A stretch of 64,000 nucleotides of DNA from Planctomycetota bacterium (GTDB lineage Bacteria; Planctomycetota; Phycisphaerae; Tepidisphaerales; Tepidisphaeraceae), in contig JBCDCH010000005.1 of the NCBI GenBank assembly GCA_039182125.1, forward strand, positions 1 to 64,000, in the 5' to 3' direction. The notes beneath the pieces were generated by a model. The model did no database searches, was not told the DNA's origin, and saw only the letters and a program-made list of their open reading frames with translations. Every line of letters starts with the position of its first letter. Within the stretch, counting starts at the first letter, position 1. A program made the position numbers and the translations under genes. Below are positions 1 through 64,000 of this stretch, piece by piece.

Positions 1-83
1 AGATTGAGGCCGGCACCTACGAAACCGACGACAAGCTCATCGCCGCGGCCGACAAGCTGCTGGACGAACTCTTGCAGGACTGA
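1..83 (+). CDS. FlgM-like anti-sigma-28 factor, C-terminal end (partial)
   Basis: Only the last 26 codons are in the window; the frame starts at base 3 and TGA is at 81-83. The peptide contains IEAGTYETDDKLIAAADKLL. This fits the 'I..G.Y..D...IA..LL' tail of FlgM, the protein that binds and silences the flagellar sigma factor FliA. A flagellin-fold gene at 54518 is consistent with a flagellated organism. The assignment rests on a short tail only, so another small helical protein remains possible. Confidence 0.5.
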   Translation, partial: IEAGTYETDDKLIAAADKLLDELLQD

Positions 84-136
84 GGAACCAGAACCGAGGA
101 ATCCGGATCCCTCGCGTCTGAGCCCTCTCAGCCCCC

Positions 137-502
137 ATGTTCACCGCCGCCATCACCCGCACGTTTTGCGCTGCTCATGCCCTTCGCCTTCCTGGCGGGG
201 GGCTTGAGCCGTTGCATGGGCACAACTGGCAGACCACCGTCACCGTCGCGTCCGAGCAACTCGACGAGCTGGGCTGCGTGATGGACTTCCATGACCTGGA
301 AAGGCAGCTCGACGCGATCATCGGGCCTTGGCACAACGCCAATCTCAACGAGATCGCGCCTTTTGACGCGGTGGTCAATCCGTCGGCGGAGAATGTCGCG
401 CGACAAATCGCCGATGCATTAACCTTGCCGGACGGTGTGTCGCTGCGGCGGGTGGAGGTCACCGAAGCCGAAGGGTGCGCCGCGGCCTACGAACCCGCGT
501 AA
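137..502 (+). CDS. 6-pyruvoyl-tetrahydropterin synthase / QueD family enzyme
   Basis: 121 residues, the usual length of the PTPS/QueD fold, which converts 7,8-dihydroneopterin triphosphate in queuosine, folate or biopterin routes. Zinc ligands are visible as FCAAH (H14) and HGHNW (H27, H29). A candidate catalytic His is in PWHNANLNE (H66), and the C-terminal E..GCAAAY block is present. The cysteine that QueD places just before HGH is absent; the sequence there is LEPLHGH, with Glu24. A Glu at this place is the mark of the PTPS-III subgroup, so a folate-type role or a dual role is possible. mcsA follows after 8 bases. Confidence 0.85.
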   Translation: MFTAAITRTFCAAHALRLPGGGLEPLHGHNWQTTVTVASEQLDELGCVMDFHDLERQLDAIIGPWHNANLNEIAPFDAVVNPSAENVARQIADALTLPDGVSLRRVEVTEAEGCAAAYEPA

Positions 503-510
503 CATGTGCC

Positions 511-1014
511 ATGCCCTGCGACGGATGCAACAAACCCAAGACCGTCCACATCACCGAGATCAAAGGCGGCAAACAGGTCGACATGCATTACTGCAAGGAC
601 TGCCCCTACGCCAACGACGGCGTCGCCGGGGCCAAGTCGCACGCGCCGATCAACGAGCTCCTCACCAACTTCGTGATGAGCACCAGCAGTGGCGGTGAAA
701 AGCAGGCCGAGGAGTGCCCCCACACGGGCATCACCTGGGCCGAGTTCCGCAACGCCGGGCTGCTCGGCCACCCGGAAAACTACGACCTGTTCGAGTCGCA
801 CCTCACGCCGTTGTTGCAGCGTGCCCACGAAGGGGCGACCCACCATGTCGGCAAAGTCCCCGAGCGTCGTGGCAAAGGTGGTCTCCCGCCCAAGCGCCGC
901 AAGACCGTCGACCTTGCCAAGCTCAAGCAGGAGTTGGCCTTGGCCTTGGAACAGGAGAACTACGAAAATGCCGCCGAACTGCGCGATCGGATTCGCGAGA
1001 TCGAGGGCGACTAG
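511..1014 (+). CDS. mcsA: McsA-like zinc-finger/UVR-domain activator of protein arginine kinase
   Basis: 167 residues. The N-terminus has two CxxC pairs (C3/C6 and C28/C31), as in the zinc-binding region of McsA. The C-terminus, about residues 128-165, is a UVR (UvrB/UvrC) helical hairpin with ALEQENYENAAELRDRI. McsA activates the arginine kinase McsB, whose gene follows after 55 bases, and this neighbourhood is the strongest support. I chose the ATG at 511 because the protein then begins MPCDGCNKPK at the first zinc knuckle. An upstream start at 475 would overlap the previous gene. Confidence 0.85.
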   Translation: MPCDGCNKPKTVHITEIKGGKQVDMHYCKDCPYANDGVAGAKSHAPINELLTNFVMSTSSGGEKQAEECPHTGITWAEFRNAGLLGHPENYDLFESHLTPLLQRAHEGATHHVGKVPERRGKGGLPPKRRKTVDLAKLKQELALALEQENYENAAELRDRIREIEGD

Positions 1015-1069
1015 GATGGTTTACGCGCGTTTGTGAACTGCGGACACTCAACCGGGGACACGTGAAGCA

Positions 1070-2137
1070 ATGGATGCGGACCTGAAAATCAGCGAGTTGA
1101 CGACCCGGGCCGGCGAATGGCTCCGCGGCGAAGGGCCGCACAACGAGGTCGTCATCTCCAGCCGCATCCGGCTTGCCCGCAATCTCGCCAACAAACCGTT
1201 TCTTTCCAAGGCTACCCGCCGCCAACGCACCGCCGTCGAGAAGAAGATTCGCGACGTCGTCCTCTCGACGAACCTCGCCCCGAAAATTCTCTACGCCGAC
1301 CTACAGGAATCGCCCGAAGTCGATCGGGCGCTGCTGGTCGAACGGCACCTGATCAGCCGCAACCACGCCTCGGCCGAAGGTGCCCGCGGCGTGGCTGTCG
1401 ATGCTGACGAGACCATCGCGATCATGGTCAACGAGGAAGACCACCTGCGGCTGCAAGTGCTGCGGTCGGGTCTGCAGCTTGACGACGCCTGGGGCCAGAT
1501 CAACGAGATCGACGACGACCTCGACGCGGCGCTGGAGTTTGCCTTCCACCCACGCTTTGGCTATCTGACCGCCTGCCCGACCAACGTTGGCACCGGCATT
1601 CGCGTCTCGGTGATGCTCCACCTGCCGGCCCTAAAGCTCACCGGCGATATCGAAAAAGTCTTCCGCGCCGCCAAGGAACTCAAACTCGCCGTCCGAGGCC
1701 TCTACGGTGAGGGCACCGAAGCCACAGGCGAGTTCTACCAGGTCTCCAACCAGACCACGCTCGGCAAGGAAGAGCCGGAGATCATCGCCGAGTTCCGCGA
1801 CACGGTGATCCCCAAGATCGTCGAGTTCGAGCACCGCGCCCGCCACGCTCTCATCTCCGAACGCCACCGCGCCCTCGAGGACAAGATCTACCGCGCCGTC
1901 GGCCTGCTCCGCAGTGCCCGGCTGATCACGTCCGAGGAAGTGCTCAAGGAGCTGTCCTTCGTGCGGCTCGGCGTCAATCTCGAGATCCTCGGCGGCGTCG
2001 ACGTGCGCACGATCAACGAGCTCATGCTCATGACCCAGCCGGCGCACCTGCAAAAGCTGCTGGGCAAGAAGCTCGAAGGCGACGACCGCCGGGCCGCAAG
2101 GGCCGACTTCATCCGCGAACGCCTCGGCGTGGTTTAA
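1070..2137 (+). CDS. mcsB: protein arginine kinase McsB
   Basis: 355 residues, normal for McsB. This ATP:guanido phosphotransferase-fold enzyme phosphorylates arginine side chains and marks proteins for Clp proteases. Family signatures are present: VVISSRIRLARNLANKPF near residue 27, NEEDHLRLQVL near 121, and CPTNVGTGIRVSVMLHLPAL near 168, the nucleotide and guanidino-site loop. The C-terminal tail RADFIRERLGVV also fits. It lies directly behind mcsA. No ctsR or clpC gene is in the window, so its regulation cannot be read here. Confidence 0.93.
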   Translation: MDADLKISELTTRAGEWLRGEGPHNEVVISSRIRLARNLANKPFLSKATRRQRTAVEKKIRDVVLSTNLAPKILYADLQESPEVDRALLVERHLISRNHASAEGARGVAVDADETIAIMVNEEDHLRLQVLRSGLQLDDAWGQINEIDDDLDAALEFAFHPRFGYLTACPTNVGTGIRVSVMLHLPALKLTGDIEKVFRAAKELKLAVRGLYGEGTEATGEFYQVSNQTTLGKEEPEIIAEFRDTVIPKIVEFEHRARHALISERHRALEDKIYRAVGLLRSARLITSEEVLKELSFVRLGVNLEILGGVDVRTINELMLMTQPAHLQKLLGKKLEGDDRRAARADFIRERLGVV

Positions 2138-2211
2138 CCGCGTTGCTCCACGAGGCGGTTAGCATCGCGGCAACGGGCGAAGCGGTTTGATCTCTGGTAA
2201 CGTGCGGTCGC

Positions 2212-4206
2212 ATGACGCAGTCGGATTCCGAAACCGCAGGAGTACCCAAGCCCGATTTGTCGCCGCCCGTGCCCGTGACACCGATCGATGATGATGCACT
2301 GACCATCTCGACGCCGGTGGTCGTCTTCGGCATCTCGGCGGTCGTGATTCTTGCGTCCTTACTCATCGCGCTCAGCGGCACCTCGGCCGACGCGACGCTC
2401 GCTTGCGGCCTGTTGGTGATCGCACCGCTGCTGGTTGGACGTTTGGCGGGGATGCAGGCCGGATTCGTCTCGGCGTTGGCGTGTTTGTTCGGCGGTTTCG
2501 CCGTGCTGATGATCGCGGGCTCGTTCGGCTCGGCTCCGCTGCTGGCGCTGCTGTTGTCGACCGGCATCGGTTGCTTGGGTGCATACCTGCTGGGCGACCG
2601 CGACGAGCCTGCCGACGAGGGTGTTTCGTCGAGCCGGCTGCGTGAAATGGAGCGCGACACGCAAGCCCTGCGTGAGCAACTGCGGCAGAGCCGAGACCGC
2701 GCCGATGCCGCGGAGCAGCGTTCGGCCGCCGTCGAGAAAGCTGCCTCCGAAGGCACGGGCAAGCTCACCGGTGCTGACCGCCAGCTCGCCGACGCCGCCA
2801 TGGCACTGACCAACGCCGACGACCGCGCTCGCACCAAGGAGCGCGAGGTCGAGCGGCGTAAACGGGCCGTGCTGTCGGAACAACTCGCCGCCGCGACCGC
2901 CGAACTGGAATTGACCAAGGCCAAGCTAGCCGAGCTGGAGGAAGCGCAAGCCGAAGCGCCGGCGGAGCCGCAAACGATCGAGACCGAGCCGCCCGACGAG
3001 GTGTCGCTGTTGTTGGTCGGAGCGGGAACACCGTTGGCCGCGGCGGCGAACGTGGACGAGGCGTTGCGGTGCGTGTCCGAGGCGGCCGCGGTACCGAGCG
3101 TCGCGCTGCTGCTCGGTCCCAAGGCTCAACTCGCCCAACAAAACGCCGGTATCGCGTCGGCCGTCGGAGGCACCGACGACCACGACTTCGCGCGGACCGC
3201 CGCAGCGCGTGTCGCCGAGACGGGCAAGGCGCAGGTGTTCACCGATCTCGCTTCGATCGAAGCCGACGCGCCACGCACGGCCGCCGCCGTCCCGCTACCG
3301 GCCGACGGTCCCTCGGGCGTGCTGGTCGCGATCGGTCACGGTGAGACCATGGAAGACAAGCAGAACCTGCTCGAAACCGCCGCGTTCCGCGTCGCCGAGC
3401 TTGCCGCCGAGCAGTCCGCCCGTGTGCAGGTCGACAAACTCGCCAAGCAGATGGCATTGCTCGAATTGCAACTGCGCACCACCGAGAACTCGCTCGCCTC
3501 CACCGAATCCGCGCTGGCCGAAGCCCGCAGCGAGGTCATCGAGGACGGCACCGGTCTGTCGAAGCAGATGTCCACGCCGCTGAGCAATCTCCGCAAGTAC
3601 GCCGACGTGCTCAAGGGTGAGCAGGGCGATGACTTGAGCGAAGTGGGGCACGAGTGCCTGGCGAAGATGCAGGAGTCCGTCGCGGTGCTCGAAGGGCTCG
3701 CCGGCGAACTGCAGCGGTTCGGTGACCTGGGCCGACAGGAAATCGTGCCCGAGCCGACGAAGGTCGTCGAAGTCGTGGACGCGGTGTTGGAACGAATGAA
3801 CGAGCCGCTGAGCCGGGTGACGGTGCGGCGTGACTCGTCGATCGCCGGCGTGCCGGAGGTGATGGGCGAGGCCGACGCGTTAGGCCAAGCGTTGACGGCA
3901 CTGCTCGATAACGCTGCCAAGTTTCATGCCCCCGGCACCAAGCCGACCATCGAAATTGCGGCCGAGAAACGCGGCGATTTCGTGCGTTTGTGGGTCAAGG
4001 ACGACGGCATCGGCATGCCCGAGGCCGCGTCCGATAGCGTGTTCCTTCCGTTCGAACGGCTGCATCCCGACGAGCGATACGCCGGTTCGGGTATCGGGCT
4101 GGCGGTCGCGGCACGGGTCGCCAGGCGGCTGGGCGGGGCGATCGGCGTGGACTCGGACGTTGGTCGGGGCAGCCGATTCTGGTTGGACCTCCGGTCGGCC
4201 GACTGA
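2212..4206 (+). CDS. membrane histidine-kinase-like protein lacking the phosphoacceptor histidine
   Basis: 664 residues. Four hydrophobic segments lie at about 35-56, 61-77, 83-103 and 107-127, followed by a long charged coiled coil (about 138-235) and a GAF-like region (about 260-400). A dimerisation helix and a complete HATPase domain follow. The HATPase has an N box (LLDNAAKFH), a G1 box (KDDGIGMP), an F box (PFERLH) and a G2 box (GSGIGLA). The expected H box reads LSKQMSTPLSNL; Lys451 stands where the phosphorylated His should be. It may therefore act as a sensor or ATPase without autophosphorylation. The next gene, a GAF protein, may be its partner (inference). Confidence 0.8.
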   Translation: MTQSDSETAGVPKPDLSPPVPVTPIDDDALTISTPVVVFGISAVVILASLLIALSGTSADATLACGLLVIAPLLVGRLAGMQAGFVSALACLFGGFAVLMIAGSFGSAPLLALLLSTGIGCLGAYLLGDRDEPADEGVSSSRLREMERDTQALREQLRQSRDRADAAEQRSAAVEKAASEGTGKLTGADRQLADAAMALTNADDRARTKEREVERRKRAVLSEQLAAATAELELTKAKLAELEEAQAEAPAEPQTIETEPPDEVSLLLVGAGTPLAAAANVDEALRCVSEAAAVPSVALLLGPKAQLAQQNAGIASAVGGTDDHDFARTAAARVAETGKAQVFTDLASIEADAPRTAAAVPLPADGPSGVLVAIGHGETMEDKQNLLETAAFRVAELAAEQSARVQVDKLAKQMALLELQLRTTENSLASTESALAEARSEVIEDGTGLSKQMSTPLSNLRKYADVLKGEQGDDLSEVGHECLAKMQESVAVLEGLAGELQRFGDLGRQEIVPEPTKVVEVVDAVLERMNEPLSRVTVRRDSSIAGVPEVMGEADALGQALTALLDNAAKFHAPGTKPTIEIAAEKRGDFVRLWVKDDGIGMPEAASDSVFLPFERLHPDERYAGSGIGLAVAARVARRLGGAIGVDSDVGRGSRFWLDLRSAD

Positions 4207-4371
4207 CTCGATGGGGGCCTCCCGTTAAGCCCGCGGTTCAGTGGGCTTGGGCTGTACCCGATGACACCGGTAGTGATTCGTTCCGCCGGCGGAGACCGGT
4301 CGGAGAGAATGTCATCCGAGTACCCGTCACGACGCCGGATCGCGTCCCCGCGGACAACGGCAGCCCCCACC

Positions 4372-5589
4372 ATGGCTCAACGCAAGGCACCCACCCCGCC
4401 CGCTCCCAAAACATCCAAGGCCATCCAAGCCCGACCCGATCGGAAACGGACCGACGGATCGATCCTGCTCGTTGCACCCGACGCGGGCGTCGCCGAGTCG
4501 GCACGCACCGCGGGTGCGTCCAAGGGCGTGCCCGTGGAGGTCGTCGATAGTGTGTCGCAAGTCGCCGAAGTGCTGGGCAAACACCCGGTCCGTCTGGTCA
4601 TCGCGTCCGCCGATTCCAAGCAGCTCATGCCGATCCTTCGTGACGAAGCGCCCGACGCGCAGGCGATCTTCGTCGACGAGACGCCCAGCGTGGACCGCAG
4701 CATCACCGCGTTTCGGGCCGGCTTCCTCGACTACCTCTCGGCCGACGACGCCGCGAACCCCGACAAACTTGCCGATCGTGTCGACGCGGCCCTCGACAAA
4801 CAACACCACCTCGCCCGCACCGAGCGCCGGCTCGGCCGACTCCGCTCTGCCGTTCGCAAGCTCAACAGTTCACGCCGCGAAGTCGGCAAGCGCGTCGACG
4901 TGCTCTGCAACGACCTGATCTCGGCCTACACCGATCTGGCCCGGCAGATGGACACTGTGCGCCTGCGGCAGGAGTTCGGCGCGCTGCTCGAGGACGCCGA
5001 CGATCTTGAGCAGCTGCTCTGCCACACGATGGACTGGATCCTCAAGCGCATGGGCCACTGCAACATCGCGATCTATCTCACCAGCGAGAACGGCTGCTCG
5101 GAGTTGGGCGCGTACATGAAATACACCATCGCCGGCGACCTGCCGCTGACCCAGGCGATGGCCGACGGGCTGGTCAAGCAGATTCAGCACCGAAGCTATC
5201 TCCACGCCGACGCCACCAGCTTGCCGGCACTGCTCACGACCGACGAGCTTTCGACGCTCCAGGGCCAGACCGTGCTTGGCGTCGATTGTCAGTACCTGGC
5301 CGAATCACTGGCGACGATCATCTGTTTCCGTGACGGCCGTAAGCCGTTCACGGCGGAGGATCGCGAGGCGCTCGAGTGTGCCGCTGGGCCGTTCGCCCAG
5401 GTCCTGACGAGCCTCGTCAGCGAGGGCGGTCCGGACGATTGGTCGGACGAGCAATGGCCGCACCTTGGTGACAGCTTCGGTGACGACGAGTTCGCTGGCG
5501 ACGACGATTGGCCCGACGATGGCAAACAGGGCCCCGACGACCGCCACGCCGCCGACTGGTGGAAGAACGGCGGCGATGCACCGTTCTGA
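4372..5589 (+). CDS. pseudo-receiver/GAF-domain protein
   Basis: 405 residues. Residues 30-140 resemble a CheY-like receiver (SILLVAP at the first strand, then AFRAGFLDYLSADD). The strand that normally ends in the phosphorylated Asp reads RLVIASADS, with no Asp at that place. A coiled region (145-200) leads into a GAF-like domain (about 200-350). The C-terminus is very acidic, with repeated DD and W residues. I took the ATG at 4372 because residues upstream look non-coding. It probably works with the preceding kinase-like protein, but neither its ligand nor its output is visible. Confidence 0.65.
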   Translation: MAQRKAPTPPAPKTSKAIQARPDRKRTDGSILLVAPDAGVAESARTAGASKGVPVEVVDSVSQVAEVLGKHPVRLVIASADSKQLMPILRDEAPDAQAIFVDETPSVDRSITAFRAGFLDYLSADDAANPDKLADRVDAALDKQHHLARTERRLGRLRSAVRKLNSSRREVGKRVDVLCNDLISAYTDLARQMDTVRLRQEFGALLEDADDLEQLLCHTMDWILKRMGHCNIAIYLTSENGCSELGAYMKYTIAGDLPLTQAMADGLVKQIQHRSYLHADATSLPALLTTDELSTLQGQTVLGVDCQYLAESLATIICFRDGRKPFTAEDREALECAAGPFAQVLTSLVSEGGPDDWSDEQWPHLGDSFGDDEFAGDDDWPDDGKQGPDDRHAADWWKNGGDAPF

Positions 5590-5614
5590 CCGAAGACCAC
5601 AGCGACCAAGCAGA

Positions 5615-5653
5615 AACGGCCGGGAAGCAACGGATTGCTCGCCCGGCCGTTTT
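5615..5653. terminator. hairpin terminator after the GAF gene
   Basis: A long inverted repeat has arms AACGGCCGGG...AGCAA and TTGCT...CCCGGCCGTT with a four-base loop, followed by TTT. It sits 25 bases after the stop at 5589 and just before the tRNA, which is encoded on the other strand. It can end transcription from the left and may also act on readthrough from the tRNA side. Confidence 0.75.
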
Positions 5654-5656
5654 CAG

Positions 5657-5730
<74 letters not shown>

Positions 5731-5764
5731 GGGGCCGTGATGGTTGGCACGGATGGGGCGGCGG

Positions 5765-6736
5765 TCAAGCTGCTCCTTGCGTCGCGCCGCGAATCCGCAT
5801 TTGCACCATCGGCAACACGCGCTCGGCCGAGAGGGTTTGTAGGCAGGTCTGGTGAACGCAGTTGCGGCTTAGACACGGGGCACACGGCAACGTGAGCCGG
5901 ACGACATCGTCGAGGCGGGCGAAGGGGCCGGTGCGGCGGGGGTCGGTCGGGCCGAAGGCGGCCAGCAATGGCGTGTCGACCGCCGCGGCGATGTGCATCG
6001 GGCCGCTGTCGTTGGTCACCGCCACGACCGCGTGTCGGAGCAGGGTGACCAACTGCTTGATCGAGGTTTCGCCGGCGAGATTGATATCGGCACGGACGGC
6101 GTCGGCGAGCGGGCGTTCGCCAGGGCTGCCGGACGCGACGATCGTCAGGCCACGTTCGCGAAGTTGGTCGGCCAACACGGCGAACTGTTCGACGGGCCAG
6201 CGCTTGGTCGCCCAGTTGGTGCCGGGGATCAGCACCGCATACGGCCGCGTTGGCAAGTCGAGCGGAGCCTCCGGCAATACGAACTCGACCGGTCCTCGGC
6301 CGCAGTCCAACTGCTCCGCGACGTCGAGGTACCGCTCCACCGCGTGCCGGCTGTCCTGCCGACCGCCCACGCGTTGGGAGTACGCAAGCCCCGCCAGTTC
6401 GCGGGCATAACCGAAGCCGATGCGTCGATGAGCTCCGCTGCTCAACGCGAGAAATCCGGTGCGGATGAGTCCCTGAAGGTCGATCGTGACGTCCGGCTTG
6501 AACTGCCGAAGCTCGCGAATCAACGCCGGTGTCGCACCGATGCGTTTGCGGCGAAAAAGGATGATCCGGTCGAGGTCCGGGTGCCCATCGAGTAGGTCGG
6601 CGAAGGCCGGGTTCACGAGCCACGCGATCGTCGCCTCCGGGTAGCGTTTGCGGAGAAGCCGCAATACGGGTAGTGCATGCACGATGTCGCCCAGCGCGCT
6701 CGGCTTGATCATCAGGATGCGACGCGGTTCGGGCAT
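5765..6736 (-). CDS. glycosyltransferase family 9 (heptosyltransferase-like)
   Basis: 323 residues of the GT9 fold, which transfers heptose from ADP-heptose to lipopolysaccharide core. The N-terminus MPEPRRILMIKPSALGDIVH is the classic opening, with the acceptor-binding Gly-Asp loop. PGTNWATKRWPVEQFAVLA and TNDSGPMHIAAA are the nucleotide-sugar-binding segments of the C-terminal half. The start was set at the Met beginning this motif. It lies 22 bases after an HldD-type epimerase on the same strand, which supports the ADP-heptose substrate. The exact core position it modifies is not known. Confidence 0.85.
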   Translation of the reverse strand: MPEPRRILMIKPSALGDIVHALPVLRLLRKRYPEATIAWLVNPAFADLLDGHPDLDRIILFRRKRIGATPALIRELRQFKPDVTIDLQGLIRTGFLALSSGAHRRIGFGYARELAGLAYSQRVGGRQDSRHAVERYLDVAEQLDCGRGPVEFVLPEAPLDLPTRPYAVLIPGTNWATKRWPVEQFAVLADQLRERGLTIVASGSPGERPLADAVRADINLAGETSIKQLVTLLRHAVVAVTNDSGPMHIAAAVDTPLLAAFGPTDPRRTGPFARLDDVVRLTLPCAPCLSRNCVHQTCLQTLSAERVLPMVQMRIRGATQGAA

Positions 6737-6758
6737 GGCGGGACTTAGACTGACGGAC

Positions 6759-7703
6759 TCAAGCGATGCCGAGCGTGCCGCTGTCGGCGTACGCTTTGAC
6801 CCCGGCCGCGATATCGAACTCGGGCTGGTACCCGAGGACCGAGCGAGACTTGTCGAGGTTGGTCTCGGTCCAGTCCTGCGTGAAGCCGTACGGGTTCTCG
6901 AAGTAGTCCGGGGCGAGGTCGGTCCCGAGCACATCGTTGAGCGTCGCGACGATCTCGTTGAAGCTCCAGCTTTGGCCGGCACCGACGTTGAACGCGCCGG
7001 CCTCCTTTGCGTCGAGTGCCTTGACGTTGGCCTGTACGACGTCGTCGATGTAGACGAAGTCGCGCTTCTGGCTGCCGTCGGTGAAGATGCGGGGCCGTTT
7101 GCCGGCACGCATCTGCAGCGCGAGTTGATGAATCATGCTCGCGAGTTTGCCCTTGTGCGCTTCGCCGGGGCCGTAGACGTTGGAGTAGCGCAACGCGACG
7201 ATCGGGTGGGCGAGCTTCGGGGCGTACCGCTCGGCCATCCGCTCCATCGTCAACTTTGAAAACGCGTAGCTGTTAAGCGGATCCTTGGGCTGGTCTTCCT
7301 TCATCGGCACCGGACCTTGGCCGTAGACGCTGCAGCTACTCGCCCAAATCATGCGGGCACCGGTCTCTGCGGCATGGTCGAGCAGGCCGCGAAACATCTC
7401 GACGTTGTTGAGCAACATCGGCTGCTGAAGCTCTGCCTCGCTGAGGCTCGCGCCGGTGGTGGTGTCGATGACACCGGTGATGGACGCTTGGTGGAAGATC
7501 GCGTCGTACGGGGCGAGCTTGACGATGGAGTTGAGGTCGTCGCGGCTACGCAGGGTCAGCACATCGCCGGTGAACTTCGCGAGGTTCTTCCAGGTCGCCG
7601 ACGCGAAGGAATCGGTCGCGACCACGTCATGGCCGGTCTCGGCGAGACGCAGGGCGATGTTTGAACCAATGAACCCGGCTCCGCCGGTGACAAGCACGCG
7701 CAA
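6759..7703 (-). CDS. hldD: ADP-L-glycero-D-manno-heptose 6-epimerase-like SDR
   Basis: 314 residues of the extended SDR fold. The NAD(P)-binding motif is TGGAGFIGSN at the N-terminus, and the catalytic Tyr/Lys lie in SYAFSKLTMER. NVYGPGEAHKGKLAS and FTQDWTETNLDKSRSVLGY match the HldD-specific blocks (HKG..AS and the FTQAD.TNLRAAGY region) rather than generic UDP-glucose epimerases. HldD makes ADP-L-glycero-D-manno-heptose, the donor used by the GT9 gene just downstream. I am confident of the fold and moderately confident of the substrate. Confidence 0.8.
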   Translation of the reverse strand: MRVLVTGGAGFIGSNIALRLAETGHDVVATDSFASATWKNLAKFTGDVLTLRSRDDLNSIVKLAPYDAIFHQASITGVIDTTTGASLSEAELQQPMLLNNVEMFRGLLDHAAETGARMIWASSCSVYGQGPVPMKEDQPKDPLNSYAFSKLTMERMAERYAPKLAHPIVALRYSNVYGPGEAHKGKLASMIHQLALQMRAGKRPRIFTDGSQKRDFVYIDDVVQANVKALDAKEAGAFNVGAGQSWSFNEIVATLNDVLGTDLAPDYFENPYGFTQDWTETNLDKSRSVLGYQPEFDIAAGVKAYADSGTLGIA

Positions 7704-7910
7704 GGGACGCTCCCGTTTGAGGAAAGGATCGGCCCGGATGGGCCGGTGGAAGACGGTAGGCGGATCGCCGGCCGACGCAATGGGCTACCTGATCGGGCAT
7801 TTTGTCGGTGAATTGCCGCACAAAAGTGACATTTCGGCGTCATGCAGCACGCTATGCCGATCGGCCTTGGGGTTGGTTCGATCGGGGCTGGTGCGCGCTG
7901 ATGTGCAATT
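7704..7910. other. intergenic stretch without a recognised gene
   Basis: Upstream of hldD (minus strand) and upstream of the candidate RNA (plus strand). I see no credible reading frame here. It should contain the hldD promoter, but I could not pick out a convincing pair of promoter hexamers on either strand. Confidence 0.4.
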
Positions 7911-8037
7911 GTGGGGATAAGTTGTGAAAGAAATAGTTACCGGCGGACGAATGGTTCTGGCTTTGCCGGCAGCACCTGTCGCCGGTTCACAACCCCCGGC
8001 TCGACGCCGCTCGTCCCCACGGACTTGAGCGGCTTTT
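7911..8037 (+). ncRNA. candidate structured small RNA ending in an intrinsic terminator
   Basis: The region can fold as a long interrupted rod. GGGG (7913-7916) pairs with CCCC (7994-7997). GTTGTGA (7921-7927) pairs with TCACAAC (7987-7993). ACCGGCG (7939-7945) pairs with CGCCGGT (7980-7986). An inner hairpin CTGGC-TTT-GCCGG is at 7957-7969. A separate strong terminator hairpin follows at 8006-8037. No reading frame explains it, and the terminator points along the plus strand, where no protein gene lies upstream. It does not carry the signature sequences of SRP RNA, RNase P RNA, tmRNA or common riboswitches that I know. A promoter was not identified. Confidence 0.35.
8006..8037 (+). terminator. 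intrinsic terminator on the plus strand
   Basis: The stem GCCGCTC-GTCC closes over loop CCAC with GGAC-TT-GAGCGGC, followed by TTTT at 8034-8037. Only the plus direction has the T run. The T run ends one base before the stop codon of the minus-strand deaminase gene (8038). It would therefore terminate a plus-strand transcript from the RNA-like region. Confidence 0.65.
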
Positions 8038-8493
8038 CTATTTCGGGGCGCCCGCCTTCAGCAGCGCCCGGCCTCGCTCGCGCTGCACGCCGCCGTCGAG
8101 CGTCACGCCGCTCCCGCTGCGGGCTTTCATCTCCTCGTTGTCGAGCATGAGTTGTCGAAAGCCGACTTCGACGCAGTCCGCGATCGTCGCGCTACTTACG
8201 ATCCGCTCGATGTTGGCCCAGTGGATCGCACCGAAACACATCGGGCACGGTTCGCAGGTGGCGTAGATCGTGCAGCCGGCGAGGTTGGGTGATTCAATCT
8301 GCCGACACGCCTGTTGGATCGCCGCGAGCTCGGCGTGTTGGGTGCAGTCGTGTGTGTCGCCGATCGTATTGCACGCGACGGCGATCACCTTGTCATCGGC
8401 GTCCACGATCGCCGCCCCGAACGGTGCCCAGCCCCGCGCCACGCCCACCTCCGCGATCTTGAACGCCAGGTCCAACCCTTCTTCGTCGGTCAT
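8038..8493 (-). CDS. cytidine/guanine-type nucleoside deaminase
   Basis: 151 residues of the zinc-dependent CDA fold. The zinc ligands are visible as HAELAAI and CEPCPMC, with the catalytic Glu in HAE. ATCEPCPMCFGAIHWANIER and the following VGFRQLMLDNEE resemble guanine deaminase (GuaD type) more than TadA. The reaction would be hydrolytic removal of the amino group from guanine or a related base. The start at 8493 gives MTDEEGLDLAFKIAEVG, aligned with the family N-terminus. It sits 16 bases behind the glycosylase gene and probably shares its transcript. Confidence 0.8.
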   Translation of the reverse strand: MTDEEGLDLAFKIAEVGVARGWAPFGAAIVDADDKVIAVACNTIGDTHDCTQHAELAAIQQACRQIESPNLAGCTIYATCEPCPMCFGAIHWANIERIVSSATIADCVEVGFRQLMLDNEEMKARSGSGVTLDGGVQRERGRALLKAGAPK

Positions 8494-8509
8494 GCGGACA
8501 CGGTAGCCG

Positions 8510-9148
8510 TCACTCGCCGAGCGAGCGCCACAGGTACCATGTCGCGATCGAGCGGTAAGGGGCGAACGGCTCACCCATCGGCTCGCAGTCCCTGATCGCC
8601 GGCCGTTCGTCGAGGTCGTGCAACTGTGCCAAGGCATTCCGCAGGCCCAGGTCTCCGACGGGCCAAACGTTCGGCCGATTGAAGCCGAAAATGAGAAGCA
8701 TCTCGACGGTCCACACGCCGATCCCCTTGATCTGCGTGAGATTTTCAACGACGCCGGCGTCGTCCATGCGTCGGAGTTTGCGCGGCTCGACCGAACCGTC
8801 GGCGTATCGGGCGGCGAGGTCGGTGAGATAGCCGCGCTTTTGCCGGGAGATGCCGCAGGCACGGATCTCGTCGTCGGTCCACCCGCCGGTGAGCGCGTCG
8901 TGGACCAGCGTCGGCGTCGGCTTCTTGCGCGGGAATCGTGCGGCGAACTTCTTGAACATCGCGGCGGCGGCGGCGGTGCTGACCTGTTGTGACAGAATGC
9001 TCTTGATCAAAAGCACGAACGTGTCGCGCTTGGGTTCGAGCGTGCAGGGGCCCACCTCGCGGATGATCGCCCGCATCTTGGGCGTCTTGCTCAGAAACTT
9101 CGCCGCGTCGGCCCAGCGGTGCTCCGGTGCGGATTGGTCGAACCACAT
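8510..9148 (-). CDS. DNA-3-methyladenine glycosylase II (AlkA/HhH-GPD family)
   Basis: 212 residues of the HhH-GPD base-excision fold, which removes alkylated purines from DNA. The helix-hairpin-helix is LTQIKGIGVWTVEMLLIFG, and the catalytic Asp follows in WPVGDLGLRNAL. ILSQQVSTAAAAAMFKKF is the typical substrate-pocket helix. There is no FeS cluster loop, and the N-terminal AlkA beta domain is missing, as in the short bacterial or yeast MAG1-like form. Confidence 0.88.
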   Translation of the reverse strand: MWFDQSAPEHRWADAAKFLSKTPKMRAIIREVGPCTLEPKRDTFVLLIKSILSQQVSTAAAAAMFKKFAARFPRKKPTPTLVHDALTGGWTDDEIRACGISRQKRGYLTDLAARYADGSVEPRKLRRMDDAGVVENLTQIKGIGVWTVEMLLIFGFNRPNVWPVGDLGLRNALAQLHDLDERPAIRDCEPMGEPFAPYRSIATWYLWRSLGE

Positions 9149-9226
9149 GGGTCAGAGAATAGGGTTGCCGGGTCCAACTACGTCGCCTCGACTTCCCAAC
9201 TCCCCAACGGTCCGTAAGATCATCGC

Positions 9227-9988
9227 GTGGCAGCCACTTCCTCCCTTCTCGCCGATCGATTATCCGCGGTTCGTCAGCGGATCGCCGATGCTGCGACGGC
9301 GGCCGGTCGCGACCCCAACGCCGTCCGTTTGGTGGCCGTCACCAAGTACGCCGCCCCGGAACAGATCCGCGAGGCCCTCGCGCTGGGCGTGGGCGATGTC
9401 GGGGAGAATCGCGTCCAACAGCTCGTCCAGCGTGCGGCGCAGCTAGGCGAGTTCCATCAACGCCGCGCCGCCGCTGGTGAAGACGGCTACGCGTCGAAAC
9501 TCAACTGGCACATGGTTGGTCGGCTCCAGCGATCCAACGTCAAGCAACTACTGCCGCACTGTGATCTGATTCATTCGGTCGACTCGCTCCGCCTCGCCGA
9601 GGAAATCGACGCGCAGGCAGAGAAGATCGGAAAGGTCCAAAACATTCTCCTGCAGGTCAACTGCAGCGAGGAGGATCAGAAGGGCGGCGTCGCGGTCGGG
9701 GCGGCGGTGCCGTTGGCCGAGTCGATCGCGTCGATCCCGCATGTCCGCCTGCTCGGTTTGATGACGATGGCCAAGCTCGACGCTTCCGCGGACGAGACAC
9801 GTACCACCTTCCGTCGGTTGCGTGAGATCTTCGAGGAAATGAAGTTTGAGGGCATCGCCGGCGACAACCTGCGTCACCTGAGCATGGGCATGAGCAACGA
9901 TCTCGAACACGCCATCGCCGAGGGCAGCACGATGGTGCGGGTGGGGAGTGATATCTTCGGCTCCGACAGCGAGGAGAATGCTGAATGA
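9227..9988 (+). CDS. YggS-family pyridoxal-phosphate homeostasis protein
   Basis: 253 residues of the YggS/PROSC family, a single-domain PLP-binding TIM barrel that buffers PLP rather than acting as a clear enzyme. LVAVTKYAAPEQI holds the PLP lysine. GENRVQQ, NWHMVGRLQRSNVK, LLGLMTMAKLD and LSMGMSNDLEHAIAEGSTMVRVGS are family blocks. The start is a GTG at 9227. The phrase linking residues 80-95 is slightly longer than usual. It stands alone on the plus strand. Confidence 0.92.
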   Translation: MAATSSLLADRLSAVRQRIADAATAAGRDPNAVRLVAVTKYAAPEQIREALALGVGDVGENRVQQLVQRAAQLGEFHQRRAAAGEDGYASKLNWHMVGRLQRSNVKQLLPHCDLIHSVDSLRLAEEIDAQAEKIGKVQNILLQVNCSEEDQKGGVAVGAAVPLAESIASIPHVRLLGLMTMAKLDASADETRTTFRRLREIFEEMKFEGIAGDNLRHLSMGMSNDLEHAIAEGSTMVRVGSDIFGSDSEENAE

Positions 9989-10050
9989 AGCGTGCTGGGT
10001 AACGAGACGACTTTCTCCTGCGTTCAGCCTCGCGTTCAGTATTTCGGCCC

Positions 10051-11319
10051 ATGCCTTCCCCCCGCGTTCTCAACGAAGCCCTGGCCGCGGTGGCGGAGAT
10101 TGGAACCTTGGAGCGGGACGAGATCGACCGTCAGGTTTGGACGTTCGACGCGGGCGATGAACCGTTGCGGTTGCACTACTTCCCTGGCGAACACACGTCG
10201 GCAGCCAAGGCGTTTTACCTGCTCCAGCATTTGCACAAGCAGGGTTTGCCGGTGGTGCGACCGGCGGCGTTGTTGCAGGGGTTCAGGCTGGGTGCCGGCA
10301 AGGGCGACGCGGTGCTCCTGCCTGCGGATCCGCAGGTCACCGTCGGCCGGCGGTCGCCGGTCGATGCGGTGATCGCGACGTTGGTTCTGTTGCATGCGGG
10401 CGGTCACGGACACGCCGACCTTCGGCCCGAGTCGTTCGACGCCGACGGCCGGCTCAATGACGGTCGTGGGCTCAAGCGCGGCGGCCTGACCGATGATCAC
10501 CTGTTCGCACTTGCCCACCACGCCGGGCCGACGCTTTCACGAACGGAGCGGCTGCGTGGTTGGCGGCTCCTGCACCCGAAAGGCCGGCCGCCGTTGGTCA
10601 ACCCGCGTAGCCGTGGCTTGTTGCGTCCGATGTTGCAGCGCTGCGTGCGTGACAACGCCGACTTCGCGCGCATCCGTATCGGCGATTGGGAAGGCACCGC
10701 GCCGCGACGGGCGTTGCTGCCTCAGGATCATTCGCGGCAGAGCACCGACCCGATGCCGATCGCACGCTGGGCCCATCACCTACCGCACCTGCTCGCCGGG
10801 GATCACGAGTCGATGAAGCTGGACCCGGGCAGTGGCGACATCACCGCAACGACCCTCGATGGCGTCGATGTCGTGATCAAGCGGCCGCACCGGAAGAACT
10901 TCGGAAAGGCGGTCGCCGACGTCTTTCGTGACAGCCGGGGAATGCGCACATGGAAGCGGACCTGGCGGGCGATCGCGGCCGGCTTGCCGTGTGAACGGCC
11001 GATGTTGCTACTGCAACGCAGACGGGTCGGTTTCCCCGTCGAGGAGCTGCTGGTGTTCGAGCGTGTCCCGGGGCCGACGTTGCAGAAGCTCGGCGGTGAC
11101 GTGTCGCCAAGGCTGGCCGATCGTTGCCGGCGCTGGTTGCGATACCTCGACACGCTCGGCCTTGCACACACCGACGCCAAGACGAGCAACTGGATCGCCC
11201 ATGAGGGCAGCGACACACCCGTCGCGATCGACTGCGACGCCATCAAGCCGGGCCTGCCGGGCATCGGACTCGAGCGCTTCAATCGTGCCCTGCGACAGAC
11301 CGATCGCTGGGGAAAGTAG
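10051..11319 (+). CDS. tandem kinase-fold protein related to LPS core (Kdo/WaaP) kinases
   Basis: 422 residues that look like two copies of a small kinase lobe. The C-terminal copy (about 245-422) has VVIKRPHRK (lysine strand), FERVPGPTLQKL (hinge), HTDAKTSNW (catalytic HxDxxxxN) and IDCDAIKPG (metal-binding Asp). The N-terminal copy (about 20-165) keeps only HADLRPESFDADG and lacks the matching Asn, so it may be inactive. Family knowledge suggests phosphorylation of sugars in lipopolysaccharide. The heptose genes nearby fit this, but the substrate is inference. Confidence 0.65.
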   Translation: MPSPRVLNEALAAVAEIGTLERDEIDRQVWTFDAGDEPLRLHYFPGEHTSAAKAFYLLQHLHKQGLPVVRPAALLQGFRLGAGKGDAVLLPADPQVTVGRRSPVDAVIATLVLLHAGGHGHADLRPESFDADGRLNDGRGLKRGGLTDDHLFALAHHAGPTLSRTERLRGWRLLHPKGRPPLVNPRSRGLLRPMLQRCVRDNADFARIRIGDWEGTAPRRALLPQDHSRQSTDPMPIARWAHHLPHLLAGDHESMKLDPGSGDITATTLDGVDVVIKRPHRKNFGKAVADVFRDSRGMRTWKRTWRAIAAGLPCERPMLLLQRRRVGFPVEELLVFERVPGPTLQKLGGDVSPRLADRCRRWLRYLDTLGLAHTDAKTSNWIAHEGSDTPVAIDCDAIKPGLPGIGLERFNRALRQTDRWGK

Positions 11320-11385
11320 TGGGGTGGAACCACGCCTCGGCCGTGCCGGTGCTACGACAGCCAACGGCAGGCGTCTGTGTTCGCT

Positions 11386-12597
11386 TTACTGGACGTTGCG
11401 TGCGATCGGTATGGGTCGGGCGGCTTCGAAAAACAGCCGAATCTCCGCCCCGATCGTGTCGCTGTTGAGCAGGTCGTTGTGTCCGCCGCTGTCGGCCCAG
11501 TACTGACGCTTCGGCTCGCTGGCGGCGCTGTAGAGGGATTCGCCGTGTCGGAACGGGATGATCTCGTCGTCTTCGGCGTGGATGACCAGCACCGGTCGGG
11601 GCCAGAGTTGAACGTCGGCGGGGCGAAAGTCCGACAGGTCGGTCCCCGCGTGGACGCTTGCCAGTGGCAACGCGATCCACGAAGCGACCGTGTTGATCGG
11701 CCAGGTGAAAACTTTCGCCGTCGCGTCATCCGCCATCATGCCAAGATCGTCGTAAGTGCCGATGACGGCGACGGCGTCGATGTCCGGGTCGTCTTCGGCC
11801 GCAGCGAGCAGGGCGGCCGCGCCCATGCTTGCACCGACGCCGAACAGTTCGCGCGCCTGATTCGGCTTGCTCTGCTTGGCCCATCGAAGCGCGGCCGCGA
11901 CGTCGAGCGTCTCGCGCTTGCCGAAGCTGGAGCGTTGGCCCCCGCTCTCGCCGTGCGCTCGCATGTCGAGCATCAGCACGTTGTAACCGTGCGGCAGGAA
12001 CTGGGCGGCCATGTTCAGAAAGTCCGCCTTTCCACCGCCGAGTCCGTGGGCGAGGACGACCGTGCGGTCGCTGGGGCCGAGCGCGGGGATCCACCAGCCG
12101 GCAATGTCGGTTCCGTCGGCCGCTTCGAAGCGTACCGACTCGAACGGCACGCCCAACTGCGTCGCCGGCGTGATCGGCGGCACGATCTTCACGCGATACG
12201 TCATCACCGCCGCCATGACTGCGGGCAGGCCGACCAAGATCAGCAGCATGACTCGCGTGACGCCGGCGATCCACTTGCGGCGCTTGCCCGGCTCTTTGCC
12301 TTGCAAAAGTTGCTGCAATCCCGCGTCACCGGTTTTGAGCAACACGAGTAATGCGACCGCGAGGTATGCCGTGAGCAGGATCTGCCCCCAACCCGCACGC
12401 CCGCCGATCGCGAAGCCGTACACCACGCAAAGTGTTACGCCTAACACGACGCCGACCATCGCCGTAGCGCCAAGGCGGATCGCCGGGAGCGAGCGTTTGC
12501 GTTTGTGCTGCACGATCGCATGCACGGTCGCCGCGATCGGGGCGGCGAGGTACGCCGTGATCAGCAGCCAGCTCGCGATGCGGTAGACGAGGTCCAT
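11386..12597 (-). CDS. membrane-anchored alpha/beta hydrolase
   Basis: 403 residues. The first 150 contain about four hydrophobic segments. The remainder is an alpha/beta hydrolase: oxyanion loop VLAHGLGGGKADF, nucleophile elbow GVGASMGAA, acid HAEDDEIIPF and His in DSGGHNDLLN. The layout resembles the BEM46/ABHD17-like group of membrane-linked serine hydrolases. The substrate is unknown. It is the last gene of a minus-strand run with the Old Yellow Enzyme and a second hydrolase, and converges on the kinase-like gene. Confidence 0.75.
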   Translation of the reverse strand: MDLVYRIASWLLITAYLAAPIAATVHAIVQHKRKRSLPAIRLGATAMVGVVLGVTLCVVYGFAIGGRAGWGQILLTAYLAVALLVLLKTGDAGLQQLLQGKEPGKRRKWIAGVTRVMLLILVGLPAVMAAVMTYRVKIVPPITPATQLGVPFESVRFEAADGTDIAGWWIPALGPSDRTVVLAHGLGGGKADFLNMAAQFLPHGYNVLMLDMRAHGESGGQRSSFGKRETLDVAAALRWAKQSKPNQARELFGVGASMGAAALLAAAEDDPDIDAVAVIGTYDDLGMMADDATAKVFTWPINTVASWIALPLASVHAGTDLSDFRPADVQLWPRPVLVIHAEDDEIIPFRHGESLYSAASEPKRQYWADSGGHNDLLNSDTIGAEIRLFFEAARPIPIARNVQ

Positions 12598-12618
12598 GGG
12601 CGACGGTTCATGCTCGGT

Positions 12619-13740
12619 TCACAGATGGCCCCGGGTGCGGTGCAACGTGGGGTAGTCGACATAGCCCTCAGCACCGCCGCCGTAGAAAGTTTCCTTGTCG
12701 GGTTCGGTGTACGGCCCGCCGGCCGCGATGCGTGCCGGGAGGTCCGGGTTGGAGATGAACATTCGCCCGAACGCGACTGCGTCGGCACGGTCTTCTTCGA
12801 GCCAGCCGGCCGCGTCGCCGGGTTCGATTTCGTTGTTGGCGATGAACGGCCCGTCGAACGTTGCCCGCATCGACGCGACGATTCTCTTTCCGGCATCGTC
12901 GGTCGGACAGGGCGAGTGGAGATAAGCCAGCCCGCGCCCCGAGATCAGTTCAGCGGCGGCGGTGTAAAGCGTCATGAGTTCCTCCTTGGAGCTTGCATCG
13001 CTCCACGGTGAGAGCCGCACGCCGACCCGGCCGGCCGGCAGTTCCTCGCACAGCGCGGCGACGACGTCGTCGAGCAGACGCAGTCGGTTTTCGAGCGAGC
13101 CGCCGTAGTGGTCGGTGCGTTTGTTGATGGCGGACCGCATGAACTGCTGGATGAGATAGCCGTTGGCCGCATGGAGTTCGACGCCGTCGAAGCCGGCGGC
13201 TTTGGCGCAGCGGGCGGCGTGGCGGTAGTCGTCGATGAGCCTGGGGATTTCGTCGGTCTCCAGTGCCCGTGCTTCGGGGTGTGGCGGCTTGGTTTCGCCC
13301 GGGACGAGGTTGGCGACGTACGCATGCCCCGGCGGTGTCCACGCGCTCGACGACACGGGCTTGGCCCCGCCGTGGAACACCTCGTGCGAAATCGCGCCGA
13401 CGTGCCAGAGCTGGCAGAAGATGCGTCCGCCGGCGTTATGCACCGCGTCCGTGACGAGCTTCCAACCGTCGACCTGAGCGTCGTTGAAAATCCCCGGCGT
13501 GTATGCGTAACCCTGGCCCTCCTGGCTGATCTGCGTCGCCTCCGAGACGATCAGTCCGGCGCTGGCGCGCTGGGCGTAGTACAGCGCGTGCAGCGGCGTT
13601 TGCGTGTTGTCCGGCGGGGCCGATCGGCAGCGGGTGAGCGGTGCCATGACGATGCGGTTAGGCAGGCCCAGGTCGCCGATTTGCAGCGGCTCGAACAGTG
13701 CGGAAGCATCGGCCGTGCGGGGGATCGTCGCGTCGTGCAT
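12619..13740 (-). CDS. Old Yellow Enzyme family NADH:flavin oxidoreductase
   Basis: 373 residues of the FMN-binding TIM barrel that reduces activated alkenes, nitro-esters or quinones. Recognisable blocks are LGLPNRIVMAPLTRCRS, GRIFCQLWHVGAISH, GFDGVELHAANGYLIQQF, RTDHYGGSLENR and FGRMFISNPDLPARI. HAANGYL carries the substrate-binding His/Asn pair. I set the start at 13740 (MHDATIPRT). A GTG at 13779, overlapping the stop of the upstream hydrolase, is a real alternative. Confidence 0.9.
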   Translation of the reverse strand: MHDATIPRTADASALFEPLQIGDLGLPNRIVMAPLTRCRSAPPDNTQTPLHALYYAQRASAGLIVSEATQISQEGQGYAYTPGIFNDAQVDGWKLVTDAVHNAGGRIFCQLWHVGAISHEVFHGGAKPVSSSAWTPPGHAYVANLVPGETKPPHPEARALETDEIPRLIDDYRHAARCAKAAGFDGVELHAANGYLIQQFMRSAINKRTDHYGGSLENRLRLLDDVVAALCEELPAGRVGVRLSPWSDASSKEELMTLYTAAAELISGRGLAYLHSPCPTDDAGKRIVASMRATFDGPFIANNEIEPGDAAGWLEEDRADAVAFGRMFISNPDLPARIAAGGPYTEPDKETFYGGGAEGYVDYPTLHRTRGHL

Positions 13741-13775
13741 GGCGATAGCGTAGGGAACGCCGACCGTGTCCAACG

Positions 13776-14552
13776 TCACACGAGCAGCGTTCGCAGCGCC
13801 TCGGCGACCGCGTCGGGTTGTTCCAGGGGTGCCATATGGCCGGCGTCGGGGATGACTTTGAGCTTGCCGTGCGGGAGTGCCGCGCTCATGCGCTCGGCCT
13901 CGTCGACGGGCGTAATGCGGTCGTGTTCACCGACGATCACGACGGCCGGAAGGTCCAGCGTCGGTAGCAGGTCGGTTCGGTCCTCGCGCAGCTTCATGGC
14001 CCGCAACGCGCGTTCGATCGTGTGCGGCGGGCAGTGGTTCATGATGTTGCGCAAATCGTGGACCGCCGGCGTGTTGTCGTGCGGGTGGGCGAGCATGTCG
14101 TCGAACATCGCGTTGGTGATCGCCTCGGTGCCTTCGCGTTGAACGAGCTGGATCATGCGGTCGCGTCCGACGCGTTTCTCGTGATCATCGGCGGCCGCGC
14201 GGGTGTCGACCAGCGCGAGCCCCGCCAGCGAGTCGCCGAACGCCGCGGCATACGCCAACGCGACATAGCCGCCCATGCTCAGGCCCGCGAGCACCACGGG
14301 CAACGCCGACAGTTCAGAAAGGACTTCATGCAACGCCCCGGCGAGCGAGTCGATCTGGCAGGGCTTGGCCGGCTTTGCCTCGCCGAACCCCGGCAGATCG
14401 ACGTTGATCACCCGTGCTTCGTCGCCGAGCCGTTCCGCGACCGGTGCCCATACCCGGCGATCCAGCGGGAAGCCGTGAACCAAACACACCGCCTTGCCTT
14501 TCCCGTTGTCATCGAAAGCGACCGTTCCCAGCGAGGTTTGGAGCGTCGGCAT
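13776..14552 (-). CDS. alpha/beta hydrolase (3-oxoadipate enol-lactonase-like)
   Basis: 258 residues. The oxyanion strand is VCLVHGFPLDRRVW, the nucleophile elbow LAGLSMGGYVAL, the acid VGEHDRITPV and the catalytic His DAGHMAPLEQP. The length and motif spacing match the single-domain lactonase/esterase group. There is no protocatechuate pathway gene nearby, so the substrate is open. The stop sits next to or overlaps the possible start of the Old Yellow Enzyme gene, indicating an operon. Confidence 0.82.
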   Translation of the reverse strand: MPTLQTSLGTVAFDDNGKGKAVCLVHGFPLDRRVWAPVAERLGDEARVINVDLPGFGEAKPAKPCQIDSLAGALHEVLSELSALPVVLAGLSMGGYVALAYAAAFGDSLAGLALVDTRAAADDHEKRVGRDRMIQLVQREGTEAITNAMFDDMLAHPHDNTPAVHDLRNIMNHCPPHTIERALRAMKLREDRTDLLPTLDLPAVVIVGEHDRITPVDEAERMSAALPHGKLKVIPDAGHMAPLEQPDAVAEALRTLLV

Positions 14553-14639
14553 CGCGCGATGATAACAGAAAGACGAAGTGCCCGTGAGTCGGGGCGAGGT
14601 GAAACAACGCGCTACCATCGCCCCCGCAAGGGGACTGCC

Positions 14640-15917
14640 ATGGCCGTTCAGGACGAACTTACCAACCTCCGTGCCGAGCTGACGGCCGTGACGAATGTGA
14701 GTCGCATGCTCGCCGAGAGCCGCGACCTGCCGATGCTGCTTGAGCGCACGGTCAAGCTCATCACCGACGTGATGGGCGTGAAGGCCGCGTCGATCCGATT
14801 GTTGGATACGACCCAGGATGAACTGACAATCGCCGCCAAACACGGCCTCTCGGACGCGTACCTCGGCAAAGGCAAGATCAGCTTCACCGCGGCGAAAATC
14901 GATCAGGCGGCCCTCTCGCCGCGCGGCTGGGAACTTGTCGAACAAGTCACCGACGACCCGCGGGTGCTGTTTCGTGAGCAGGCGATCCGCGAAGGGATCG
15001 TGAGCATCCTCGTGGCGGGGATGCGATATCTCGGTAAGCCGATCGGCGTGCTGCGTGTGTACACGGACAAGCCACGCCGTTTCTCCGAGCGGGAGATCGA
15101 CCTGCTGCGCACCGTCGCGTCGATGGCGGCGGCGGCGATCGAGAACGTACGCCTCGCCGACGAAGCCCGACAGGTCGAGCGCGATGCCGAACGGCTCGAG
15201 CGTCAGGTCCAACTCGCCGCGAACGTCCAGCAGCGCATGCTGCCCAAGGGGCCGCCCGAAATCGAGGGCATGTCGTTGGCCGGCATCTACCAGCCGGCGC
15301 AGGAACTCGCCGGCGACCTGTACGACTACATCCCGCTGCCCGAGGAAAACCACGGCCTGCTCGTGGCCGACGTGAGCGGCAAGGGCGTGGCGGCCGCGTT
15401 GGTCGGCATGGCCGTGCGTGCATCGTTGCGGGCGCAGGTCGATTACAAGTATGACCTTTCCGAGTCGATCGCCGGGCTCAACCACATGCTCTACCGGGAC
15501 ACGCGGCCCGGCGAGTTCGTCACGCTGTTCTACGCCGTCCTCGACGCCCAGGCGCGGCGGCTGACGTACTGCGCTGCCGGTCACCCGCCCGCGCTGCTGT
15601 GGCGTAACGGCAAGCTACGGGAACTCACCACCGATGACATGTTGCTCGGCATCGACCTCGACGCGACGTTCGGGCAGGGCGTGTTCAAGCTCAGGTCCGG
15701 CGATCGGATGCTGATCTACACGGACGGCTTTCCCGACGCGGAGGATTTTCGTGGCGAGCACTTCGGCGAGGAGCGTGTGGCGGAAGCGTTCACGGAGGCG
15801 GCCAAGTTGGAGAGTGCGGGGGCGATGGCCGAGCACATGCGACGGATGTTACGGAACTTCGTCGGTCTTGCCGACCGCAACGACGACGTCACGTTCATCA
15901 CGCTGCACGTCGAGTGA
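14640..15917 (+). CDS. GAF-domain SpoIIE/PP2C-type serine phosphatase
   Basis: 425 residues. A GAF domain (about 25-175) with AASIRLLDTTQDELTIAAKHG is followed by a coiled linker (ERDAERLERQVQLAANVQQRML). The SpoIIE phosphatase domain then covers 210-425. Metal-binding stretches are ELAGDLYDY, VADVSGKGVAAAL, YTDGFPDAED and NDDVTFITLHV. Such RsbU-like enzymes dephosphorylate anti-sigma antagonists in partner-switching pathways. No antagonist or anti-sigma kinase is adjacent. AAGGGGA lies a few bases before the ATG. Confidence 0.9.
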   Translation: MAVQDELTNLRAELTAVTNVSRMLAESRDLPMLLERTVKLITDVMGVKAASIRLLDTTQDELTIAAKHGLSDAYLGKGKISFTAAKIDQAALSPRGWELVEQVTDDPRVLFREQAIREGIVSILVAGMRYLGKPIGVLRVYTDKPRRFSEREIDLLRTVASMAAAAIENVRLADEARQVERDAERLERQVQLAANVQQRMLPKGPPEIEGMSLAGIYQPAQELAGDLYDYIPLPEENHGLLVADVSGKGVAAALVGMAVRASLRAQVDYKYDLSESIAGLNHMLYRDTRPGEFVTLFYAVLDAQARRLTYCAAGHPPALLWRNGKLRELTTDDMLLGIDLDATFGQGVFKLRSGDRMLIYTDGFPDAEDFRGEHFGEERVAEAFTEAAKLESAGAMAEHMRRMLRNFVGLADRNDDVTFITLHVE

Positions 15918-15922
15918 CGCAA

Positions 15923-17440
15923 TCAGAACGGCAGGAGCTTCCGCAAACGCAGCCGCCAGCGGAGGCGGCGCAGGGCGAGATTGCCGGGTTCGAGCAGCAG
16001 GCCGTGCCGCAGGGCAACGCGGGCGTTGCCGATCTCTCCGTGGCGGGCGAGCGCGAGTGCGAGGTTGTGCCAGGCGGCCACGCGTTTCGGATCGATCTCC
16101 AGCGCCCGTCGCAGCGCGTTGAGCCCTTCCGCGACACGATCGGCACGGCATTCGGCAACCCCCAGGCGGTGCCAGACTGCCGCGTCGTTGGGGCGAACCA
16201 GGAGCAGCTTGCGCAGCGCCGCGGCACAGCCGGCGTCGTCGCCGATTGCGTCGGCCTCGCGGGCCACGGACTCGAGCACGTCCACGTCTCGCGGCCGGCG
16301 AAGCAGTTCCGCGCGGAGGTGTCGTTGTGCAAGACCGACGTCACCGCGACGTGCCGCGATTGTGGCAAGCTGCAAGTGAACACGGGGGAACGTCGGGTCG
16401 CCGGCCGCCGCGTTGCTCAGCGCGTCCCAGGCCGCTTCGATGTCGCCTTCCGCCGTGTGCAGCCGACCCAGGAGCGAGAGCGTGGCCGGCTCCTGTGGGG
16501 CGATGTCGGACAGTGCTGTCAGTACCGGACGCGCCGCGCGGGGGTCGTCGGCATCGAGAAGCATCCGTGCCAGGTGTGCCAGCAGGTCCGGCCGAGTTGG
16601 ATCCTGCGGCGTGGTTCGGCCGATGCCTTCACGCAACGATCGCAACGCCAGCGCGGTTTGCCCATCGGCTTCGAGGCAGAGGGCGAGCCGGGCGATGACC
16701 GCACCGCGGGGAACCATCGGTTCGCTCGTGTCGATCGCCAGGCAACGCCGGTAACACCAGATCGCGCGGCGGTGCAGCCCGCGCATTTCCAGCGACCGGC
16801 CCATGTTGAAAAAGCTGCGCGGACAACGCTCGTCAAGCTGCTGCGCCATGTAGAACATGGCTTCGGCCCGGTCATGCTCACCGAGCTCGGCGTGGCACAC
16901 GATGCGGTTGACGATGCCGGGCATGAACTTCGGATCGAGCGTGCATGCGGCGGCGAACTGCTCGATCGCTTCCCGGTCATTGCCGCGTTCGTGAAGGGCG
17001 GCACCGAGGTGATTCAGGGTGTGTGGTTCGTCCGGGTCGAGCTCGACGGCGCGGCGGTAGGCAGCGAGCGCGGCGACCGGGTCGCCGACCGCGTCGAGCG
17101 CGAGGCCCAGTTCGATGTGCGCCGGCGCGTCCCACGGGCCGTCGGCTTCGAGGTTGTCCCGGAGCAGGTCGACCGCGTCGGCGGCATTGCCGGCCTCACG
17201 CAACTCACGGGCCTCGACGACAAAACCCGGCTCGGCGTCGCCGGTGAAGTTCGCCCAGCCTTGGGGCGCGTGTTGCGGAGGATCGAAGATGCCGCCGAGG
17301 TCGTCGTCGAACGGATCGTTGCCGCCGTTCCAGTCGCCCTCGGAATCAAACGGCAGGTCGTCCGTGAAGTCCGGCTCGGAGGAATGGCCTTCAAAGCCGG
17401 GCTCATCGGGGAAGCCGAAGTCGTCGGAATCGCCGGTCAT
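15923..17440 (-). CDS. tetratricopeptide-repeat protein
   Basis: 505 residues. An acidic, Phe/Asp-rich N-terminus (1-70) precedes a run of about ten TPR units from residue 80 to the end (for example AAYRRAVELDPDEPHTLNHLG and ALRRALEIDPKRVAAWHNLA). There is no signal peptide or membrane segment. The C-terminus is Arg/Leu-rich (LRRLRWRLRLRKLLPF). The start at 17440 has GGAG upstream. It is convergent with the phosphatase gene, 5 bases apart, and divergent from the HEAT-repeat gene. It is likely a scaffold; partners are unknown. Confidence 0.75.
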   Translation of the reverse strand: MTGDSDDFGFPDEPGFEGHSSEPDFTDDLPFDSEGDWNGGNDPFDDDLGGIFDPPQHAPQGWANFTGDAEPGFVVEARELREAGNAADAVDLLRDNLEADGPWDAPAHIELGLALDAVGDPVAALAAYRRAVELDPDEPHTLNHLGAALHERGNDREAIEQFAAACTLDPKFMPGIVNRIVCHAELGEHDRAEAMFYMAQQLDERCPRSFFNMGRSLEMRGLHRRAIWCYRRCLAIDTSEPMVPRGAVIARLALCLEADGQTALALRSLREGIGRTTPQDPTRPDLLAHLARMLLDADDPRAARPVLTALSDIAPQEPATLSLLGRLHTAEGDIEAAWDALSNAAAGDPTFPRVHLQLATIAARRGDVGLAQRHLRAELLRRPRDVDVLESVAREADAIGDDAGCAAALRKLLLVRPNDAAVWHRLGVAECRADRVAEGLNALRRALEIDPKRVAAWHNLALALARHGEIGNARVALRHGLLLEPGNLALRRLRWRLRLRKLLPF

Positions 17441-17674
17441 GACGCATCTCCGTTCTACGCGTTGGGGGCAAAACACACAAGTTCGCGCCGGCCCGAACCG
17501 TGCGAAATGTCGGGGAAACTTCGCAAACCCTTAACCGATTCGCGCCGACCAACGTCCGGCGATATAAAGTGTCGACACGACAGGGGCTTGTCCGATCTTC
17601 GGGAAGTGCGGGACCGTCACATCGGGGCCGCTCGTGGTTGGGAAGCCGCCCTTGAAAGTTGTCGGTCGCCGCTC

Positions 17675-19885
17675 ATGTTCCTTTCACCCCGGCCATCCTC
17701 CGAACCTGACCCCGCCGTACGGGGATTACGCCCACGGCGGTTGGCGATGGCGGCGATGGCGGCGGTGGCGGCGGTGGTTCTGGCGATGGGCACGCCGAGC
17801 TTTGCGGCCGGTGACGTGGGTCGTTTGGCCGATCAACTTCGCTCTGCCCGGACGCAACTCGAACGCGACACTGCGGCCAACCGCCTCGCCAGTCGCCCCC
17901 AGGCCGAGGCGGCCGACGTGCTCCGTGCAACGCTTCGCGATCCGACCGACACGGGCGGTCGGCTCGCCGTGGCCCGCGCACTGGCCCGCCACGCCCGGCC
18001 CGACGACACGGAGTGGATCGACCCCTTGTTCGCGGCCCTGACCAACGGCGGCGACGAAACGCTGGCGATGGCCGTCGCCGACGCATTGGGCCCGTACGCG
18101 ACCCGGCCACCGGTCACGGCACGCTTGGCACAGATCGCGCAGGCCGACGGCAAGGTATCGGTCCGGTTGGCGGCGCTGCGTGCGCTGGGTTCCGCGCCGA
18201 CCGAGGCGGCCGCCCGTGCCGCTGCGACATTGCTCGACGCGGATGAGCCGCGGATCGCCAATGCGGCCGGAGTGGCCATCGCTCGCATCGCGGCCCTCGA
18301 CGATGCCGATCCGGCATTGGTCAGTGCATGGATGGCCGACCGGCTCGAGGCGGGCGATTTCGCGGAGGTGGTGCTGGTCAATCGCGCCCGCCGTTCGGAT
18401 CGCAACGTGGCCGATCTTGCCGAGGCCCGTGCGACCTTGCGGCGGTCGCTGACCGAGGTCTACCGCAACGCCGACGACAAGCCGGTCGTGCTCGAACAGT
18501 TCCTCACCAGCCCCGACGGCAATGTCCGCCTGCTGGGCGCGGAATTGGTTTACAGGGCGGTGACCGAGACTGGCATGGTGGCCGCGTCGGTCAAGCCGTT
18601 CGTGATCGACCTGGTCGGCGACGATCGTCCTGCGGTACGGCGTGAGGCGGCGGCGGCGTTGGGCGTGCTCAACGAGCCGGCCGCGACCGAGGCGCTGCTC
18701 GTTCAGATCGAGCAGGAGCCGGACGCGTCGGTGCGGGCGGCGTTGGCCACGGCGCTGGGCCCGTTGCGGGATTTGCGTGCGGTGGAGCCGCTGATGGCGT
18801 TGTTGCGGGATCCGTCGCCGACGGTGATCTCGGCGGCCTGCCGGTCGTTGCGCCAACTCGGCCCGGTGCTGCGCCGTGACGACCCGAACCTTGCCCGCAT
18901 GGTCGCTGCCGAAACCGAAGACTTGTTGCTCAATCGCACCCAGCGTGGTGACGGTCCGATCCGGGAACACGCGGTCGGGGCGTTCGCCGCGCTGAGCGGG
19001 CCGGACGGGACGGCGACATTGACCCGCCTGCTGCTCGCCCGGCCACGAGAGATCGACGGCGTTCTCGTCGCCGCGCTCAACGGACTGGCAACACACGGCG
19101 ACGAGCGGGCCGGCGATGCGGTGGCGGAACTGGCGGGCCACGAGAACGCGCGGGTCCGGCAGGCCGCGGTGCAGGCGGTGGTCAAGACGAGCATTTCCTT
19201 CGAGCGGGCCGACCTGCTCCGGCAACGACTCAGCGAAACCAACGAGCCGGCGGCGGTCGTGCGCGAGGAAGCGTGGAAGTCGTTGCTCGCGTTGATGCCG
19301 ATGGCACCGGAGGTGCAACTCGCGGCTTGGCCCGAGCGGTTCCGTGACGAGCCGACGCGCCAATTGGCGGTGTTCGAGGTGCTGGCCGAGATGGCTGCGG
19401 CGCGCGGCGATGTCGAGGCCCAGAGCTATCGCCTGCAACAGATCGGCAATCTGCAGGCGTCGATCGGACGCTGGGGCGAGGCGGCCGGTTCGCTTCGGCA
19501 GTCGCTCGACATCGTCAAGGACCGGCCCGGCACCCAGCCGGTCGTTCTGCTTTCGCTCTCGGGAGAACTGCTCACGGCACTCCTGCGGGATCGCCAATAC
19601 GACGCGGCCCTGGAGTTCGCCGCCGAACTGATCGCGTCCGATCCGCAATATCGCGGCGACGTCGGCGATCGCATTCGCAAGGAAACCGACCGCCTGTTCA
19701 AGGCCAACGAACTCGCCGATGCGCAGCGCCTGGTGAGTGCTGCTTTGTCGATGCAGCCGCCGCTGGACGATGCGTTCGTCGAACGGCTCCGTGAGACGTC
19801 GGACAAGATCCAACTTCGCCGCGATGCAGGTAGCGAAACCGATCGCCTCGGTCCCGACACGCTCACGTCCCTCGACCGGAGCTAA
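17675..19885 (+). CDS. secreted or periplasmic HEAT-repeat protein
   Basis: 736 residues. The N-terminus has an Arg-rich start, a hydrophobic stretch and a signal-peptidase-like site (GTPSFA/AG near residue 45). The body is a series of HEAT-like helical repeats (for example RPAVRREAAAALGVLNEPAA and DASVRAALATALGPLRDLRA). A TPR-like region follows in the last 150 residues (SIGRWGEAAGSLRQSLDIV). This suggests a binding scaffold outside the cytoplasm. It is followed by a GTG-started membrane protein after 2 bases. Confidence 0.75.
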   Translation: MFLSPRPSSEPDPAVRGLRPRRLAMAAMAAVAAVVLAMGTPSFAAGDVGRLADQLRSARTQLERDTAANRLASRPQAEAADVLRATLRDPTDTGGRLAVARALARHARPDDTEWIDPLFAALTNGGDETLAMAVADALGPYATRPPVTARLAQIAQADGKVSVRLAALRALGSAPTEAAARAAATLLDADEPRIANAAGVAIARIAALDDADPALVSAWMADRLEAGDFAEVVLVNRARRSDRNVADLAEARATLRRSLTEVYRNADDKPVVLEQFLTSPDGNVRLLGAELVYRAVTETGMVAASVKPFVIDLVGDDRPAVRREAAAALGVLNEPAATEALLVQIEQEPDASVRAALATALGPLRDLRAVEPLMALLRDPSPTVISAACRSLRQLGPVLRRDDPNLARMVAAETEDLLLNRTQRGDGPIREHAVGAFAALSGPDGTATLTRLLLARPREIDGVLVAALNGLATHGDERAGDAVAELAGHENARVRQAAVQAVVKTSISFERADLLRQRLSETNEPAAVVREEAWKSLLALMPMAPEVQLAAWPERFRDEPTRQLAVFEVLAEMAAARGDVEAQSYRLQQIGNLQASIGRWGEAAGSLRQSLDIVKDRPGTQPVVLLSLSGELLTALLRDRQYDAALEFAAELIASDPQYRGDVGDRIRKETDRLFKANELADAQRLVSAALSMQPPLDDAFVERLRETSDKIQLRRDAGSETDRLGPDTLTSLDRS

Positions 19886-19887
19886 CC

Positions 19888-20634
19888 GTGCTCGCTGCGG
19901 CGCTGTTTGCAGTTGCGTTTGTCCCCGGTACCTACGTCGATCGGCCGATCAGCGGCGATGGCTCGACCATGCGTATCGACGGGCCGGTGATCACGCAATG
20001 GGATGCTGATGGTGCGAAGTCCGCGACGGTGCCGTTGGCGGACGTGGTGATCGACGAGCGGGCGTACCTGCCGGCGTCGGGGTGGGTGCCCGAGCCACCG
20101 GATACGCTGCGGCGTCAGGCGGTGGCCGGCGGGGTCTTGCTGACCGCGCTCGTGATCGTGGCACTCATGTTGCCAAGGCGGCGGGTGCTCGCGGTCGTGG
20201 GGGTCGTCACGCTTGGCACCGCGGTGATCGTCGCATGGTCCGCGACTCGGCCGACGGTGCGTGCGATGACCGGGACGATCTGGCTCGACGGCCGGGCGGA
20301 TACGTGGACGTGGTACCGGAGCCCGACCGACACCGTGCTCATGCTCCCGGCGGATCGGCAGACGTTTCTGATCGCGTACGACCGGCGGCACCTTGCGACG
20401 CTGGCCCCGGTGTTGCACGTCGATGCGGTGGGGCGGATGGAATCGTTGGAGCTGACGATGCCGGCGGACGTGACGGCGGCCGTGGTGCGCGTGGGCGAAG
20501 GTGAGCCGGAACCGGGAACGGGCCGGTCGCCGTTACGGACGATGGCCCGGCAGTTGTACCAGCGACCCGGCGTCGAAATCGTCGCGGAAGGTGAGCGGGG
20601 CGTCGTCCTGGAAACCCGGCAGACTCGACCGTAA
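19888..20634 (+). CDS. hypothetical membrane protein
   Basis: 248 residues, not recognised. A short hydrophobic N-terminus (LAAALFAVAFVPG) may be a signal. Two further hydrophobic segments at about 77-94 and 100-117 flank RRR, and a soluble region of about 130 residues follows. The start is GTG, 2 bases after the HEAT-repeat gene, so the two are probably translated together and may act in one envelope complex (inference). It converges on the oxidoreductase gene. Confidence 0.6.
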   Translation: MLAAALFAVAFVPGTYVDRPISGDGSTMRIDGPVITQWDADGAKSATVPLADVVIDERAYLPASGWVPEPPDTLRRQAVAGGVLLTALVIVALMLPRRRVLAVVGVVTLGTAVIVAWSATRPTVRAMTGTIWLDGRADTWTWYRSPTDTVLMLPADRQTFLIAYDRRHLATLAPVLHVDAVGRMESLELTMPADVTAAVVRVGEGEPEPGTGRSPLRTMARQLYQRPGVEIVAEGERGVVLETRQTRP

Positions 20635-20638
20635 CGAC

Positions 20639-21667
20639 TCAGCGGAGCACGTCGGCGACGTCGATGGCGACGCCGGTTTCCGCGCTTCGCCGTGCGGCGA
20701 TGACGGTCGCGAAGGTCTGAAGATTGTCGTGGCCGTTCGTGAGTGATAGCGTGCCTTGAGCGATCGCGTTCACGAAATGCGCGAGCGCCGCCGCTTGCGA
20801 GTCGGGCGCGTCGTCCGGGGCGATCGACTTGGTGGTTTCGCCGCTGTGCCACAGGTCCGAGCGTTCGAGCAGCGTGTGCTCATCGGTCTTGCGGCCGAAG
20901 CGGATGCAGCCGTCCGCGCATTGCAGCCGCCACTCGCCGTCCCAGCTGCTGACGTATCCCTTCGCCGCCCAGTCGCCGTGGTAGGTGAACCGTGTGCCGT
21001 CGTCGAGGTGCAGGATCATGGCCAGTGCCGCCTCGCCCTGGTACCACGACCACGACGGGTTGAACGTCTCGGCATACACGCGACTGACGTTGTGACCGGT
21101 GACATGGCGGATCAGGTCGATGTGGTGGACGGCCATGTCCATGAGCAGCACGTGTGGCATCGTTTCCCGGAAGCTGCCGGTGAAGTCGCCGGGGATGAAG
21201 AAGTCCAGATGGCCGTGCCCGAACACGCCGAGCGGAGCCGCGGCGAACGTCTTCTTGAGCGTGAGCACCGGTGGCTTCCAGCGGTAGTTCTGCGAGACCA
21301 TCAGTGTGCGGTCCGCCGCATCCGCAGCGGCGACCATCGCCTTGGCATCGTCTAAGGATTCGGCGATGGGCTTCTCGATGAGCAGGTGACGACCTGCGGC
21401 GAAGACGGCTTCGGCCTGCGCGCGATGGCCGGCCGGTGGCGTGGCGCAGAGCACCGCGTCGGAGTCGATCGCCGCGAGCGCGGCATCGAGATCGGCGAAG
21501 CAACGTTCTCTCGGCAGTCCGGTCAGTTCCTGGGCCTTGTCCAGCGCTTCGGTGTTCGGATCGACCAGCGCGACCAGTTCGACATCGGGGCTCGGGTGGG
21601 TCGTGTTGCGGAGCCAGCCGCCACCGTGTCCGCCGACACCCGCTTGAATGAGTTTGAGTTTGTTCAC
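20639..21667 (-). CDS. Gfo/Idh/MocA-family oxidoreductase
   Basis: 342 residues. The Rossmann opening is LKLIQAGVGGHGGGWL, followed by the nucleotide-discriminating DPNTEAL and the family's HLLIEKPIAESLDDAKAM block (EKP motif). The C-terminal half supplies the substrate side, with VLLMDMAVHHIDLIRHVTG. Members oxidise or reduce sugars and cyclitols with NAD(P). The gene overlaps the end of the SGNH hydrolase gene by 4 bases (ATGA). The pair may process a sugar or sugar ester, which is common in planctomycete carbohydrate loci. Confidence 0.88.
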   Translation of the reverse strand: MNKLKLIQAGVGGHGGGWLRNTTHPSPDVELVALVDPNTEALDKAQELTGLPRERCFADLDAALAAIDSDAVLCATPPAGHRAQAEAVFAAGRHLLIEKPIAESLDDAKAMVAAADAADRTLMVSQNYRWKPPVLTLKKTFAAAPLGVFGHGHLDFFIPGDFTGSFRETMPHVLLMDMAVHHIDLIRHVTGHNVSRVYAETFNPSWSWYQGEAALAMILHLDDGTRFTYHGDWAAKGYVSSWDGEWRLQCADGCIRFGRKTDEHTLLERSDLWHSGETTKSIAPDDAPDSQAAALAHFVNAIAQGTLSLTNGHDNLQTFATVIAARRSAETGVAIDVADVLR

Positions 21668-22314
21668 GAGAGCGCTCCGGTGTCGTTGAGCCAGGTGTTG
21701 GCGAGCAACGTGTGGCCGAGGGGCGTCGGGTGGACGCCGTCATTGGTCCAAAGCAAGTCCGGCCGGGCATCGCGTGCATCGGCGATGGCGCCGAACATGC
21801 CAACGACGATCGCGTCGAAGTCCGCCGCGAGTGTCCGAACGGTTTCGAGGTAGCTTCGCAGGATGTCGTTGCCCGACTTAGGCTGTGGCGGACTGTCGAT
21901 CACGGTCGGTTCGCAGAGTACCAAGCGCACGTCGGGCAGGGTGCCGCGGGTTTGTGTGAGCAGGGTTCGGTAGACATCGGTGTACTCATCGACCGGTACG
22001 CCGCGGCCCTGCCCATCGAGCTGACGCCACACGTCGTTCACGCCAATCTTGATGCTGAGCACCGTCGGCGCGACCGCGAGCACGTCGTTCTCCCAGCGAT
22101 CTTGCAGGTCGAGGATGGTGTTGCCCGAGTGCCCGTGGTTGAGGATCGCGGGCAGCGTCGTCGGATTGCCGGCAGCGAGTCGGTGATGAACCATGCGGAC
22201 GTAGCCGTGCCCGAGCCGGTCCGGGTCGTCGCGCTGGCCGCAGTCGGTGATGGAGTCGCCGATGAAGAGGACGACATCGTTCTTGGTCAGTGAAAGCGGA
22301 CGTTCTGCGGGCAT
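21664..22314 (-). CDS. SGNH/GDSL-family hydrolase
   Basis: 216 residues. Block I is VLFIGDSITDCGQR (nucleophile Ser), block II contains HGHSGNTILDL (oxyanion Gly), block III is IGVNDVW (Asn), and block V is NDGVHPTPLGH (Asp/His pair). These are all catalytic pieces of SGNH esterases such as carbohydrate acetyl esterases. There is no signal peptide. The gene is translationally coupled to the Gfo/Idh/MocA gene and divergent from the DUF2254 gene. Confidence 0.88.
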   Translation of the reverse strand: MPAERPLSLTKNDVVLFIGDSITDCGQRDDPDRLGHGYVRMVHHRLAAGNPTTLPAILNHGHSGNTILDLQDRWENDVLAVAPTVLSIKIGVNDVWRQLDGQGRGVPVDEYTDVYRTLLTQTRGTLPDVRLVLCEPTVIDSPPQPKSGNDILRSYLETVRTLAADFDAIVVGMFGAIADARDARPDLLWTNDGVHPTPLGHTLLANTWLNDTGALS

Positions 22315-22337
22315 TGGCGAGAGGGTACCGTGCGGAG

Positions 22338-23723
22338 GTGAAGAGGCGAGCCGACCGTGGTAAGAACCGACTGCCGATGCCGGCGTGGCTGGCGGTGTTG
22401 ATCGAAGCGTTGCGGGCGAGCTTCTGGTTGTTGCCGAGCGTGATGGTGTGCGTGGCGTTGGTCGCCGGGTTTGTTTTTCCCGTGCTCGATCGCTGGTACT
22501 TCGGCGACTTCGACGGTGGCTATGCGAGCACGGTCGGGTTGTGGTTCGACGGCCAGGCCCAGGGTGCCCGCGAGTTTCTCGGGACCGTGGCCGGCAGTGC
22601 ATTGACCGTGGCCGGCGTGGTGTTCTCGATCACGATCGCGACGTTGTCGATGGCCGCCGGGCAGTACGGCCCGCGTTTGCTTCGCCAGTTCATTGCCGAT
22701 CGCGGCAACCAGTTCACGCTCGGGACGTTTCTTGCCACGTTCGCGTACTGCCTGATCGTTCTTCGTGTCATCCCCGATGCGAATTTCGGCGAGACGTACA
22801 TGCCCCGGCTGTCCGTGTCGGTCGCGCTCGCCCTTGCGTTGCTGTCGATCGGCGTGCTGATCTGGTTCATCCACCACATCGCCGAGAGCATGCGGCCGGC
22901 CAAGCTGATCGCGGACGTCGGCAACGAACTCGATGCGGCGTTCGACCGGGCTCATCGCGACCATGTCGGAGATTCGATCGATGTCGCGGGTGACGACGTG
23001 TTCGAGTCGACCGATGCCGATGTGGTACGCAGCGAGCAGGTCGGCTACGTCGAGGCGATCGAGTTCGCCGCGTTGTTTGATCGGGCGGTCGAGAGGGATC
23101 TGTGCTTCCGATTGCTGGTTCGGCCGGGGACGTACGTTTTCGAAGGGACCGGGCTGGTGAGTTGCCACCCTCGGGATGGGATCGACGGGGTGGACACGGA
23201 TTCCCTGCGGCGTGCGGTGCGGGTCAGCCCCGAGCGGACGTTGGCACAAGACGTCGAGTTCGGCATGGACCAGTTGTCGGAGATGGCGATTCGCGCACTC
23301 TCGTCGGGGATCAACGACCCACGCACGGCGATGACTTGTATCAACCGGCTCGGTGCGGTCTTGGCGAAGGAGTGCGGCCGAGACCCGATCCGGCCCGTCC
23401 GTGGCATGGGCGGCGAGCCACGGCTGATCATCCAGGTATCGACGTTCGACCGCCTGCTGCGTGGCGCGTTCGACGGGATTCGCCACGCGGCCGAGCGATC
23501 GTTCGGGGTGCAGCTTCGGCTCATCGAAGTGCTGACGATGATCGGCCGGTCAGCCGTCCGCCCAGAGCAGCGCGAGGTGTTGGCGGAGATGGTCGAACTG
23601 GTCAGCGCGTCGGCGTCGTCGGAACTTCTCGACGCCGACCGTGAGACGCTGCGTGACCGATGTGCCGAGGCCAGCGAGGCGATCAACGGTGGCCGGGACG
23701 ACGAAGCGTCTTACCGCGAGTAA
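22338..23723 (+). CDS. DUF2254-family membrane protein
   Basis: About 461 residues. Four predicted membrane helices lie in the first 200 residues, including the segments around FWLLPSVMVCVALVAGFVF and LALALLSIGVLIWFIHHI. A cytoplasmic C-terminal domain follows with SGINDPRTAMTCINRLG, a hallmark of DUF2254. The function of the family is not established; a channel-like role has been suggested by its shape. The start is uncertain: GTG 22290, GTG 22338 or ATG 22377. I chose 22338 because GAGAGGG precedes it and it avoids overlap with the divergent SGNH gene. Confidence 0.8.
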   Translation: MKRRADRGKNRLPMPAWLAVLIEALRASFWLLPSVMVCVALVAGFVFPVLDRWYFGDFDGGYASTVGLWFDGQAQGAREFLGTVAGSALTVAGVVFSITIATLSMAAGQYGPRLLRQFIADRGNQFTLGTFLATFAYCLIVLRVIPDANFGETYMPRLSVSVALALALLSIGVLIWFIHHIAESMRPAKLIADVGNELDAAFDRAHRDHVGDSIDVAGDDVFESTDADVVRSEQVGYVEAIEFAALFDRAVERDLCFRLLVRPGTYVFEGTGLVSCHPRDGIDGVDTDSLRRAVRVSPERTLAQDVEFGMDQLSEMAIRALSSGINDPRTAMTCINRLGAVLAKECGRDPIRPVRGMGGEPRLIIQVSTFDRLLRGAFDGIRHAAERSFGVQLRLIEVLTMIGRSAVRPEQREVLAEMVELVSASASSELLDADRETLRDRCAEASEAINGGRDDEASYRE

Positions 23724-23732
23724 CGACCGGCT

Positions 23733-24452
23733 TTACTTCTTCAGCCGCCGGGCAAGGCCGAGTACGGTGAATCCGGCGATGCCGGCGAACGCGCTGGCCG
23801 GTAGCGGAACCGCGGCAACGCAGTCTTCGGCATTGCTCAGTCGCAGCACCAAGTCGTTGAAGTCGTTCTTGGACCGGCCCTTGGTGATCGATTCGTTGAT
23901 CGTGATGTCTTCCCAGAACATGATGAACGTCGGCAGGTCCGAGCCGTCGTCGATCTCGAAGGTGATCACGTGGTCGCGGTTGTCGGCGTTGTCGGCGGGG
24001 CGTTGGGAGTGCTGGCCCCCTTCACCGCCGTCACGGCCGACCACGAGCATGTTGTCGAGCAGGTCGGCTTCACCGTGGCAGACGATCCATGGGCAGTCCT
24101 GTTCGACTTCATAGCCGTAGCCGGTGGTCTCGAACATGATCTGGAGTTCGCCGTTGCCGTCGAAGTAGCCGGAGTACTGCTGGTTGTTCGAGAACTTGGC
24201 GACGGCCTCGACGTTGACGCCGGCAAAGCCCGCAGCGGAGAGGTTCAGGCCGATCTCGTCGTCGACGTAGCGGGCGGTGGTGGAGCCGTTGGAGTAGCCC
24301 TGCTCGATGGCGTTGAAGCTGCCGCCGTAGAGGTGGGCGAGAATCTGGGTGACGCCATGCTCGCCGGCCGGTGGCGGTTCGAGTCCGGCAAGGGCGGCGG
24401 GAGCGAGTGCGGCGGAAGCGACAGCGGCGAGGAGTGCGGCGGTGCGTTTCAT
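23733..24452 (-). CDS. secreted PEP-CTERM-like protein with a DUF4114-like domain (copy 2)
   Basis: 239 residues. It has a signal peptide (MKRTAALLAAVASAALAPAA) and a beta-rich middle. The segment FWEDITINESITKGRSKNDF followed by NDLVLRL matches the DUF4114 end motif (ED...D.DFND). The C-terminus is a VPLPAS motif, a hydrophobic helix and ARRLKK. That is the PEP-CTERM sorting layout in its VPLPAS form, in which the tail is cut by exosortase and the protein is exported to the surface. It is a paralog of the gene directly upstream. The ligand is unknown. Confidence 0.75.
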   Translation of the reverse strand: MKRTAALLAAVASAALAPAALAGLEPPPAGEHGVTQILAHLYGGSFNAIEQGYSNGSTTARYVDDEIGLNLSAAGFAGVNVEAVAKFSNNQQYSGYFDGNGELQIMFETTGYGYEVEQDCPWIVCHGEADLLDNMLVVGRDGGEGGQHSQRPADNADNRDHVITFEIDDGSDLPTFIMFWEDITINESITKGRSKNDFNDLVLRLSNAEDCVAAVPLPASAFAGIAGFTVLGLARRLKK

Positions 24453-24503
24453 GGGATTGGACCTGGGTGAAGTCGGCGACTCACCGCAGACATACCCGCG
24501 CAC

Positions 24504-24545
24504 CAAAACACGGGCGACGAATCCCGAGAGATTCATCGCCCGTGT
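24504..24545 (-). terminator. intrinsic terminator between the two PEP-CTERM paralogs
   Basis: Arms of 16 bases (24508-24523 and 24530-24545) pair with one mismatch around a six-base loop. On the minus strand the stem is followed by TTTT. It lies 70 bases after the stop of the upstream paralog, so the two paralogs are likely separate transcripts. Confidence 0.75.
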
Positions 24546-24615
24546 TGCCCGAAAGTTGATCGGATCGTGCGGCTTGTAGGGGCAGCCGCGACGCGTGTCC
24601 GATAAGTGCGGCCGT

Positions 24616-25344
24616 TTACTTGCGGAGCTTGCGAACGACGCCGAGCGCGCCCACACCGCCGAGGATCAGCAGGCCACCGAGGGCGGACGCCGGGATCGGC
24701 ACGACCGCCGAGGCCGAGTCGACGCTGCTGAGCCGGACGACGAGGTCGTTGAAGTCGGCCTTGGTGCGGTTCTTGCCGATGCCCGGCTGTTCGGAGAGGT
24801 CTTCCCAGAACAGCAACAGGCTCTCGTCGCCGTCTTCTTCCTCGATAAGGAAGGTGATGAGTTGAACACGGCCGCCGGGGTTGAGGGCCGGGTCGGACGT
24901 GTGCAGGCCGGACTCGCCACCGTCACGGGCGACGAGGGTGGTGGCGGATTCCGCGTTGAACACGACCGGAGCGCTGTTGAGCATGCCGAACTGGTCGGTC
25001 ATGTCGAGCATTTGGAAGCCGGTGTCGGTCAGGATGCCGAACTCCTGAATGTTGTCGGAGTAAGAGGCGACGAGTTCGGCGGTGTACAGGCCGGCACCGA
25101 TGGACGAGTCGGACCCGTCATCGGCGACCCGGAAGGCGGTGACGCTGCCGGACACGTAGTCGGCGCCGCTGCGGCTGAAGGTGCCGCCGAAGGTGGCTTC
25201 GAGAATGCCGATGAAGCCGGGCTCACCCGCGCCGAGCGCACCGGTCTCGGTCGTGGCTGCCGAGGCAGCTGTGCCGGTAAGGGCGAAGACGGAAGCGGCT
25301 AAAAGTGTATTGCGCATTGCTGTTGCGAATCGGTTGCTGGACAT
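24616..25344 (-). CDS. secreted PEP-CTERM-like protein with a DUF4114-like domain (copy 1)
   Basis: 242 residues. It has a signal peptide (LLAASVFALTGTAASAA), a beta-rich region, then LLFWEDLSEQPGIGKNRTK followed by ADFNDLVVRL, the same end motif as the downstream paralog. The tail reads VPIPASALGGLLILGGVGAL plus VRKLRK, a PEP-CTERM-like sorting signal. AGGAAA is upstream of the ATG at 25344. It is separated from its paralog by a terminator and from hisA by another. Confidence 0.75.
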   Translation of the reverse strand: MSSNRFATAMRNTLLAASVFALTGTAASAATTETGALGAGEPGFIGILEATFGGTFSRSGADYVSGSVTAFRVADDGSDSSIGAGLYTAELVASYSDNIQEFGILTDTGFQMLDMTDQFGMLNSAPVVFNAESATTLVARDGGESGLHTSDPALNPGGRVQLITFLIEEEDGDESLLLFWEDLSEQPGIGKNRTKADFNDLVVRLSSVDSASAVVPIPASALGGLLILGGVGALGVVRKLRK

Positions 25345-25386
25345 GAGTTTCCTGAATATTGGCGAGGTTGATCGTGGCGAGTTAAC

Positions 25387-25408
25387 GAAAACCGGGGGAT
25401 CTCCCGGT
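25387..25408 (-). terminator. intrinsic terminator after hisA
   Basis: ACCGGG-AGATCC-CCCGGT on the minus strand, followed by TTTT, 20 bases after the hisA stop codon. It separates hisA from the PEP-CTERM gene downstream. Confidence 0.7.
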
Positions 25409-25427
25409 GCCCGAGACGATCCGTGTC

Positions 25428-26189
25428 TCAGCGACAAACTTGTAAAGCCTCTGCGAGCGAAAACCGGTCGTCGTAGAGCGCTCGACCGATAATGACACCT
25501 TTTATCGCGGAAGGTCGGATTAATTGAAGATCAGAAATGTTCGCAACACCCCCCGAGGCGATCACCGGGGTGTCGGTCGTGTCGGCTAGCGCGGATGTTC
25601 CGGCGAAATCGATGCCCGACAGCATACCGTCTCGCGCCACGTCCGTGTAGAGCAAAGCACCCAATCCGGTCCCGGTCGTGCGATTCGCAATCTCTTGGGC
25701 GGTCACGGTTTCTGTGTGAGTCCAGGCGGCGGTGGCGACTTGGCCGTTTTTGGCGTCGATGGCGAGGGTGAGGCGTTGCGGCATGTCGGTGCGGGCCATC
25801 AGTGCCTCGAACCACGGCCAATCCCGGATCGCCTTGGTGCCGACCACGACCCGCGTGACGCCGGCGTCGAGCAGGGCATCCACGTCGGCGGTCGAACGGA
25901 CCCCGCCGCCGGCCTGCACCCGAAGCCCGCTGGCGTCGGCGATACGTCGGATTACGTCGAGCTGCGAAACTTTGCCCGCCTTGGCCCCGTCCAGGTCGAC
26001 GACATGAAGCCACTGCGCGCCCGCGTGGGCGAAGCTTTGTGCGACGGCGATCGGGTCGTCGGCGTAGTCGATCTGGCGTTCGTAATCGCCCTGGACAAGC
26101 CGGATGACCTTGCCGCCACGCAGGTCGATCGCGGGGTAAAGCGTCAGGGCTGGCCTGTCGGCGATCGAAGTATTGGCCGTCGCGGTCAT
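25428..26189 (-). CDS. hisA: phosphoribosylformimino-5-aminoimidazole carboxamide ribotide isomerase
   Basis: 253 residues of the HisA half-barrel duplication. HisA isomerises ProFAR to PRFAR in histidine synthesis. The catalytic acids are visible as LYPAIDLRGGKVIRLVQGD (Asp in the first half) and LLYTDVARDGMLSGID (Asp in the second half). The phosphate loops are VQAGGGVRS and VIASGGVANISDL. No other his genes are adjacent, so the pathway is split in this genome. About 10 residues precede the family start. Confidence 0.93.
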   Translation of the reverse strand: MTATANTSIADRPALTLYPAIDLRGGKVIRLVQGDYERQIDYADDPIAVAQSFAHAGAQWLHVVDLDGAKAGKVSQLDVIRRIADASGLRVQAGGGVRSTADVDALLDAGVTRVVVGTKAIRDWPWFEALMARTDMPQRLTLAIDAKNGQVATAAWTHTETVTAQEIANRTTGTGLGALLYTDVARDGMLSGIDFAGTSALADTTDTPVIASGGVANISDLQLIRPSAIKGVIIGRALYDDRFSLAEALQVCR

Positions 26190-26309
26190 CGGCCGATGCT
26201 AGCCAAGTGCCTGGCCTTTGGTGTGTCACGCCGGCGAGGCTCGGTGGTCCTGTAATCCTCACTTGGCCCACCCGCGGATGCCCTGTTGTTTACCCAGATC
26301 CCTTTTCCG

Positions 26310-27758
26310 ATGAACCAGAATTACCCCTCGCGTTCCGCCGTGCTTGAAAAACTTGAAGAGCGTCGTCTTCTTGCGGTCAGCCCGATCCTCGCGGGCAAGA
26401 ACAACACCGAGATCCCGCTCGACACCGACGGCACCCAACTCGATTACAACTTCGTGACCGTCCGGTTCGACGGCGAGGTCCAACTCGGTGATAACCCCGA
26501 GGCCGGCTTTGGTCTGCGTGGTTACGCAATCAATCCGCTTTCGGGTGGTCAACAGCAGATCGTCATCCCGACCTCCGAGCACCAGATCCTTCAGGACGAG
26601 AACGGCGACGACACGATCGTCCGGTTCAAGACCGAGTTCCGCGCCCGCAAGGGCGGACGGTTGTACCTCTACGAAGGTGCGCTGCGGGATCTCAACGGCG
26701 ACGACGTGCTCAACACCCCCAGCGATGCGATTCCGAACATCCGCCTCGAGAAGGGTTTGAACAAGCCGCGGTTTACGCTGGCACTGCGTCCGTTCGTGCC
26801 GTATGACTTCACGTTCTTCAACAAGGATTTCTTCGACGCCTCGCCCGACCCGATCACGCGTCCGGTACTCGGGCCTAACGAACTTCGTGCGGACCTGGCG
26901 AGCTTCCTGGCCGATCGCGGGCTCGAGCAGAGCGTCATCGACCAGGCGGTTGCCCAGTTCGACGACTCGACCGTGCAGACGCGCGTGCCCGACGCCACGC
27001 TCCGCGCCGGCCTGTTATCGCTCTACGGCACCGACGGCGAGCCGGCCATCGATGCGATACTCGGTACGCTCAATCCGACGGGGCAGCCGTACACCATCCT
27101 CGGCTACGACACGACGCTCCCGCCCGAAGTTCGCCGCGCCGAATCCAAACTGGAGAACGGCCGGCTCCGTCTGATCTTTAAGCAGGAACTTGCCGACGAG
27201 CACTACGCCTCGCTGGGCGCGCTGATCGCGCACGAAGTCATGCACAACGATGTCGGCATCGTGCAAAACGAGGAGATCGTCGCGCACCTCGTCGAGGCGA
27301 GTGTCTGGGCCGACCACATTCAGACCCGCCCGGCCATCGCCCGCTACGGCACGCCCAATGTCACCGAGCAGAACGGCCGACTCGTCGCGTTGCTCAACTC
27401 CGGCGACCGGCTCTACCCGCGCACCGGCATCCTGGGAGCGCCGCTCAACAACGAGGGCAACGAGGTTTACGTCAACGGCTCGGGACTGTTCGCGGATGAC
27501 CCGATCAGCTTCGAGGACGAAATCCGGCAGGAGTTTGAAGCCCGCGGCGTCATCGACGGCGCACTTCAAGCCAACACCAGCCCGATCACCGATATCCTGC
27601 TCAACCTCCTCGAACCGGGCGACTACACGTTCGAGAACTTCAACACCAGCCTGCTGGAGACGATCGACGCCAACCAGCGCTTCTTCGGCGACGCCGAGGC
27701 GGTCGCGGTGGCCGGCATCCTGAAAATGGCTCCGCAGCCGATGAACATCAACATCTGA
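26310..27758 (+). CDS. exported HExxH metalloprotease-like protein with planctomycete LExRRLLA N-terminal motif
   Basis: 482 residues, not a named family. The N-terminus reads VLEKLEERRLLAV, the planctomycete motif found at the start of many large exported proteins. The middle is beta-rich. At residues 308-312 LIAHEVMHND gives a zinc-binding HEVMH (HExxH), followed 9 residues later by NEEIVAH as a possible third ligand (E321/E322). This is a candidate secreted zinc peptidase; activity is inference. The ATG at 26310 was chosen over a TTG at 26286. A strong terminator follows. Confidence 0.65.
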   Translation: MNQNYPSRSAVLEKLEERRLLAVSPILAGKNNTEIPLDTDGTQLDYNFVTVRFDGEVQLGDNPEAGFGLRGYAINPLSGGQQQIVIPTSEHQILQDENGDDTIVRFKTEFRARKGGRLYLYEGALRDLNGDDVLNTPSDAIPNIRLEKGLNKPRFTLALRPFVPYDFTFFNKDFFDASPDPITRPVLGPNELRADLASFLADRGLEQSVIDQAVAQFDDSTVQTRVPDATLRAGLLSLYGTDGEPAIDAILGTLNPTGQPYTILGYDTTLPPEVRRAESKLENGRLRLIFKQELADEHYASLGALIAHEVMHNDVGIVQNEEIVAHLVEASVWADHIQTRPAIARYGTPNVTEQNGRLVALLNSGDRLYPRTGILGAPLNNEGNEVYVNGSGLFADDPISFEDEIRQEFEARGVIDGALQANTSPITDILLNLLEPGDYTFENFNTSLLETIDANQRFFGDAEAVAVAGILKMAPQPMNINI

Positions 27759-27787
27759 GTAGTCGCTGTGCAAGTTCAACCACAAAG

Positions 27788-27813
27788 CCCACGCCTTCAG
27801 GCGTGGGTCTTTT
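27788..27813. terminator. shared terminator between the HExxH gene and trmB
   Basis: CCCACGCCT-TC-AGGCGTGGG is a perfect 9-base-pair stem followed by TCTTTT on the plus strand. The last codons and the stop of trmB (minus strand) lie inside the stem. The T run serves the plus-strand gene, while the minus side has CTTTG. Confidence 0.85.
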
Positions 27814-28432
27814 GCTTCACCGCCGCAATCGCGTTGAACGTCCGGCCCTCGGCGATGTACTTACGCTCGAAGTTGGTGCCGACCACCTCGCCCTCGCCGG
27901 CCGAGCCGTAGCCGCGGTAGTCGACGCGTTGCAGATTCGATGCCTCGACGGTCGGCTTGATGTGCTCCCAGTAATCCTGGTGATCGGTCACGACTTGCAA
28001 CCGTCCGCCGGGCACCAGCACACGCTCGACGATCTCCATAAATGCTGGCTGGATCAGGCGACGCTTGTTGTGCTTCGCCTTGGGCCAGGGGTCGGGGAAG
28101 TAGATGTGCAGCGCATCGACCGACTCTGCCGACACGAGTTCGGTCAGGAACCAGTTCGCCTCGGCGCGGGACATGCGTGCGTTATCAGCGCAGCCGTTGC
28201 GACGCAAGCGGTCGGCGGTGTAGCGGTATTAGAAGCGTGCCCACTCGAGGCCGTAGAAGTTGATGTCCTTGCGGGTGGTAGCCTGCTGGGTGATGAACGT
28301 GCCCTTGCCGCAGCCGATCTCGATCTCGACCGGGTTGGCATTGCCGAAGAGCGCGGCCCAGTCGATCGGGCGGGGCAGGGCTTCGACCTCCAGGCCGACC
28401 GGTTCCACGACAAGTTCCTTCCGCGTCTGCAT
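27797..28432 (-). pseudogene. trmB: tRNA (guanine-N7-)-methyltransferase interrupted by an in-frame TAA
   Basis: The reading frame keeps TrmB homology over 211 codons but carries TAA at 28229-28231 (codon 68). Before it are the SAM-binding VEIEIGCGKGTFITQQATTR and NFYGLEWARF. After it the frame continues YRYTADRLRR, then the catalytic HIYFPDPWPKAKHNKRR and GTNFERKY. Family alignments place Tyr where the TAA is (…ARKY.R..). TrmB makes m7G46 in tRNA. Either the gene is broken, the base is a sequence error, or the stop is read through. The start is 18 bases from the divergent SDR gene. Confidence 0.85.
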
Positions 28433-28450
28433 GAGCGAATACGATAGCGC

Positions 28451-29281
28451 ATGGCAAAGTTGAAGGGCCAAACCATCGCGGTTACCGGCGGCAACAGCGG
28501 CATCGGCTTCGAAACCTGCAAGGTCCTCGCCGAACGCGGAGCGCACGTCATCCTCATGGGCCGCGACGAACACCGTTGCCTGCGCGCCGCCGAGCAGATC
28601 AACGGCCATGTGAAGATCGTCGTCTGCGATCTGGCCGACTTCGCCAGTGTCCGCCGCGCCGTCGAGCGTATCGACAAGCTGCACGTCCTGATCAACAACG
28701 CCGGCATGCACTCCAGCCAGTACAAGGAAACCGTCGACGGCTTCGAGCAAACCCTCCAGGTGAACCACCTCGGCCACTACCTGCTCACGTCGCTGCTGTT
28801 GCCGAAGATGTCGAGCAACGACCCGCGCGTGATCAACCTCAGCAGCCGGGCCCACGAGAACAGCCCCACGCCCGACTTCGACGACCTGAACCTCAAGACT
28901 CGCTATCGCGGTATCCGCGCCTATTGCCAATCCAAGCTCTTCAACATCTGGTTCACCAAGACCCTCGACGAGAAGTACCCGCAGGTGCAAACCAACGCCG
29001 TCCACCCCGGCGTGATCGCGACGGGCATCTTCCGCAACCTCCCGTGGATCGTCCGGACACCGATCCTGAAGTTCTTCACCAAGACGCCCGAGGAAGGCGC
29101 GAAAACGAGCATCCACCTCGCCGCCGATGACATTGACGTGAGCGGCCGCTACTGGCGTGACGAGAAGCCGACCAACGAGAGCAAGCTCGCCAAGGACGCC
29201 GCGCTCGCCCGCCGCTTCTGGGACTGGAGTTTGAAAGCCACCGGCGCGCGGTGGCCTACGGTCGAAGGTGCCAACGGTTGA
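28451..29281 (+). CDS. short-chain dehydrogenase/reductase
   Basis: 276 residues of the classical SDR fold, closest in feel to retinol-dehydrogenase or WWOX-like members. The cofactor motif is TGGNSGIGFETCK, with NNAGMHSS and VNHLGHYLL. The active-site Ser lies in NLSSRAHE and Tyr/Lys in YCQSKLFN. The substrate is unknown. The 3' end overlaps the SRPBCC gene by 14 bases, so the two are probably co-translated. Confidence 0.88.
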   Translation: MAKLKGQTIAVTGGNSGIGFETCKVLAERGAHVILMGRDEHRCLRAAEQINGHVKIVVCDLADFASVRRAVERIDKLHVLINNAGMHSSQYKETVDGFEQTLQVNHLGHYLLTSLLLPKMSSNDPRVINLSSRAHENSPTPDFDDLNLKTRYRGIRAYCQSKLFNIWFTKTLDEKYPQVQTNAVHPGVIATGIFRNLPWIVRTPILKFFTKTPEEGAKTSIHLAADDIDVSGRYWRDEKPTNESKLAKDAALARRFWDWSLKATGARWPTVEGANG

Positions 29282-29750
29282 ATACACGACGCGCGTCCCC
29301 GCACCCCTCGCCGACGTCTGGGCCTGGCACGAGGACATCTACGATGCGTTCCTCGCGCTGGTCCCGCCGGACCAGCAGGTGGAGCTGGTGAAGGCAGAGC
29401 CGTTGCCGCCGCGGGTGGGGACGATCGTGGAGATCAAGACGAAGGTGCCCGTGCTGGGCTGGAAGCCGTGGATCGCCGAGTACGTCGGCCACGAACCGCC
29501 GAATGAGAACGGCGAAGCCTGGTTCATCGACCGCAGCAACGAAGGCCCGTTCAAGCACTGGAACCACAAGCACCACTTCAAGTCGGAAGGCAACGAAACG
29601 GTCCTGACCGACTCCATCCACTACACCCCGCCCTTCGGCCCCATCGGCTGGGTCGCCGACAAGCTCCTCATCCGCCGCCAGCTCAACGCGATGTTCGCGT
29701 ACCGACACAAGGTGACCCGCGAGAAGTTTAGCGGAGTTGGTAGTCGGTAA
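29268..29750 (+). CDS. SRPBCC-superfamily (START/Bet v1-like) protein
   Basis: 160 residues. The opening VEYTTRVPAPLADVWAWHED is the usual first strand and helix of the SRPBCC ligand-binding cup. PFGPIGWVADKLLIRRQLN followed by MFAYR is the C-terminal helix pattern of this group. The start is GTG inside the end of the SDR gene. Such proteins bind lipids or polyketides. The pairing with an SDR suggests processing or transport of a hydrophobic compound (inference). Confidence 0.78.
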   Translation: MPTVEYTTRVPAPLADVWAWHEDIYDAFLALVPPDQQVELVKAEPLPPRVGTIVEIKTKVPVLGWKPWIAEYVGHEPPNENGEAWFIDRSNEGPFKHWNHKHHFKSEGNETVLTDSIHYTPPFGPIGWVADKLLIRRQLNAMFAYRHKVTREKFSGVGSR

Positions 29751-29801
29751 AACTTAGTTGGTAGAGTCGCACGACGCCGTTTCCCCTCTACCAACTAAGT
29801 T
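29751..29801. repeat. 14-bp perfect inverted repeat between SRPBCC gene and purK
   Basis: AACTTAGTTGGTAG (29751-29764) and its exact complement (29788-29801) flank a 23-base loop. Related AGTTGGTAG units occur directly to the left and right. It lacks a T run, so it may be a repeat or a weak attenuator before purK. Confidence 0.6.
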
Positions 29802-29824
29802 CTACCAACTACCGACTCTTCCAA

Positions 29825-30961
29825 ATGCCCCGCACCATCCAACCCGGTTCCACCATCGGCATCCTCGGCGGCGGGCAGCTCGGCCGCATGTTCGGCATCG
29901 CCGCCCGACGCATGGGCTACCGCGTGCATTGCCTCGACCCCGCACAGGACTGCCCGGCCGGCCAGGTCGCCGACGTCGAGATCAACCGTCCCTACGACGA
30001 CATCGACGCCGCGCGGAACTTTGCCAACCGCGTCGATGTGGTGACCTTCGAGTTCGAGAACGTCCCGGCCGAGACACTCGAAGCGATCGAAGCCATCACG
30101 CCGGTGCATCCCTCGCCGCACGTCCTGCACACCTGTCGGCACCGCCTGCGCGAGAAGACGTTCCTGCGCGAAGGCCGATTCCCGCACGCGGACTGGAAGG
30201 AATGCCAAAGTGCCGAGGACGTCGCCGAGGCGGTCGAAGCCTTCGGCGGCGGGATTTTGAAGACCGCGCTATTCGGTTACGACGGCAAGGGGCAGAGCAA
30301 ACTGAAACCCGGTGACGACTACGCCGCGGCGTGGGCCGCGCTGAACCAGCCGACGTGCGTCGTTGAGAAGATCGTCCCCTTCGATCGCGAGATCAGCGTC
30401 ATCGTCGCCCGCACCGCGGCGGGGGAGATGAAAAGCTTCCCGCCGTTCGAGAACGTGCACGTCAACCACATCCTCGACGTGGCGACCTGTCCGGCCGATG
30501 CGCCGGGCGCGGTCGAACTCGCCGAGGCGATCGCGGACAAGCTCGACGTCGTCGGCCTGCTCGCGGTGGAGATGTTCGTCGTCGGCGACGACATCCTCGT
30601 CAACGAACTCGCCCCCCGCCCCCACAACAGCGGCCACCTGACCTTCGACGCCTGCGTCACCAGCCAGTTCGAGCAGCAACTAAGGGCCGTCTGCGGCCTC
30701 CCCCTCGGCGACCCAAGCCTGCTATGCGGCGGAGCCGCCATGGCCAACCTCCTCGGCGACCTGTGGGCCGATGGCGAACCGAACTGGCCCGCCGCATTGC
30801 AAGACCCCCGCGTCAAGCTCCACCTCTATGGCAAGACCGAAGCAAGGAAAGGGCGGAAGATGGGCCACTTGGCAGTCTGCCTAAGCCGTCCAGATAAACA
30901 TGCTGCTCAAGAAGTGGTCGCAGGGATCAGAGGGTCAATCATTCGATGTTGCTCGAATTAA
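29825..30961 (+). CDS. purK: 5-(carboxyamino)imidazole ribonucleotide synthase
   Basis: 378 residues of the ATP-grasp fold. PurK carboxylates aminoimidazole ribonucleotide with bicarbonate and ATP in purine synthesis. Diagnostic blocks are IGILGGGQLGRMF, VVTFEFENVPAETLE, LKTALFGYDGKGQ, VVEKIVPFDREISVIVAR and NELAPRPHNSGH. The C-terminus RKMGHLAV is normal. The last dozen residues (RGSIIRCCSN) run into an AT-rich gene on the other strand and may be a replaced tail. No purE is adjacent. Confidence 0.92.
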   Translation: MPRTIQPGSTIGILGGGQLGRMFGIAARRMGYRVHCLDPAQDCPAGQVADVEINRPYDDIDAARNFANRVDVVTFEFENVPAETLEAIEAITPVHPSPHVLHTCRHRLREKTFLREGRFPHADWKECQSAEDVAEAVEAFGGGILKTALFGYDGKGQSKLKPGDDYAAAWAALNQPTCVVEKIVPFDREISVIVARTAAGEMKSFPPFENVHVNHILDVATCPADAPGAVELAEAIADKLDVVGLLAVEMFVVGDDILVNELAPRPHNSGHLTFDACVTSQFEQQLRAVCGLPLGDPSLLCGGAAMANLLGDLWADGEPNWPAALQDPRVKLHLYGKTEARKGRKMGHLAVCLSRPDKHAAQEVVAGIRGSIIRCCSN

Positions 30962-31846
30962 TCGCGATTCTTCGAGATCGTTTTTTATCTGGAAGACTCT
31001 GCCGCCTATTTCCGGATCTGGCACAAGCCTCTCGTGTAGAGATAGCAAGTCGTGTAATGTTCCATCCTTGAGCCCGTGATATCGTAAGCGGATTTCTTCC
31101 ACGTTAACAAAATTGGACTTCGCAAAAGACATTGCTTCATATCGCGATGCCCGCTCTGCGAAGGCGGTGACTTCGATGATGCAGATTAAGTTATCGTCAA
31201 GAAGGCTCTCGATTTGCCTCTCAAGAAGTTCGGTTGTTCTGCCGGTAGTGCTCACTTCAATCGCGGATCTTCGAACAGCAACCAAAGTGTTCAAAGATCT
31301 AAACAATGGTTGTGTCTTTACTGCGATTGAGGTGGCAAGCTTCCACTGTGAGTCGATGTCGGCCAGTAGTTCTTTGGGCAAGTCTTTACCATGTAAGTCG
31401 ATTACTTTTTGACGAATATTGCCGTGTTTGTCTTTTGCTTCGCGTGCGACTTCAACTAGAGATCTTTCGCAAGATTTGTTTGGGCTAGAGCCGGACGCAT
31501 CAATTTCAGCGCGGAGCGACTCAGTTCGGGTTAATGATGAGTAGAAGTGTGTCGTTAACTCTTGGATGGCCGATGACCTGTTGGCGGCATCAAGCTCTCT
31601 ACGTTGGAGTGTCAGTGCTGCAACAACACCGAGAAACGCGAGCAAGGAAAGCGTGGCATTAACTATGCCAAATGAGTCGCCAAGCAATGCTCTGTATTGG
31701 AGCTCTTCGGCAGGAGTTGTGGGGTCAAGATCATCTATTGATGCAGAGAGGTAAAAATTGTAGGATGACAAGCTATAAGTACCCACAAGCAGAATCACTG
31801 CCACTGCCACAACTATCAGTCCACGCGTTATAAGATCGGTTTTCAC
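30935..31846 (-). CDS. AT-rich membrane protein resembling putative phage abortive-infection (putAbiC-like) proteins
   Basis: 303 residues. Two N-terminal membrane helices (about 8-30 and 57-80) lead into TLQRRELDAANRSS and ELTTHFYSSLTRTESLR. A long helical cytoplasmic domain follows. The layout 'G..NA..S..AF.G...AL.LQR.EL' matches the group annotated as putative phage abortive infection proteins; this link is from memory of the family pattern. The base composition is far more AT-rich than the neighbours (about 38% GC in one counted 60-base line). The start is GTG with GGAGGG upstream. It overlaps the end of purK by 27 bases and probably arrived by transfer. Confidence 0.6.
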   Translation of the reverse strand: MKTDLITRGLIVVAVAVILLVGTYSLSSYNFYLSASIDDLDPTTPAEELQYRALLGDSFGIVNATLSLLAFLGVVAALTLQRRELDAANRSSAIQELTTHFYSSLTRTESLRAEIDASGSSPNKSCERSLVEVAREAKDKHGNIRQKVIDLHGKDLPKELLADIDSQWKLATSIAVKTQPLFRSLNTLVAVRRSAIEVSTTGRTTELLERQIESLLDDNLICIIEVTAFAERASRYEAMSFAKSNFVNVEEIRLRYHGLKDGTLHDLLSLHERLVPDPEIGGRVFQIKNDLEESRLIRATSND

Positions 31847-31902
31847 CGGTGACCCTCCAAAATCGTATAACGCAGATTACGAAGAATCGCTGCGTATAGC
31901 AA

Positions 31903-32751
31903 ATGTTCGGCTCCCACCTCTCCATCGCTGGCGGAATGCATCATGCCGTCGAGGCTGCCGAAGCGCTAGGCCTCGACACGGTTCAGGTGTTTACGAAGAA
32001 CCAGCAGCAGTGGAAATGCAAGCCGCTCGAGGCTAAGGCGGTGTCGACTTGGCGGGCGGCAATTGAGCGGGCGGGGTTCACCAAGACGGTGTCGCACGAC
32101 TCGTACCTGATCAATCTGGCCAGCCCCGATGCGGCGCTGCGGAAGAAGTCGGCGGACCTGTTCGTCGAGGAGATCCGCCGGTGCGACACGCTCGGGATTC
32201 CGTATCTCGTGAGCCACCCCGGTGCCCACATGGGCGCGGGTGAGTCGGCGGGGATCAAGCGTTTTGTGAAGACGCTCGATGCCGTGCTGAACCGGACGAA
32301 GAAGTGTGTCGGCGTGACGGTGTGTCTGGAGGCGACCGCCGGGCAGGGCAGCTCGCTCGGCCATCGGCTCGAACACCTCGCGGAGATGCTCACGACCAGC
32401 AAGTTCCCCGAGCGGCTCGGCGTCTGCCTCGACACGGCCCACCTCTTCGCCGCCGGCTATGACTTCCGCGGCAAGAAGTTCCCCACGTTCTGGAAGCACC
32501 TCGGCGAGACCATCGGCCACGACGCGATCAAGGTCATGCACCTCAACGACTCCAAGAAAGCCCTCGGCAGCCGGGTCGACCGCCACGAGCACATCGGCCT
32601 CGGCGAGATCGGCGACGACGGGTTCACGCCATGGCTCAAGAAGCGGGCGTTGAAGAAGGTGCCGAAGATTCTCGAGACGGCGAAGGGGGAGACGGACGAC
32701 AGAGAATCGTGGGACGCGGTGAACTTGCGGCGACTCAAATCACTCGCCTAA
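31903..32751 (+). CDS. nfo: deoxyribonuclease IV (endonuclease IV)
   Basis: 282 residues of the tri-zinc TIM barrel that cuts DNA at abasic sites. Ligand motifs are FGSHLSIAGG, SHDSYLINLAS, VSHPGAHMG, CLEATAGQG, CLDTAHLFAAGYD, MHLNDSKKALGSRVDRHEHI and GLGEIG. All three zinc sites appear complete and the length is standard. It follows the AT-rich gene divergently, and a palindromic repeat element lies just after its stop. Confidence 0.95.
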   Translation: MFGSHLSIAGGMHHAVEAAEALGLDTVQVFTKNQQQWKCKPLEAKAVSTWRAAIERAGFTKTVSHDSYLINLASPDAALRKKSADLFVEEIRRCDTLGIPYLVSHPGAHMGAGESAGIKRFVKTLDAVLNRTKKCVGVTVCLEATAGQGSSLGHRLEHLAEMLTTSKFPERLGVCLDTAHLFAAGYDFRGKKFPTFWKHLGETIGHDAIKVMHLNDSKKALGSRVDRHEHIGLGEIGDDGFTPWLKKRALKKVPKILETAKGETDDRESWDAVNLRRLKSLA

Positions 32752-32760
32752 TCCCTTTTC

Positions 32761-32910
32761 CGTCATCCCGAGCGCAGCCGAGGGATCTAGCTGAGAGGCA
32801 GGCATCGGCTCGTTTGGTGGACGGATCACCGGACCGAGCGGACGCGGGGCGGCCGACCGAGGGCGTTGCCTGTACGTCGGCTAGATCCTTCGACTGCGCT
32901 CAGGATGACA
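32761..32910. repeat. nested-palindrome repeat element (GTCATCC...GGATGAC type)
   Basis: About 30-base arms starting GTCATCCCGAGCGCAGCCGA at 32762 and ending TCAGGATGAC at 32909 pair with a few mismatches over a 90-base spacer. Each arm has its own short dyad (ATCCC/GGGAT and ATCCT/AGGAT). This is a repeat type seen dispersed in many bacterial genomes. No gene lies inside it. Confidence 0.7.
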
Positions 32911-32972
32911 TCGCGGGGTGGGGCGTCAGGGGTGAGTCGGTGCCGACGGCGGCGACACCATCAGCGACACTG

Positions 32973-33587
32973 TTACCGTCGCCGGCGGATCAGGCCGAGG
33001 CTTCCGACTGCGAGCAGGCCGAGCGTGGCCGGTTCGGGGATGGGCACGATCTGTCCGCGGAGTTCGCCGGTGTTGGGCAGGGGGAACTCGGCGGTGTGAA
33101 TGGCGAGGTAGAGGTTGCCGGACCGCAGGTCGTCGAGTGCGTCGGTGAGGGCGATGGAGTCGCCGGGGTCGCGGACGCCGTCGCCGTTGTCGTTCTCGTC
33201 GCCGTCGTCCCAGAGACCAGTGAGGGAGGTCCCGGTGAAGACGGCGTCGGCGTCGTCGACGCGGGGCAGGCCGAAGATGTTCAGGGCGTGGGGGCCGTTG
33301 GTGCCGGGGGCACCGATGTGGATGTGAATGCCTTGGACGAAGCTGTCGTCGGCGGGGTCGATGGAGATCCCGGTGAAGTCGATGTCGTAGGCGAGTGTCG
33401 GTCCGTCGGGGCCGTCCAGATCGAGGGTGAGCGTCCCGGAGCCGAGCGCGTCGGAGCCGACGGGTGAAGTGGCATCGCCGAAAGGAACCACCTGATCAGG
33501 GGTGAGATTGATCTCGAAAATTTCGACGGCGGATACGGTGGGAGCGGCCAAAAAAGCGGCCGCTGCGGTGGATACAAGGAACTTCAT
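32973..33587 (-). CDS. CHRD-domain PEP-CTERM protein
   Basis: 204 residues. A signal peptide (MKFLVSTAAAAFLAAPTVSA) is followed by a CHRD domain. Its strand pattern includes INLTPDQVVP, TLTLDLDGPDGPTLAYDIDF, GIHIHIGAPGTNGPHALNIF, YLAIHTAEFPLPNTGELRGQ and I. A canonical PEP-CTERM tail, PIPEPATLGLLAVGSLGLI plus RRRR, ends the protein. CHRD domains are beta structures of unclear ligand. It would be exported and processed by an exosortase. Confidence 0.88.
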   Translation of the reverse strand: MKFLVSTAAAAFLAAPTVSAVEIFEINLTPDQVVPFGDATSPVGSDALGSGTLTLDLDGPDGPTLAYDIDFTGISIDPADDSFVQGIHIHIGAPGTNGPHALNIFGLPRVDDADAVFTGTSLTGLWDDGDENDNGDGVRDPGDSIALTDALDDLRSGNLYLAIHTAEFPLPNTGELRGQIVPIPEPATLGLLAVGSLGLIRRRR

Positions 33588-33711
33588 GGCGGCAGCATAC
33601 CCCGTAAAGGCTAGCTGGGAGGTGAAAAATGCGGTTTGTCGGGCCGTTCTAAACAAACCCCGGCATTCCCACGGCGAAACCTTGCGGTGGTCGCTAGCGT
33701 CTTTTCCGAAC

Positions 33712-34476
33712 ATGGTGCAACTCCCGGGCGACAACCGCATGGATGGGGATAACGACGCAGACCGAGAAGCGGATGCGGCAAGGGAGCCGACGGACGCGGG
33801 TCTGCCAGACCAACCGGGTGTTAAGCCCTCGGGGAAGGACAAGCCGATGCAAGCTACGTTGTCCGCAAGCACGCCTGTCACCGAAGCAACGCCGCTGAAG
33901 ATCGCTGGTACGCAGCGCAAGCTGCGGCGGGAGTACGTCGCCTCGTCACCGGAAGAGGTGGACGCGTTGTTTGAAAAGGCCGTCGCCGAGCACGGCCGGC
34001 GGCTGTTGGCGATCGCCCGGTCGATCGTCGGCTTCCGCGCCAGTCCCGAGGACGTGGTCCAGCAGGCAATGTTGAACCTGTACAAGCATCGCCTTCGTTA
34101 CGATTGGGAATCGCCGGGGCCGTTGATGAAGCGGGCGGTGATCAACGAGTCACTGCGGCTGCTGCGTCCGCCGAAGATGTCGATGGTCCAGGATGACCAC
34201 CCGGCCCCGGACAAGCCCAAGGATGCGCCCGATGCGGCGATGATGGAAAACGAAACGGTCGAGCAAGTTCGGGCCGCGATTGATAAACTTCCTGAACACT
34301 TCCGTGCCGCACTCGTTCTTTGTGAATACGAGCAGATGAGTTACGCGGACATCGCCAAGACGCTGGACGCGTCGGTGCCGCAGATCAAGACGTGGCTCCA
34401 CCGGGCGCGTCGCAGGTTGGCAGGGATGCTCGAGCCGTATATGAAAGCCGGTCGCGGTGAACTCGCGTCGGACTGA
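33712..34476 (+). CDS. ECF-type RNA polymerase sigma factor
   Basis: About 254 residues. A disordered N-terminus (1-80) precedes region 2 (LFEKAVAEHGRRLLAIARSI and EDVVQQAMLNLYKHRLRYDW). Region 4 follows (KLPEHFRAALVLCEYEQMSY followed by ADIAKTLDASVPQIKTWLHRARRRL). Planctomycetes have many such factors. The downstream gene is a membrane anti-sigma factor, fitting the usual pair. The start could instead be the ATG at 33847, which would remove the disordered leader. Confidence 0.85.
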   Translation: MVQLPGDNRMDGDNDADREADAAREPTDAGLPDQPGVKPSGKDKPMQATLSASTPVTEATPLKIAGTQRKLRREYVASSPEEVDALFEKAVAEHGRRLLAIARSIVGFRASPEDVVQQAMLNLYKHRLRYDWESPGPLMKRAVINESLRLLRPPKMSMVQDDHPAPDKPKDAPDAAMMENETVEQVRAAIDKLPEHFRAALVLCEYEQMSYADIAKTLDASVPQIKTWLHRARRRLAGMLEPYMKAGRGELASD

Positions 34477-34511
34477 ACTGGTTGAAGAAGTCGTATTATT
34501 CTGGAGCTTGC

Positions 34512-35054
34512 ATGCCCCTATCGGAGAACGAGTTTGATCTCTTGGAACAGTACCTCGACGGCGAGTCCGACGAGGCTCAGGCTGCCCATGTTCGGGCGCT
34601 GATCGCGAGCCGTGACGACGCCGCCGAAGCACTGCGCGCGGCAAAAGCCCGTCGCGGGCTCCGGTCGGAAATCTTTCAACAGCAGGGCGAAGACGACGAA
34701 CAGGCGATCGACCGCATCCTTGCGGCCATCCGTGCTGAGGGGATCCGCGAGAAGTTCGCCCAAGAAGACAAAACCGGCTTCGGCTGGCGGCAATGGACCG
34801 GGCTTGCTGCGGCGTGCCTGGCGCTGGGGCTCTTCGGCGTCTTCATCGGCTATGCGACCGGTCCCGGCGGCAACGCACCCGCCACCATCACCGCACCCAA
34901 CACGTTCAACGTTCAAGTCGTCAACGACGCCGGTCAGGTCACCGAGACGTTCGTCACCGACAACTATCCCGAGGCCCGCAGCCTTGCCGACGAGCATCAC
35001 AACGCTCGCATTCTGACCAATGGCTACGAGGTTCAAAAGAGCGCCGGCCTCTAA
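34512..35054 (+). CDS. membrane anti-sigma factor-like protein
   Basis: 180 residues. The N-terminal helix LSENEFDLLEQYLDGESDEA matches the first helix of anti-sigma domains. A single membrane helix lies at about 94-115, and the rest is outside the cytoplasm. There is no HxxxCxxC zinc motif. Its place right after an ECF sigma gene (35 bases) and before a PDZ protein supports the role of holding the sigma factor at the membrane. Confidence 0.7.
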   Translation: MPLSENEFDLLEQYLDGESDEAQAAHVRALIASRDDAAEALRAAKARRGLRSEIFQQQGEDDEQAIDRILAAIRAEGIREKFAQEDKTGFGWRQWTGLAAACLALGLFGVFIGYATGPGGNAPATITAPNTFNVQVVNDAGQVTETFVTDNYPEARSLADEHHNARILTNGYEVQKSAGL

Positions 35055-35063
35055 CGCACCCCC

Positions 35064-36002
35064 ATGGCATCCCTGATTCACGTTCGCCGGTTGCGTGCGC
35101 TGTTGGCGTTGCTGACGCTCACATTCACGTCGGCTGCGTTTGCGGCGATTTCGCCGTTGTCCGAACTGTCACGCGAGGTCGAAGCCCTTGTTGCCGACGC
35201 GCTACCGATGCGGGCGACGGTCGCCGTGGACGGAAGCTGGCTCGATGCGGTGCTCATCGACGATCACGGCCATCTGCTGGTGCCGCACGTTCTCGAGAAG
35301 CGTTCCTACAACGTCACGTTCGGCGGTGAGCAGTTGTCGGCGTCGTATGTGAAAGCCGATGAGCTGAGCGCGATGACGATCCTGAAACTCGCGGCCGTAC
35401 CCGCGGAGGCCGAGGTGGTGCGCGTGGCCCGCCTGCGGCCCAGACCGGCCGAGTTGTCGGTGATTCTTTCGCCCGGCGGTGGGGCGGGTCGATTGGTGGT
35501 GTGGGACGGTGCGCCGCGTGAGAAGGCGCTGGCGGAAGGTCTGGTGATTGTCGCAGACGAAGAAGCGGAGGTAACGACCGCGCGTATTGCCGGCTTCTTG
35601 TGCGACAACGAGTTCCGGCCGCTGGACCTGGCGCAAGTCGTGGGTCTTCAACTCGCGGCCGGCCGGCCGGTGGAGCGTGTGCGGCTCGGCGTGCTCGTCG
35701 GTGTTGTGACCCGAGAATCGGCCCGAGACACCGATGGATTGGCCGAACGCAACACTCTCAAACCACGAACGGAGTTGGTCGTGCTCCGCGTCCTGCCCGA
35801 CAGTCCCGCCGAGCGGGCCGGAGTGAAGCAGGGCGACAACGTGCTGGCGTTCAACGACCGGCCTGTCACGAACCTGGCCGAGTTTGCCGCAATCCTCGCC
35901 GACACCAAGGAGACCGCGATGCTCTCGATCCTGCGCGACGGTGTGCCCATGGACCTGAAGATTGATCTCCGCCCAAGCTCGGGTGAGAAGCCGGACGCTT
36001 GA
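35064..36002 (+). CDS. PDZ-domain protein with a degenerate HtrA-like protease domain
   Basis: 312 residues. The signal peptide has LLALLTLTFTSAAFAA. Residues 45-200 follow the trypsin-like HtrA pattern (VLIDDHGHLLVPHVLEK, with the His at 75). The Asp position reads ELSAMTILKL instead of the expected Asp, and no GNSGGP serine loop is visible. A PDZ domain follows (about 215-305, with VLPDSPAERAGVKQGDNVLA). It is likely a binding protein that reads exposed tails, perhaps regulating the anti-sigma factor encoded 9 bases upstream (inference). Confidence 0.72.
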   Translation: MASLIHVRRLRALLALLTLTFTSAAFAAISPLSELSREVEALVADALPMRATVAVDGSWLDAVLIDDHGHLLVPHVLEKRSYNVTFGGEQLSASYVKADELSAMTILKLAAVPAEAEVVRVARLRPRPAELSVILSPGGGAGRLVVWDGAPREKALAEGLVIVADEEAEVTTARIAGFLCDNEFRPLDLAQVVGLQLAAGRPVERVRLGVLVGVVTRESARDTDGLAERNTLKPRTELVVLRVLPDSPAERAGVKQGDNVLAFNDRPVTNLAEFAAILADTKETAMLSILRDGVPMDLKIDLRPSSGEKPDA

Positions 36003-36129
36003 TCGGTGGACGTGCATCCACGTCATGCGGCGGACGGACGCGGTGGAAAAGATTGAATGTTCCCAAGTGCGTCCCTACAACATGGGTTCTACTGGACAGC
36101 CCCACAAGCCCCGTTCCGCCCGATCGCCC

Positions 36130-37038
36130 ATGACCGTCGCCTCGATTAATGAGCGTGCCGCCGAGGAGTATTTCCGACGCGGCCTTGAAGCCGAAGAAGC
36201 CGGTGACTTCGACAAAGCCGTCGAAACTTACCGCCGTGCCCTGAACGAAGACCCCGACCACGAAGCGACCAGCTTCCGGTTGGCCGTACTGCTCGATCGC
36301 GAAGGCGAAGACGAGGAGGCCATCGAGCTTTACGAGTCGCTGACCGCCGGCGGCGAGGTCAAAGTCGCGGCCCTGATGAACCTCGCGGTGCTCTACGAGG
36401 ATCACGATCGTTACGAGGAAGCTGCCCGCTGCCTGCGTGCCGTGCTCGAGTCCAACCCGCACCACGCCCGGGCCAAGCTCTACCTCAAGGACGTCGAAAG
36501 CGCCCTGAGCACGACGGTCCAGCAGGAGCAGCGCAAGCTCACGACCCGCGATGCCGTGCTCGATGTGCCGATCAACGACTTCGAGCTCAGCGTCCGCAGC
36601 CGCAACGCGCTCAAGAAGATGAACGTCCATACGCTCGGCGACCTTCTCAAGGTCAGCGAACAGGAGCTGATGTCGTTCAAGAACTTCGGCGAGACGAGCC
36701 TCTCGGAAATCAAGTCGCTGCTCGCCGGGCGTGGTTTGCGACTCGGCCAAGCGCTCGAAGAGGGGCCGGTCGTGCCCAGTCCGGTACCCGCTGCCGATCG
36801 CCATGCGCCCGCCGACGACATCCCCGAGGAACTGTCCGACCGGCCGATCGCCGACATGGAACTCTCGGTCCGCAGCCGAAAGGCGCTGCAGCGGCTCAAC
36901 ATCCAGACCATCGGCGAACTGTGCAGCCGCACCGAGGAAGAACTGCTCGGGTGCAAGAACTTCGGCCAAACCTCGCTCTCGGAGATCAAGCGCATCCTCG
37001 CGAGTCTAAGCCTGAGTCTGCGTCGACTGGACGACTAA
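36130..37038 (+). CDS. TPR protein with two RNA polymerase alpha C-terminal domains
   Basis: 302 residues. Three TPR units (about 10-120) are followed by a linker and two clear copies of the alpha-CTD: 146-206 (ELSVRSRNALKKMNVHTLGD and FKNFGETSLSEIKSLLAGRG) and 238-298 (ELSVRSRKALQRLNIQTIGE and CKNFGQTSLSEIKRILASLS). These modules in RpoA bind DNA UP elements and activators. The RpoA N-terminal domain is absent. A transcription-linked adaptor is likely (inference). The start could be the ATG at 36082; no clear ribosome site decides it. Confidence 0.85.
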   Translation: MTVASINERAAEEYFRRGLEAEEAGDFDKAVETYRRALNEDPDHEATSFRLAVLLDREGEDEEAIELYESLTAGGEVKVAALMNLAVLYEDHDRYEEAARCLRAVLESNPHHARAKLYLKDVESALSTTVQQEQRKLTTRDAVLDVPINDFELSVRSRNALKKMNVHTLGDLLKVSEQELMSFKNFGETSLSEIKSLLAGRGLRLGQALEEGPVVPSPVPAADRHAPADDIPEELSDRPIADMELSVRSRKALQRLNIQTIGELCSRTEEELLGCKNFGQTSLSEIKRILASLSLSLRRLDD

Positions 37039-37187
37039 ACGACCGAGTCAGTTATCTTGAGCGGGGTCGAGGGATGTCTTTGGGTTCGCGGTTCGGAAGT
37101 GCCCCGGGCCCGGAGCTTCTCTTCGAATGCGCCCGAACATGACGCGGCCGTTAACGGCGACGCAACCCACTTCCCACGGAGTACGCT

Positions 37188-38423
37188 TTGACGAAACCGT
37201 TCACGACCCGCGTTCTCACAGGCTTTGTCGCCATCGTGATCTTTGCCATCACCGGTTGTGCCAGCGACCCCGAGCCCAGCGGCGACATTCCCGGTCCGCC
37301 GACGATCCGCGTGTTGCTCGAACGGGATGCCGATGCCGCGACGGTGTCCGCGACCGGCACCGTCACCGCCGCGACATCGGGCCAAACCGCGCCGCTGCTC
37401 ATCCGTGGGAGCCAGACCGTGCGCCAGGCGGATAACGGCTGGTACATCGGTGGCCAGTATTTCCCCGGTGCCGCGCGTCTTCGGCTCACGCCCGGCACCG
37501 ACGCCCTGATCACCGTCAACGGCGAGCAAAGGCCCGGCGGCTTCGACTTCGTCACCAAGTCCGCCGGCGTGTTCGATCTGGTCAACGTCGTCGATATGGA
37601 GCAGTACCTCATCGGCGTCGTCGCCGGCGAGATGTTCAGTAGCTGGCAACTCGACGCGCTCAAGGCTCAAGCGGTGGCCGCGCGGACCTATGCGTTGTTC
37701 CAGACGAAGACGCTCGATCGTGGTCATTGGGACGTCTTCGGCGACACGCGCGATCAGGCGTATGTGCCGATCGACAAGTGGACCGACAACGACCGCCGTG
37801 CTGTCGCCGAGACGGCGGGCGTCGTGCTGGCGTTTGCACCCGATGGCAAGCCGCGCCGGATTTTCAAGGCGTATTACTCCTCGACCTCCGGCGGACCGTC
37901 GATCGGGGCCGTCGATGCGTTCGGCGATTCGCCCGTCAACCGGATCGACCCGATCAACACCCCCGTCCAATACGGAGACCTCGACAATCAAAGTTCGCGC
38001 TACCGCTGGACGATCGAGACGACCCGGCGCGAGTTTGACGCGGCCGTCAAGCGGTGGGCCGCCGATCGTAATCATCCCGCCGCCGGGCTTGGTCCGATCG
38101 TCAATGTTCAGGTCGACGCGCGCAACGACTTGCGTCGGCCGACTCGCTATGTCCTGATCGATCGATCGGGCAACACCGCAACGGTGGGGGCCGAGCCCAT
38201 GCGGAACCTGCTTGGACGGGTTGGCAAATCGTGGGGCAACTGGGTCGAGCCGACGGTCAGCGGCGAGCGGATCGTGTTCGCGGGCCGAGGCTTCGGTCAT
38301 GGCGTGGGCATGAGCCAGTACGCCGTCGAAGCCCTTGCCCAGCGTGGCGAAACGTGGGACCAGATTCTCAAGTTCTGTTATCCGAAGGTCGAATTGGTGC
38401 GTGCGTATCGCGGCAAACCCTAG
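37188..38423 (+). CDS. SpoIID/LytB-domain lipoprotein
   Basis: 411 residues starting at TTG with ACGGAG upstream. The lipobox is IFAITGC at residue 24, so the protein is probably a lipoprotein. The SpoIID domain is evident in VDMEQYLIGVVAGEMFSSWQ and LKAQAVAARTYALFQ, in YYSSTSGGPS and in GFGHGVGMSQYAVEALAQRG. SpoIID proteins cleave stem-peptide-free glycan strands of peptidoglycan. It fits the neighbouring cell wall cluster. Its stop and that of ddl lie in a TAGGAC/GTCCTA palindrome. Confidence 0.88.
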   Translation: MTKPFTTRVLTGFVAIVIFAITGCASDPEPSGDIPGPPTIRVLLERDADAATVSATGTVTAATSGQTAPLLIRGSQTVRQADNGWYIGGQYFPGAARLRLTPGTDALITVNGEQRPGGFDFVTKSAGVFDLVNVVDMEQYLIGVVAGEMFSSWQLDALKAQAVAARTYALFQTKTLDRGHWDVFGDTRDQAYVPIDKWTDNDRRAVAETAGVVLAFAPDGKPRRIFKAYYSSTSGGPSIGAVDAFGDSPVNRIDPINTPVQYGDLDNQSSRYRWTIETTRREFDAAVKRWAADRNHPAAGLGPIVNVQVDARNDLRRPTRYVLIDRSGNTATVGAEPMRNLLGRVGKSWGNWVEPTVSGERIVFAGRGFGHGVGMSQYAVEALAQRGETWDQILKFCYPKVELVRAYRGKP

Positions 38424-38437
38424 GACACGCGCACGTC

Positions 38438-39283
38438 CTACGAGACTGCCATCCGCACGAGTCGATCGACCAACTCCGGAAACTCGATCCCCGCGTATCT
38501 TGCCGCGTCCGGTAGCAAGCTCCGCGGCGTGAACCCTGGCATCGTGTTGATCTCCAAGAGGTACGGCTCGCCCGATTCGTCGAGCATCAGGTCCACCCGG
38601 CTCAGGTGACGCGCGCCGATCAACCGATGTGCCTCTAGCGACATCGCCATCACACGCTCGACAAGCTCCGCCGGGGCGTTGAGCTCGAAGCAATGCGGCG
38701 CGCCGTCCTCGGCGTACTTGCTCTCGTAGTCGAACCAGCTGTCACCCGTGTCGATGCGGATGGGCGGCAGCGGTTGGTCGTCGAGGATGCCGACGGTCCA
38801 CTCCGGGCCGACGATCAGTTGTTCGCAGATGGCCGTCGGGTCGGCCGCAAGGGCGGTATCGCGTTGCTCGACGCTCTGGCACATCGTGATGCCGAGGCTG
38901 CTGCCGCCGGCGTTGGGCTTCACCACGCACGGCGGCGGCACGTTCTGCCCGTCGGCGGGAACGGGCAGGCCGTGAGCGCGCCAGACGGCCTTCGTCCGGG
39001 CTTTGTCAAAGCCGAGCGCCGACGCGACCGACCCGCTGCCGACGAACGCGATGCCACGCCGTTCGAACTCCGCCTGTAGCACGCCGTCCTCGCCGAACGC
39101 CCCGTGCAACGCGGGGAACACCACGTCGAACAGGTCGTCGAGGACATCGAAGTTCCGCGGCGCGACGTCGCCGAGCGTCACGTCATGCCCGGCCGCGCGG
39201 AGTCCCTCGGCGATCGCCCGACCGCTCACGAGCGACACCTCGCGTTCGTTGGACGGACCGCCGGCTAGGACGAGGACGTGCAT
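38438..39283 (-). CDS. ddl: D-alanine--D-alanine ligase
   Basis: 281 residues of the ATP-grasp fold. Signatures are VLAGGPSNEREVSLVSG (glycine loop), ALHGAFGEDGVLQ, VVKPNAGGSSLGITM, LSRVDLMLDESGEPYLLEIN and TMPGFTPRSLLP. It makes D-Ala-D-Ala for peptidoglycan precursors. The ATG at 39283 has AAAGGA with a six-base spacer, while the ATG at 39289 would touch that site; I therefore chose 39283. It ends the mur run on this strand. Confidence 0.95.
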   Translation of the reverse strand: MHVLVLAGGPSNEREVSLVSGRAIAEGLRAAGHDVTLGDVAPRNFDVLDDLFDVVFPALHGAFGEDGVLQAEFERRGIAFVGSGSVASALGFDKARTKAVWRAHGLPVPADGQNVPPPCVVKPNAGGSSLGITMCQSVEQRDTALAADPTAICEQLIVGPEWTVGILDDQPLPPIRIDTGDSWFDYESKYAEDGAPHCFELNAPAELVERVMAMSLEAHRLIGARHLSRVDLMLDESGEPYLLEINTMPGFTPRSLLPDAARYAGIEFPELVDRLVRMAVS

Positions 39284-39367
39284 GATCATTCCTTTGAGCG
39301 GCGACCAGCGGGAGCTTTGCGTGGCGCCACGGGAAGCTCCCTTCGGTCGCCGCTCAACATGGCCGAC

Positions 39368-40276
39368 TTACGTCGGCCAGAACTTCACTTCCGTCTGCAA
39401 CTCGACGCCAAACTTCTCGGCCACCTTCTCGCGGACGACCGCGACCAGGTCGGTGACGTCCTTCGCGGTGCAGGGGGCGTGGGCGAGGATGAAGTTGGCG
39501 TGCTTGCTGGAAACCTCGGCGTTGCCGACGCGCATGCCCTTGAGCCCGGCCTCGTCGATGAGCTTGCCGGCCGAGGTCGTGCGGCCGTCGGGCAGCGGGC
39601 CGGGGTTGGTGAACATGCAACCGCTGCTCTTGGCATTCAGCGGCTGCGTGCTGCGCTTGTACATCCAGACTTCCTTGGTCACGTCCGTCACCGCGACCGG
39701 GTCGTCCTTCTCCAGTTCCAGTTCGGCACCGAGGATGAAGGGTGCGACGATGTTCGTGCTGCGGTAGCCGAAGTGCAGGTCGTCGGCGGTGCGCTCGAAG
39801 ACCTCGCCGGCCGCGGACATGACGGTGACCTTGGCGATGTTGTTGCCGATGTCGCCGAAGCGTCCGCCGGCGTTCATGCGGATGCCGCCGCCTACGGTGC
39901 CGTAGATCCCGGCCATGCACTCCACGCCCGCCAAGCCCTCGCGGCAGCAGCGGAGCACCATCTTCTGCATGTCGTAGCCGGCCCCGAGTTTGAGCGTCGA
40001 GCCGTCGATTTTGACGGTCTTGAACGCCGGATCGTCGAGCCGAAACACCGCGCCCGGCACGCCGTCGTCGCTGACCAGCAGGTTCGCCCCCAGGCCCAAC
40101 ACGTAGATCGGAATGTTCTCCTCGCTGCAACGCCGGGCCGCTTCACGGAGCTCGTCAACGCTCCGCGGCTGCACGAGGTACTGCGCCGGCCCGCCGATCC
40201 GATACCACGTCAACGGCGCCAGCGGCGCGTCGGGCGTGACGTAATCGAGATCGGAAAACGGAGTGGCGAGACGCAT
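39368..40276 (-). CDS. murB: UDP-N-acetylenolpyruvoylglucosamine reductase
   Basis: 302 residues. The FAD-binding domain shows TWYRIGGPAQYLVQPRSVDE, VLGLGANLLVSDDG, GIYGTVGGGIRMNAGG and YRSTNIV. The catalytic region is NAKSSGCMFTNP, with Cys in the proton-donor position where many relatives have Ser. It reduces UDP-GlcNAc-enolpyruvate to UDP-MurNAc. The order murC-murB-ddl matches the classic division and cell wall cluster. Confidence 0.95.
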   Translation of the reverse strand: MRLATPFSDLDYVTPDAPLAPLTWYRIGGPAQYLVQPRSVDELREAARRCSEENIPIYVLGLGANLLVSDDGVPGAVFRLDDPAFKTVKIDGSTLKLGAGYDMQKMVLRCCREGLAGVECMAGIYGTVGGGIRMNAGGRFGDIGNNIAKVTVMSAAGEVFERTADDLHFGYRSTNIVAPFILGAELELEKDDPVAVTDVTKEVWMYKRSTQPLNAKSSGCMFTNPGPLPDGRTTSAGKLIDEAGLKGMRVGNAEVSSKHANFILAHAPCTAKDVTDLVAVVREKVAEKFGVELQTEVKFWPT

Positions 40277-40301
40277 GGGGGAAGGGATGGTAGCGAGGTG
40301 G

Positions 40302-40393
40302 AATGACGAATGACGAGTTCCCGAATGACGAAGGAAACCCGAAGGTCGAAGTCCGAAACCTCGTCATTCGGATTTCGCCATTTATTCGTCATT
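40302..40393. repeat. repeats of AATGACGAA type between murC and murB
   Basis: AATGACGAATGACGAG on the left and CTCGTCATTCG plus TTCGTCATT on the right form an imperfect inverted repeat. The exact pair is CGAATGACGAG (40307-40317) with 40360-40370. The last codons of murC (Asn-Asp-Glu-stop) lie inside a repeat unit. Confidence 0.6.
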
Positions 40394-41821
40394 GACCAGA
40401 GTTTCCCCGACCACATGCACATCCCCCGCGCCCATGGTGACGCACAGGTCGCCGGGCTGGAGCGTTTCGCGGAGGTAGGCGTCGCAGTCGTCGAAGCCGC
40501 CGATGTGACGGGCGGGCTGGCCGGTCTTGCGGATCTCCTCGGCGAGCAGGGCGCTGCCGACGAACTTGTCCTCCGGGTCGTCGCGGACGCTGTACACGTC
40601 GGGCAGCACGACCTCGTCGGAGTCGCCGAAGCAACGGGCGAAGTCGGCCAGCAGTTGGCGGGTCCGGCTGTGCTGGTGCGGCTGGAAGACGCAGATCAGT
40701 CGGCGTGGACGGTAGCGTTGGCGCAGGGCATCGAGCGTGACGGCGATCTCGGTGGGGTGGTGGCCGTAGTCGTCGACGACGTCGGCTTCATTGAAACGCC
40801 CGAGGTGCGTCATGCGTCGGTCGGCCCCGCGGAAGGTGCCCACGTGCTCGGCGGCGACCCGTGGCTCCATCCCGCAAGCCACCGCCGCCGAGATCGCCAT
40901 CACCGCGTTGTACAGGTTGTGCTTGCCCGGCACCGAGAGCCGCAGGCCGCAGGCGATCTCGCCGCCTTGGAGAATGTCCGCCTTCCAACAGCCGGCGTCG
41001 ACGGTCGCGTTGACCCACGACCAGTCGGCGTCGTCCGCTTCACCGACCCATGTCACCGTCCGACCGCCAAGCGCGTCGCGGCTGTGGGCATCGTCGGCGT
41101 TGGCGATGACGTGTCCGCCGTCGTCCGGTGTCAGGTCGGCGAACGCGCGGAACGCGGTCTTGATGTTGTCGAGGTTCCCGTAGCAGTCGAGGTGGTCGGC
41201 TTCGACGTTGGTGATGACCGCGACGGCCGGCCGCAGGTGCAGGAACGATCGGTCGTACTCACACGCCTCGGCGACGAAGTGGGCGCCATGCCCGGACCGC
41301 GAGCCGCCGCCGAGTTGCGGCACCGTCGCACCGACGACGAACGACGGATCGACCCCGCCGGCGAGCAGGGCGTGGGCGAGCATGCCGGTGGTGGTGGTCT
41401 TGCCGTGGGTCCCCGCGACGCCGACGCCGAACCGCTCGGCCATGACTTCGCCGAGCAACTCGGCGTACTTCGTGTGCGGCTTGTCGAGACGCTCCGCCGT
41501 GGCGATCTCGGCGTTGTCATCCTTCACCGCGGCGGTGCGGACGACCAGGTCTGTCTGCCCGTTGATGAGTGTGCCGTCTTGGTCACGGCTGACAGTCGCC
41601 CCGGCAGCGGCGAGGGCGAAGGTGCGCGGGTTGAGCGACGGATCGGTGCCGGAGACGATCGCGCCACAGTCGAGCAGGATCTGGGCCAGCCCGGCCATGC
41701 CGCAGCCGCCGATGCCGGCGAAGTGAACGCGCTTGCCCGTGAACTTGCTACGCGGCGCCGGGGCGTCGATGGACCGATAAACAACGGGCTGGCGGGTCGT
41801 GGTGGCAGGCAACGCGGGCAT
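40382..41821 (-). CDS. murC: UDP-N-acetylmuramate--L-alanine ligase
   Basis: 479 residues, the family length. The UDP-binding Rossmann part is HFAGIGGCGMAGLAQILLDC, the ATP P-loop GTHGKTTTTGMLAHAL, and the central-domain carboxylate region VITNVEADHLDCYG. The C-terminal domain shows DDYGHHPTEIAVTLDALRQR. It adds L-Ala to UDP-MurNAc. Its 3' end runs into a repeat of AATGACGAA type. An MFS transporter and other non-mur genes separate it from murG. Confidence 0.95.
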   Translation of the reverse strand: MPALPATTTRQPVVYRSIDAPAPRSKFTGKRVHFAGIGGCGMAGLAQILLDCGAIVSGTDPSLNPRTFALAAAGATVSRDQDGTLINGQTDLVVRTAAVKDDNAEIATAERLDKPHTKYAELLGEVMAERFGVGVAGTHGKTTTTGMLAHALLAGGVDPSFVVGATVPQLGGGSRSGHGAHFVAEACEYDRSFLHLRPAVAVITNVEADHLDCYGNLDNIKTAFRAFADLTPDDGGHVIANADDAHSRDALGGRTVTWVGEADDADWSWVNATVDAGCWKADILQGGEIACGLRLSVPGKHNLYNAVMAISAAVACGMEPRVAAEHVGTFRGADRRMTHLGRFNEADVVDDYGHHPTEIAVTLDALRQRYRPRRLICVFQPHQHSRTRQLLADFARCFGDSDEVVLPDVYSVRDDPEDKFVGSALLAEEIRKTGQPARHIGGFDDCDAYLRETLQPGDLCVTMGAGDVHVVGETLVNDE

Positions 41822-41891
41822 GTTAGCAATTCATCGGCATCTCGCAGGTGCGGGCTGTTGGGGAAACAGCCGACGTCGATCGCCGCTTCCC

Positions 41892-41954
41892 GTAGGGCAG
41901 GCACCGCCTGCCACTGCGAGCGGCTTCGCGGTGGCAGGCAGTGCCTGCCCTACG
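41892..41954. repeat. nested-palindrome repeat (GTAGGGCAGGCAC type)
   Basis: Arms 41892-41914 and 41931-41954 pair almost perfectly around a 16-base spacer. Each arm is also its own hairpin (GGCAGGC-ACC-GCCTGCC and GGCAGGC-AGT-GCCTGCC). The TAG stop of the MFS gene at 41950-41952 is supplied by the repeat itself. Confidence 0.75.
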
Positions 41955-43224
41955 CGGAATGTTCATCCGCGAGCCCGCGGAGCTTGCGGATGTCCGGGAA
42001 CAACTCGGCCCAGATCGCGACGACGACGATCGTGCCCACGCCGCCGCTGACGACGCTGATGACGGGGGTGAACAAGGCGGCGACGGCGCCGCTCTCGAAG
42101 CCGCCCAGTTCATTGGACGAGCCGATGAACACCGCGCTGACCGCCGAGACCCGACCGCGCATCGCATCGGGCGTGGCCAATTGGATGAGCGTGTGGCGGA
42201 CCACGACGCTGACGTTGTCGAACACACCGGTGAGGAAGAGCATCGCCAGCGATAGCCAAAAGTTGGTCGAAAGGCCGAAGGCGACCGTGGCCAGTCCGAA
42301 GCCGACGATGCAGACGAGCATCGTCACCCCGGCCCGGCGCATGGGCGGCAGATATGCCAGCGTGAGCGCGGTGCAGAGGGCCCCGGCTGCCGGGGCCGAC
42401 CAGAGCAGGCCGAGCCCGATCTCACCAACACCGAGAATGTCCTCCGCGAAGATGGGCAGCAGATACACCGTCCCGCCAAGCAGCACCGCGAAGAAGTCCA
42501 GCGAGATCGTCCCCAGCAGAATCTTCCGCCGCCAGACGAACGACAATCCCTCCACCAAATCACCAAACACGCCGGCCATCCCCTTGGGCGTCGTGCTGGG
42601 CGGCGGCTTTGTGTCCACGCGCAGACGCAACAGCAGCACGATGAACAGCAGGCTCGACCCGGCCGCGATGAAGTACGTCGCCGGCACGCTCCACGCCAGA
42701 ACGAACCCGCCCAGCGCAGGCCCGAGCAGTGCCGATAGCTGCCCGCTGCTGCTGCGCCACTTCACCGCGTTCTCGAATGTTTCCCTCGGCACGATCATTG
42801 GCAGCAGCGCCGTGCGCGCCGGCCACGCCGTCCGCAGAAATACCGCGTCCATGAACAGGATGAAGTACATCCACCCGATCGGCCCCTCGAAGTACGAGAG
42901 CAGCCCAAGTCCGATCGACGTGAGCGTCGCGCCGCCCAGACCGAAGAGCATGATCAGCCGTCGGTCGATCCGATCCGCCAACACTCCCGCCGGGAGCGTC
43001 AGCAGCAGCATCGGCAGCGCCTGCAACAGTCCGACCCACGCCAGGCTCATGGCACTGCCAGTGCGTTGGTAGAGTTCGAAGCCGATGGCCAGACCCTGAC
43101 CCGCAGTGCCGATGCTCACCAACGTCGTGCCGGCCAGGTAATCGCGATATGCTGGGATGGCGAAGGCGGCGTAGGGCGATGGCTTTGGCGGGGGCTTTGG
43201 CGGGGGCTTGGGCGGAACGCTCAC
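41950..43224 (-). CDS. MFS transporter (EntS/MFS_3-like)
   Basis: About 424 residues with about 12 membrane helices. The loop-2 signature is present as GVLADRIDRRLIMLFGLGG. FSTNFWLSLAMLFLTGVFDN-like text in the second half resembles the EntS exporter group. The N-terminus has a Pro-Lys repeat (PPKPPPKPPPKPSPY) from a short tandem DNA repeat. I set the start at GTG 43224; the ATG at 43263 would overlap the divergent SUI1 gene. The substrate is unknown. It interrupts the cell wall cluster. Confidence 0.85.
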   Translation of the reverse strand: MSVPPKPPPKPPPKPSPYAAFAIPAYRDYLAGTTLVSIGTAGQGLAIGFELYQRTGSAMSLAWVGLLQALPMLLLTLPAGVLADRIDRRLIMLFGLGGATLTSIGLGLLSYFEGPIGWMYFILFMDAVFLRTAWPARTALLPMIVPRETFENAVKWRSSSGQLSALLGPALGGFVLAWSVPATYFIAAGSSLLFIVLLLRLRVDTKPPPSTTPKGMAGVFGDLVEGLSFVWRRKILLGTISLDFFAVLLGGTVYLLPIFAEDILGVGEIGLGLLWSAPAAGALCTALTLAYLPPMRRAGVTMLVCIVGFGLATVAFGLSTNFWLSLAMLFLTGVFDNVSVVVRHTLIQLATPDAMRGRVSAVSAVFIGSSNELGGFESGAVAALFTPVISVVSGGVGTIVVVAIWAELFPDIRKLRGLADEHSA

Positions 43225-43261
43225 GTGCCGCGACCCTAGCACGGTCGCTCTACGATCGGGC

Positions 43262-43612
43262 ATGGGACTCTTCGATGGCACCGCACTGGAACGCCCGGTC
43301 ACCTGCGAACGCTGCGGCAAGGTGATGGCCGACTGCCCGTGCCCCCGCGACGCTGCCGGCGAGGTGAAGACGCCCAAGGATCAACAAGCCCGCGTCCTGC
43401 GTGAGAAACGTCGCGGCAAGTGGACCACCGTCGTCACCGGTCTCGACCCCGTCGCGACCGACCTGCCCGGCCTGCTCAAGACCTTCAAGACCCAACTCGG
43501 CACCGGCGGCACGACCAGACCCGACGGCTTCGAACTCCAAGGCGACGTCCGCGACAAGCTCGTCGAAACTCTCAAAGCGGCCGGCTATCCGGCGAAACCG
43601 GCGGGGGGTTAG
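43262..43612 (+). CDS. SUI1/YciH-family translation factor
   Basis: 116 residues. The SUI1 fold is shown by KWTTVVTGLDPVATDLPGLL, FKTQLGTGGT and FELQGDVRDKLVETLKAAGY. The N-terminus has a small Cys-rich patch (CERCGKVMADCPCP) that may bind zinc. YciH resembles eukaryotic initiation factor 1 and is thought to act on start-site fidelity. It lies divergently from the MFS gene within the cell wall cluster, and its stop overlaps the stop of the convergent gene by 4 bases. Confidence 0.85.
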   Translation: MGLFDGTALERPVTCERCGKVMADCPCPRDAAGEVKTPKDQQARVLREKRRGKWTTVVTGLDPVATDLPGLLKTFKTQLGTGGTTRPDGFELQGDVRDKLVETLKAAGYPAKPAGG

Positions 43613-44841
43613 ACGATCGGGTCCACCCCGAAGTCGGTGACGGTTTCGAAGTTGTTGATGCTCGGTCGATTCAGTCGCGCATCGTCGCCGGCGAAGAGCG
43701 AGTCGGTGTCGCCGCCGCCGGAGATGCTGAAGGCGCCAGTGAAGCGCGTGTCGCTGAAGGTGACTTCGTCATTGCCTTGGCCGGCGTCGATGGTGCCGTT
43801 GGCATAGCGACCGGTGATGAAGTCGATGTCGTCATCGCCGGACGACGCGAAGAGACTCAGCGTTCCGGTGACAGCGGTGTTCGTCAACGAGAACAGGTCG
43901 CCGTCACCGCTGCCGTTGATGTCGAGGTCGCCGAAGCGGGCGTTATTGGTGCGTAGTTCGTTGGCACCTAGCGGCAAGAGGATGTCGCTGGTTGTTTCAA
44001 AGACGTAATCGCGCAGCGTGATGTCGTCATCGCCGTCGCCGAGGTTGGCGTCGATGCCGGTGACGCGGGCGGCGCGGAAGATCAGCTCGAACCCGCTGCC
44101 GTTGAGCAGCGTGCGTTCGCCGTCGGCGTCGATGCCTTGCACGACGAACAGGTCGGCGATCAGCGGGTTGGCCGTCGCGTCGACTTGTGCATCGCCGACG
44201 TCGGCACCGGTTAGGTCCGCCGACGCGAGGCTCAGGTCCAGCAGCGTCTGCGCGAACTCCGGCGAGACGAGTAGGTCGACGTTCGCGATCTGTAGCGAGC
44301 CGGTCGCGGCGGTGACGGACGGGTTGGCGATGTCGAAGAGGATGCCGAGCCCGCCGACGGTGTCGGCGATGAAGAAGCCCGACGCACTGCCGCCGACGCG
44401 GTCGGCGTCGAAGCCGATGGCGAAGTCGCCGACGGTGATGGCGTCGGCGTTGAACGAGACGGTGCCGGTGTGACGGATCTCGCCGCCACGCAGGTCGAAG
44501 CCGGAGTTGAGCCCGTAGCGCAGGCTCGTGGGTTCTTCGATGTTGAAGCCGACGCCGAAGCCGCCGGCGGGGGTCGCGGTGCCGTTGGTGCTCGAGACGG
44601 TCAGGCCGGCCGCGGTGCTCAGCGTGGCGGTGTCGAGGGTGACGGAGGTGGCACCCCCGACGACCCGGCTCGAACCGGCGGCGGTGTTCTCACCGAACGC
44701 CGTGAGCGTGTTGCCCTCGGCGTCGCCGTCCAACGCGATCTCGGTGAACGACCCGCCGGCTGCGGTTTCGATGGCGACGGTGACATCACCGGCAAGCAGG
44801 CGGCGGTTTTCGAGCAACTCCATGGGGCACGTCGGGTTCAT
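43609..44841 (-). CDS. exported RTX-like protein with planctomycete LExRRLLA motif
   Basis: 410 residues. The N-terminus MELLENRRLLAGDVTVAIE has the planctomycete exported-protein motif. The body is low-complexity beta with acidic Gly/Asp turns (NLGDGDDDITLRDY, ASSGDDDIDF, GQGNDEVTFS and GGGDTDSL), in the style of RTX calcium-binding repeats, so it may bind calcium and fold outside the cell. The start could be the ATG at 44841 or that at 44823. It sits between murG and the MFS gene and has no obvious link to them. Confidence 0.7.
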   Translation of the reverse strand: MNPTCPMELLENRRLLAGDVTVAIETAAGGSFTEIALDGDAEGNTLTAFGENTAAGSSRVVGGATSVTLDTATLSTAAGLTVSSTNGTATPAGGFGVGFNIEEPTSLRYGLNSGFDLRGGEIRHTGTVSFNADAITVGDFAIGFDADRVGGSASGFFIADTVGGLGILFDIANPSVTAATGSLQIANVDLLVSPEFAQTLLDLSLASADLTGADVGDAQVDATANPLIADLFVVQGIDADGERTLLNGSGFELIFRAARVTGIDANLGDGDDDITLRDYVFETTSDILLPLGANELRTNNARFGDLDINGSGDGDLFSLTNTAVTGTLSLFASSGDDDIDFITGRYANGTIDAGQGNDEVTFSDTRFTGAFSISGGGDTDSLFAGDDARLNRPSINNFETVTDFGVDPIV

Positions 44842-44884
44842 GCCCACAGGGTCGCTGGCGTCATGCCAAACCTTGCACAAAATC

Positions 44885-46048
44885 TCACGCCGATGGCTCG
44901 GTCATTGCTCGCAGCACGTGTGCCACGCGCTCGGCGGCGTCGGGTTTGGCCAGGGTCTTGGCGGCGGTGGCCATCTGACTGCGTCGGCTCGCGTCGTAGA
45001 GCAAGCCCTTGAGCGTCGGGATCAACTGGTCGGCGTTTCGCGTGCGGTCCTTCTGGTCGTCGAGCAACACCGCCGCCCCGGCGTCGGCGAGGACTTTCGC
45101 GTTGCTCGTCTGGTGCTTGTCCTTGTGGAACGGATACGGCATCAGCACCGACGGCACCCCGAGCGTGGTGAGCTCGGCGAGGCTGCTCGCGCCGCTGCGG
45201 CTGATCGCCAGGTCCGCCACGCTCCACACGTCGGCCATGCCCGGCGTGAAGTCGACCACCCGCACCGGCACGTCGGCGTCGCCGAGGATCGTGCGATACT
45301 CGGCGCGAACTTTCTCGGCGTGGTCCTTGCCCGCGAGGTGCAGCACCTGCCAGCCCTGCAGAAGCGAGCCTTCCTGTCGCAGACGCAGGAGCGTTTCAAG
45401 CACGGCGTCGTTGACGGTCGCGGCACCTTGGCTTGCACCGGTGATGACGAGCGTTTGCAAGCGTGACTCGAGGCCGAGGCGTTGGAGGGCGGCCTTGCGT
45501 TCGACCGGCTCGCGCAGGTCGCGCCGTACCGGGCAGCCGGTCGTGGTGAGCTTGGGCTTTTGCGATTCCTCGACGTGGTCGGCAGTCGCGTCGAACTGGC
45601 AGCAGACGCTGCGGACAAACTTCATCAGGAAGCGGTTGGCCTTGCCGGGGACGACGTCGGGGTTGAGGATCGCGCCGGGGATGCCGGACTTGCTCGCGAG
45701 TTTGACCGCCACGCCGGCCGCGTAACCGCCCAGGCCCAGCACCGCTGCCGGGGCCTGCTCGGTGATGACGTTCTGCACGATCTCCTGCGTCGCCCGCCAG
45801 TTCCGCCAGAACTTGAGCAGCCCGCCGGCACTGCGGACCGGTGGGACGATCGGCTGGCGGATGTACTCGAAGCCGGTCGGGCCGAGGATCGTCTGGTCGA
45901 TCTCGCGCTCGGTGCAGAGAAACAACGGCCGCACCGACGGGATCGCCTTGACCAATGCCTCGGCGACCGAGATGCCTGGGTACAGGTGTCCGCCGCTGCC
46001 GCCGCCGGCGAAGAGGATGGTCGGGTTGGCGGCGATCGCTTGGTTCAT
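44885..46048 (-). CDS. murG: undecaprenyldiphospho-muramoylpentapeptide beta-N-acetylglucosaminyltransferase
   Basis: 387 residues of the GT-B fold. The N-terminal glycine loop is TILFAGGGSGGHLYPGISVA. The C-terminal donor domain shows LVITGASQGAATVNDAVLE and ISRSGASSLAELTTLGVPSV, followed by LMPYPFHKDKHQTSNAKVLA. MurG makes lipid II from lipid I on the inner face of the membrane. It lies 10 bases after ftsW on the same strand. Confidence 0.95.
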   Translation of the reverse strand: MNQAIAANPTILFAGGGSGGHLYPGISVAEALVKAIPSVRPLFLCTEREIDQTILGPTGFEYIRQPIVPPVRSAGGLLKFWRNWRATQEIVQNVITEQAPAAVLGLGGYAAGVAVKLASKSGIPGAILNPDVVPGKANRFLMKFVRSVCCQFDATADHVEESQKPKLTTTGCPVRRDLREPVERKAALQRLGLESRLQTLVITGASQGAATVNDAVLETLLRLRQEGSLLQGWQVLHLAGKDHAEKVRAEYRTILGDADVPVRVVDFTPGMADVWSVADLAISRSGASSLAELTTLGVPSVLMPYPFHKDKHQTSNAKVLADAGAAVLLDDQKDRTRNADQLIPTLKGLLYDASRRSQMATAAKTLAKPDAAERVAHVLRAMTEPSA

Positions 46049-46058
46049 GCGGCTTGGG

Positions 46059-47258
46059 TCATGCGGGCAGTGGTGTCGGCTCCGAGCCGGGCCGGGATTG
46101 TATGCGAGTTTCGCCGGCGGGGAGCGTGGCCCGCATGATCCCCAACATCAACCCGCAAAGCAGCAACCCGCTACCACCGGCGCTGACCAGCGGCAGGGAA
46201 ATGCCCTTGGTCGGCATGGAAACGGTCGCGACCGCAAGGTTCATCGTCGCCTGCAGTCCGACGGTGAGGCCGACGCCCAGCGCCAGCAGTCGCGGCCCGG
46301 CGGGGGTCTCGTCGTTGTGTACGCTTTTCCAGCAGACGCCGACGATGCCGAGAAACAGCAGCACGACCACGGCCGCGCCGAAGAAGCCGGTCTCCTCGCA
46401 GAGGGTGGCGTAGATGAAGTCGGTGGTGTCCTCGGGCAGGTAGCCGAGCTTTTGCACGCCGCGCCCGAGGCCGGTGCCGGTGAAGCCGCCGTGGGCGAAG
46501 GAGGCCAGGGCCTGGACCATGTGGTAGCCCTTGCCCTCGGCGTCGGCCCAGGGATCGAGGAAGCTGGTGAGTCGGGCGACGCGGTAGGGCTGGTCGATGA
46601 CGAAGAACGCGCCCATCGCTGCGGCCGGGAGTGTGCAGAGGCCGAGGTGCCAGAGCTTCGCCCCCGCAACGAGCAGGATGCAGCCGGCGACCGCCGCGAT
46701 GAGCACCGCCGTGCCGAGGTCCTGGATCGCCACGAGTCCGCAAACGACCGCCACCGGCAGGCACGCCCCGGCGAACGAGCCGATCGACTTCAACGCATCC
46801 TCCCGCGTACACCACCACGCCAGCAGCAACGGCGTCGCCCATTTCGCCAACTCCGACGCCTGCACCTGGACCGGCCCCAGCGGGAGCCAGCGCCGCGCGC
46901 CGTTGACGCTGATGCCGATACCTGGGATCAACACCGCCACGCATCCCACGGCGGCCACGAGGAACGCAACCACCGCGAGCTTGCCGATGAGCTTCGACGG
47001 TTCGAGGCGGGTGCCGACCCAGTAAAACAGCAACGCTGCCGCCGCGAGGAGGGCGTGGCGAATGCCCGTGGGCGTCCAGCGGAACGGGTCGTCCGCGTCG
47101 GCCGAGGCGACATTGCTCGCGGCCGATTCCACGGCGATCACCCCCACGCACAACAGCCCGATCACGCAGAGCGTGAGGACGTGGCGTGCGCGCAGTTGTT
47201 CCACGATCTCCGGCAAGATGACAGGAGCATCGGCCCGTCGCCGCAGGTCGCTGCACAT
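46059..47258 (-). CDS. ftsW: FtsW/RodA/SpoVE-family peptidoglycan glycosyltransferase
   Basis: 399 residues with about ten membrane helices. SEDS-family motifs include NGARRWLPLGPVQVQASELA and QDLGTAVLIAAVAGCILLV. GYHMVQALASFAHGGFTGTG followed by LGRGVQKLGYLPEDTTDFIY, and MPTKGISLPLVSAGGSGLL, are also present. SEDS proteins polymerise lipid II. The position just before murG favours FtsW (division) over RodA. The start is at 47258, 147 bases from the divergent hypothetical gene. Confidence 0.93.
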   Translation of the reverse strand: MCSDLRRRADAPVILPEIVEQLRARHVLTLCVIGLLCVGVIAVESAASNVASADADDPFRWTPTGIRHALLAAAALLFYWVGTRLEPSKLIGKLAVVAFLVAAVGCVAVLIPGIGISVNGARRWLPLGPVQVQASELAKWATPLLLAWWCTREDALKSIGSFAGACLPVAVVCGLVAIQDLGTAVLIAAVAGCILLVAGAKLWHLGLCTLPAAAMGAFFVIDQPYRVARLTSFLDPWADAEGKGYHMVQALASFAHGGFTGTGLGRGVQKLGYLPEDTTDFIYATLCEETGFFGAAVVVLLFLGIVGVCWKSVHNDETPAGPRLLALGVGLTVGLQATMNLAVATVSMPTKGISLPLVSAGGSGLLLCGLMLGIMRATLPAGETRIQSRPGSEPTPLPA

Positions 47259-47266
47259 TTCTCATC

Positions 47267-47369
47267 AGCCGCGTCGCTCCGCGACGCTGGAGTCTCGCAA
47301 GGGAGTGCGTCCAGCGTTGCAGGAGCAACGCGGCTTGGTGCCTGTCACGACGTCACCCGCGACAGGCAC
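47267..47369. repeat. nested-palindrome repeat pair upstream of ftsW
   Basis: Arms 47267-47291 and 47310-47335 (AGCCGCGT.GCTCC... and its complement) pair around an 18-base spacer. Each is also a hairpin (GCGTCG-CTCCG-CGACGC and GCGTTGC-AGGA-GCAACGC). Directly after it a second hairpin, GTGCCTGTC (47338-47346) with GACAGGCAC (47361-47369), is present. They occupy most of the divergent intergenic region. Confidence 0.75.
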
Positions 47370-47404
47370 CGCCGCATCCGTTAAGCTCCCGCCGAGGAGT
47401 TTTC

Positions 47405-48043
47405 ATGTCCGCGATTCTGCTTGCTTTGTCGTTACTCGGTTCGGCACCCGCCACGCGGCCGGCGGTCGATCGGCCCGACGTGGTACGTCCGATGGACCCG
47501 TGGGTCTTCCGCTGCGTCCTCGATGGCGAGCCAAGGCGATTGGTGGTCGCGCTTTCGGACCAATGCTTCATGAGCTACGACCTGGATCGCTGCGTGCTCG
47601 ACAAGATGTGGGTCCCGGCCGAGGATGGCGGCGTCGAATTGACCGGTACCGTCTACGACCATCGCCATGGCCCACAACCGAGCAGCCGCGGAACGATCGT
47701 GTACGAGGTTGGCGACACGGACCGCTGGACGCTTTTCCGCGACGGTGAGCCCACCGAGCTTGCGCTGCGTTACGTCGGACACCGCGACGTTCGCCTCGGC
47801 GTTCAGTTGCACTTCGAGGCCGAAGTCGATGGCAAGCGGCTCGAGATCGTCGAGTACATCGCGGACATCCGCGCCGTCCACCGACGGAGCATCGGCGTAA
47901 CGGCCCCGGAAGTGCGGGGCACCCTGCGCACACCCTGCGGGCACGAGTTGGTCCTGGAAGCTGACGACGGGCCTACTTGGCTACAACTCGGCCGTTGGAT
48001 GGGCGAAACACTTTTCAATCGTGAGCCCGAAGCCGAGGGATGA
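47405..48043 (+). CDS. hypothetical secreted protein
   Basis: 212 residues, family not recognised. The N-terminus MSAILLALSLLGSAPAT is a short signal-like segment. The rest is beta-rich, with WVFRCVLDGEPRRLVVALS and QLHFEAEVDGKRLEIVEYIA. It precedes the large PA14-propeller-DUF1080 gene by 87 bases and may act with it on sugars or polymers outside the cell (inference). The last codons (Glu-Ala-Glu-Gly-stop) lie in a palindromic repeat. Confidence 0.55.
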   Translation: MSAILLALSLLGSAPATRPAVDRPDVVRPMDPWVFRCVLDGEPRRLVVALSDQCFMSYDLDRCVLDKMWVPAEDGGVELTGTVYDHRHGPQPSSRGTIVYEVGDTDRWTLFRDGEPTELALRYVGHRDVRLGVQLHFEAEVDGKRLEIVEYIADIRAVHRRSIGVTAPEVRGTLRTPCGHELVLEADDGPTWLQLGRWMGETLFNREPEAEG

Positions 48044-48110
48044 GTCTGCAAATCCCCGAGTGCGGATCGCGACTCGGATCCGAGGATTCGCGGACTCATC
48101 CTTCGGCTTC
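48029..48110. repeat. 27-bp inverted repeat overlapping the 3' end of the preceding gene
   Basis: Arms 48029-48055 and 48084-48110 (GAAGCCGA.GGATGAGTC...) pair with three mismatches. The inner spacer forms CCGAGT/ACTCGG-type pairing. The TGA stop of the preceding gene is inside the left arm. It could act as a terminator, but there is no T run. Confidence 0.7.
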
Positions 48111-48130
48111 AAACCCCCAACCCACACACC

Positions 48131-50740
48131 ATGAACTTCCTCCTCCAAACGTGTCTTGCTGTTCAACTCGCGTCGGTGCCGCAGGTTTTGCCTTCGGAGG
48201 ATGTGGAGCTTGAGCAGGGCGTTTCGCTTCGGGTGTACGACGTGAGTCGTGAGCTGCCGTTGATGCCGACGCTGGTCGAGGGGCAGACGCCGAACGTAAG
48301 CAAGCGGGTCGATGGGCTGACGCTGATCGATGGCGCATACGAACTCGACGACCTGTTCCTCGCGACCGCCGACACCTGGCTCAAGGTCGACGAGGCCGGC
48401 ACCTACGAGTTCGTCGTCGAGGCCGACGATGGCGTCATCCTCGAGATCAACGACGTCGTCGTCGCCCAGGGCAACACCAGCTACCCGCACGTTCTGCAGA
48501 CCGGCTTGAAATTGGAAGAGGGTTTTCACAAGCTGCGCGTCACGCTTTGGGAGGCCAAGGGTCAGGCGATCATGCGCGTCGGCTGGCGGAAGATGAACGA
48601 CGAGGCGTTTGAGACGATTCCGACGGACTTGCTCTTCACAGAGGCCGACCAGGTCCGCCCGACCTCGCCGGGGCCCAAGAACGTCATCCTGCCCGACGGG
48701 GTCGACGCGAAGTTGATGACCGCCGGCAACGGCCGACCGCTCAATGGCGTTCACCCCTATCTCGAACTGACCAACCTCCGTCCTGACGGCTTCGAGCCAA
48801 AGGTCGGCGGCATGACGTTCATCGACGGCCAACTCGCCGTCTGCACATGGGACCGTGTCGGCGGCGTCTACCTCGTCGGCGGCGATGAGGTGACGAAGAT
48901 CGCCGAAGGTCTCGCCGAGCCGCTGGGCATGTTCCACATTGACGGCCGGACGTTCGTGCTGCAGAAGCAGGAGCTGACCGAGCTGATCGACGAGGACGGC
49001 GACGGCGTGACCGACTTCTACAAGGCCGCCGTCACCGGCTGGCCGACGTCGGCCAACTTCCACGAGTTCGCGTTCGGCCTCGAAGGCCGCATGACCGACG
49101 ACGGCCCCCGGCTCTACGGCGCGCTCGCTGTCGCGATCGACCCCGGCGGTCGCACGACCGTGCCGCAGGTGCCGGGTCGGGGCGTCGTCATCGAGATGGA
49201 CCCCGATGCCGGTACGTACGAAGTCCTCGCCCAAGGCGTCCGCACGCCCAACGGCGTCGGCTTCGGCGTCGATGGCGAACTGTTCGTGCTCGACAACCAG
49301 GGCGACTGGTTGCCCGAGTCGAAGATGAGTCACGTTCCGCTCGACGGCGAGCCACGGTTTCTCGGTTCGCACATGACGCCGGATCATCCGTGGGCGGACC
49401 TGGTGCCGCCGGACCCGGTGGTCTGGCTGCCCCAGGGCGAGATCGGCAACTCACCCACGCAGCCGACGCTGCTGCCGGACAACTGGGGTCCTTACGCCGG
49501 CGACATGGTCCACGGCGACGTCACCCACGGCGGCGTCAAGCGCGTCTTTGTCGAGGAAGTCAACGGCCAATACCAGGGCGCGGTCTTCCGCTTTACCCAA
49601 GGCATGGAGGCCGGTGTCAACCGGCTGCTCGTCGGCCCCAACGGCGATCTGTTCGTCGGCATGATCGGCTCGACCGGCAACTGGGGCGATGGCTCCGGGC
49701 AGTTCCACGGGCTCCAGAAACTCACGCCCGGACAGACGCTGCCGTTCGAGATGGCCGAAGTGGCCGCGACGGAAACGGGCTTCACGATTACGCTGACCAA
49801 GCCCGCCGCCGAGGCGTTCGATGCCGAGCACTTCGCCGTCGTCGACTACCGCTACGACCCGACCAGCCAGTACGGCGGCCCGAAGAAGGACGTGCGCGAT
49901 CTGTCGGTGTCCGGTGTCAATTGGAACGATGACCGGACGCGCGTGACGCTCGACATTCCCGACCTGCAGCCGGGCCGTGTGGTGCATCTCGTGCTCGTCG
50001 ACATGGCCGATGTCGAGGGCAACCTGCCGTGGACGACCGAGGCGTGGTACACGCTCAACCAGGTCCCCGGCCAGACCCGGGCACCCAAGCAAGTCATGAT
50101 GCCCAAACTCACCGAAGCCGAGATTGCCGACGGATGGAAGCTGCTGTTCAACGGCCGCGACACGGCCGGCTGGCACAACGTGAACTCGGAAGACATCTCC
50201 GGCGCATGGGCCGCGACCGAGGCGGGCGAGCTGCATCTGCAATGGGCCGGCGGCGGGGACATCGTCACCGATGAGACGTACGGTGACTTCGAACTCTCGC
50301 TCGAATGGAAGATCAGCGAGGGCGGCAACAGCGGCATTTTCTACCGCGGCGTCGAGACACCCGGCGAGCCGATCTTCACCACCGCCCTGGAGATGCAGGT
50401 CCTCGACGACCAGCGCCACGGCGACGCGAAGAACGGCCGCGACCGGTGGGCCGGGGCGCTCTACGCGCTCTACGCCGTGCCCGATCCGTCGCCGGCCAAT
50501 CCCGCGGGGCAGTGGAACCACGCCATCGTGCGCCTGAAAGACAATCAGCTCACCCACATCCTCAACGGCGCGGTGATCCTCGAAACCGAGCTCTGGGGCG
50601 AGGACTTCACGCAGCGCGTCGCCGAGAGCAAGTTCGCCAGCATGCCCGGCTTCGCCAAAGCCGACCGCGGCGTCATCGGCCTGCAAGACCACGGCGATCT
50701 GGTCTGGTACCGCAACGTGAAGATCCGCGAGCTGGATTGA
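48131..50740 (+). CDS. secreted PA14-like / beta-propeller / DUF1080 protein
   Basis: 869 residues. A short signal-like N-terminus precedes a PA14-like domain (about 25-175, with EADDGVILEINDVVVAQG). A beta-propeller region (about 190-660) contains VGGMTFIDGQLAVCTWDRVG and PNGVGFGVDGELFVLDNQGD. A C-terminal DUF1080/3-keto-disaccharide hydrolase-type jelly roll (about 665-869) has DGWKLLFNGRDTAGWHNVN and EWKISEGGNSGIFYRGVETP. Such planctomycete proteins are linked with sugar breakdown. Enzymatic activity of the propeller is unproven. Confidence 0.85.
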   Translation: MNFLLQTCLAVQLASVPQVLPSEDVELEQGVSLRVYDVSRELPLMPTLVEGQTPNVSKRVDGLTLIDGAYELDDLFLATADTWLKVDEAGTYEFVVEADDGVILEINDVVVAQGNTSYPHVLQTGLKLEEGFHKLRVTLWEAKGQAIMRVGWRKMNDEAFETIPTDLLFTEADQVRPTSPGPKNVILPDGVDAKLMTAGNGRPLNGVHPYLELTNLRPDGFEPKVGGMTFIDGQLAVCTWDRVGGVYLVGGDEVTKIAEGLAEPLGMFHIDGRTFVLQKQELTELIDEDGDGVTDFYKAAVTGWPTSANFHEFAFGLEGRMTDDGPRLYGALAVAIDPGGRTTVPQVPGRGVVIEMDPDAGTYEVLAQGVRTPNGVGFGVDGELFVLDNQGDWLPESKMSHVPLDGEPRFLGSHMTPDHPWADLVPPDPVVWLPQGEIGNSPTQPTLLPDNWGPYAGDMVHGDVTHGGVKRVFVEEVNGQYQGAVFRFTQGMEAGVNRLLVGPNGDLFVGMIGSTGNWGDGSGQFHGLQKLTPGQTLPFEMAEVAATETGFTITLTKPAAEAFDAEHFAVVDYRYDPTSQYGGPKKDVRDLSVSGVNWNDDRTRVTLDIPDLQPGRVVHLVLVDMADVEGNLPWTTEAWYTLNQVPGQTRAPKQVMMPKLTEAEIADGWKLLFNGRDTAGWHNVNSEDISGAWAATEAGELHLQWAGGGDIVTDETYGDFELSLEWKISEGGNSGIFYRGVETPGEPIFTTALEMQVLDDQRHGDAKNGRDRWAGALYALYAVPDPSPANPAGQWNHAIVRLKDNQLTHILNGAVILETELWGEDFTQRVAESKFASMPGFAKADRGVIGLQDHGDLVWYRNVKIRELD

Positions 50741-50770
50741 TGACGCACGCGAGGGTCGTTCTCTCCAAGT

Positions 50771-50877
50771 AGCCGGGCGACTACGTCGCCCTGGCCGCGA
50801 CTATTTACCTGGCGCAATCAGGCAACTTCAGCCCGTCCCGTACATCCCCGAGGCCAGGGCGATGTAATCGCCCGGCT
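50771..50877. repeat. nested-palindrome repeat (GGGCGA-N5-TCGCCC type)
   Basis: Arms 50771-50796 and 50852-50877 pair with a few mismatches across a 55-base spacer. Each arm contains a 17-base hairpin: GGGCGA-CTACG-TCGCCC and GGGCGA-TGTAA-TCGCCC. A third copy of the hairpin is the terminator at 54350-54374. Confidence 0.75.
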
Positions 50878-50924
50878 GCTTGGTGATTCAAAGCATGAGA
50901 CCGACCGCGCTACGCTCTTCGCGC

Positions 50925-51662
50925 ATGGAGCGATCGGTCGGTGTCAACTTCTCACTTCGCGGCGCGATCGCCGACGGCTTGCACGCGGGGCGTGCGAACC
51001 TGCGGCCGGGGTTGCTGCTCTGGTGCTTCGCGTTGGCGATCGCGCTGGGCTACTACTTCGTGTCTCCGGTGCATGACGGGCTTGAGCGTGTTGCCGATCT
51101 CAAGCGGCAGTACGGTTTCGTCTTCAGCGGCATCAGCACCGCCGTGCTCGCGGCAGTGGTGCCGCTGCTTCTCGGACGGGCGTTCGGCATTCTGCGGCTG
51201 CCCGACGCGTGGGGTTGGTTCGTGCTCGTCACCTTCTGGGCGTACCGCGGGATGGAGGTAGACGGCTTCTATCAGTTGCAGGCGTGGGTCTTCGGCGACA
51301 CCAACGCGGCTCCGGTCGTGGCGACGAAGATTGCCGTCGATCAGTTCGGCTACTCCGTGTTTTGGGCCGTGCCGACGATGGTGCTGGCGTACCGCATTCG
51401 CGACCGGCAGGCATGGCCGCGCCCTGGGCAGTGGCGTCAGTGGTACCTCGATGAGGTGCTGCCCAAGACCATCGCCAACTGGATGATCTGGGTTCCCGCG
51501 CTGGCCGCGATCTACGCGCTGCCGTCGGCGTTGCAGCTACCGATGTCGAACATCGTGAACTGCCTGTGGGTGCTCATTTTCAGCTTCATGACCGCGCGGA
51601 CCGACACGGACCCGCGCGGCGAGCCGGTCGAGCACGCCGGTGCCGATCAGACCCGGTCGTAG
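50925..51662 (+). CDS. Mpv17/PMP22-like membrane protein
   Basis: 245 residues with about five hydrophobic segments. The last 80 residues, with EVLPKTIANWMIWVPALAAI followed by LPMSNIVNCLWVLIFSFMTA, follow the 'N...W.P...I...LP...R......W...LS' pattern of the Mpv17/PMP22 family, membrane proteins best known from eukaryotic organelles. The match is by pattern only. The ATG at 50925 was chosen over 50895. Its 3' end overlaps the convergent DUF1579 gene by 16 bases. Confidence 0.5.
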   Translation: MERSVGVNFSLRGAIADGLHAGRANLRPGLLLWCFALAIALGYYFVSPVHDGLERVADLKRQYGFVFSGISTAVLAAVVPLLLGRAFGILRLPDAWGWFVLVTFWAYRGMEVDGFYQLQAWVFGDTNAAPVVATKIAVDQFGYSVFWAVPTMVLAYRIRDRQAWPRPGQWRQWYLDEVLPKTIANWMIWVPALAAIYALPSALQLPMSNIVNCLWVLIFSFMTARTDTDPRGEPVEHAGADQTRS

Positions 51663-52246
51663 ATGATCGTGAAGGTGTGGACCATCTCGCCGCCGGGCAC
51701 CATCGCCTCGTACATCTTGAAGACGTGGCGGTCGTCGCTCTCGACGATGAGCTCCTGCTTGTACGGTTTCATCTTGCCGGTCATCGGGTCGGCGTACTTG
51801 CCCTCGAAGGTGAAGGTCTTGCCGTCCTCGCTGACGGTGCCGTAGGCGATGGCCATTCCGCTGGACATGGAGTCGACCCAGACGGACTGGTACTTGCCGG
51901 TGACGTTGTCGTAGCCGGTCATGCTCATGCCGGTGAACGCCATGCCCATCATGTTGCCGGCGTAGGTCTGCTGCACGAATCGGCCGTCCATCACCCATGC
52001 GCTGCTGGCAGTGCCCTTGCTTTCCATCGGCTCCTGCCCGGGCATCTGCATGATCGAGGTCGTCTCCCACTCGCCGACGAACGGGCTGAGCATCTCGTGT
52101 TTCTCGCCGGGCATGCCGGCTTCGATGTACGCCTCCATCATCGCCATCTCCTCCGGCGACATTTGGGGCATTTCTTCCATCGCGTCGGCGGGCTTGGTGG
52201 CCGGTTCGAGCGTGAGCAGGGCGGTGAGCAGGAGTGTCGTGAGCAT
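51647..52246 (-). CDS. DUF1579-family secreted protein
   Basis: 199 residues. A short signal-like N-terminus (LTTLLLTALLTLEPATKPAD) precedes a Met/Glu-rich stretch. The DUF1579 lipocalin-like sheet follows (FVGEWETTSIMQMPG, GRFVQQTYAGNMMGMAFTGM, YGTVSEDGKTFTFEGKYADP). The function of the family is unknown. It lies 41 bases after moeA on the same strand, and may share its transcript. Confidence 0.82.
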   Translation of the reverse strand: MLTTLLLTALLTLEPATKPADAMEEMPQMSPEEMAMMEAYIEAGMPGEKHEMLSPFVGEWETTSIMQMPGQEPMESKGTASSAWVMDGRFVQQTYAGNMMGMAFTGMSMTGYDNVTGKYQSVWVDSMSSGMAIAYGTVSEDGKTFTFEGKYADPMTGKMKPYKQELIVESDDRHVFKMYEAMVPGGEMVHTFTIIYDRV

Positions 52247-52287
52247 GGGTGTTGCCTTTCGTATGGAGAAGTCTCCATCGTCGCCGA

Positions 52288-53574
52288 TCACCGTGGGATT
52301 GGCAAGACTTTCACGAGTTCGCCGGCCGCGTGGGGCGGGTCCTGTTCGGGCCGAACCAGCAGCGCGTCGGCCTGGGCGAGGGTGAACACGTCCGCACTGC
52401 CGCGCCACGCCAGCGGGTGTACCCCCGCCTCGTCGAGCCTGCACGGCTGGTAGAACTCGCGCGGCCCGTTCGCCTTCTCCAACGGCGCCGCCAGCGGCAT
52501 CGGCAACAGCGGCATCTCCTTGCTCGGATCGCCGCCGCCAAGCCGAATCAGTAATCGCGATGCAAGTCGCAGCGTGCAAACAAACGCCGACACCGGATTC
52601 CCGGGCAAGCCGAACGCGTACCTGGGCCGACCGGTGTTCGACTTCTCCGCCGGAAGCACCGCAAACACGAATGGCTTACCCGGCCGGATACGCAGCTTGT
52701 TGATGCGAAACTCAAAGCCGAAGCTCTTCAGCAGGCTCGGGATGTGATCATGCCGGCTCATGCTCATGCCGCCGGTGAGCACCAACGCGTCGCCGCCGAT
52801 CGCTTTGCGTTGCAAGGCTCGTTCGATCTCGCGATAGAGAATCTCGCGGACATCGGGCAGAGTGTGCCGGTAGCGAACTGTGACGCAGCCCATGGCGGCG
52901 AGCAGGCGTCGGACCGGCTCACCGATGGAGTTGCGGGTCTGGTAACGCCCGGGTGTCTGACCGTCGTGCACGACTTCGGTGCCCGTGCAAAGGACGAGCA
53001 CGCGGGGCTTCCGAAAGACGGCAGCTTCGTGGGCCACGGCAGTTGCGGCGGTCGCGGTTCCCCCGGTCAGCCGTGAGCCGGTCGGTAGGATTGTCGCCCC
53101 GGCAGGGCGGTCCGAACCTTCAGGCGCGATTGCGTCACCGGCGTTGACATCACCTTGGACCGTCACGCGGTCCAGGCCGATCCACTCGCCCGGGGCGATG
53201 CCTGGACGGTGGTGGACCTTGCAACGTTCGATCGGCACGATCGCGTCGGTGCCCGGCGGCAAGGGTGCGCCCGTCGCGATGCGAATCGCGTCGCCGGGTT
53301 GCCAGCCGGTGACGAGTGTGCCCGCTGACGCATCGCCGACGACTTCGAACTCGCGTCGGTCGCCGTCGACCTCCGACGCTTTGATCGCGAACCCATCCAT
53401 CAGCGCCTTGTCATACGGCGGGTAGGGTCGATCGGTCCGAAGTGGCTCGGCAAGGCGCCCGGTCTGCGACAAGCCGGCGGAGCGACGTTCCAAGCGCGTC
53501 TCCACCGGCTCCCCGTCCAGCACCGCGATCGCCTCGGTCACGCTCATCTCCGGCAGCGGAATGTTATCGGTCAT
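52288..53574 (-). CDS. moeA: molybdopterin molybdenumtransferase
   Basis: 428 residues. MoeA inserts molybdate into adenylated molybdopterin. Family blocks are PPYDKALMDGFAIKASE, IATGAPLPPGTDAIVPIE, RKPRVLVLCTGTEVV, LVLTGGMSMSRHDHIP, RPGKPFVFAVLP and GLPGNPVSAFVC. PAVDGFA-type substrate residues are conserved apart from KALMDGFA. No other moa/moe genes are nearby. Confidence 0.93.
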   Translation of the reverse strand: MTDNIPLPEMSVTEAIAVLDGEPVETRLERRSAGLSQTGRLAEPLRTDRPYPPYDKALMDGFAIKASEVDGDRREFEVVGDASAGTLVTGWQPGDAIRIATGAPLPPGTDAIVPIERCKVHHRPGIAPGEWIGLDRVTVQGDVNAGDAIAPEGSDRPAGATILPTGSRLTGGTATAATAVAHEAAVFRKPRVLVLCTGTEVVHDGQTPGRYQTRNSIGEPVRRLLAAMGCVTVRYRHTLPDVREILYREIERALQRKAIGGDALVLTGGMSMSRHDHIPSLLKSFGFEFRINKLRIRPGKPFVFAVLPAEKSNTGRPRYAFGLPGNPVSAFVCTLRLASRLLIRLGGGDPSKEMPLLPMPLAAPLEKANGPREFYQPCRLDEAGVHPLAWRGSADVFTLAQADALLVRPEQDPPHAAGELVKVLPIPR

Positions 53575-53716
53575 GGCCGGGAGCGTAGCAGACCGCCAAC
53601 GTCCTCTAATCGACCGGTGGCCAATCGCGGGCGCGGCTTCAGCGACGTGACCTGACGACCGATGAAACTGTTAACCGAGGCTCAGGGGCTGACGTTGTTA
53701 CTCCCATTCGAATCCC

Positions 53717-54325
53717 ATGACCCACTTCTATGTTGTCGATGACGACGCGGCGATCCGCCGACTGACGGCCGCGTTTCTCGAGCGGGCCGGCCATAACGTG
53801 CGGACGTTCGCCGACGCCGCCGCTTTCAAAGTCGCGTTCGACGCCGACGGCAAGCCCGACGATTGCGTGCTGCTCGACCTCGATCTGCCCGGTGAAGGCG
53901 GGCAGGAGATCCAAGATTGGCTCGCCGACCGTGCCGAGCCGCCGAAGGTTTTCGTGATCACCGGCGAGGTCGATGTGCCAACGGCCGTGACGTTGATGCG
54001 CCGCGGTGCCAAGGATCTGCTGATCAAGCCGTTCACCGAACGGGAACTGCTGGACCGAATCTCCGACGCGATTACGCGCCACGACACCCGGGTCGAAGCC
54101 ACACCCGAGCAGAAACAAGCCATCGGCCAACTGACTCCCCGGGAACGCGAGGTGTTCGAGCTCGTCGCGGCGGGTGATGCGAACAAACAGGTCGCGTTCA
54201 AGCTCGGTATCAGCCAGCGGACCGTCGAGGTGCATCGCGGCCGGGTCATGCAAAAGCTCAACGCCGATAGCCTGGCCGATCTGGTGGTGTTGGCCATCGC
54301 GACCGGTACCCGCCAAGCCGTCTGA
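53717..54325 (+). CDS. FixJ/NarL-type response regulator
   Basis: 202 residues. The receiver domain (1-120) has VDDDAAIRRL (acid pocket), CVLLDLDLPGEGG with the phosphorylated Asp, FVITGEVDVP (Thr/Ser switch) and LLIKPFTERELL (Lys). The LuxR-type HTH follows with LTPREREVFELVAAGDANKQ and KLGISQRTVEVHRGRVMQKL. It is a FixJ-like two-domain regulator. No cognate kinase is adjacent. A terminator follows its stop. Confidence 0.92.
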   Translation: MTHFYVVDDDAAIRRLTAAFLERAGHNVRTFADAAAFKVAFDADGKPDDCVLLDLDLPGEGGQEIQDWLADRAEPPKVFVITGEVDVPTAVTLMRRGAKDLLIKPFTERELLDRISDAITRHDTRVEATPEQKQAIGQLTPREREVFELVAAGDANKQVAFKLGISQRTVEVHRGRVMQKLNADSLADLVVLAIATGTRQAV

Positions 54326-54349
54326 GGCACCCATTCGATTTCTCACGGC

Positions 54350-54377
54350 AGCCGGGCGATTCGATCGCCCGGCTGTT
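54350..54377 (+). terminator. terminator after the FixJ-like gene
   Basis: AGCCGGGCGAT-TCG-ATCGCCCGGCT forms an 11-base-pair stem, followed by GTTTC. Its core hairpin is the same GGGCGA-N5-TCGCCC unit that forms the repeat at 50771-50877. Confidence 0.75.
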
Positions 54378-54486
54378 TCGACTGTCCGCTGATGGCATTG
54401 GGTGTATCCGCGTAGGGGAATGCGCTTACGCACGAGACACAGTGGGGCAAGTCCCATCTGGTCGGTGCGGTCGCTGAATCTGACTT

Positions 54487-54513
54487 CTTGCTCGTCACCA
54501 AGACACGAGCAAG
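54487..54513 (+). promoter_or_regulatory. hairpin directly upstream of the flagellin-fold gene start
   Basis: CTTGCTCGT (54487-54495) pairs perfectly with ACGAGCAAG (54505-54513), four bases before the ATG at 54518. In the mRNA this stem would cover the ribosome-binding region, so it may control translation. No Shine-Dalgarno sequence is obvious. Confidence 0.45.
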
Positions 54514-54517
54514 CACG

Positions 54518-55936
54518 ATGCAGATCAACACCGCCGCCGCGACATTTCCGACCACCTACGCTGCTCCCGCCACACCGACCGCCGGCATCGACGCTCTCCG
54601 GCAAAAGGCCGATGCGTTTCACAAAGCCGAAGCGAACCTCACCGCAGTGTTGACCGGTCGCGGCACCCGGCGGGCGACATACAGCCTCGAGCGTGACCTG
54701 CTCGCCCGCCACACCAGCCAACATGCGGCCGGTATCGCGAAGGCGTCCCGCAACCTTGATGTGGCGGCGGCGGCCGATGCGGCGGTCCGATCCGCCGATG
54801 ACGCGCTGATCACCATGCGAACCGCCGTTGAACGCCTCGCCGGTGGTCTGTCCCAGAACGATGCCGACAACGCCCGTGCCCAGATCAACGCCGCCATGAA
54901 TGAGCTTACCAAGAGCAGTGCGGCGGAGTTCGCCGGCAAACGCCTTTTCACCGGCAAGCCCATCGCCAGTGTGGTTGGCGAGGATGTGGAAGCATCCATG
55001 CCGGAACCGACGCAGCCCAACACCGGCACGGGTCTCACCGTGTCCTACTACGAAGGGTTGAACTTCGAGAAGCTCATCTCCACCGGCGTCGACGCGACCG
55101 TGCATCACGCGTGGCGCAGCGCGGAGGTCGGCGACAGCGGCCTGAAAGACAACGTGAGTGTCCGGTGGGAGGGCGAAGTCGAAGCGCTCGAAGCCGGCGA
55201 CTATCAGTTCCGCACGCGGTCCGACGACGGGATTCGTGTCTGGGTTGATGACGAACTCGTGATCGACAACTGGACCAACCACGGCGCGACCTACGACGTG
55301 TCGGAGAGCATCGCGTTCGAGGAGAACGAGCGCAAGAGCATTCGCGTGGAGTACTTCGAAAATCGCGGCTCGGCGATCATGCAATTGCAGTGGGGACAAA
55401 ACAGCCGATTCCGGGCGATCAACACGGGCCAGCTTTACGAAGTCGAAAAGGAAATCGAGCCCGGATCGGTCGGCGTCGCGTCCAATCACCTCGAACACGC
55501 CCGTGACGATTTCAACGCCGGCCCGTCAATCGCGGGCGGGCGGCACACGTTCTACGCCGGCGGTCTTGAAGCCGGGGATTTGGGCGTCGGCGATCAGCGT
55601 CTGACCGACCTCGACACGCTGCTCGACAACGGTCGTTACGAGGAAGCGCTCGGCGTGATCGACGCCAGCCGGGAACAGGTCCGCCTGCAGCAGGTCGCCG
55701 TTGATGCGTTTGCCCGTGGTGCGCGTGCGACGATGGGCGTTTCGGAAAAGGCGTTGCTCCGCTCGGAGCGTGCGGCGACACGGATGAACGACATTTCCGC
55801 AGCGCTGACCGAGTCCGAGAACGCGCGGGCGGCGTTGATCGATCAGGCCCGCTCCCAGGCTAACCGACTTGCCGAGACATTCGCCGCGACCCGTCCGGGC
55901 ACGCTCGTCGGCACCGCACTCTCGGTCCGGGTCTGA
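54518..55936 (+). CDS. flagellin/FlgL-fold protein with a central PA14 domain
   Basis: 472 residues. Residues 25-147 follow the N-terminal helices of flagellin/FlgL (TSQHAAGIAKASRNLDVAAA, SADDALITMRTAVERLAGG, MNELTKSSAAEFAGKRLFTG). Residues 350-472 follow the C-terminal helices (LLDNGRYEEALGVIDASREQ and SERAATRMNDISAALTESE). Between them (about 172-305) sits a PA14 domain with FRTRSDDGIRVWVDDELVID and RVEYFENRGSAIMQLQW. The usual variable domain is thus replaced by a probable sugar-binding module. It is probably displayed on the flagellum or its hook junction. Confidence 0.8.
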   Translation: MQINTAAATFPTTYAAPATPTAGIDALRQKADAFHKAEANLTAVLTGRGTRRATYSLERDLLARHTSQHAAGIAKASRNLDVAAAADAAVRSADDALITMRTAVERLAGGLSQNDADNARAQINAAMNELTKSSAAEFAGKRLFTGKPIASVVGEDVEASMPEPTQPNTGTGLTVSYYEGLNFEKLISTGVDATVHHAWRSAEVGDSGLKDNVSVRWEGEVEALEAGDYQFRTRSDDGIRVWVDDELVIDNWTNHGATYDVSESIAFEENERKSIRVEYFENRGSAIMQLQWGQNSRFRAINTGQLYEVEKEIEPGSVGVASNHLEHARDDFNAGPSIAGGRHTFYAGGLEAGDLGVGDQRLTDLDTLLDNGRYEEALGVIDASREQVRLQQVAVDAFARGARATMGVSEKALLRSERAATRMNDISAALTESENARAALIDQARSQANRLAETFAATRPGTLVGTALSVRV

Positions 55937-55992
55937 GCCGACGGGTGTTTTCAACATTGACCAAATCGGTCTCGTTGCGTTGTGATACCGAA

Positions 55993-56301
55993 ATGCCCGA
56001 AGCCGAGAACGCATTTGCTTGCATCTGCAAAGCGCTGGCGGAGCCCATGCGGTTTGGGCTGCTCAGCCGCATCGCACAGGCCGACGCCGATGGCGGCGAG
56101 GTGGGCTGCAAGACGCTCGTCGCCGAGTTTCCCGTGTCGCAGGCGACGATCTCGCACCACCTGAAAGAGTTGCAACGGGCCGGGCTGATCGAGTCGCGGA
56201 TGGACGGAGCGTGCCTGTTCCTCAGACCTAATGCCGAGAAGCTCGAAGCGTTCTGCGACGAACTCCGCGAACGGTTGGCGCTCAACAGCGTTCGGGCTTG
56301 A
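55993..56301 (+). CDS. ArsR-family winged-helix regulator
   Basis: 102 residues. The winged helix is shown by CICKALAEPMRFGLLSRIAQ, VSQATISHHLKELQRAGLIE and SRMDGACLFLRPN. The CxC metal site typical of ArsR/SmtB is not obvious; Cys residues occur as ACIC and GCK. The start at ATG 55993 was preferred over GTG 55945. It converges on speA, 4 bases apart, and the flagellin-fold gene precedes it. The signal sensed is unknown. Confidence 0.82.
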   Translation: MPEAENAFACICKALAEPMRFGLLSRIAQADADGGEVGCKTLVAEFPVSQATISHHLKELQRAGLIESRMDGACLFLRPNAEKLEAFCDELRERLALNSVRA

Positions 56302-56305
56302 TCGG

Positions 56306-58230
<1,925 letters not shown>

Positions 58231-58231
<1 letters not shown>

Positions 58232-59250
58232 CACGGCACGATAGTCCCGGTGGGGCGGGGGCCGACGGGCTGCTGTTGGGTCAGGCAGTGGATGGCGCCG
58301 AGCCCCCAGATGATCTCGCGGCAGTCGACGCCGACAACGTTCCGATCGGGCATCAACTCGCGCAGAATGCCAAGGCAACGGTCGTCGCTTGGTCCGCCGA
58401 AGGTGGGCACGAGCAGCCCTCCGTTGACGAAGTAGAAGTTGACGTGCGTCGCCGGGACGCGTTGGCCCTCGATCTCCAGGTGGTCGGGCATGGGAAACTC
58501 GACGACGTTGCCGCAAAAAGCTCGGGCTTGTTCGACGGCGGAAGCGGTGGCGGCATGGTTGGGATCAGCAGTGTCCTGCTCGACACCGATGACGATGGTG
58601 TCCTCGGCGATGTAGCGGGCCAGATCGTCGACGTGGCCGTCGGTGTCGTCGCCCTCGATGCCGCCGGTGAGCCAGTGAACGTGCTGCTGGCCGTAGTAAT
58701 CGAGCAGGTGTTGTTCGACTTTCGCGCGCGGCATGTCGCCGTTGCGGTTGGGGTTGAGCAGGCAGTCGGTGGTGGTCAGGATCGAGCCGGCCCCGTCGAA
58801 GTCGACCGCGCCGCCTTCCATGACGATCGGTGCTTCAAAGCGTCGCAGGCCGAGCGTCTCGGCGATTTGCTTCGGCACGCCGGCGTCGCGGTCCCACGGG
58901 GCGTACTTTCCGCCCCAGGCGTTGAACTTCCAGTCCACCACGGCGATCTCGGTGTCGTTCACGACGAAGGCCGGCCCGTGGTCGCGACACCACGGCTCGT
59001 CGGTCGCGATCGGGAACAACTCCGCGAAGTCGCCGATGTGACGCCCGGCCTCCGTCATGTCATCCGGCCCGACGTTCACCCGCAGCGGTTCGAACTCCGC
59101 GACGGAACGGGCGATACGCGCCCAGTTTTCCAGGCAGCTTTGGTATCGGTCGGGGAAGCTGATGCCGCCGGGGCGCGGGTAGCTCATCCACGTCGCGGCG
59201 TGCGGTGCCCATTCGGCGGGGAAGGAAAAGCCAAGCTCGCGCGGGGTCAT
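58231..59250 (-). CDS. aguA: agmatine deiminase
   Basis: 339 residues of the guanidino-modifying fold. AguA converts agmatine to N-carbamoylputrescine. The catalytic Cys is in GAIHCLTQQQP near the C-terminus. WCRDHGPAFVV, VMEGGAVDFDGAGS and TDGHVDDLARYI hold the Asp/Glu/His residues. It is coupled to speA by a one-base overlap. The next enzyme of the route, AguB, is not in the window. Confidence 0.95.
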
Positions 59251-59254
59251 CGGC

Positions 59255-60370
59255 TCACGGTAGCGCGTCGCGCGGGTAGATCACGTATCCGACGCCGCCG
59301 GCGTTTTCGAACCATGCGGTGCGTAGTTCGTCGGCGTTGTAGATCGCTCCGGCACCGTCATCGGCGCTCGCCCCGTCGTTGACGATGATGTTGCCACCCT
59401 CGGTGATGCCGCGAACGACGATGAGGTGTCCGTCGGTTTCGTCCATGACAAAGCTTTGGCATTGGCCCGGTTCGAAGTTGATCGACGCGACGATGGGTCG
59501 GCCGGCGTGAAGGTGCGGCTCGACCTGCGCCCATTGCGAAAAACGTTCGAGGTGCCCGGCCAGCCCAAGTTCGGCGGCCCGTTGAACGGCACGGTTCCAG
59601 TTGCCGAAGAGGTTGTGTTCCACGTCGTAAATGGCCAGCGCATTCTCGACGAGTGTCGGCTCGATGCCGTGGAAAGCGGCGACCATCGTGACGCTGGTCG
59701 GTGAGCAGATCTCGCCGCCGATGCGATCGCCGGCCGTCCGCTGGGCGATGAACGGGACATCGAGATTGATGGGGCTGGTTGGCCGGTCCGGCGGCTCGTT
59801 CCGGTCGGCCGGACCGCGTGAGGCGAAGTGCAGTGTCTCGAGCGTCGGCCCCGGTCCTTCGACGTCGAAGCCGAAGAAATCGACGCGGACCTGAGCCGCG
59901 ATCGCGGGTCGGTCCAGTTCGAGGATGTCAACCGCCACCGCCCCGTGCTCGAACCGTTCGCCGTGCTCGGGCAATGGCACTCGACCCCAGTAGCCGTAGT
60001 CGAGCCATGGCGACACACGTTTGGTGTAATCATCCCAGGTGCGTGCATAAACGCGTATCCCGGTGTTCGGGGGACAGCTCGCGTTCCAACTCGGGAGCAG
60101 CTCGAAGAAATGCCCGATCGGCATCCTCTCGCTGACCCACCGACCTCTCCGCGGATAACCGGTCGCCGATGCTTCGGAGAGCGTGAGTGTGCCGTCGGAC
60201 AATGAGACATCGTCCCGCTTGCCGAGGGTAAGGTCGATAGTCCACATCTCGTCCGTGGACGGCACGCCGACCGATCGTGGCAGCGGTTGGCGGGCGGCCA
60301 GAAATTGCACCACGACCCAGCCAATCACGATGGCCAAGGCCAGAACAAATGCAGCGCGGGAGTACCACAC
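59255..60370 (-). CDS. membrane-anchored C39-like cysteine peptidase
   Basis: 371 residues. An N-terminal membrane helix (ALAIVIGWVVVQFLAA) leads to a beta-rich extracytoplasmic region. A papain-like C39_2 domain follows: Cys in GGEICSPTSVTMVAAF, His in TDGHLIVVRGITEGG and Asn/Asp in NIIVNDGASADDG. This bacterial group is probably peptidolytic, but the target is unknown. It precedes aguA by 4 bases on the same strand, although the functional link is unclear. Confidence 0.8.
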   Translation of the reverse strand: MWYSRAAFVLALAIVIGWVVVQFLAARQPLPRSVGVPSTDEMWTIDLTLGKRDDVSLSDGTLTLSEASATGYPRRGRWVSERMPIGHFFELLPSWNASCPPNTGIRVYARTWDDYTKRVSPWLDYGYWGRVPLPEHGERFEHGAVAVDILELDRPAIAAQVRVDFFGFDVEGPGPTLETLHFASRGPADRNEPPDRPTSPINLDVPFIAQRTAGDRIGGEICSPTSVTMVAAFHGIEPTLVENALAIYDVEHNLFGNWNRAVQRAAELGLAGHLERFSQWAQVEPHLHAGRPIVASINFEPGQCQSFVMDETDGHLIVVRGITEGGNIIVNDGASADDGAGAIYNADELRTAWFENAGGVGYVIYPRDALP

Positions 60371-60389
60371 GATCGTGAGAACAACGGGA

Positions 60390-60815
60390 TCAACTCGGCC
60401 AGTTCAGCCAAATAGCGAGCGCGATCAGGACCGGTGCAAAGATCATCGCGAGGATGACCTTCTTCCTCTTCTCCGGTTCCATGTCGGCGAGGAATCCGCC
60501 GCCACCGCCACCCTTCTTGCCTTTCTTTTTGTCCGGCTCGTGGTGGCATCGGATGCAGATGTAGCCCTTGCCCTTGGTCGACTTGACCATGTCGACCGGC
60601 GGGAAGAACTCACGACACTTAGGACACTGGCTGAGGTGGCCCTTGTTGTCCTCGGGGTGCGGAGCGGCCCCCTTGGCGGCGCGCTTCTTGCGCTCGTCCT
60701 CGATGCCGCAGTCGTAGCACCAGTAGTTGCCCTTGCGGTCCTTCATCCGCTTGGCACCTTCGACGGACTTGCCACAGGAAATGCAGCGCTTGGCGAGTGA
60801 AGAGGTGGCGGACAT
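60390..60815 (-). CDS. zinc-ribbon tail-anchored protein
   Basis: 141 residues. Two zinc-ribbon knuckle pairs are visible: CISCGKSV with CYDCGIED, and CPKCREFFPP with CIRCHHEP. A Lys/Gly-rich linker leads to one C-terminal membrane helix (KVILAMIFAPVLIALAIWL). It is probably a small membrane-bound metal-binding protein. The function is unknown. It lies 19 bases before the C39 gene on the same strand and may belong to that operon. Confidence 0.7.
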   Translation of the reverse strand: MSATSSLAKRCISCGKSVEGAKRMKDRKGNYWCYDCGIEDERKKRAAKGAAPHPEDNKGHLSQCPKCREFFPPVDMVKSTKGKGYICIRCHHEPDKKKGKKGGGGGGFLADMEPEKRKKVILAMIFAPVLIALAIWLNWPS

Positions 60816-60985
60816 GGAAAGCTCCGAAGCGGCTGGGACGCGTCAGGCGGTGTTAGCAGGTGCCCCGCCTTGCAGAACATGGTAGACAAATCCGTGTGAC
60901 GGGCCACCAGAAACGTCCGCAGAGCATGGTGCAACCATCGAGCGCCACCACAATGGGGTCGGGTGTGTCGACTGCGGGACGTCCT

Positions 60986-61756
60986 TCAATCGTCGGCAAG
61001 CAGGATGTCCCGCAGTTCCGGCATGAGCCGACCTTGGTCGACGGCGTCGTCGAGGACTGCCTTTAGTTTCTTGAGTTCGAGGAACTCCACCGTCCCGTCG
61101 TTCATCAGCACATTGGCTCCCTTGCCGCTGTGGTTGGAGATCGGTTCGGTGGCGAGCAGCAGGCCGGCTGATTCTTTGTTTGTGAGTCCGCGGCCGAGAT
61201 ACACGTAGTTCGTGTTCACACCGAACAACAGCGGTTCGCCCACGGAAGGATCGAGGTTGTCGCCGTGGTCATGAGGGCAAGTGAAAACGTATCCGTTAAG
61301 CACCCGCCGATCGAAGATCGTCTGGAGGTCGGGCGGGAGCTGGCCGTGGTCTTCGGCGTAGAGGATGGCTTCAACCGCGAGTTGGCGGAGATTGGAAGCG
61401 CACTTCACGCGCTGGGCCGACGGGCGGGCCTTGCCCATGCTTGGTGCTAGGACAACGAACATTGCCAAGCTGGCCAACCCGATGCTCCCCAAGATAATCG
61501 GCCAGCGATACCCGCGATCTACGAGTCGGCGCCGAGGATGTATCGTCAGCAAGTCGAATACGCCAAGCACGATGGCGATCGGTGCGGTCAGGAGCGCGAG
61601 CACCGCCCAAGTCCAACCATCAGTAGCCGCTGCGGCCCACAAGCAACTTGGCATCGATGCGATACCCAGTGTCACTGCCACGGGCCGCCAGCGTTGCGGC
61701 CAACGGTTTTTGAAGATGCGATCCCTCGGCGTTTCGTAGTCGATCGGGTCGGCCAT
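60986..61756 (-). CDS. pseudopilin-like (H-X9-DG family) membrane protein, copy 1
   Basis: 256 residues. Three or four hydrophobic segments lie in the first 110 residues, then RVKCASNLRQLAVEAILYAEDHGQ, the helix shared by the DUF1559-like group. A C-terminal beta part follows, in which ANVLMNDGTVEFLELKKLK takes the place of the usual 'YADGHV'. The prepilin leader (RRGFTLIELLVVI type) is absent. The gene lies 9 bases after copy 2. The role is unknown. Confidence 0.7.
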   Translation of the reverse strand: MADPIDYETPRDRIFKNRWPQRWRPVAVTLGIASMPSCLWAAAATDGWTWAVLALLTAPIAIVLGVFDLLTIHPRRRLVDRGYRWPIILGSIGLASLAMFVVLAPSMGKARPSAQRVKCASNLRQLAVEAILYAEDHGQLPPDLQTIFDRRVLNGYVFTCPHDHGDNLDPSVGEPLLFGVNTNYVYLGRGLTNKESAGLLLATEPISNHSGKGANVLMNDGTVEFLELKKLKAVLDDAVDQGRLMPELRDILLADD

Positions 61757-61765
61757 GAGGACTCC

Positions 61766-62347
61766 TCACTTCCCGAGGATGTGGTCGGCGTCCTGTCGGG
61801 CGAGGATGCCGTTGGCGACGAGTCGGTCCAATAGCGGCGCGAGGTCGGCCGGGGGGACGGCGTCGACGTGGCCATCGGCTTAAAGGATGTTGTGCCGCGA
61901 TTCGCCGCCGAACGTGTGGGGTGTGATCTCGAACGCCATCGGAACGGTGGGATCGCCGGTGTTGGTCAGTCCGGCGCCGAGATACGCATAGTCGAGGGTG
62001 ATGCCGAGTTGGAGCATGGCTGGCCCGGTGGGAGGGGTGGTTCTGGCGTTGGGCCCGGGGCAGGTGAAGTCGTTGGGGCGAAGGTCCTGCGTCGCGAGGA
62101 CGGTCGCGAGGACGGGCGGAAACTGGCCGTCGTTGTCATTTGCGTACAGCATGAGGCCGAGGCCGATCATGCGGAGGTTGGCTGCACAGCGAACCTGACG
62201 ACGTGGCTCGGGGCCCGTACTCAGTGCGGGCATCAGCAAAATACCCAAGCAGCCGACCAGCACCACACCGACGATCGTCACCCACACTAGCCGCGGCATC
62301 TTCCCCATTGGTCTGCGGCGTAGAGGTCTGGCGTAGTCGAGCGTCAT
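61766..62347 (-). pseudogene. pseudopilin-like membrane protein, copy 2, interrupted by an in-frame TAA
   Basis: The frame opens at 62347 with one hydrophobic segment and QVRCAANLRMIGLGLMLYAN. After GESRHNIL it meets TAA at 61880-61882, then continues in frame ADGHVDAVPPADLAPLLDRL and on to a TGA at 61766-61768 (HILGK). The downstream part matches the end of copy 3 (GNILYADGHV...NQILGK), where Tyr stands at the TAA position. Either the gene is a pseudogene truncated by 37 residues, the base is an error, or the stop is read through. Confidence 0.85.
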
Positions 62348-62387
62348 GTGGTTGGCACTCTTGCGCGAATCGCATGTTGCATGCTCT

Positions 62388-63125
62388 TCACTTCCCCAGA
62401 ATCTGGTTCGCTTGTTCCTGAGTGATCTCGCCGTTGTTGAGCAGCTCGTTCACTTCGGCGGCGAAGGCGGGAAGGGGTTCGAAGCTGACGTGTCCGTCGG
62501 CGTAGAGGATGTTGCCGCCTTCGTCGCCGTGGTTGGCCGGGAGTGCGAAGAGAATGGGCCGGGATGGGGGTGCGTTCCACGTTTGGCCGTCACCGACCCA
62601 GACGTAGCTAACGTCGACGCCGAGGGTGAGCGGCGTGCCGGCCGGGGCGGTCGAGGCGACGGCGGTGCCCGACGGGCTGACGAACACCTGCGAGGCGATG
62701 ACTTGGGTGAGAAGGATCGTCTCGAGGTCGGGCGGGAAAGCGCCGTCGGGGTCCTCGTTGGCGTAAAGGATGGCCGCCAGGCCGATCTGGCGCATGTTGG
62801 AAGCACATCTCACGCGGTTGGCGGTTTCTCTCGCCCTGTAAAGCGAGGGGAGCATGATCGATGCCAGCAGCAGTGTGGGGACGATGAGCCCGAAGATGCC
62901 AGTGAAGAGGCCGGCGACCGCGAAGCCGCGGCCGGGTCGTTTGCCCTCGCTGGTTTGCTTGAACCCGATGATGCTCAGCACGATGGCGGCGATGGCCGTG
63001 ATGAGAGGGATGACGCACCCGACCGGGATCGAGCAGATCCCCACGATCATGGACGCCAGCGCGATCCCGCTTGACTTGGGTTCAACGCTCGGCGTGGCGT
63101 ACGGCACGGGTTGCGGCTGAGACAT
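62388..63125 (-). CDS. DUF4190 / pseudopilin-like (H-X9-DG family) membrane protein, copy 3
   Basis: 245 residues. A DUF4190-like N-terminus has paired helices (GIALASMIVGICSIPVGCVI and GRGFAVAGLFTGIFGLIVPT). The shared RVRCASNMRQIGLAAILYAN follows, then NILYADGHVSFEPLPAF at the C-terminus. It starts the three-gene minus-strand run 60986-63125 and looks intact. It resembles planctomycete proteins with DUF1559-type ends, but it uses DUF4190 helices instead of a prepilin leader. Confidence 0.75.
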   Translation of the reverse strand: MSQPQPVPYATPSVEPKSSGIALASMIVGICSIPVGCVIPLITAIAAIVLSIIGFKQTSEGKRPGRGFAVAGLFTGIFGLIVPTLLLASIMLPSLYRARETANRVRCASNMRQIGLAAILYANEDPDGAFPPDLETILLTQVIASQVFVSPSGTAVASTAPAGTPLTLGVDVSYVWVGDGQTWNAPPSRPILFALPANHGDEGGNILYADGHVSFEPLPAFAAEVNELLNNGEITQEQANQILGK

Positions 63126-63209
63126 TCATGGCAACGTAATCAAGCCCGGTCGGATTACGAAACTTCTCACCCCGGCGTGTGGCGAGGCGCATCGGCCATA
63201 AGGTGAAGC

Positions 63210-63872
63210 ATGTCACGCGTGCGCAGGTTCGTTCGGACGTCGGTGCTGGGTGGGTTGGTGGTGTTGCTGCCGGTCGGCGTGTTGTTGATCGTGTTCAACT
63301 GGGTGTACGGGTCGCTACGGGATTTGCTCAAACCGGTGACGGATCAGGTCGCCAGGCAGATTCGTGAGTCGCTGCCGACGTCGATTTATTCCTGGGCTGT
63401 CGATTTCGCTGCTTTTCTCATCGTGCTGAGCGTGATGGTGGCGATCTGCTTCCTCACGGGCGTGTTGCTCAAGACCGCGCTCGGCCGCTGGTTCCACAAT
63501 CGCATCGAGGAGTACGTGCTCAAACTCGCGCCGGGGTACAACCTGGTGAAAGAGACGGTGCTGCAGTTCTTCGGCGATAAGCCCAGCCCGTTCAAGACCG
63601 TGGCCTTCGTTCGCATCTTCGGCAACGACACGCCGACGATGGTCACCGCGTTCGTCACCGAGCGTCACAGCAATGGCTGGTTCACGGTCTTTGTCCCGAC
63701 AGGCCCGAACCCGACGAGCGGGCAGATTTTTCACGTCCCCGGCGAGTGCGTGGCGATTCTCGACGAGAAGGTCGAGGACGTCATGCGCAGCGTTATCTCC
63801 TGCGGTGCCGGCAGTGACAAACTGATGTTCAGCTACGACCGCCGGTCGGCTCCTGCGGCGGCATCGGATTGA
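63210..63872 (+). CDS. DUF502-family membrane protein
   Basis: 220 residues. Two membrane helices (LGGLVVLLPVGVLLIVFNWV and FAAFLIVLSVMVAICFLTGV) are followed by a conserved soluble domain (VRIFGNDTPTMVTAFVTE and VFVPTGPNPTSGQIFHVPGE). This is the DUF502 layout, of unknown function, broadly conserved in bacteria. It diverges from the pseudopilin-like run by 84 bases. Confidence 0.88.
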   Translation: MSRVRRFVRTSVLGGLVVLLPVGVLLIVFNWVYGSLRDLLKPVTDQVARQIRESLPTSIYSWAVDFAAFLIVLSVMVAICFLTGVLLKTALGRWFHNRIEEYVLKLAPGYNLVKETVLQFFGDKPSPFKTVAFVRIFGNDTPTMVTAFVTERHSNGWFTVFVPTGPNPTSGQIFHVPGECVAILDEKVEDVMRSVISCGAGSDKLMFSYDRRSAPAAASD

Positions 63873-64000
63873 CTTGCCGGCTCGTCGATGCCGTCGGGCG
63901 TTCGGGCTTCGCGTCGGCGTTGCTCATTCTCGGCGGCTTGGTTTTCCTGTGCTTCGCGGTCGCGTTTCTCGGCGATGGCGTCGGCTTGGGCGAGTGCGCC
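63833..64000 (-). CDS. hypothetical protein, C-terminal part (partial)
   Basis: An open minus-strand frame runs from the window edge to TAG at 63833-63835, at least 55 residues. It is Glu/Arg/Gln/Ala-rich (AEKRDREAQENQAAENEQRR), as in a charged coiled coil. The 3' end overlaps the end of the DUF502 gene by 40 bases. It may be the end of a real gene continuing past the window, but the evidence is only an open frame and codon pattern. Confidence 0.4.
   Translation of the reverse strand, partial: GALAQADAIAEKRDREAQENQAAENEQRRREARTPDGIDEPASQSDAAAGADRRS

Follow-up and report, generated by a model that had tools for sequence, protein, structure and literature searches.

The alpha-CTD is known chiefly as a tethered part of RNA polymerase, and the RpoA tail that carries it is attached through a flexible linker. 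In the stretch of planctomycete DNA analysed here (64,000 nucleotides of contig JBCDCH010000005.1, assembly GCA_039182125.1; the window), two such domains were found in a protein that has tetratricopeptide repeats (TPRs) and no alpha N-terminal domain (alpha-NTD). The question raised by this locus is what alpha-CTDs of that kind are for.

The reading frame translates into MTVASINERAAEEYF...LRRLDD* and closes exactly at position 37038; the features of the gene and its neighbours are listed in Table 1. A sequence-only reading had described the product as a TPR scaffold followed by two alpha-CTDs, lacking the alpha-NTD, and this architecture was borne out. PF03118 (RNA_pol_A_CTD) matched the 302-aa protein in two stretches (E 9.8e-44, 147.4 bits against a curated cut-off of 23.8), and TPR_2 matched at 62.9 bits against a cut-off of 27, which identifies it as a TPR protein. 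No alpha-NTD was found with Pfam, and the NCBIfam rpoA models were matched through their CTD part alone (the last 70-90 positions), far under the cut-offs. The signature blocks ascribed to each copy are also present: ELSVRSR occurs twice, and the second block is found as KNFGETSLSEIK and KNFGQTSLSEIK.

Table 1. Coordinates of the TPR-alphaCTD gene, its parts and its neighbours in the window
Feature	Position	Strand	Basis
TPR-alphaCTD protein, two alpha-CTDs	36130..37038	+	302 aa and stop; SINERAAEEY block shared at the start of orthologs
Three tetratricopeptide repeats, aa 11-112	36160..36465	+	TPR_2, E 1.2e-17; six helices in the model, aa 6-108
Long helical arm between TPRs and alpha-CTD copy 1, aa 113-144	36466..36561	+	single helix 113-144 in the model, pLDDT 89-98 per ten-residue block
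alpha-CTD copy 1, aa 141-206	36550..36747	+	PF03118 at 36550-36726, E 6.7e-22; residue conservation
Linker, partly disordered, aa 207-233	36748..36828	+	pLDDT < 50 at aa 213-224
alpha-CTD copy 2, aa 234-298	36829..37023	+	PF03118 at 36829-37002, E 4.7e-21; K at the N268 equivalent
ECF sigma	33502-34476		Sigma70_r4_2, E 3.1e-15
Putative anti-sigma	34482-35054		single sub-threshold match, NF052375, E 7e-4, 19.6 bits (cut-off 100)
PDZ protein	35064-36002		PDZ_6, E 2.2e-10
SpoIID/LytB-domain protein, conserved downstream neighbour	37188..38423	+	PF08486, E 2.2e-23; TIGR02669, E 1.6e-48

Structure prediction with AlphaFold2 on a 101-sequence alignment gave a mean pLDDT of 92.7 and a pTM of 0.60, so that the relative placement of the domains is less certain than the single domains. 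The predicted order is three TPRs, a helix (residues 113-144) that runs into the first alpha-CTD, a disordered linker (213-224) and the second alpha-CTD. TPR folds or TPR-like designs were found among the 50 matches listed in a PDB structure search (best match 1na0, E 3.1e-6), a result uninformative as to function. Alignment A2 comprised 100 of the 129 listed references. R114, A115 and D121 are conserved in the arm, which has an M-x-x-D-E motif in most relatives, and residues 207-236 are the least conserved part of the protein (mean majority share 25.5%).

An ordinary rpoA gene is located 63 kb away on the same contig (C5:100159; 378-aa ORF, NF003513, 402 bits). With this gene in place, no alpha-NTD in the 302-aa protein and the rpoA models under their cut-offs, a duplicated or partial rpoA was ruled out. 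The protein shares with RpoA the alpha-CTD domain (PF03118), with the groove-reading residues kept, and its copies are on average about 47-48% identical to the rpoA tail of their own genome. RpoA has an alpha-NTD, whereas here TPRs and the helical arm stand in its place; lacking the alpha-NTD, the protein would not assemble into the core polymerase by the known route. Unlike the RpoA tail, copy 1 is carried in the model on a helical arm.

In the phylum Planctomycetota the TPR-alphaCTD gene belongs to the core genome and is present in single copy. A phylogenetic profile, proposed as a check by the sequence-only reading, was obtained with a whole-protein profile at E<=1e-30: the genomes sampled were all Planctomycetota, 390 of 393 gave a match (373 of 376 among the best genomes), and the match was single in 386. 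Four genomes gave two matches, three of these being pieces at contig ends; in G311 the gene is split into two halves at contig ends, and G293 and G389 have extra pieces at contig ends. Two full-length genes were found in G363 (G363:C4:8050-8931 and G363:C62:104728-105606), the sole clear case in the 393. The three genomes with no match at this threshold (G448, G031 and G242) are draft assemblies (70, 260 and 190 contigs, respectively) in which an rpoA-like CTD alone was found, and either gene loss or an assembly gap fits. PF03118 was found in 147 of 149 Planctomycetota genomes, with exactly three matches in 118 (hand count), as an rpoA gene plus a single two-CTD protein would give. Chance or artefact was ruled out by the Pfam E-value of 9.8e-44 and the occurrence in 390/393 genomes.

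Among the best 80 of 522 relatives (594 stretches), the nearest named ones were Phycisphaerae MAGs, and two bore titles without a planctomycete group (one 'bacterium' and one 'Alphaproteobacteria', the latter presumed to be a mislabel). No relative was encoded at any of the 76 pattern matches in viral contigs, and no record among 72,556 plasmids and 50,697 phages covered 80% of the protein. The plasmid and phage matches listed (20 of 66 plasmid records) fell within rpoA where annotated and were otherwise unannotated partial CTD matches. A mobile or phage-borne gene was ruled out on these grounds.

The history of the two copies was traced in a tree of 23 genomes, in which copies 1, copies 2 and rpoA tails formed three separate clades (support 0.993, 0.893 and 0.903, respectively) and the E. 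coli alpha-CTD grouped with the rpoA clade. Three clean clades imply that both copies arose once, before the radiation of the phylum. The three domains of one genome (copy 1, copy 2 and the rpoA tail) lie at much the same distance from one another (mean identities 46-48%). The paired comparison was reduced from 24 genomes to 23 by leaving out G049, whose second copy scored under 25 bits. Mean pairwise identity across the 23 genomes was highest in copy 1 (67.0%), followed by the rpoA tail (57.1%), the N-terminal part of rpoA (55.6%), copy 2 (48.4%) and the TPRs (39.9%); the rpoA tails (n=27) were taken from the best-scoring places, a bias that should make rpoA seem more conserved, not less. Copy 1 exceeded the rpoA tail in identity in 238 of the 253 genome pairs, and the rpoA N-terminal part in 245 of the 253, the pairs sharing genomes and thus not being independent. 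In a larger alignment the mean majority-residue share was 81% for copy 1, 68% for copy 2 and 53% for the TPRs.

The match ended ahead of copy 2 in 6 of 29 genomes around G088, belonging to two families. A single alpha-CTD was matched in G088 (locus L229), G218, G238, G254, G296 and G376, with G088 alone read at the sequence level: in this single-contig genome the protein stops shortly after copy 1. In G049 the NFG block is gone from copy 2. The pattern suggests two separate losses of copy 2, and the TPRs and copy 1 are the portion retained throughout.

Residues were counted, with E. coli numbering, in the 136 unique sequences obtained from 164 two-CTD ORFs; about 80 of the loci behind these sequences are from Phycisphaerae, and ORFs with a second copy under 25 bits (such as that of G049) were left out, so that figures for copy 2 refer to intact copies only. 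R265, N294, G296, S299 and E302 were each found in 136/136 copies 1 and N268 in 135/136; all six DNA-contact residues (S/T at 299, E/D at 302) were present together in 135/136, and the retention in orthologs that the sequence-only reading had proposed to check was thereby confirmed for this copy. The same groove-reading residues are stricter in copy 1 than in rpoA. Acidic residues at both 259 and 261, which we take to be the sigma-contacting '261 determinant' of the alpha-CTD, occur in all 136 copies 1, in 70/136 copies 2 and in 21/27 rpoA sequences; their conservation could serve folding rather than sigma contact.

In the E. coli rrnB P1 complex, as described in the available part of the source, R265 and N294 insert their side chains into the minor groove, and the backbone is contacted by K291 and K298 (PMC7822876). 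Copy 1 lacks these backbone contacts of a UP-element type alpha-CTD: position 298 is K in 0/136 copies and T in 132, and position 291 is mainly S, A or G, with K291 in 59% of the rpoA sequences of the phylum. T298 is a trait of the phylum, since its own rpoA has T298 in 25/27. Position 297 is acidic in 136/136 copies 1 and in 0/27 rpoA sequences, 23 of which are basic there. With an acidic residue by the DNA-contacting edge and the backbone lysines 291 and 298 mostly gone, the DNA affinity of copy 1 may be low or altered. Its other hallmarks against rpoA are F260, R267 and M273 (99% each), of which R267 and M273 are, like E/D at 297, typical of copy 1 and atypical of rpoA; the mean net charge of helix 1 is +3.8 in copy 1 versus 0.0 in rpoA, and the copy 1 of the window has A, not C, at 269. 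Judged by its residues, copy 1 appears to have preserved the DNA-reading and sigma-facing surfaces, with the backbone contacts rearranged.

The earlier description of both domains as near-textbook alpha-CTDs thus suits copy 1 but not copy 2, which is missing or degenerate in some lineages. Copy 2 has R265 in 136/136 and N294 in 135/136, but N268 is absent in 135/136, with K or R there in 134, and all six DNA-contact residues were found together in 0/136.

The sequence-only reading had also placed the gene in a run with an ECF sigma factor, an anti-sigma factor and a PDZ protein. The three ORFs are there (the anti-sigma one by a sub-threshold match), but the upstream ORFs of the window, these included, gave matches in 0 of 100 other loci (E<1e-12); the run does not stand as meaningful context, and a regulator of an ECF-sigma operon was ruled out. 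The downstream side is conserved. Of 101 loci, ORF clustering found a SpoIID-domain gene in 76, without exception on the strand of the TPR-alphaCTD gene; tgt (42 loci), yajC (32) and secD (29) nearly always share that strand too. Each figure is the number of loci represented in a cluster of matching ORFs; scans covered two SpoIID ORFs and one each of tgt and yajC, and secD was named from sequence appearance alone. By hand count, a member of the SpoIID-tgt-yajC-secD cluster was downstream in 15 of 20 loci of different families, and a ruvA-like gene was next on the same strand in 7 of 20 such loci (three scanned, all RuvA); in the class of the window, SpoIID mostly takes this place instead of ruvA. 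In locus L192 the order is TPR-alphaCTD, ruvA, ruvB, queH, spoIID, tgt, yajC and then a secD-family ORF. The TPR-alphaCTD gene seems to be the head of an ancestral ruvAB-queH-spoIID-tgt-yajC-secD cluster, the functions of which are too mixed to fix a role; the cluster could be the target of the protein or merely its place.

Two other arrangements in the window were recorded. Adjacent same-strand ORFs at 39278-40306 and 40310-43072 (342 and 920 aa) gave no Pfam or NCBIfam match at E 0.01, and a GAF-SpoIIE phosphatase-like gene (14022-15917) is followed, with a four-base overlap, by the gene for a 1323-aa HEAT-repeat protein (15914-19885).

The protein was also compared with other systems that have alpha-CTDs beyond the usual RpoA. 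In PglW of type 2 BREX, an alpha-CTD-type domain outside RpoA is described as a nucleic-acid-binding module (PMC12839542). The best match of the NCBIfam PglW model to the 302-aa protein ran through aa 124-206, the copy 1 region. PglW, however, is a defence-system protein with a kinase and winged-helix modules, whereas the TPR-alphaCTD gene is part of the phylum's core genome, in single copy, and its product has no kinase; PglW/BREX membership was ruled out by the absence of a Pfam kinase match. Francisella, with two different rpoA genes, likewise has a second source of alpha-CTD in the cell, but there the second protein is, in the published description at hand, a full alpha subunit incorporated into the polymerase, unlike the TPR-alphaCTD protein (PMC3294249).

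To judge from their sequences, ORFs of 700-821 aa at L218 (G019:C19), L219 (G058:C215) and L221 (G389:C855) belong to another type of alpha-CTD protein that some planctomycetes have. They have three, two and one alpha-CTD stretches, respectively, and sigma-70 region 4, and a HARE-HTH match was found in those of L218 and L219, not L221. Their alpha-CTDs lie outside RpoA, as in the TPR-alphaCTD protein; unlike it, they contain sigma region 4, no TPR was found in them and their occurrence is sporadic. A separate 965-aa frame (L220:1041-3935; G063:C145) joins PurS, an alpha-CTD (PF03118, E 1.1e-10) and PurL-type AIRS domains, an odd purine-enzyme fusion.

The most plausible reason for the strict retention of the groove-reading residues and of the adjacent acidic pair is that the domain still binds DNA upstream of promoters, beside sigma region 4. 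We favour, with a probability of roughly 0.55, the reading that the protein is a phylum-wide, vertically inherited core factor acting on transcription, a DNA-binding adaptor that would dock an alpha-CTD beside sigma region 4. DNA binding, sigma contact, partner binding and an effect on transcription are all properties that we infer for it. Copy 1, on its stiff helical arm, would read the A/T-rich minor groove upstream of promoters, like the alpha-CTD of RpoA, and could be placed next to sigma region 4. Through its TPR face the protein would hold a partner, which may be the polymerase, an activator or some other complex associated with DNA; with the spacing set by the arm, an alpha-CTD untethered from the polymerase core would thus be supplied. 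Copy 2, on a flexible linker, would be a second, altered contact, dispensable in some lineages. It is conceivable that the protein adds an alpha-CTD at promoters, that it competes with or takes the place of those of RpoA, as the sequence-only reading had proposed, or that it brings a partner to the polymerase. Against a role in transcription counts the fact that the conserved gene neighbours are no transcription genes. A bolder version, which we consider doubtful, is that initiation in Planctomycetota has a two-part apparatus, in which an obligatory non-core factor, recruited by its TPRs and docked on sigma region 4, would add a promoter-bound alpha-CTD in trans, with upstream-promoter recognition split between RpoA and a detached alpha-tail protein.

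Three other roles were weighed. Copy 1 could mimic the RpoA tail for sigma region 4, NusA or activators with no DNA binding, the protein acting as an adaptor or decoy that sequesters or bridges them. TPRs usually bind proteins, and the invariant acidic pair (136/136), the lost backbone lysines and the acidic residue at 297 would suit such a role; a pure decoy would not need groove-reading residues stricter than those of rpoA, and we regard this explanation as unlikely. Still less likely is an accessory of recombination or repair, in which the alpha-CTDs would be helix-hairpin-helix-like DNA grips only, working with RuvAB at branched or A/T-rich DNA. It draws on the ruvA-like gene that comes next in 7/20 loci and on ruvA-ruvB following in L192, but the same cluster includes tRNA-modification, cell-wall and secretion genes, SpoIID rather than ruvA is mostly next in the class of the window, and the acidic pair at 259/261 has no obvious part in repair.

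A general nucleoid or chromosome architectural protein, holding A/T-rich DNA by one or two alpha-CTDs, would agree with tandem minor-groove modules, a basic helix 1 and a single-copy core gene. The loss of copy 2 in 6/29 genomes, however, implies that bridging of two DNA sites by one chain is not required, and such a function gives no reason for the 259/261 pair; we hold it to be the most improbable of the three.

A literature search, with subscription papers and preprints outside its scope, found no paper on the TPR-alphaCTD protein or its phylum-wide distribution. Such proteins are presumably already domain-annotated in public databases. What stands out is the phylum-wide occurrence and the extreme constraint on copy 1; the component domains, and alpha-CTD modules outside RpoA, were known. 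A transposon essentiality map exists for Planctopirus limnophila, and the protein is not named in the available part of its text (PMC10632474).

In this protein an alpha-CTD has come free of the polymerase; a whole phylum keeps it as a one-copy gene, under tighter constraint than the tail of the polymerase itself. From the constraint on copy 1 and the universality of the gene, a core and perhaps essential function in gene expression is predicted, in bacteria of unusual and poorly understood biology, and the strict conservation of copy 1 points to a core gene-expression factor that is new to study.

Follow-up and report, generated by a model that had tools for sequence, protein, structure and literature searches.

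The forward-strand gene at 54518-55936 of the window (the whole 64,000-nucleotide stretch of DNA analysed, from a planctomycete with a genome of 4.1 Mb) encodes a PA14 domain set between helical flanks; the N-terminal one is supported as flagellin-type, and the C-terminal one is likely so. We give about an even chance to the explanation that fits it best, namely that its product is a much-diverged accessory paralogue of flagellin whose outer D2/D3 domains are replaced by a lectin-type PA14 domain, and which would serve as a minor exported subunit. The analysis shows the PA14 domain, the flagellin relation on the N side, the predicted helix layout, the flagellar gene set of the genome and an N-terminus without Sec-like character, whereas the weakly supported flagellin relation on the C side, the export route, incorporation, sugar binding and a role in adhesion are inferred. 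Coordinates of the features are collected in Table 1.

Table 1. Features of the PA14 gene and of a second PA14 protein, in window coordinates
Feature	Position	Strand	Basis or detail
Diverged flagellin-type protein with PA14 domain, whole gene	54518..55936	+	472 aa, no Cys, ATG 54518, stop at 55936
N-terminal D0/D1-type helical flank, residues about 25-147	54590..54958	+	flagellin profile 24.9 bits; HHalign 82%; predicted helices
PA14 domain, residues 171-294	55028..55399	+	Pfam 81.3 bits; genome scan 84.3 bits; structural match to known PA14 domains
D-D motif, residues 236-237	55223-55228	+	D236-D237-G238 inside PA14 domain
Low-confidence linker between PA14 and C-terminal helices, residues 313-356	55454..55585	+	pLDDT <50
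Likely C-terminal CD1/CD0-type helical flank, residues 374-464	55637..55911	+	flagellin C-terminus register; predicted helices
PA14 plus 3-keto-disaccharide hydrolase protein	48131-50740	+	PA14 37 bits; hydrolase domain 161 bits

PA14 was the only Pfam domain above cut-off in the 472-residue protein, scoring 81.3 bits at residues 171-294 against a cut-off of 24. This unambiguous match bears out the PA14 module of the original prediction, which also had the frame, the strand and the position of the domain right. The nearest solved sequences were those of PA14 domains that occur in tandem in Clostridium RsgI proteins, and the refined model matched in structure the PA14 domains of RsgI proteins together with those of the MpIBP and MhLap adhesins, which are PA14 lectins of marine RTX adhesins. 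Residues D236-D237 correspond to Asp136-Asp137 of MhPA14, the D-cis-D motif that there coordinates the calcium ion holding the sugar (PMC6650083), and in a second loop E281 and N282 lay opposite MhPA14 Asp181 and Gln182. The lectin domains MhPA14 and MpPA14 thus share both the fold and the D-D calcium/sugar motif with the domain described here, but there the carrier is a type I-secreted adhesin and here it is a set of flagellin-type helices. Similarly, the PA14 domains of the Clostridium RsgI sensors (6qe7, 6qdi), although among the best sequence and fold matches, are carried by a membrane anti-sigma factor.

The N-terminal flank was compared with two separate profiles, one of class flagellins gathered by PF00669 and one of FlgL proteins gathered by TIGR02550, the unselected flagellin set replacing a circular one made of flagellins chosen by likeness to the query (33 bits). 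Against the unselected class flagellin profile the flank scored 24.9 bits (E 2.5e-6 over 3,500 proteins), with the significant match covering residues 64-147, and about 2,000 shuffles gave no more than 8.0 bits; against the FlgL profile it scored 14.1 bits (E 0.006). HHalign gave a probability of 82 for flagellin versus 9.5 for FlgL, the flagellin score of 42 standing against a shuffle maximum of 28.5. When residues 1-165 were searched against 397 class genomes, the matches were weak and mostly canonical flagellins of ~500 residues aligned in one register, and the end of the flank, FAGKRLFTG, is in register with the flagellin D1 motif FxGkkLLnG. The N-terminus carries an 11-residue insertion relative to flagellins, and the conserved LSxGxRIN...DDPAGL motif is absent. 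The profile and HHalign comparisons support homology of the flank to the N-terminal D1 of flagellin.

The C-terminal flank gave an HMM score of 5 bits against flagellin, which is not significant alone, and no HHalign match. In an ungapped fixed-register score, the best register coincided with the flagellin end position at a z of about 3, with 26-32 of 5000 shuffles reaching the score, while the same score against FlgL gave a z of 0.9. Both flanks aligned almost without gaps to flagellins, the D0 regions and both chain ends being the most diverged. Canonical Phycisphaerae flagellins (PF00669/PF00700), the two of the host included, have in common with the PA14 protein the helix order, the N-terminal D1 likeness, the C-terminal register and an N-terminus that is not Sec-like. 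However, the PA14 protein shares only about 16-21% identity with them over the whole alignment, falls below the Pfam cut-off, has lost DDPAGL and has PA14 where they have the D2-type region.

Pfam and NCBIfam flagellin and FlgL models, including Flagellin_N and Flagellin_C, matched neither the whole protein nor either flank at E up to 5. AlphaFold without an alignment (mean pLDDT 47.7) placed helices at residues 21-46, 55-108 and 113-139, followed by beta strands and by helices at 374-404 and 410-458, an order that in this low-confidence model is as expected for flagellin with an inserted beta domain. A second run, given an alignment of 19 flagellins and 12 PA14 domains, reached a mean pLDDT of 74, with most PA14 blocks at 88-98, most D1-type helix blocks at 76-95 and lower values at the start of the N-terminal helix; because flagellins supplied its alignment, this run is not independent evidence for a flagellin fold. 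With the refined model, the best 50 Foldseek matches were PA14-type structures only, and Foldseek on the low-confidence model was informative just for PA14. The original prediction had proposed that conserved flagellin-type helices at both ends enclose PA14 where the variable surface domain would otherwise be, and had named structure prediction as a check. The substitution by PA14 on a flagellin-type scaffold is supported, and the predicted helix order, with the beta domain in the middle, appeared in the alignment-free run as well. The helices are conserved in part only: the N flank stands by its profile match, with which the predicted helices agree, but curated models do not match and the C flank is suggestive only.

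The genome encodes two canonical flagellins, the copy on contig C66 running to the contig end, and the named relatives of its own flagellin are mostly Phycisphaerae. Contig C2 carries flgF-flgG-flgA-flgH-flgI-flgN-flgK-flgL-fliW-csrA, in which flgF and flgG were named by position and shared domains. Normal flgL and fliC genes, which the original prediction had proposed to look for, are therefore present, as an FlgL beside FlgK plus two flagellins. Given these two flagellins, this FlgL and a flagellar cluster outside which the PA14 gene sits, the PA14 protein is an accessory paralogue, distinct from both the main flagellin and the genome's FlgL. Flagellin and FlgL (HAP3, TIGR02550) share a common helical scaffold, and the weak N-flank likeness to FlgL would be expected if PA14 were carried by a hook-filament junction protein, as the original prediction had allowed. 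That option fails on several counts: the genuine FlgL adjoins FlgK as a separate protein, TIGR02550 is unmatched, the N flank prefers flagellin profiles in both comparisons, and the C-terminal register score is higher for flagellin. FlgL identity was rejected, and a junction protein of this type is very improbable.

Loss of the LSxGxRIN...DDPAGL motif and divergence of the chain ends make a secreted, non-structural flagellin paralogue the main rival. Such a protein would be exported via the flagellar channel and released instead of polymerised, as is described for Campylobacter FlaC (PMC5466977), and its PA14 would act as a lectin that is soluble or only loosely attached. The strong divergence of the D0 regions and the position of the gene outside flagellar clusters agree with this, but both flanks retain flagellin-like helix lengths and order in the alignment-free model and there was no sign of release; we regard it as rather unlikely. 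It is quite unlikely that the gene is a former flagellin paralogue which, after domain capture, has become non-functional and is drifting towards loss. Its extreme divergence and its presence in one genome only, without an orthologue, would fit such decay; however, the 472-codon frame is intact, codon use is coding-like and similar to that of neighbouring genes, and PA14 is well preserved, D236-D237 included. There is likewise just a slim prospect that this is a non-flagellar helical PA14 protein whose N-terminal helices look like those of flagellin through chance or convergence, as the unmatched curated models and the weak C flank might suggest. Chance resemblance of the N flank was rejected on the shuffles of both the profile and the HHalign comparison, the profile match is specific to flagellin over FlgL, and the flank ends in the D1-motif register. 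Moreover, of the 3,208 open frames in the loci that were fetched, 54 had PA14 and 114 had flagellin, but both occurred only in the 54518-55936 gene, no other PA14 frame matching flagellin.

The preferred reading as an accessory, lectin-type flagellin would operate as follows. The unfolded protein would be exported via the flagellar type III export channel without a Sec signal and, via its D0/D1-type helices, could join the filament as a minor subunit beside the two canonical flagellins. PA14 would then project outwards and bind sugars by means of a calcium ion that D236-D237 coordinate, and the flagellum bearing it might adhere to polysaccharide surfaces or particles or linger on them. In favour of this reading are the presence of FlgK, FlgL, FlgN, FliW, FlgH, FlgI and two flagellins in the genome, and an N-terminus without a Sec-type hydrophobic stretch. 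Counting against it are the unmatched curated flagellin models, a C flank that is not significant alone, the missing LSxGxRIN...DDPAGL motif with the 11-residue N-terminal insertion, the location of the gene outside the flagellar cluster and the failure of the searches to find an orthologue. Assembly into active filaments is known for flagellinolysins, flagellins whose hypervariable region contains a metallopeptidase (PMC5595980); because such enzyme-bearing flagellins assemble, the insertion site of PA14 is compatible with export and assembly. The likeness lies in a flagellin scaffold whose hypervariable region accommodates a foreign functional domain, but in the present protein the insert is PA14 and not a peptidase, the scaffold is far more diverged and a single case is at hand.

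The complete architecture was not found in genomes of the order, in 397 genomes of the class searched with either flank, in plasmids or in a GTDB pattern scan with joined flanks. A combined flagellin-N and PA14 profile was run against 397 genomes of the class and 392 of the phylum, and none of the matches listed extended over both halves; this search is blind to fusions as diverged as the PA14 protein and could miss such cases elsewhere. A PHROGs search with the protein gave no match, and in the open-access literature no paper joined flagellin and PA14 in the sense of a lectin-flagellin. Flagellin-type proteins whose outer domain has a function of its own are a known kind; what sets this one apart is a domain of lectin type on a scaffold so diverged, and it is so far a single sequence. 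Flagellar adhesion to polysaccharides is usually ascribed to ordinary flagellin surfaces or glycans. We predict tentatively, at somewhat less than an even chance, a natural lectin-flagellin in which calcium-dependent sugar-binding PA14 domains along the filament form a built-in glycan adhesin or sensor. If so, a flagellin that devotes a domain of lectin type to binding would give a clear and testable example of a filament shaped by evolution for that role, and would indicate how much divergence D0/D1 can tolerate while still allowing export or assembly. Since flagellin paralogues can drop below Pfam thresholds, domain fusions of flagellin are likely undercounted.

Upstream of the PA14 gene lies a gene for a LuxR/FixJ-type response regulator, and downstream one for an ArsR-type regulator, neither of which is flagellar. 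Directly after the response regulator gene, at 54350-54374, lies a perfect 10-bp hairpin, AGCCGGGCGA-TTCGA-TCGCCCGGCT, followed by GTTT. It is a probable terminator, and because it precedes the PA14 gene the latter probably has its own promoter. In this putative promoter, at 54411-54430, the sequence CGTAGGGGAATGCGCTTACG has short inverted ends and no second copy in the window. The two flagellin genes of the genome have an upstream motif in common, as well as a GGAAGGAACATTCGC stretch ahead of the start codon, and the region upstream of the PA14 gene has neither this motif nor the ribosome-binding-site stretch GGAAGGAACATTCGC. Because the motif is frequent across the genome, its absence is weak evidence against co-regulation. 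A synteny search through homologues of the upstream response regulator found distant ones only (37-45% identity). In a relative (G015, contig C550, L159 / L166) such a homologue adjoins a canonical flagellin gene, an adjacency that may be due to chance or to a link of this regulator type to flagellins.

PA14 also occurs elsewhere in the genome. The PA14-like domain that the original prediction had noted in the protein at 48131 was confirmed (37.4 bits, residues 28-154). The N-terminus of this protein is hydrophobic, a stretch of DUF7133/SGL type is weakly matched, and a 3-keto-disaccharide hydrolase domain lies at the C-terminal end; from these sequence features it is likely a secreted carbohydrate-active protein. 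In the same genome (G000 contig C30, about 14679-16415; L001-L003, L005), a 1,413-codon frame contains four tandem PA14 domains.
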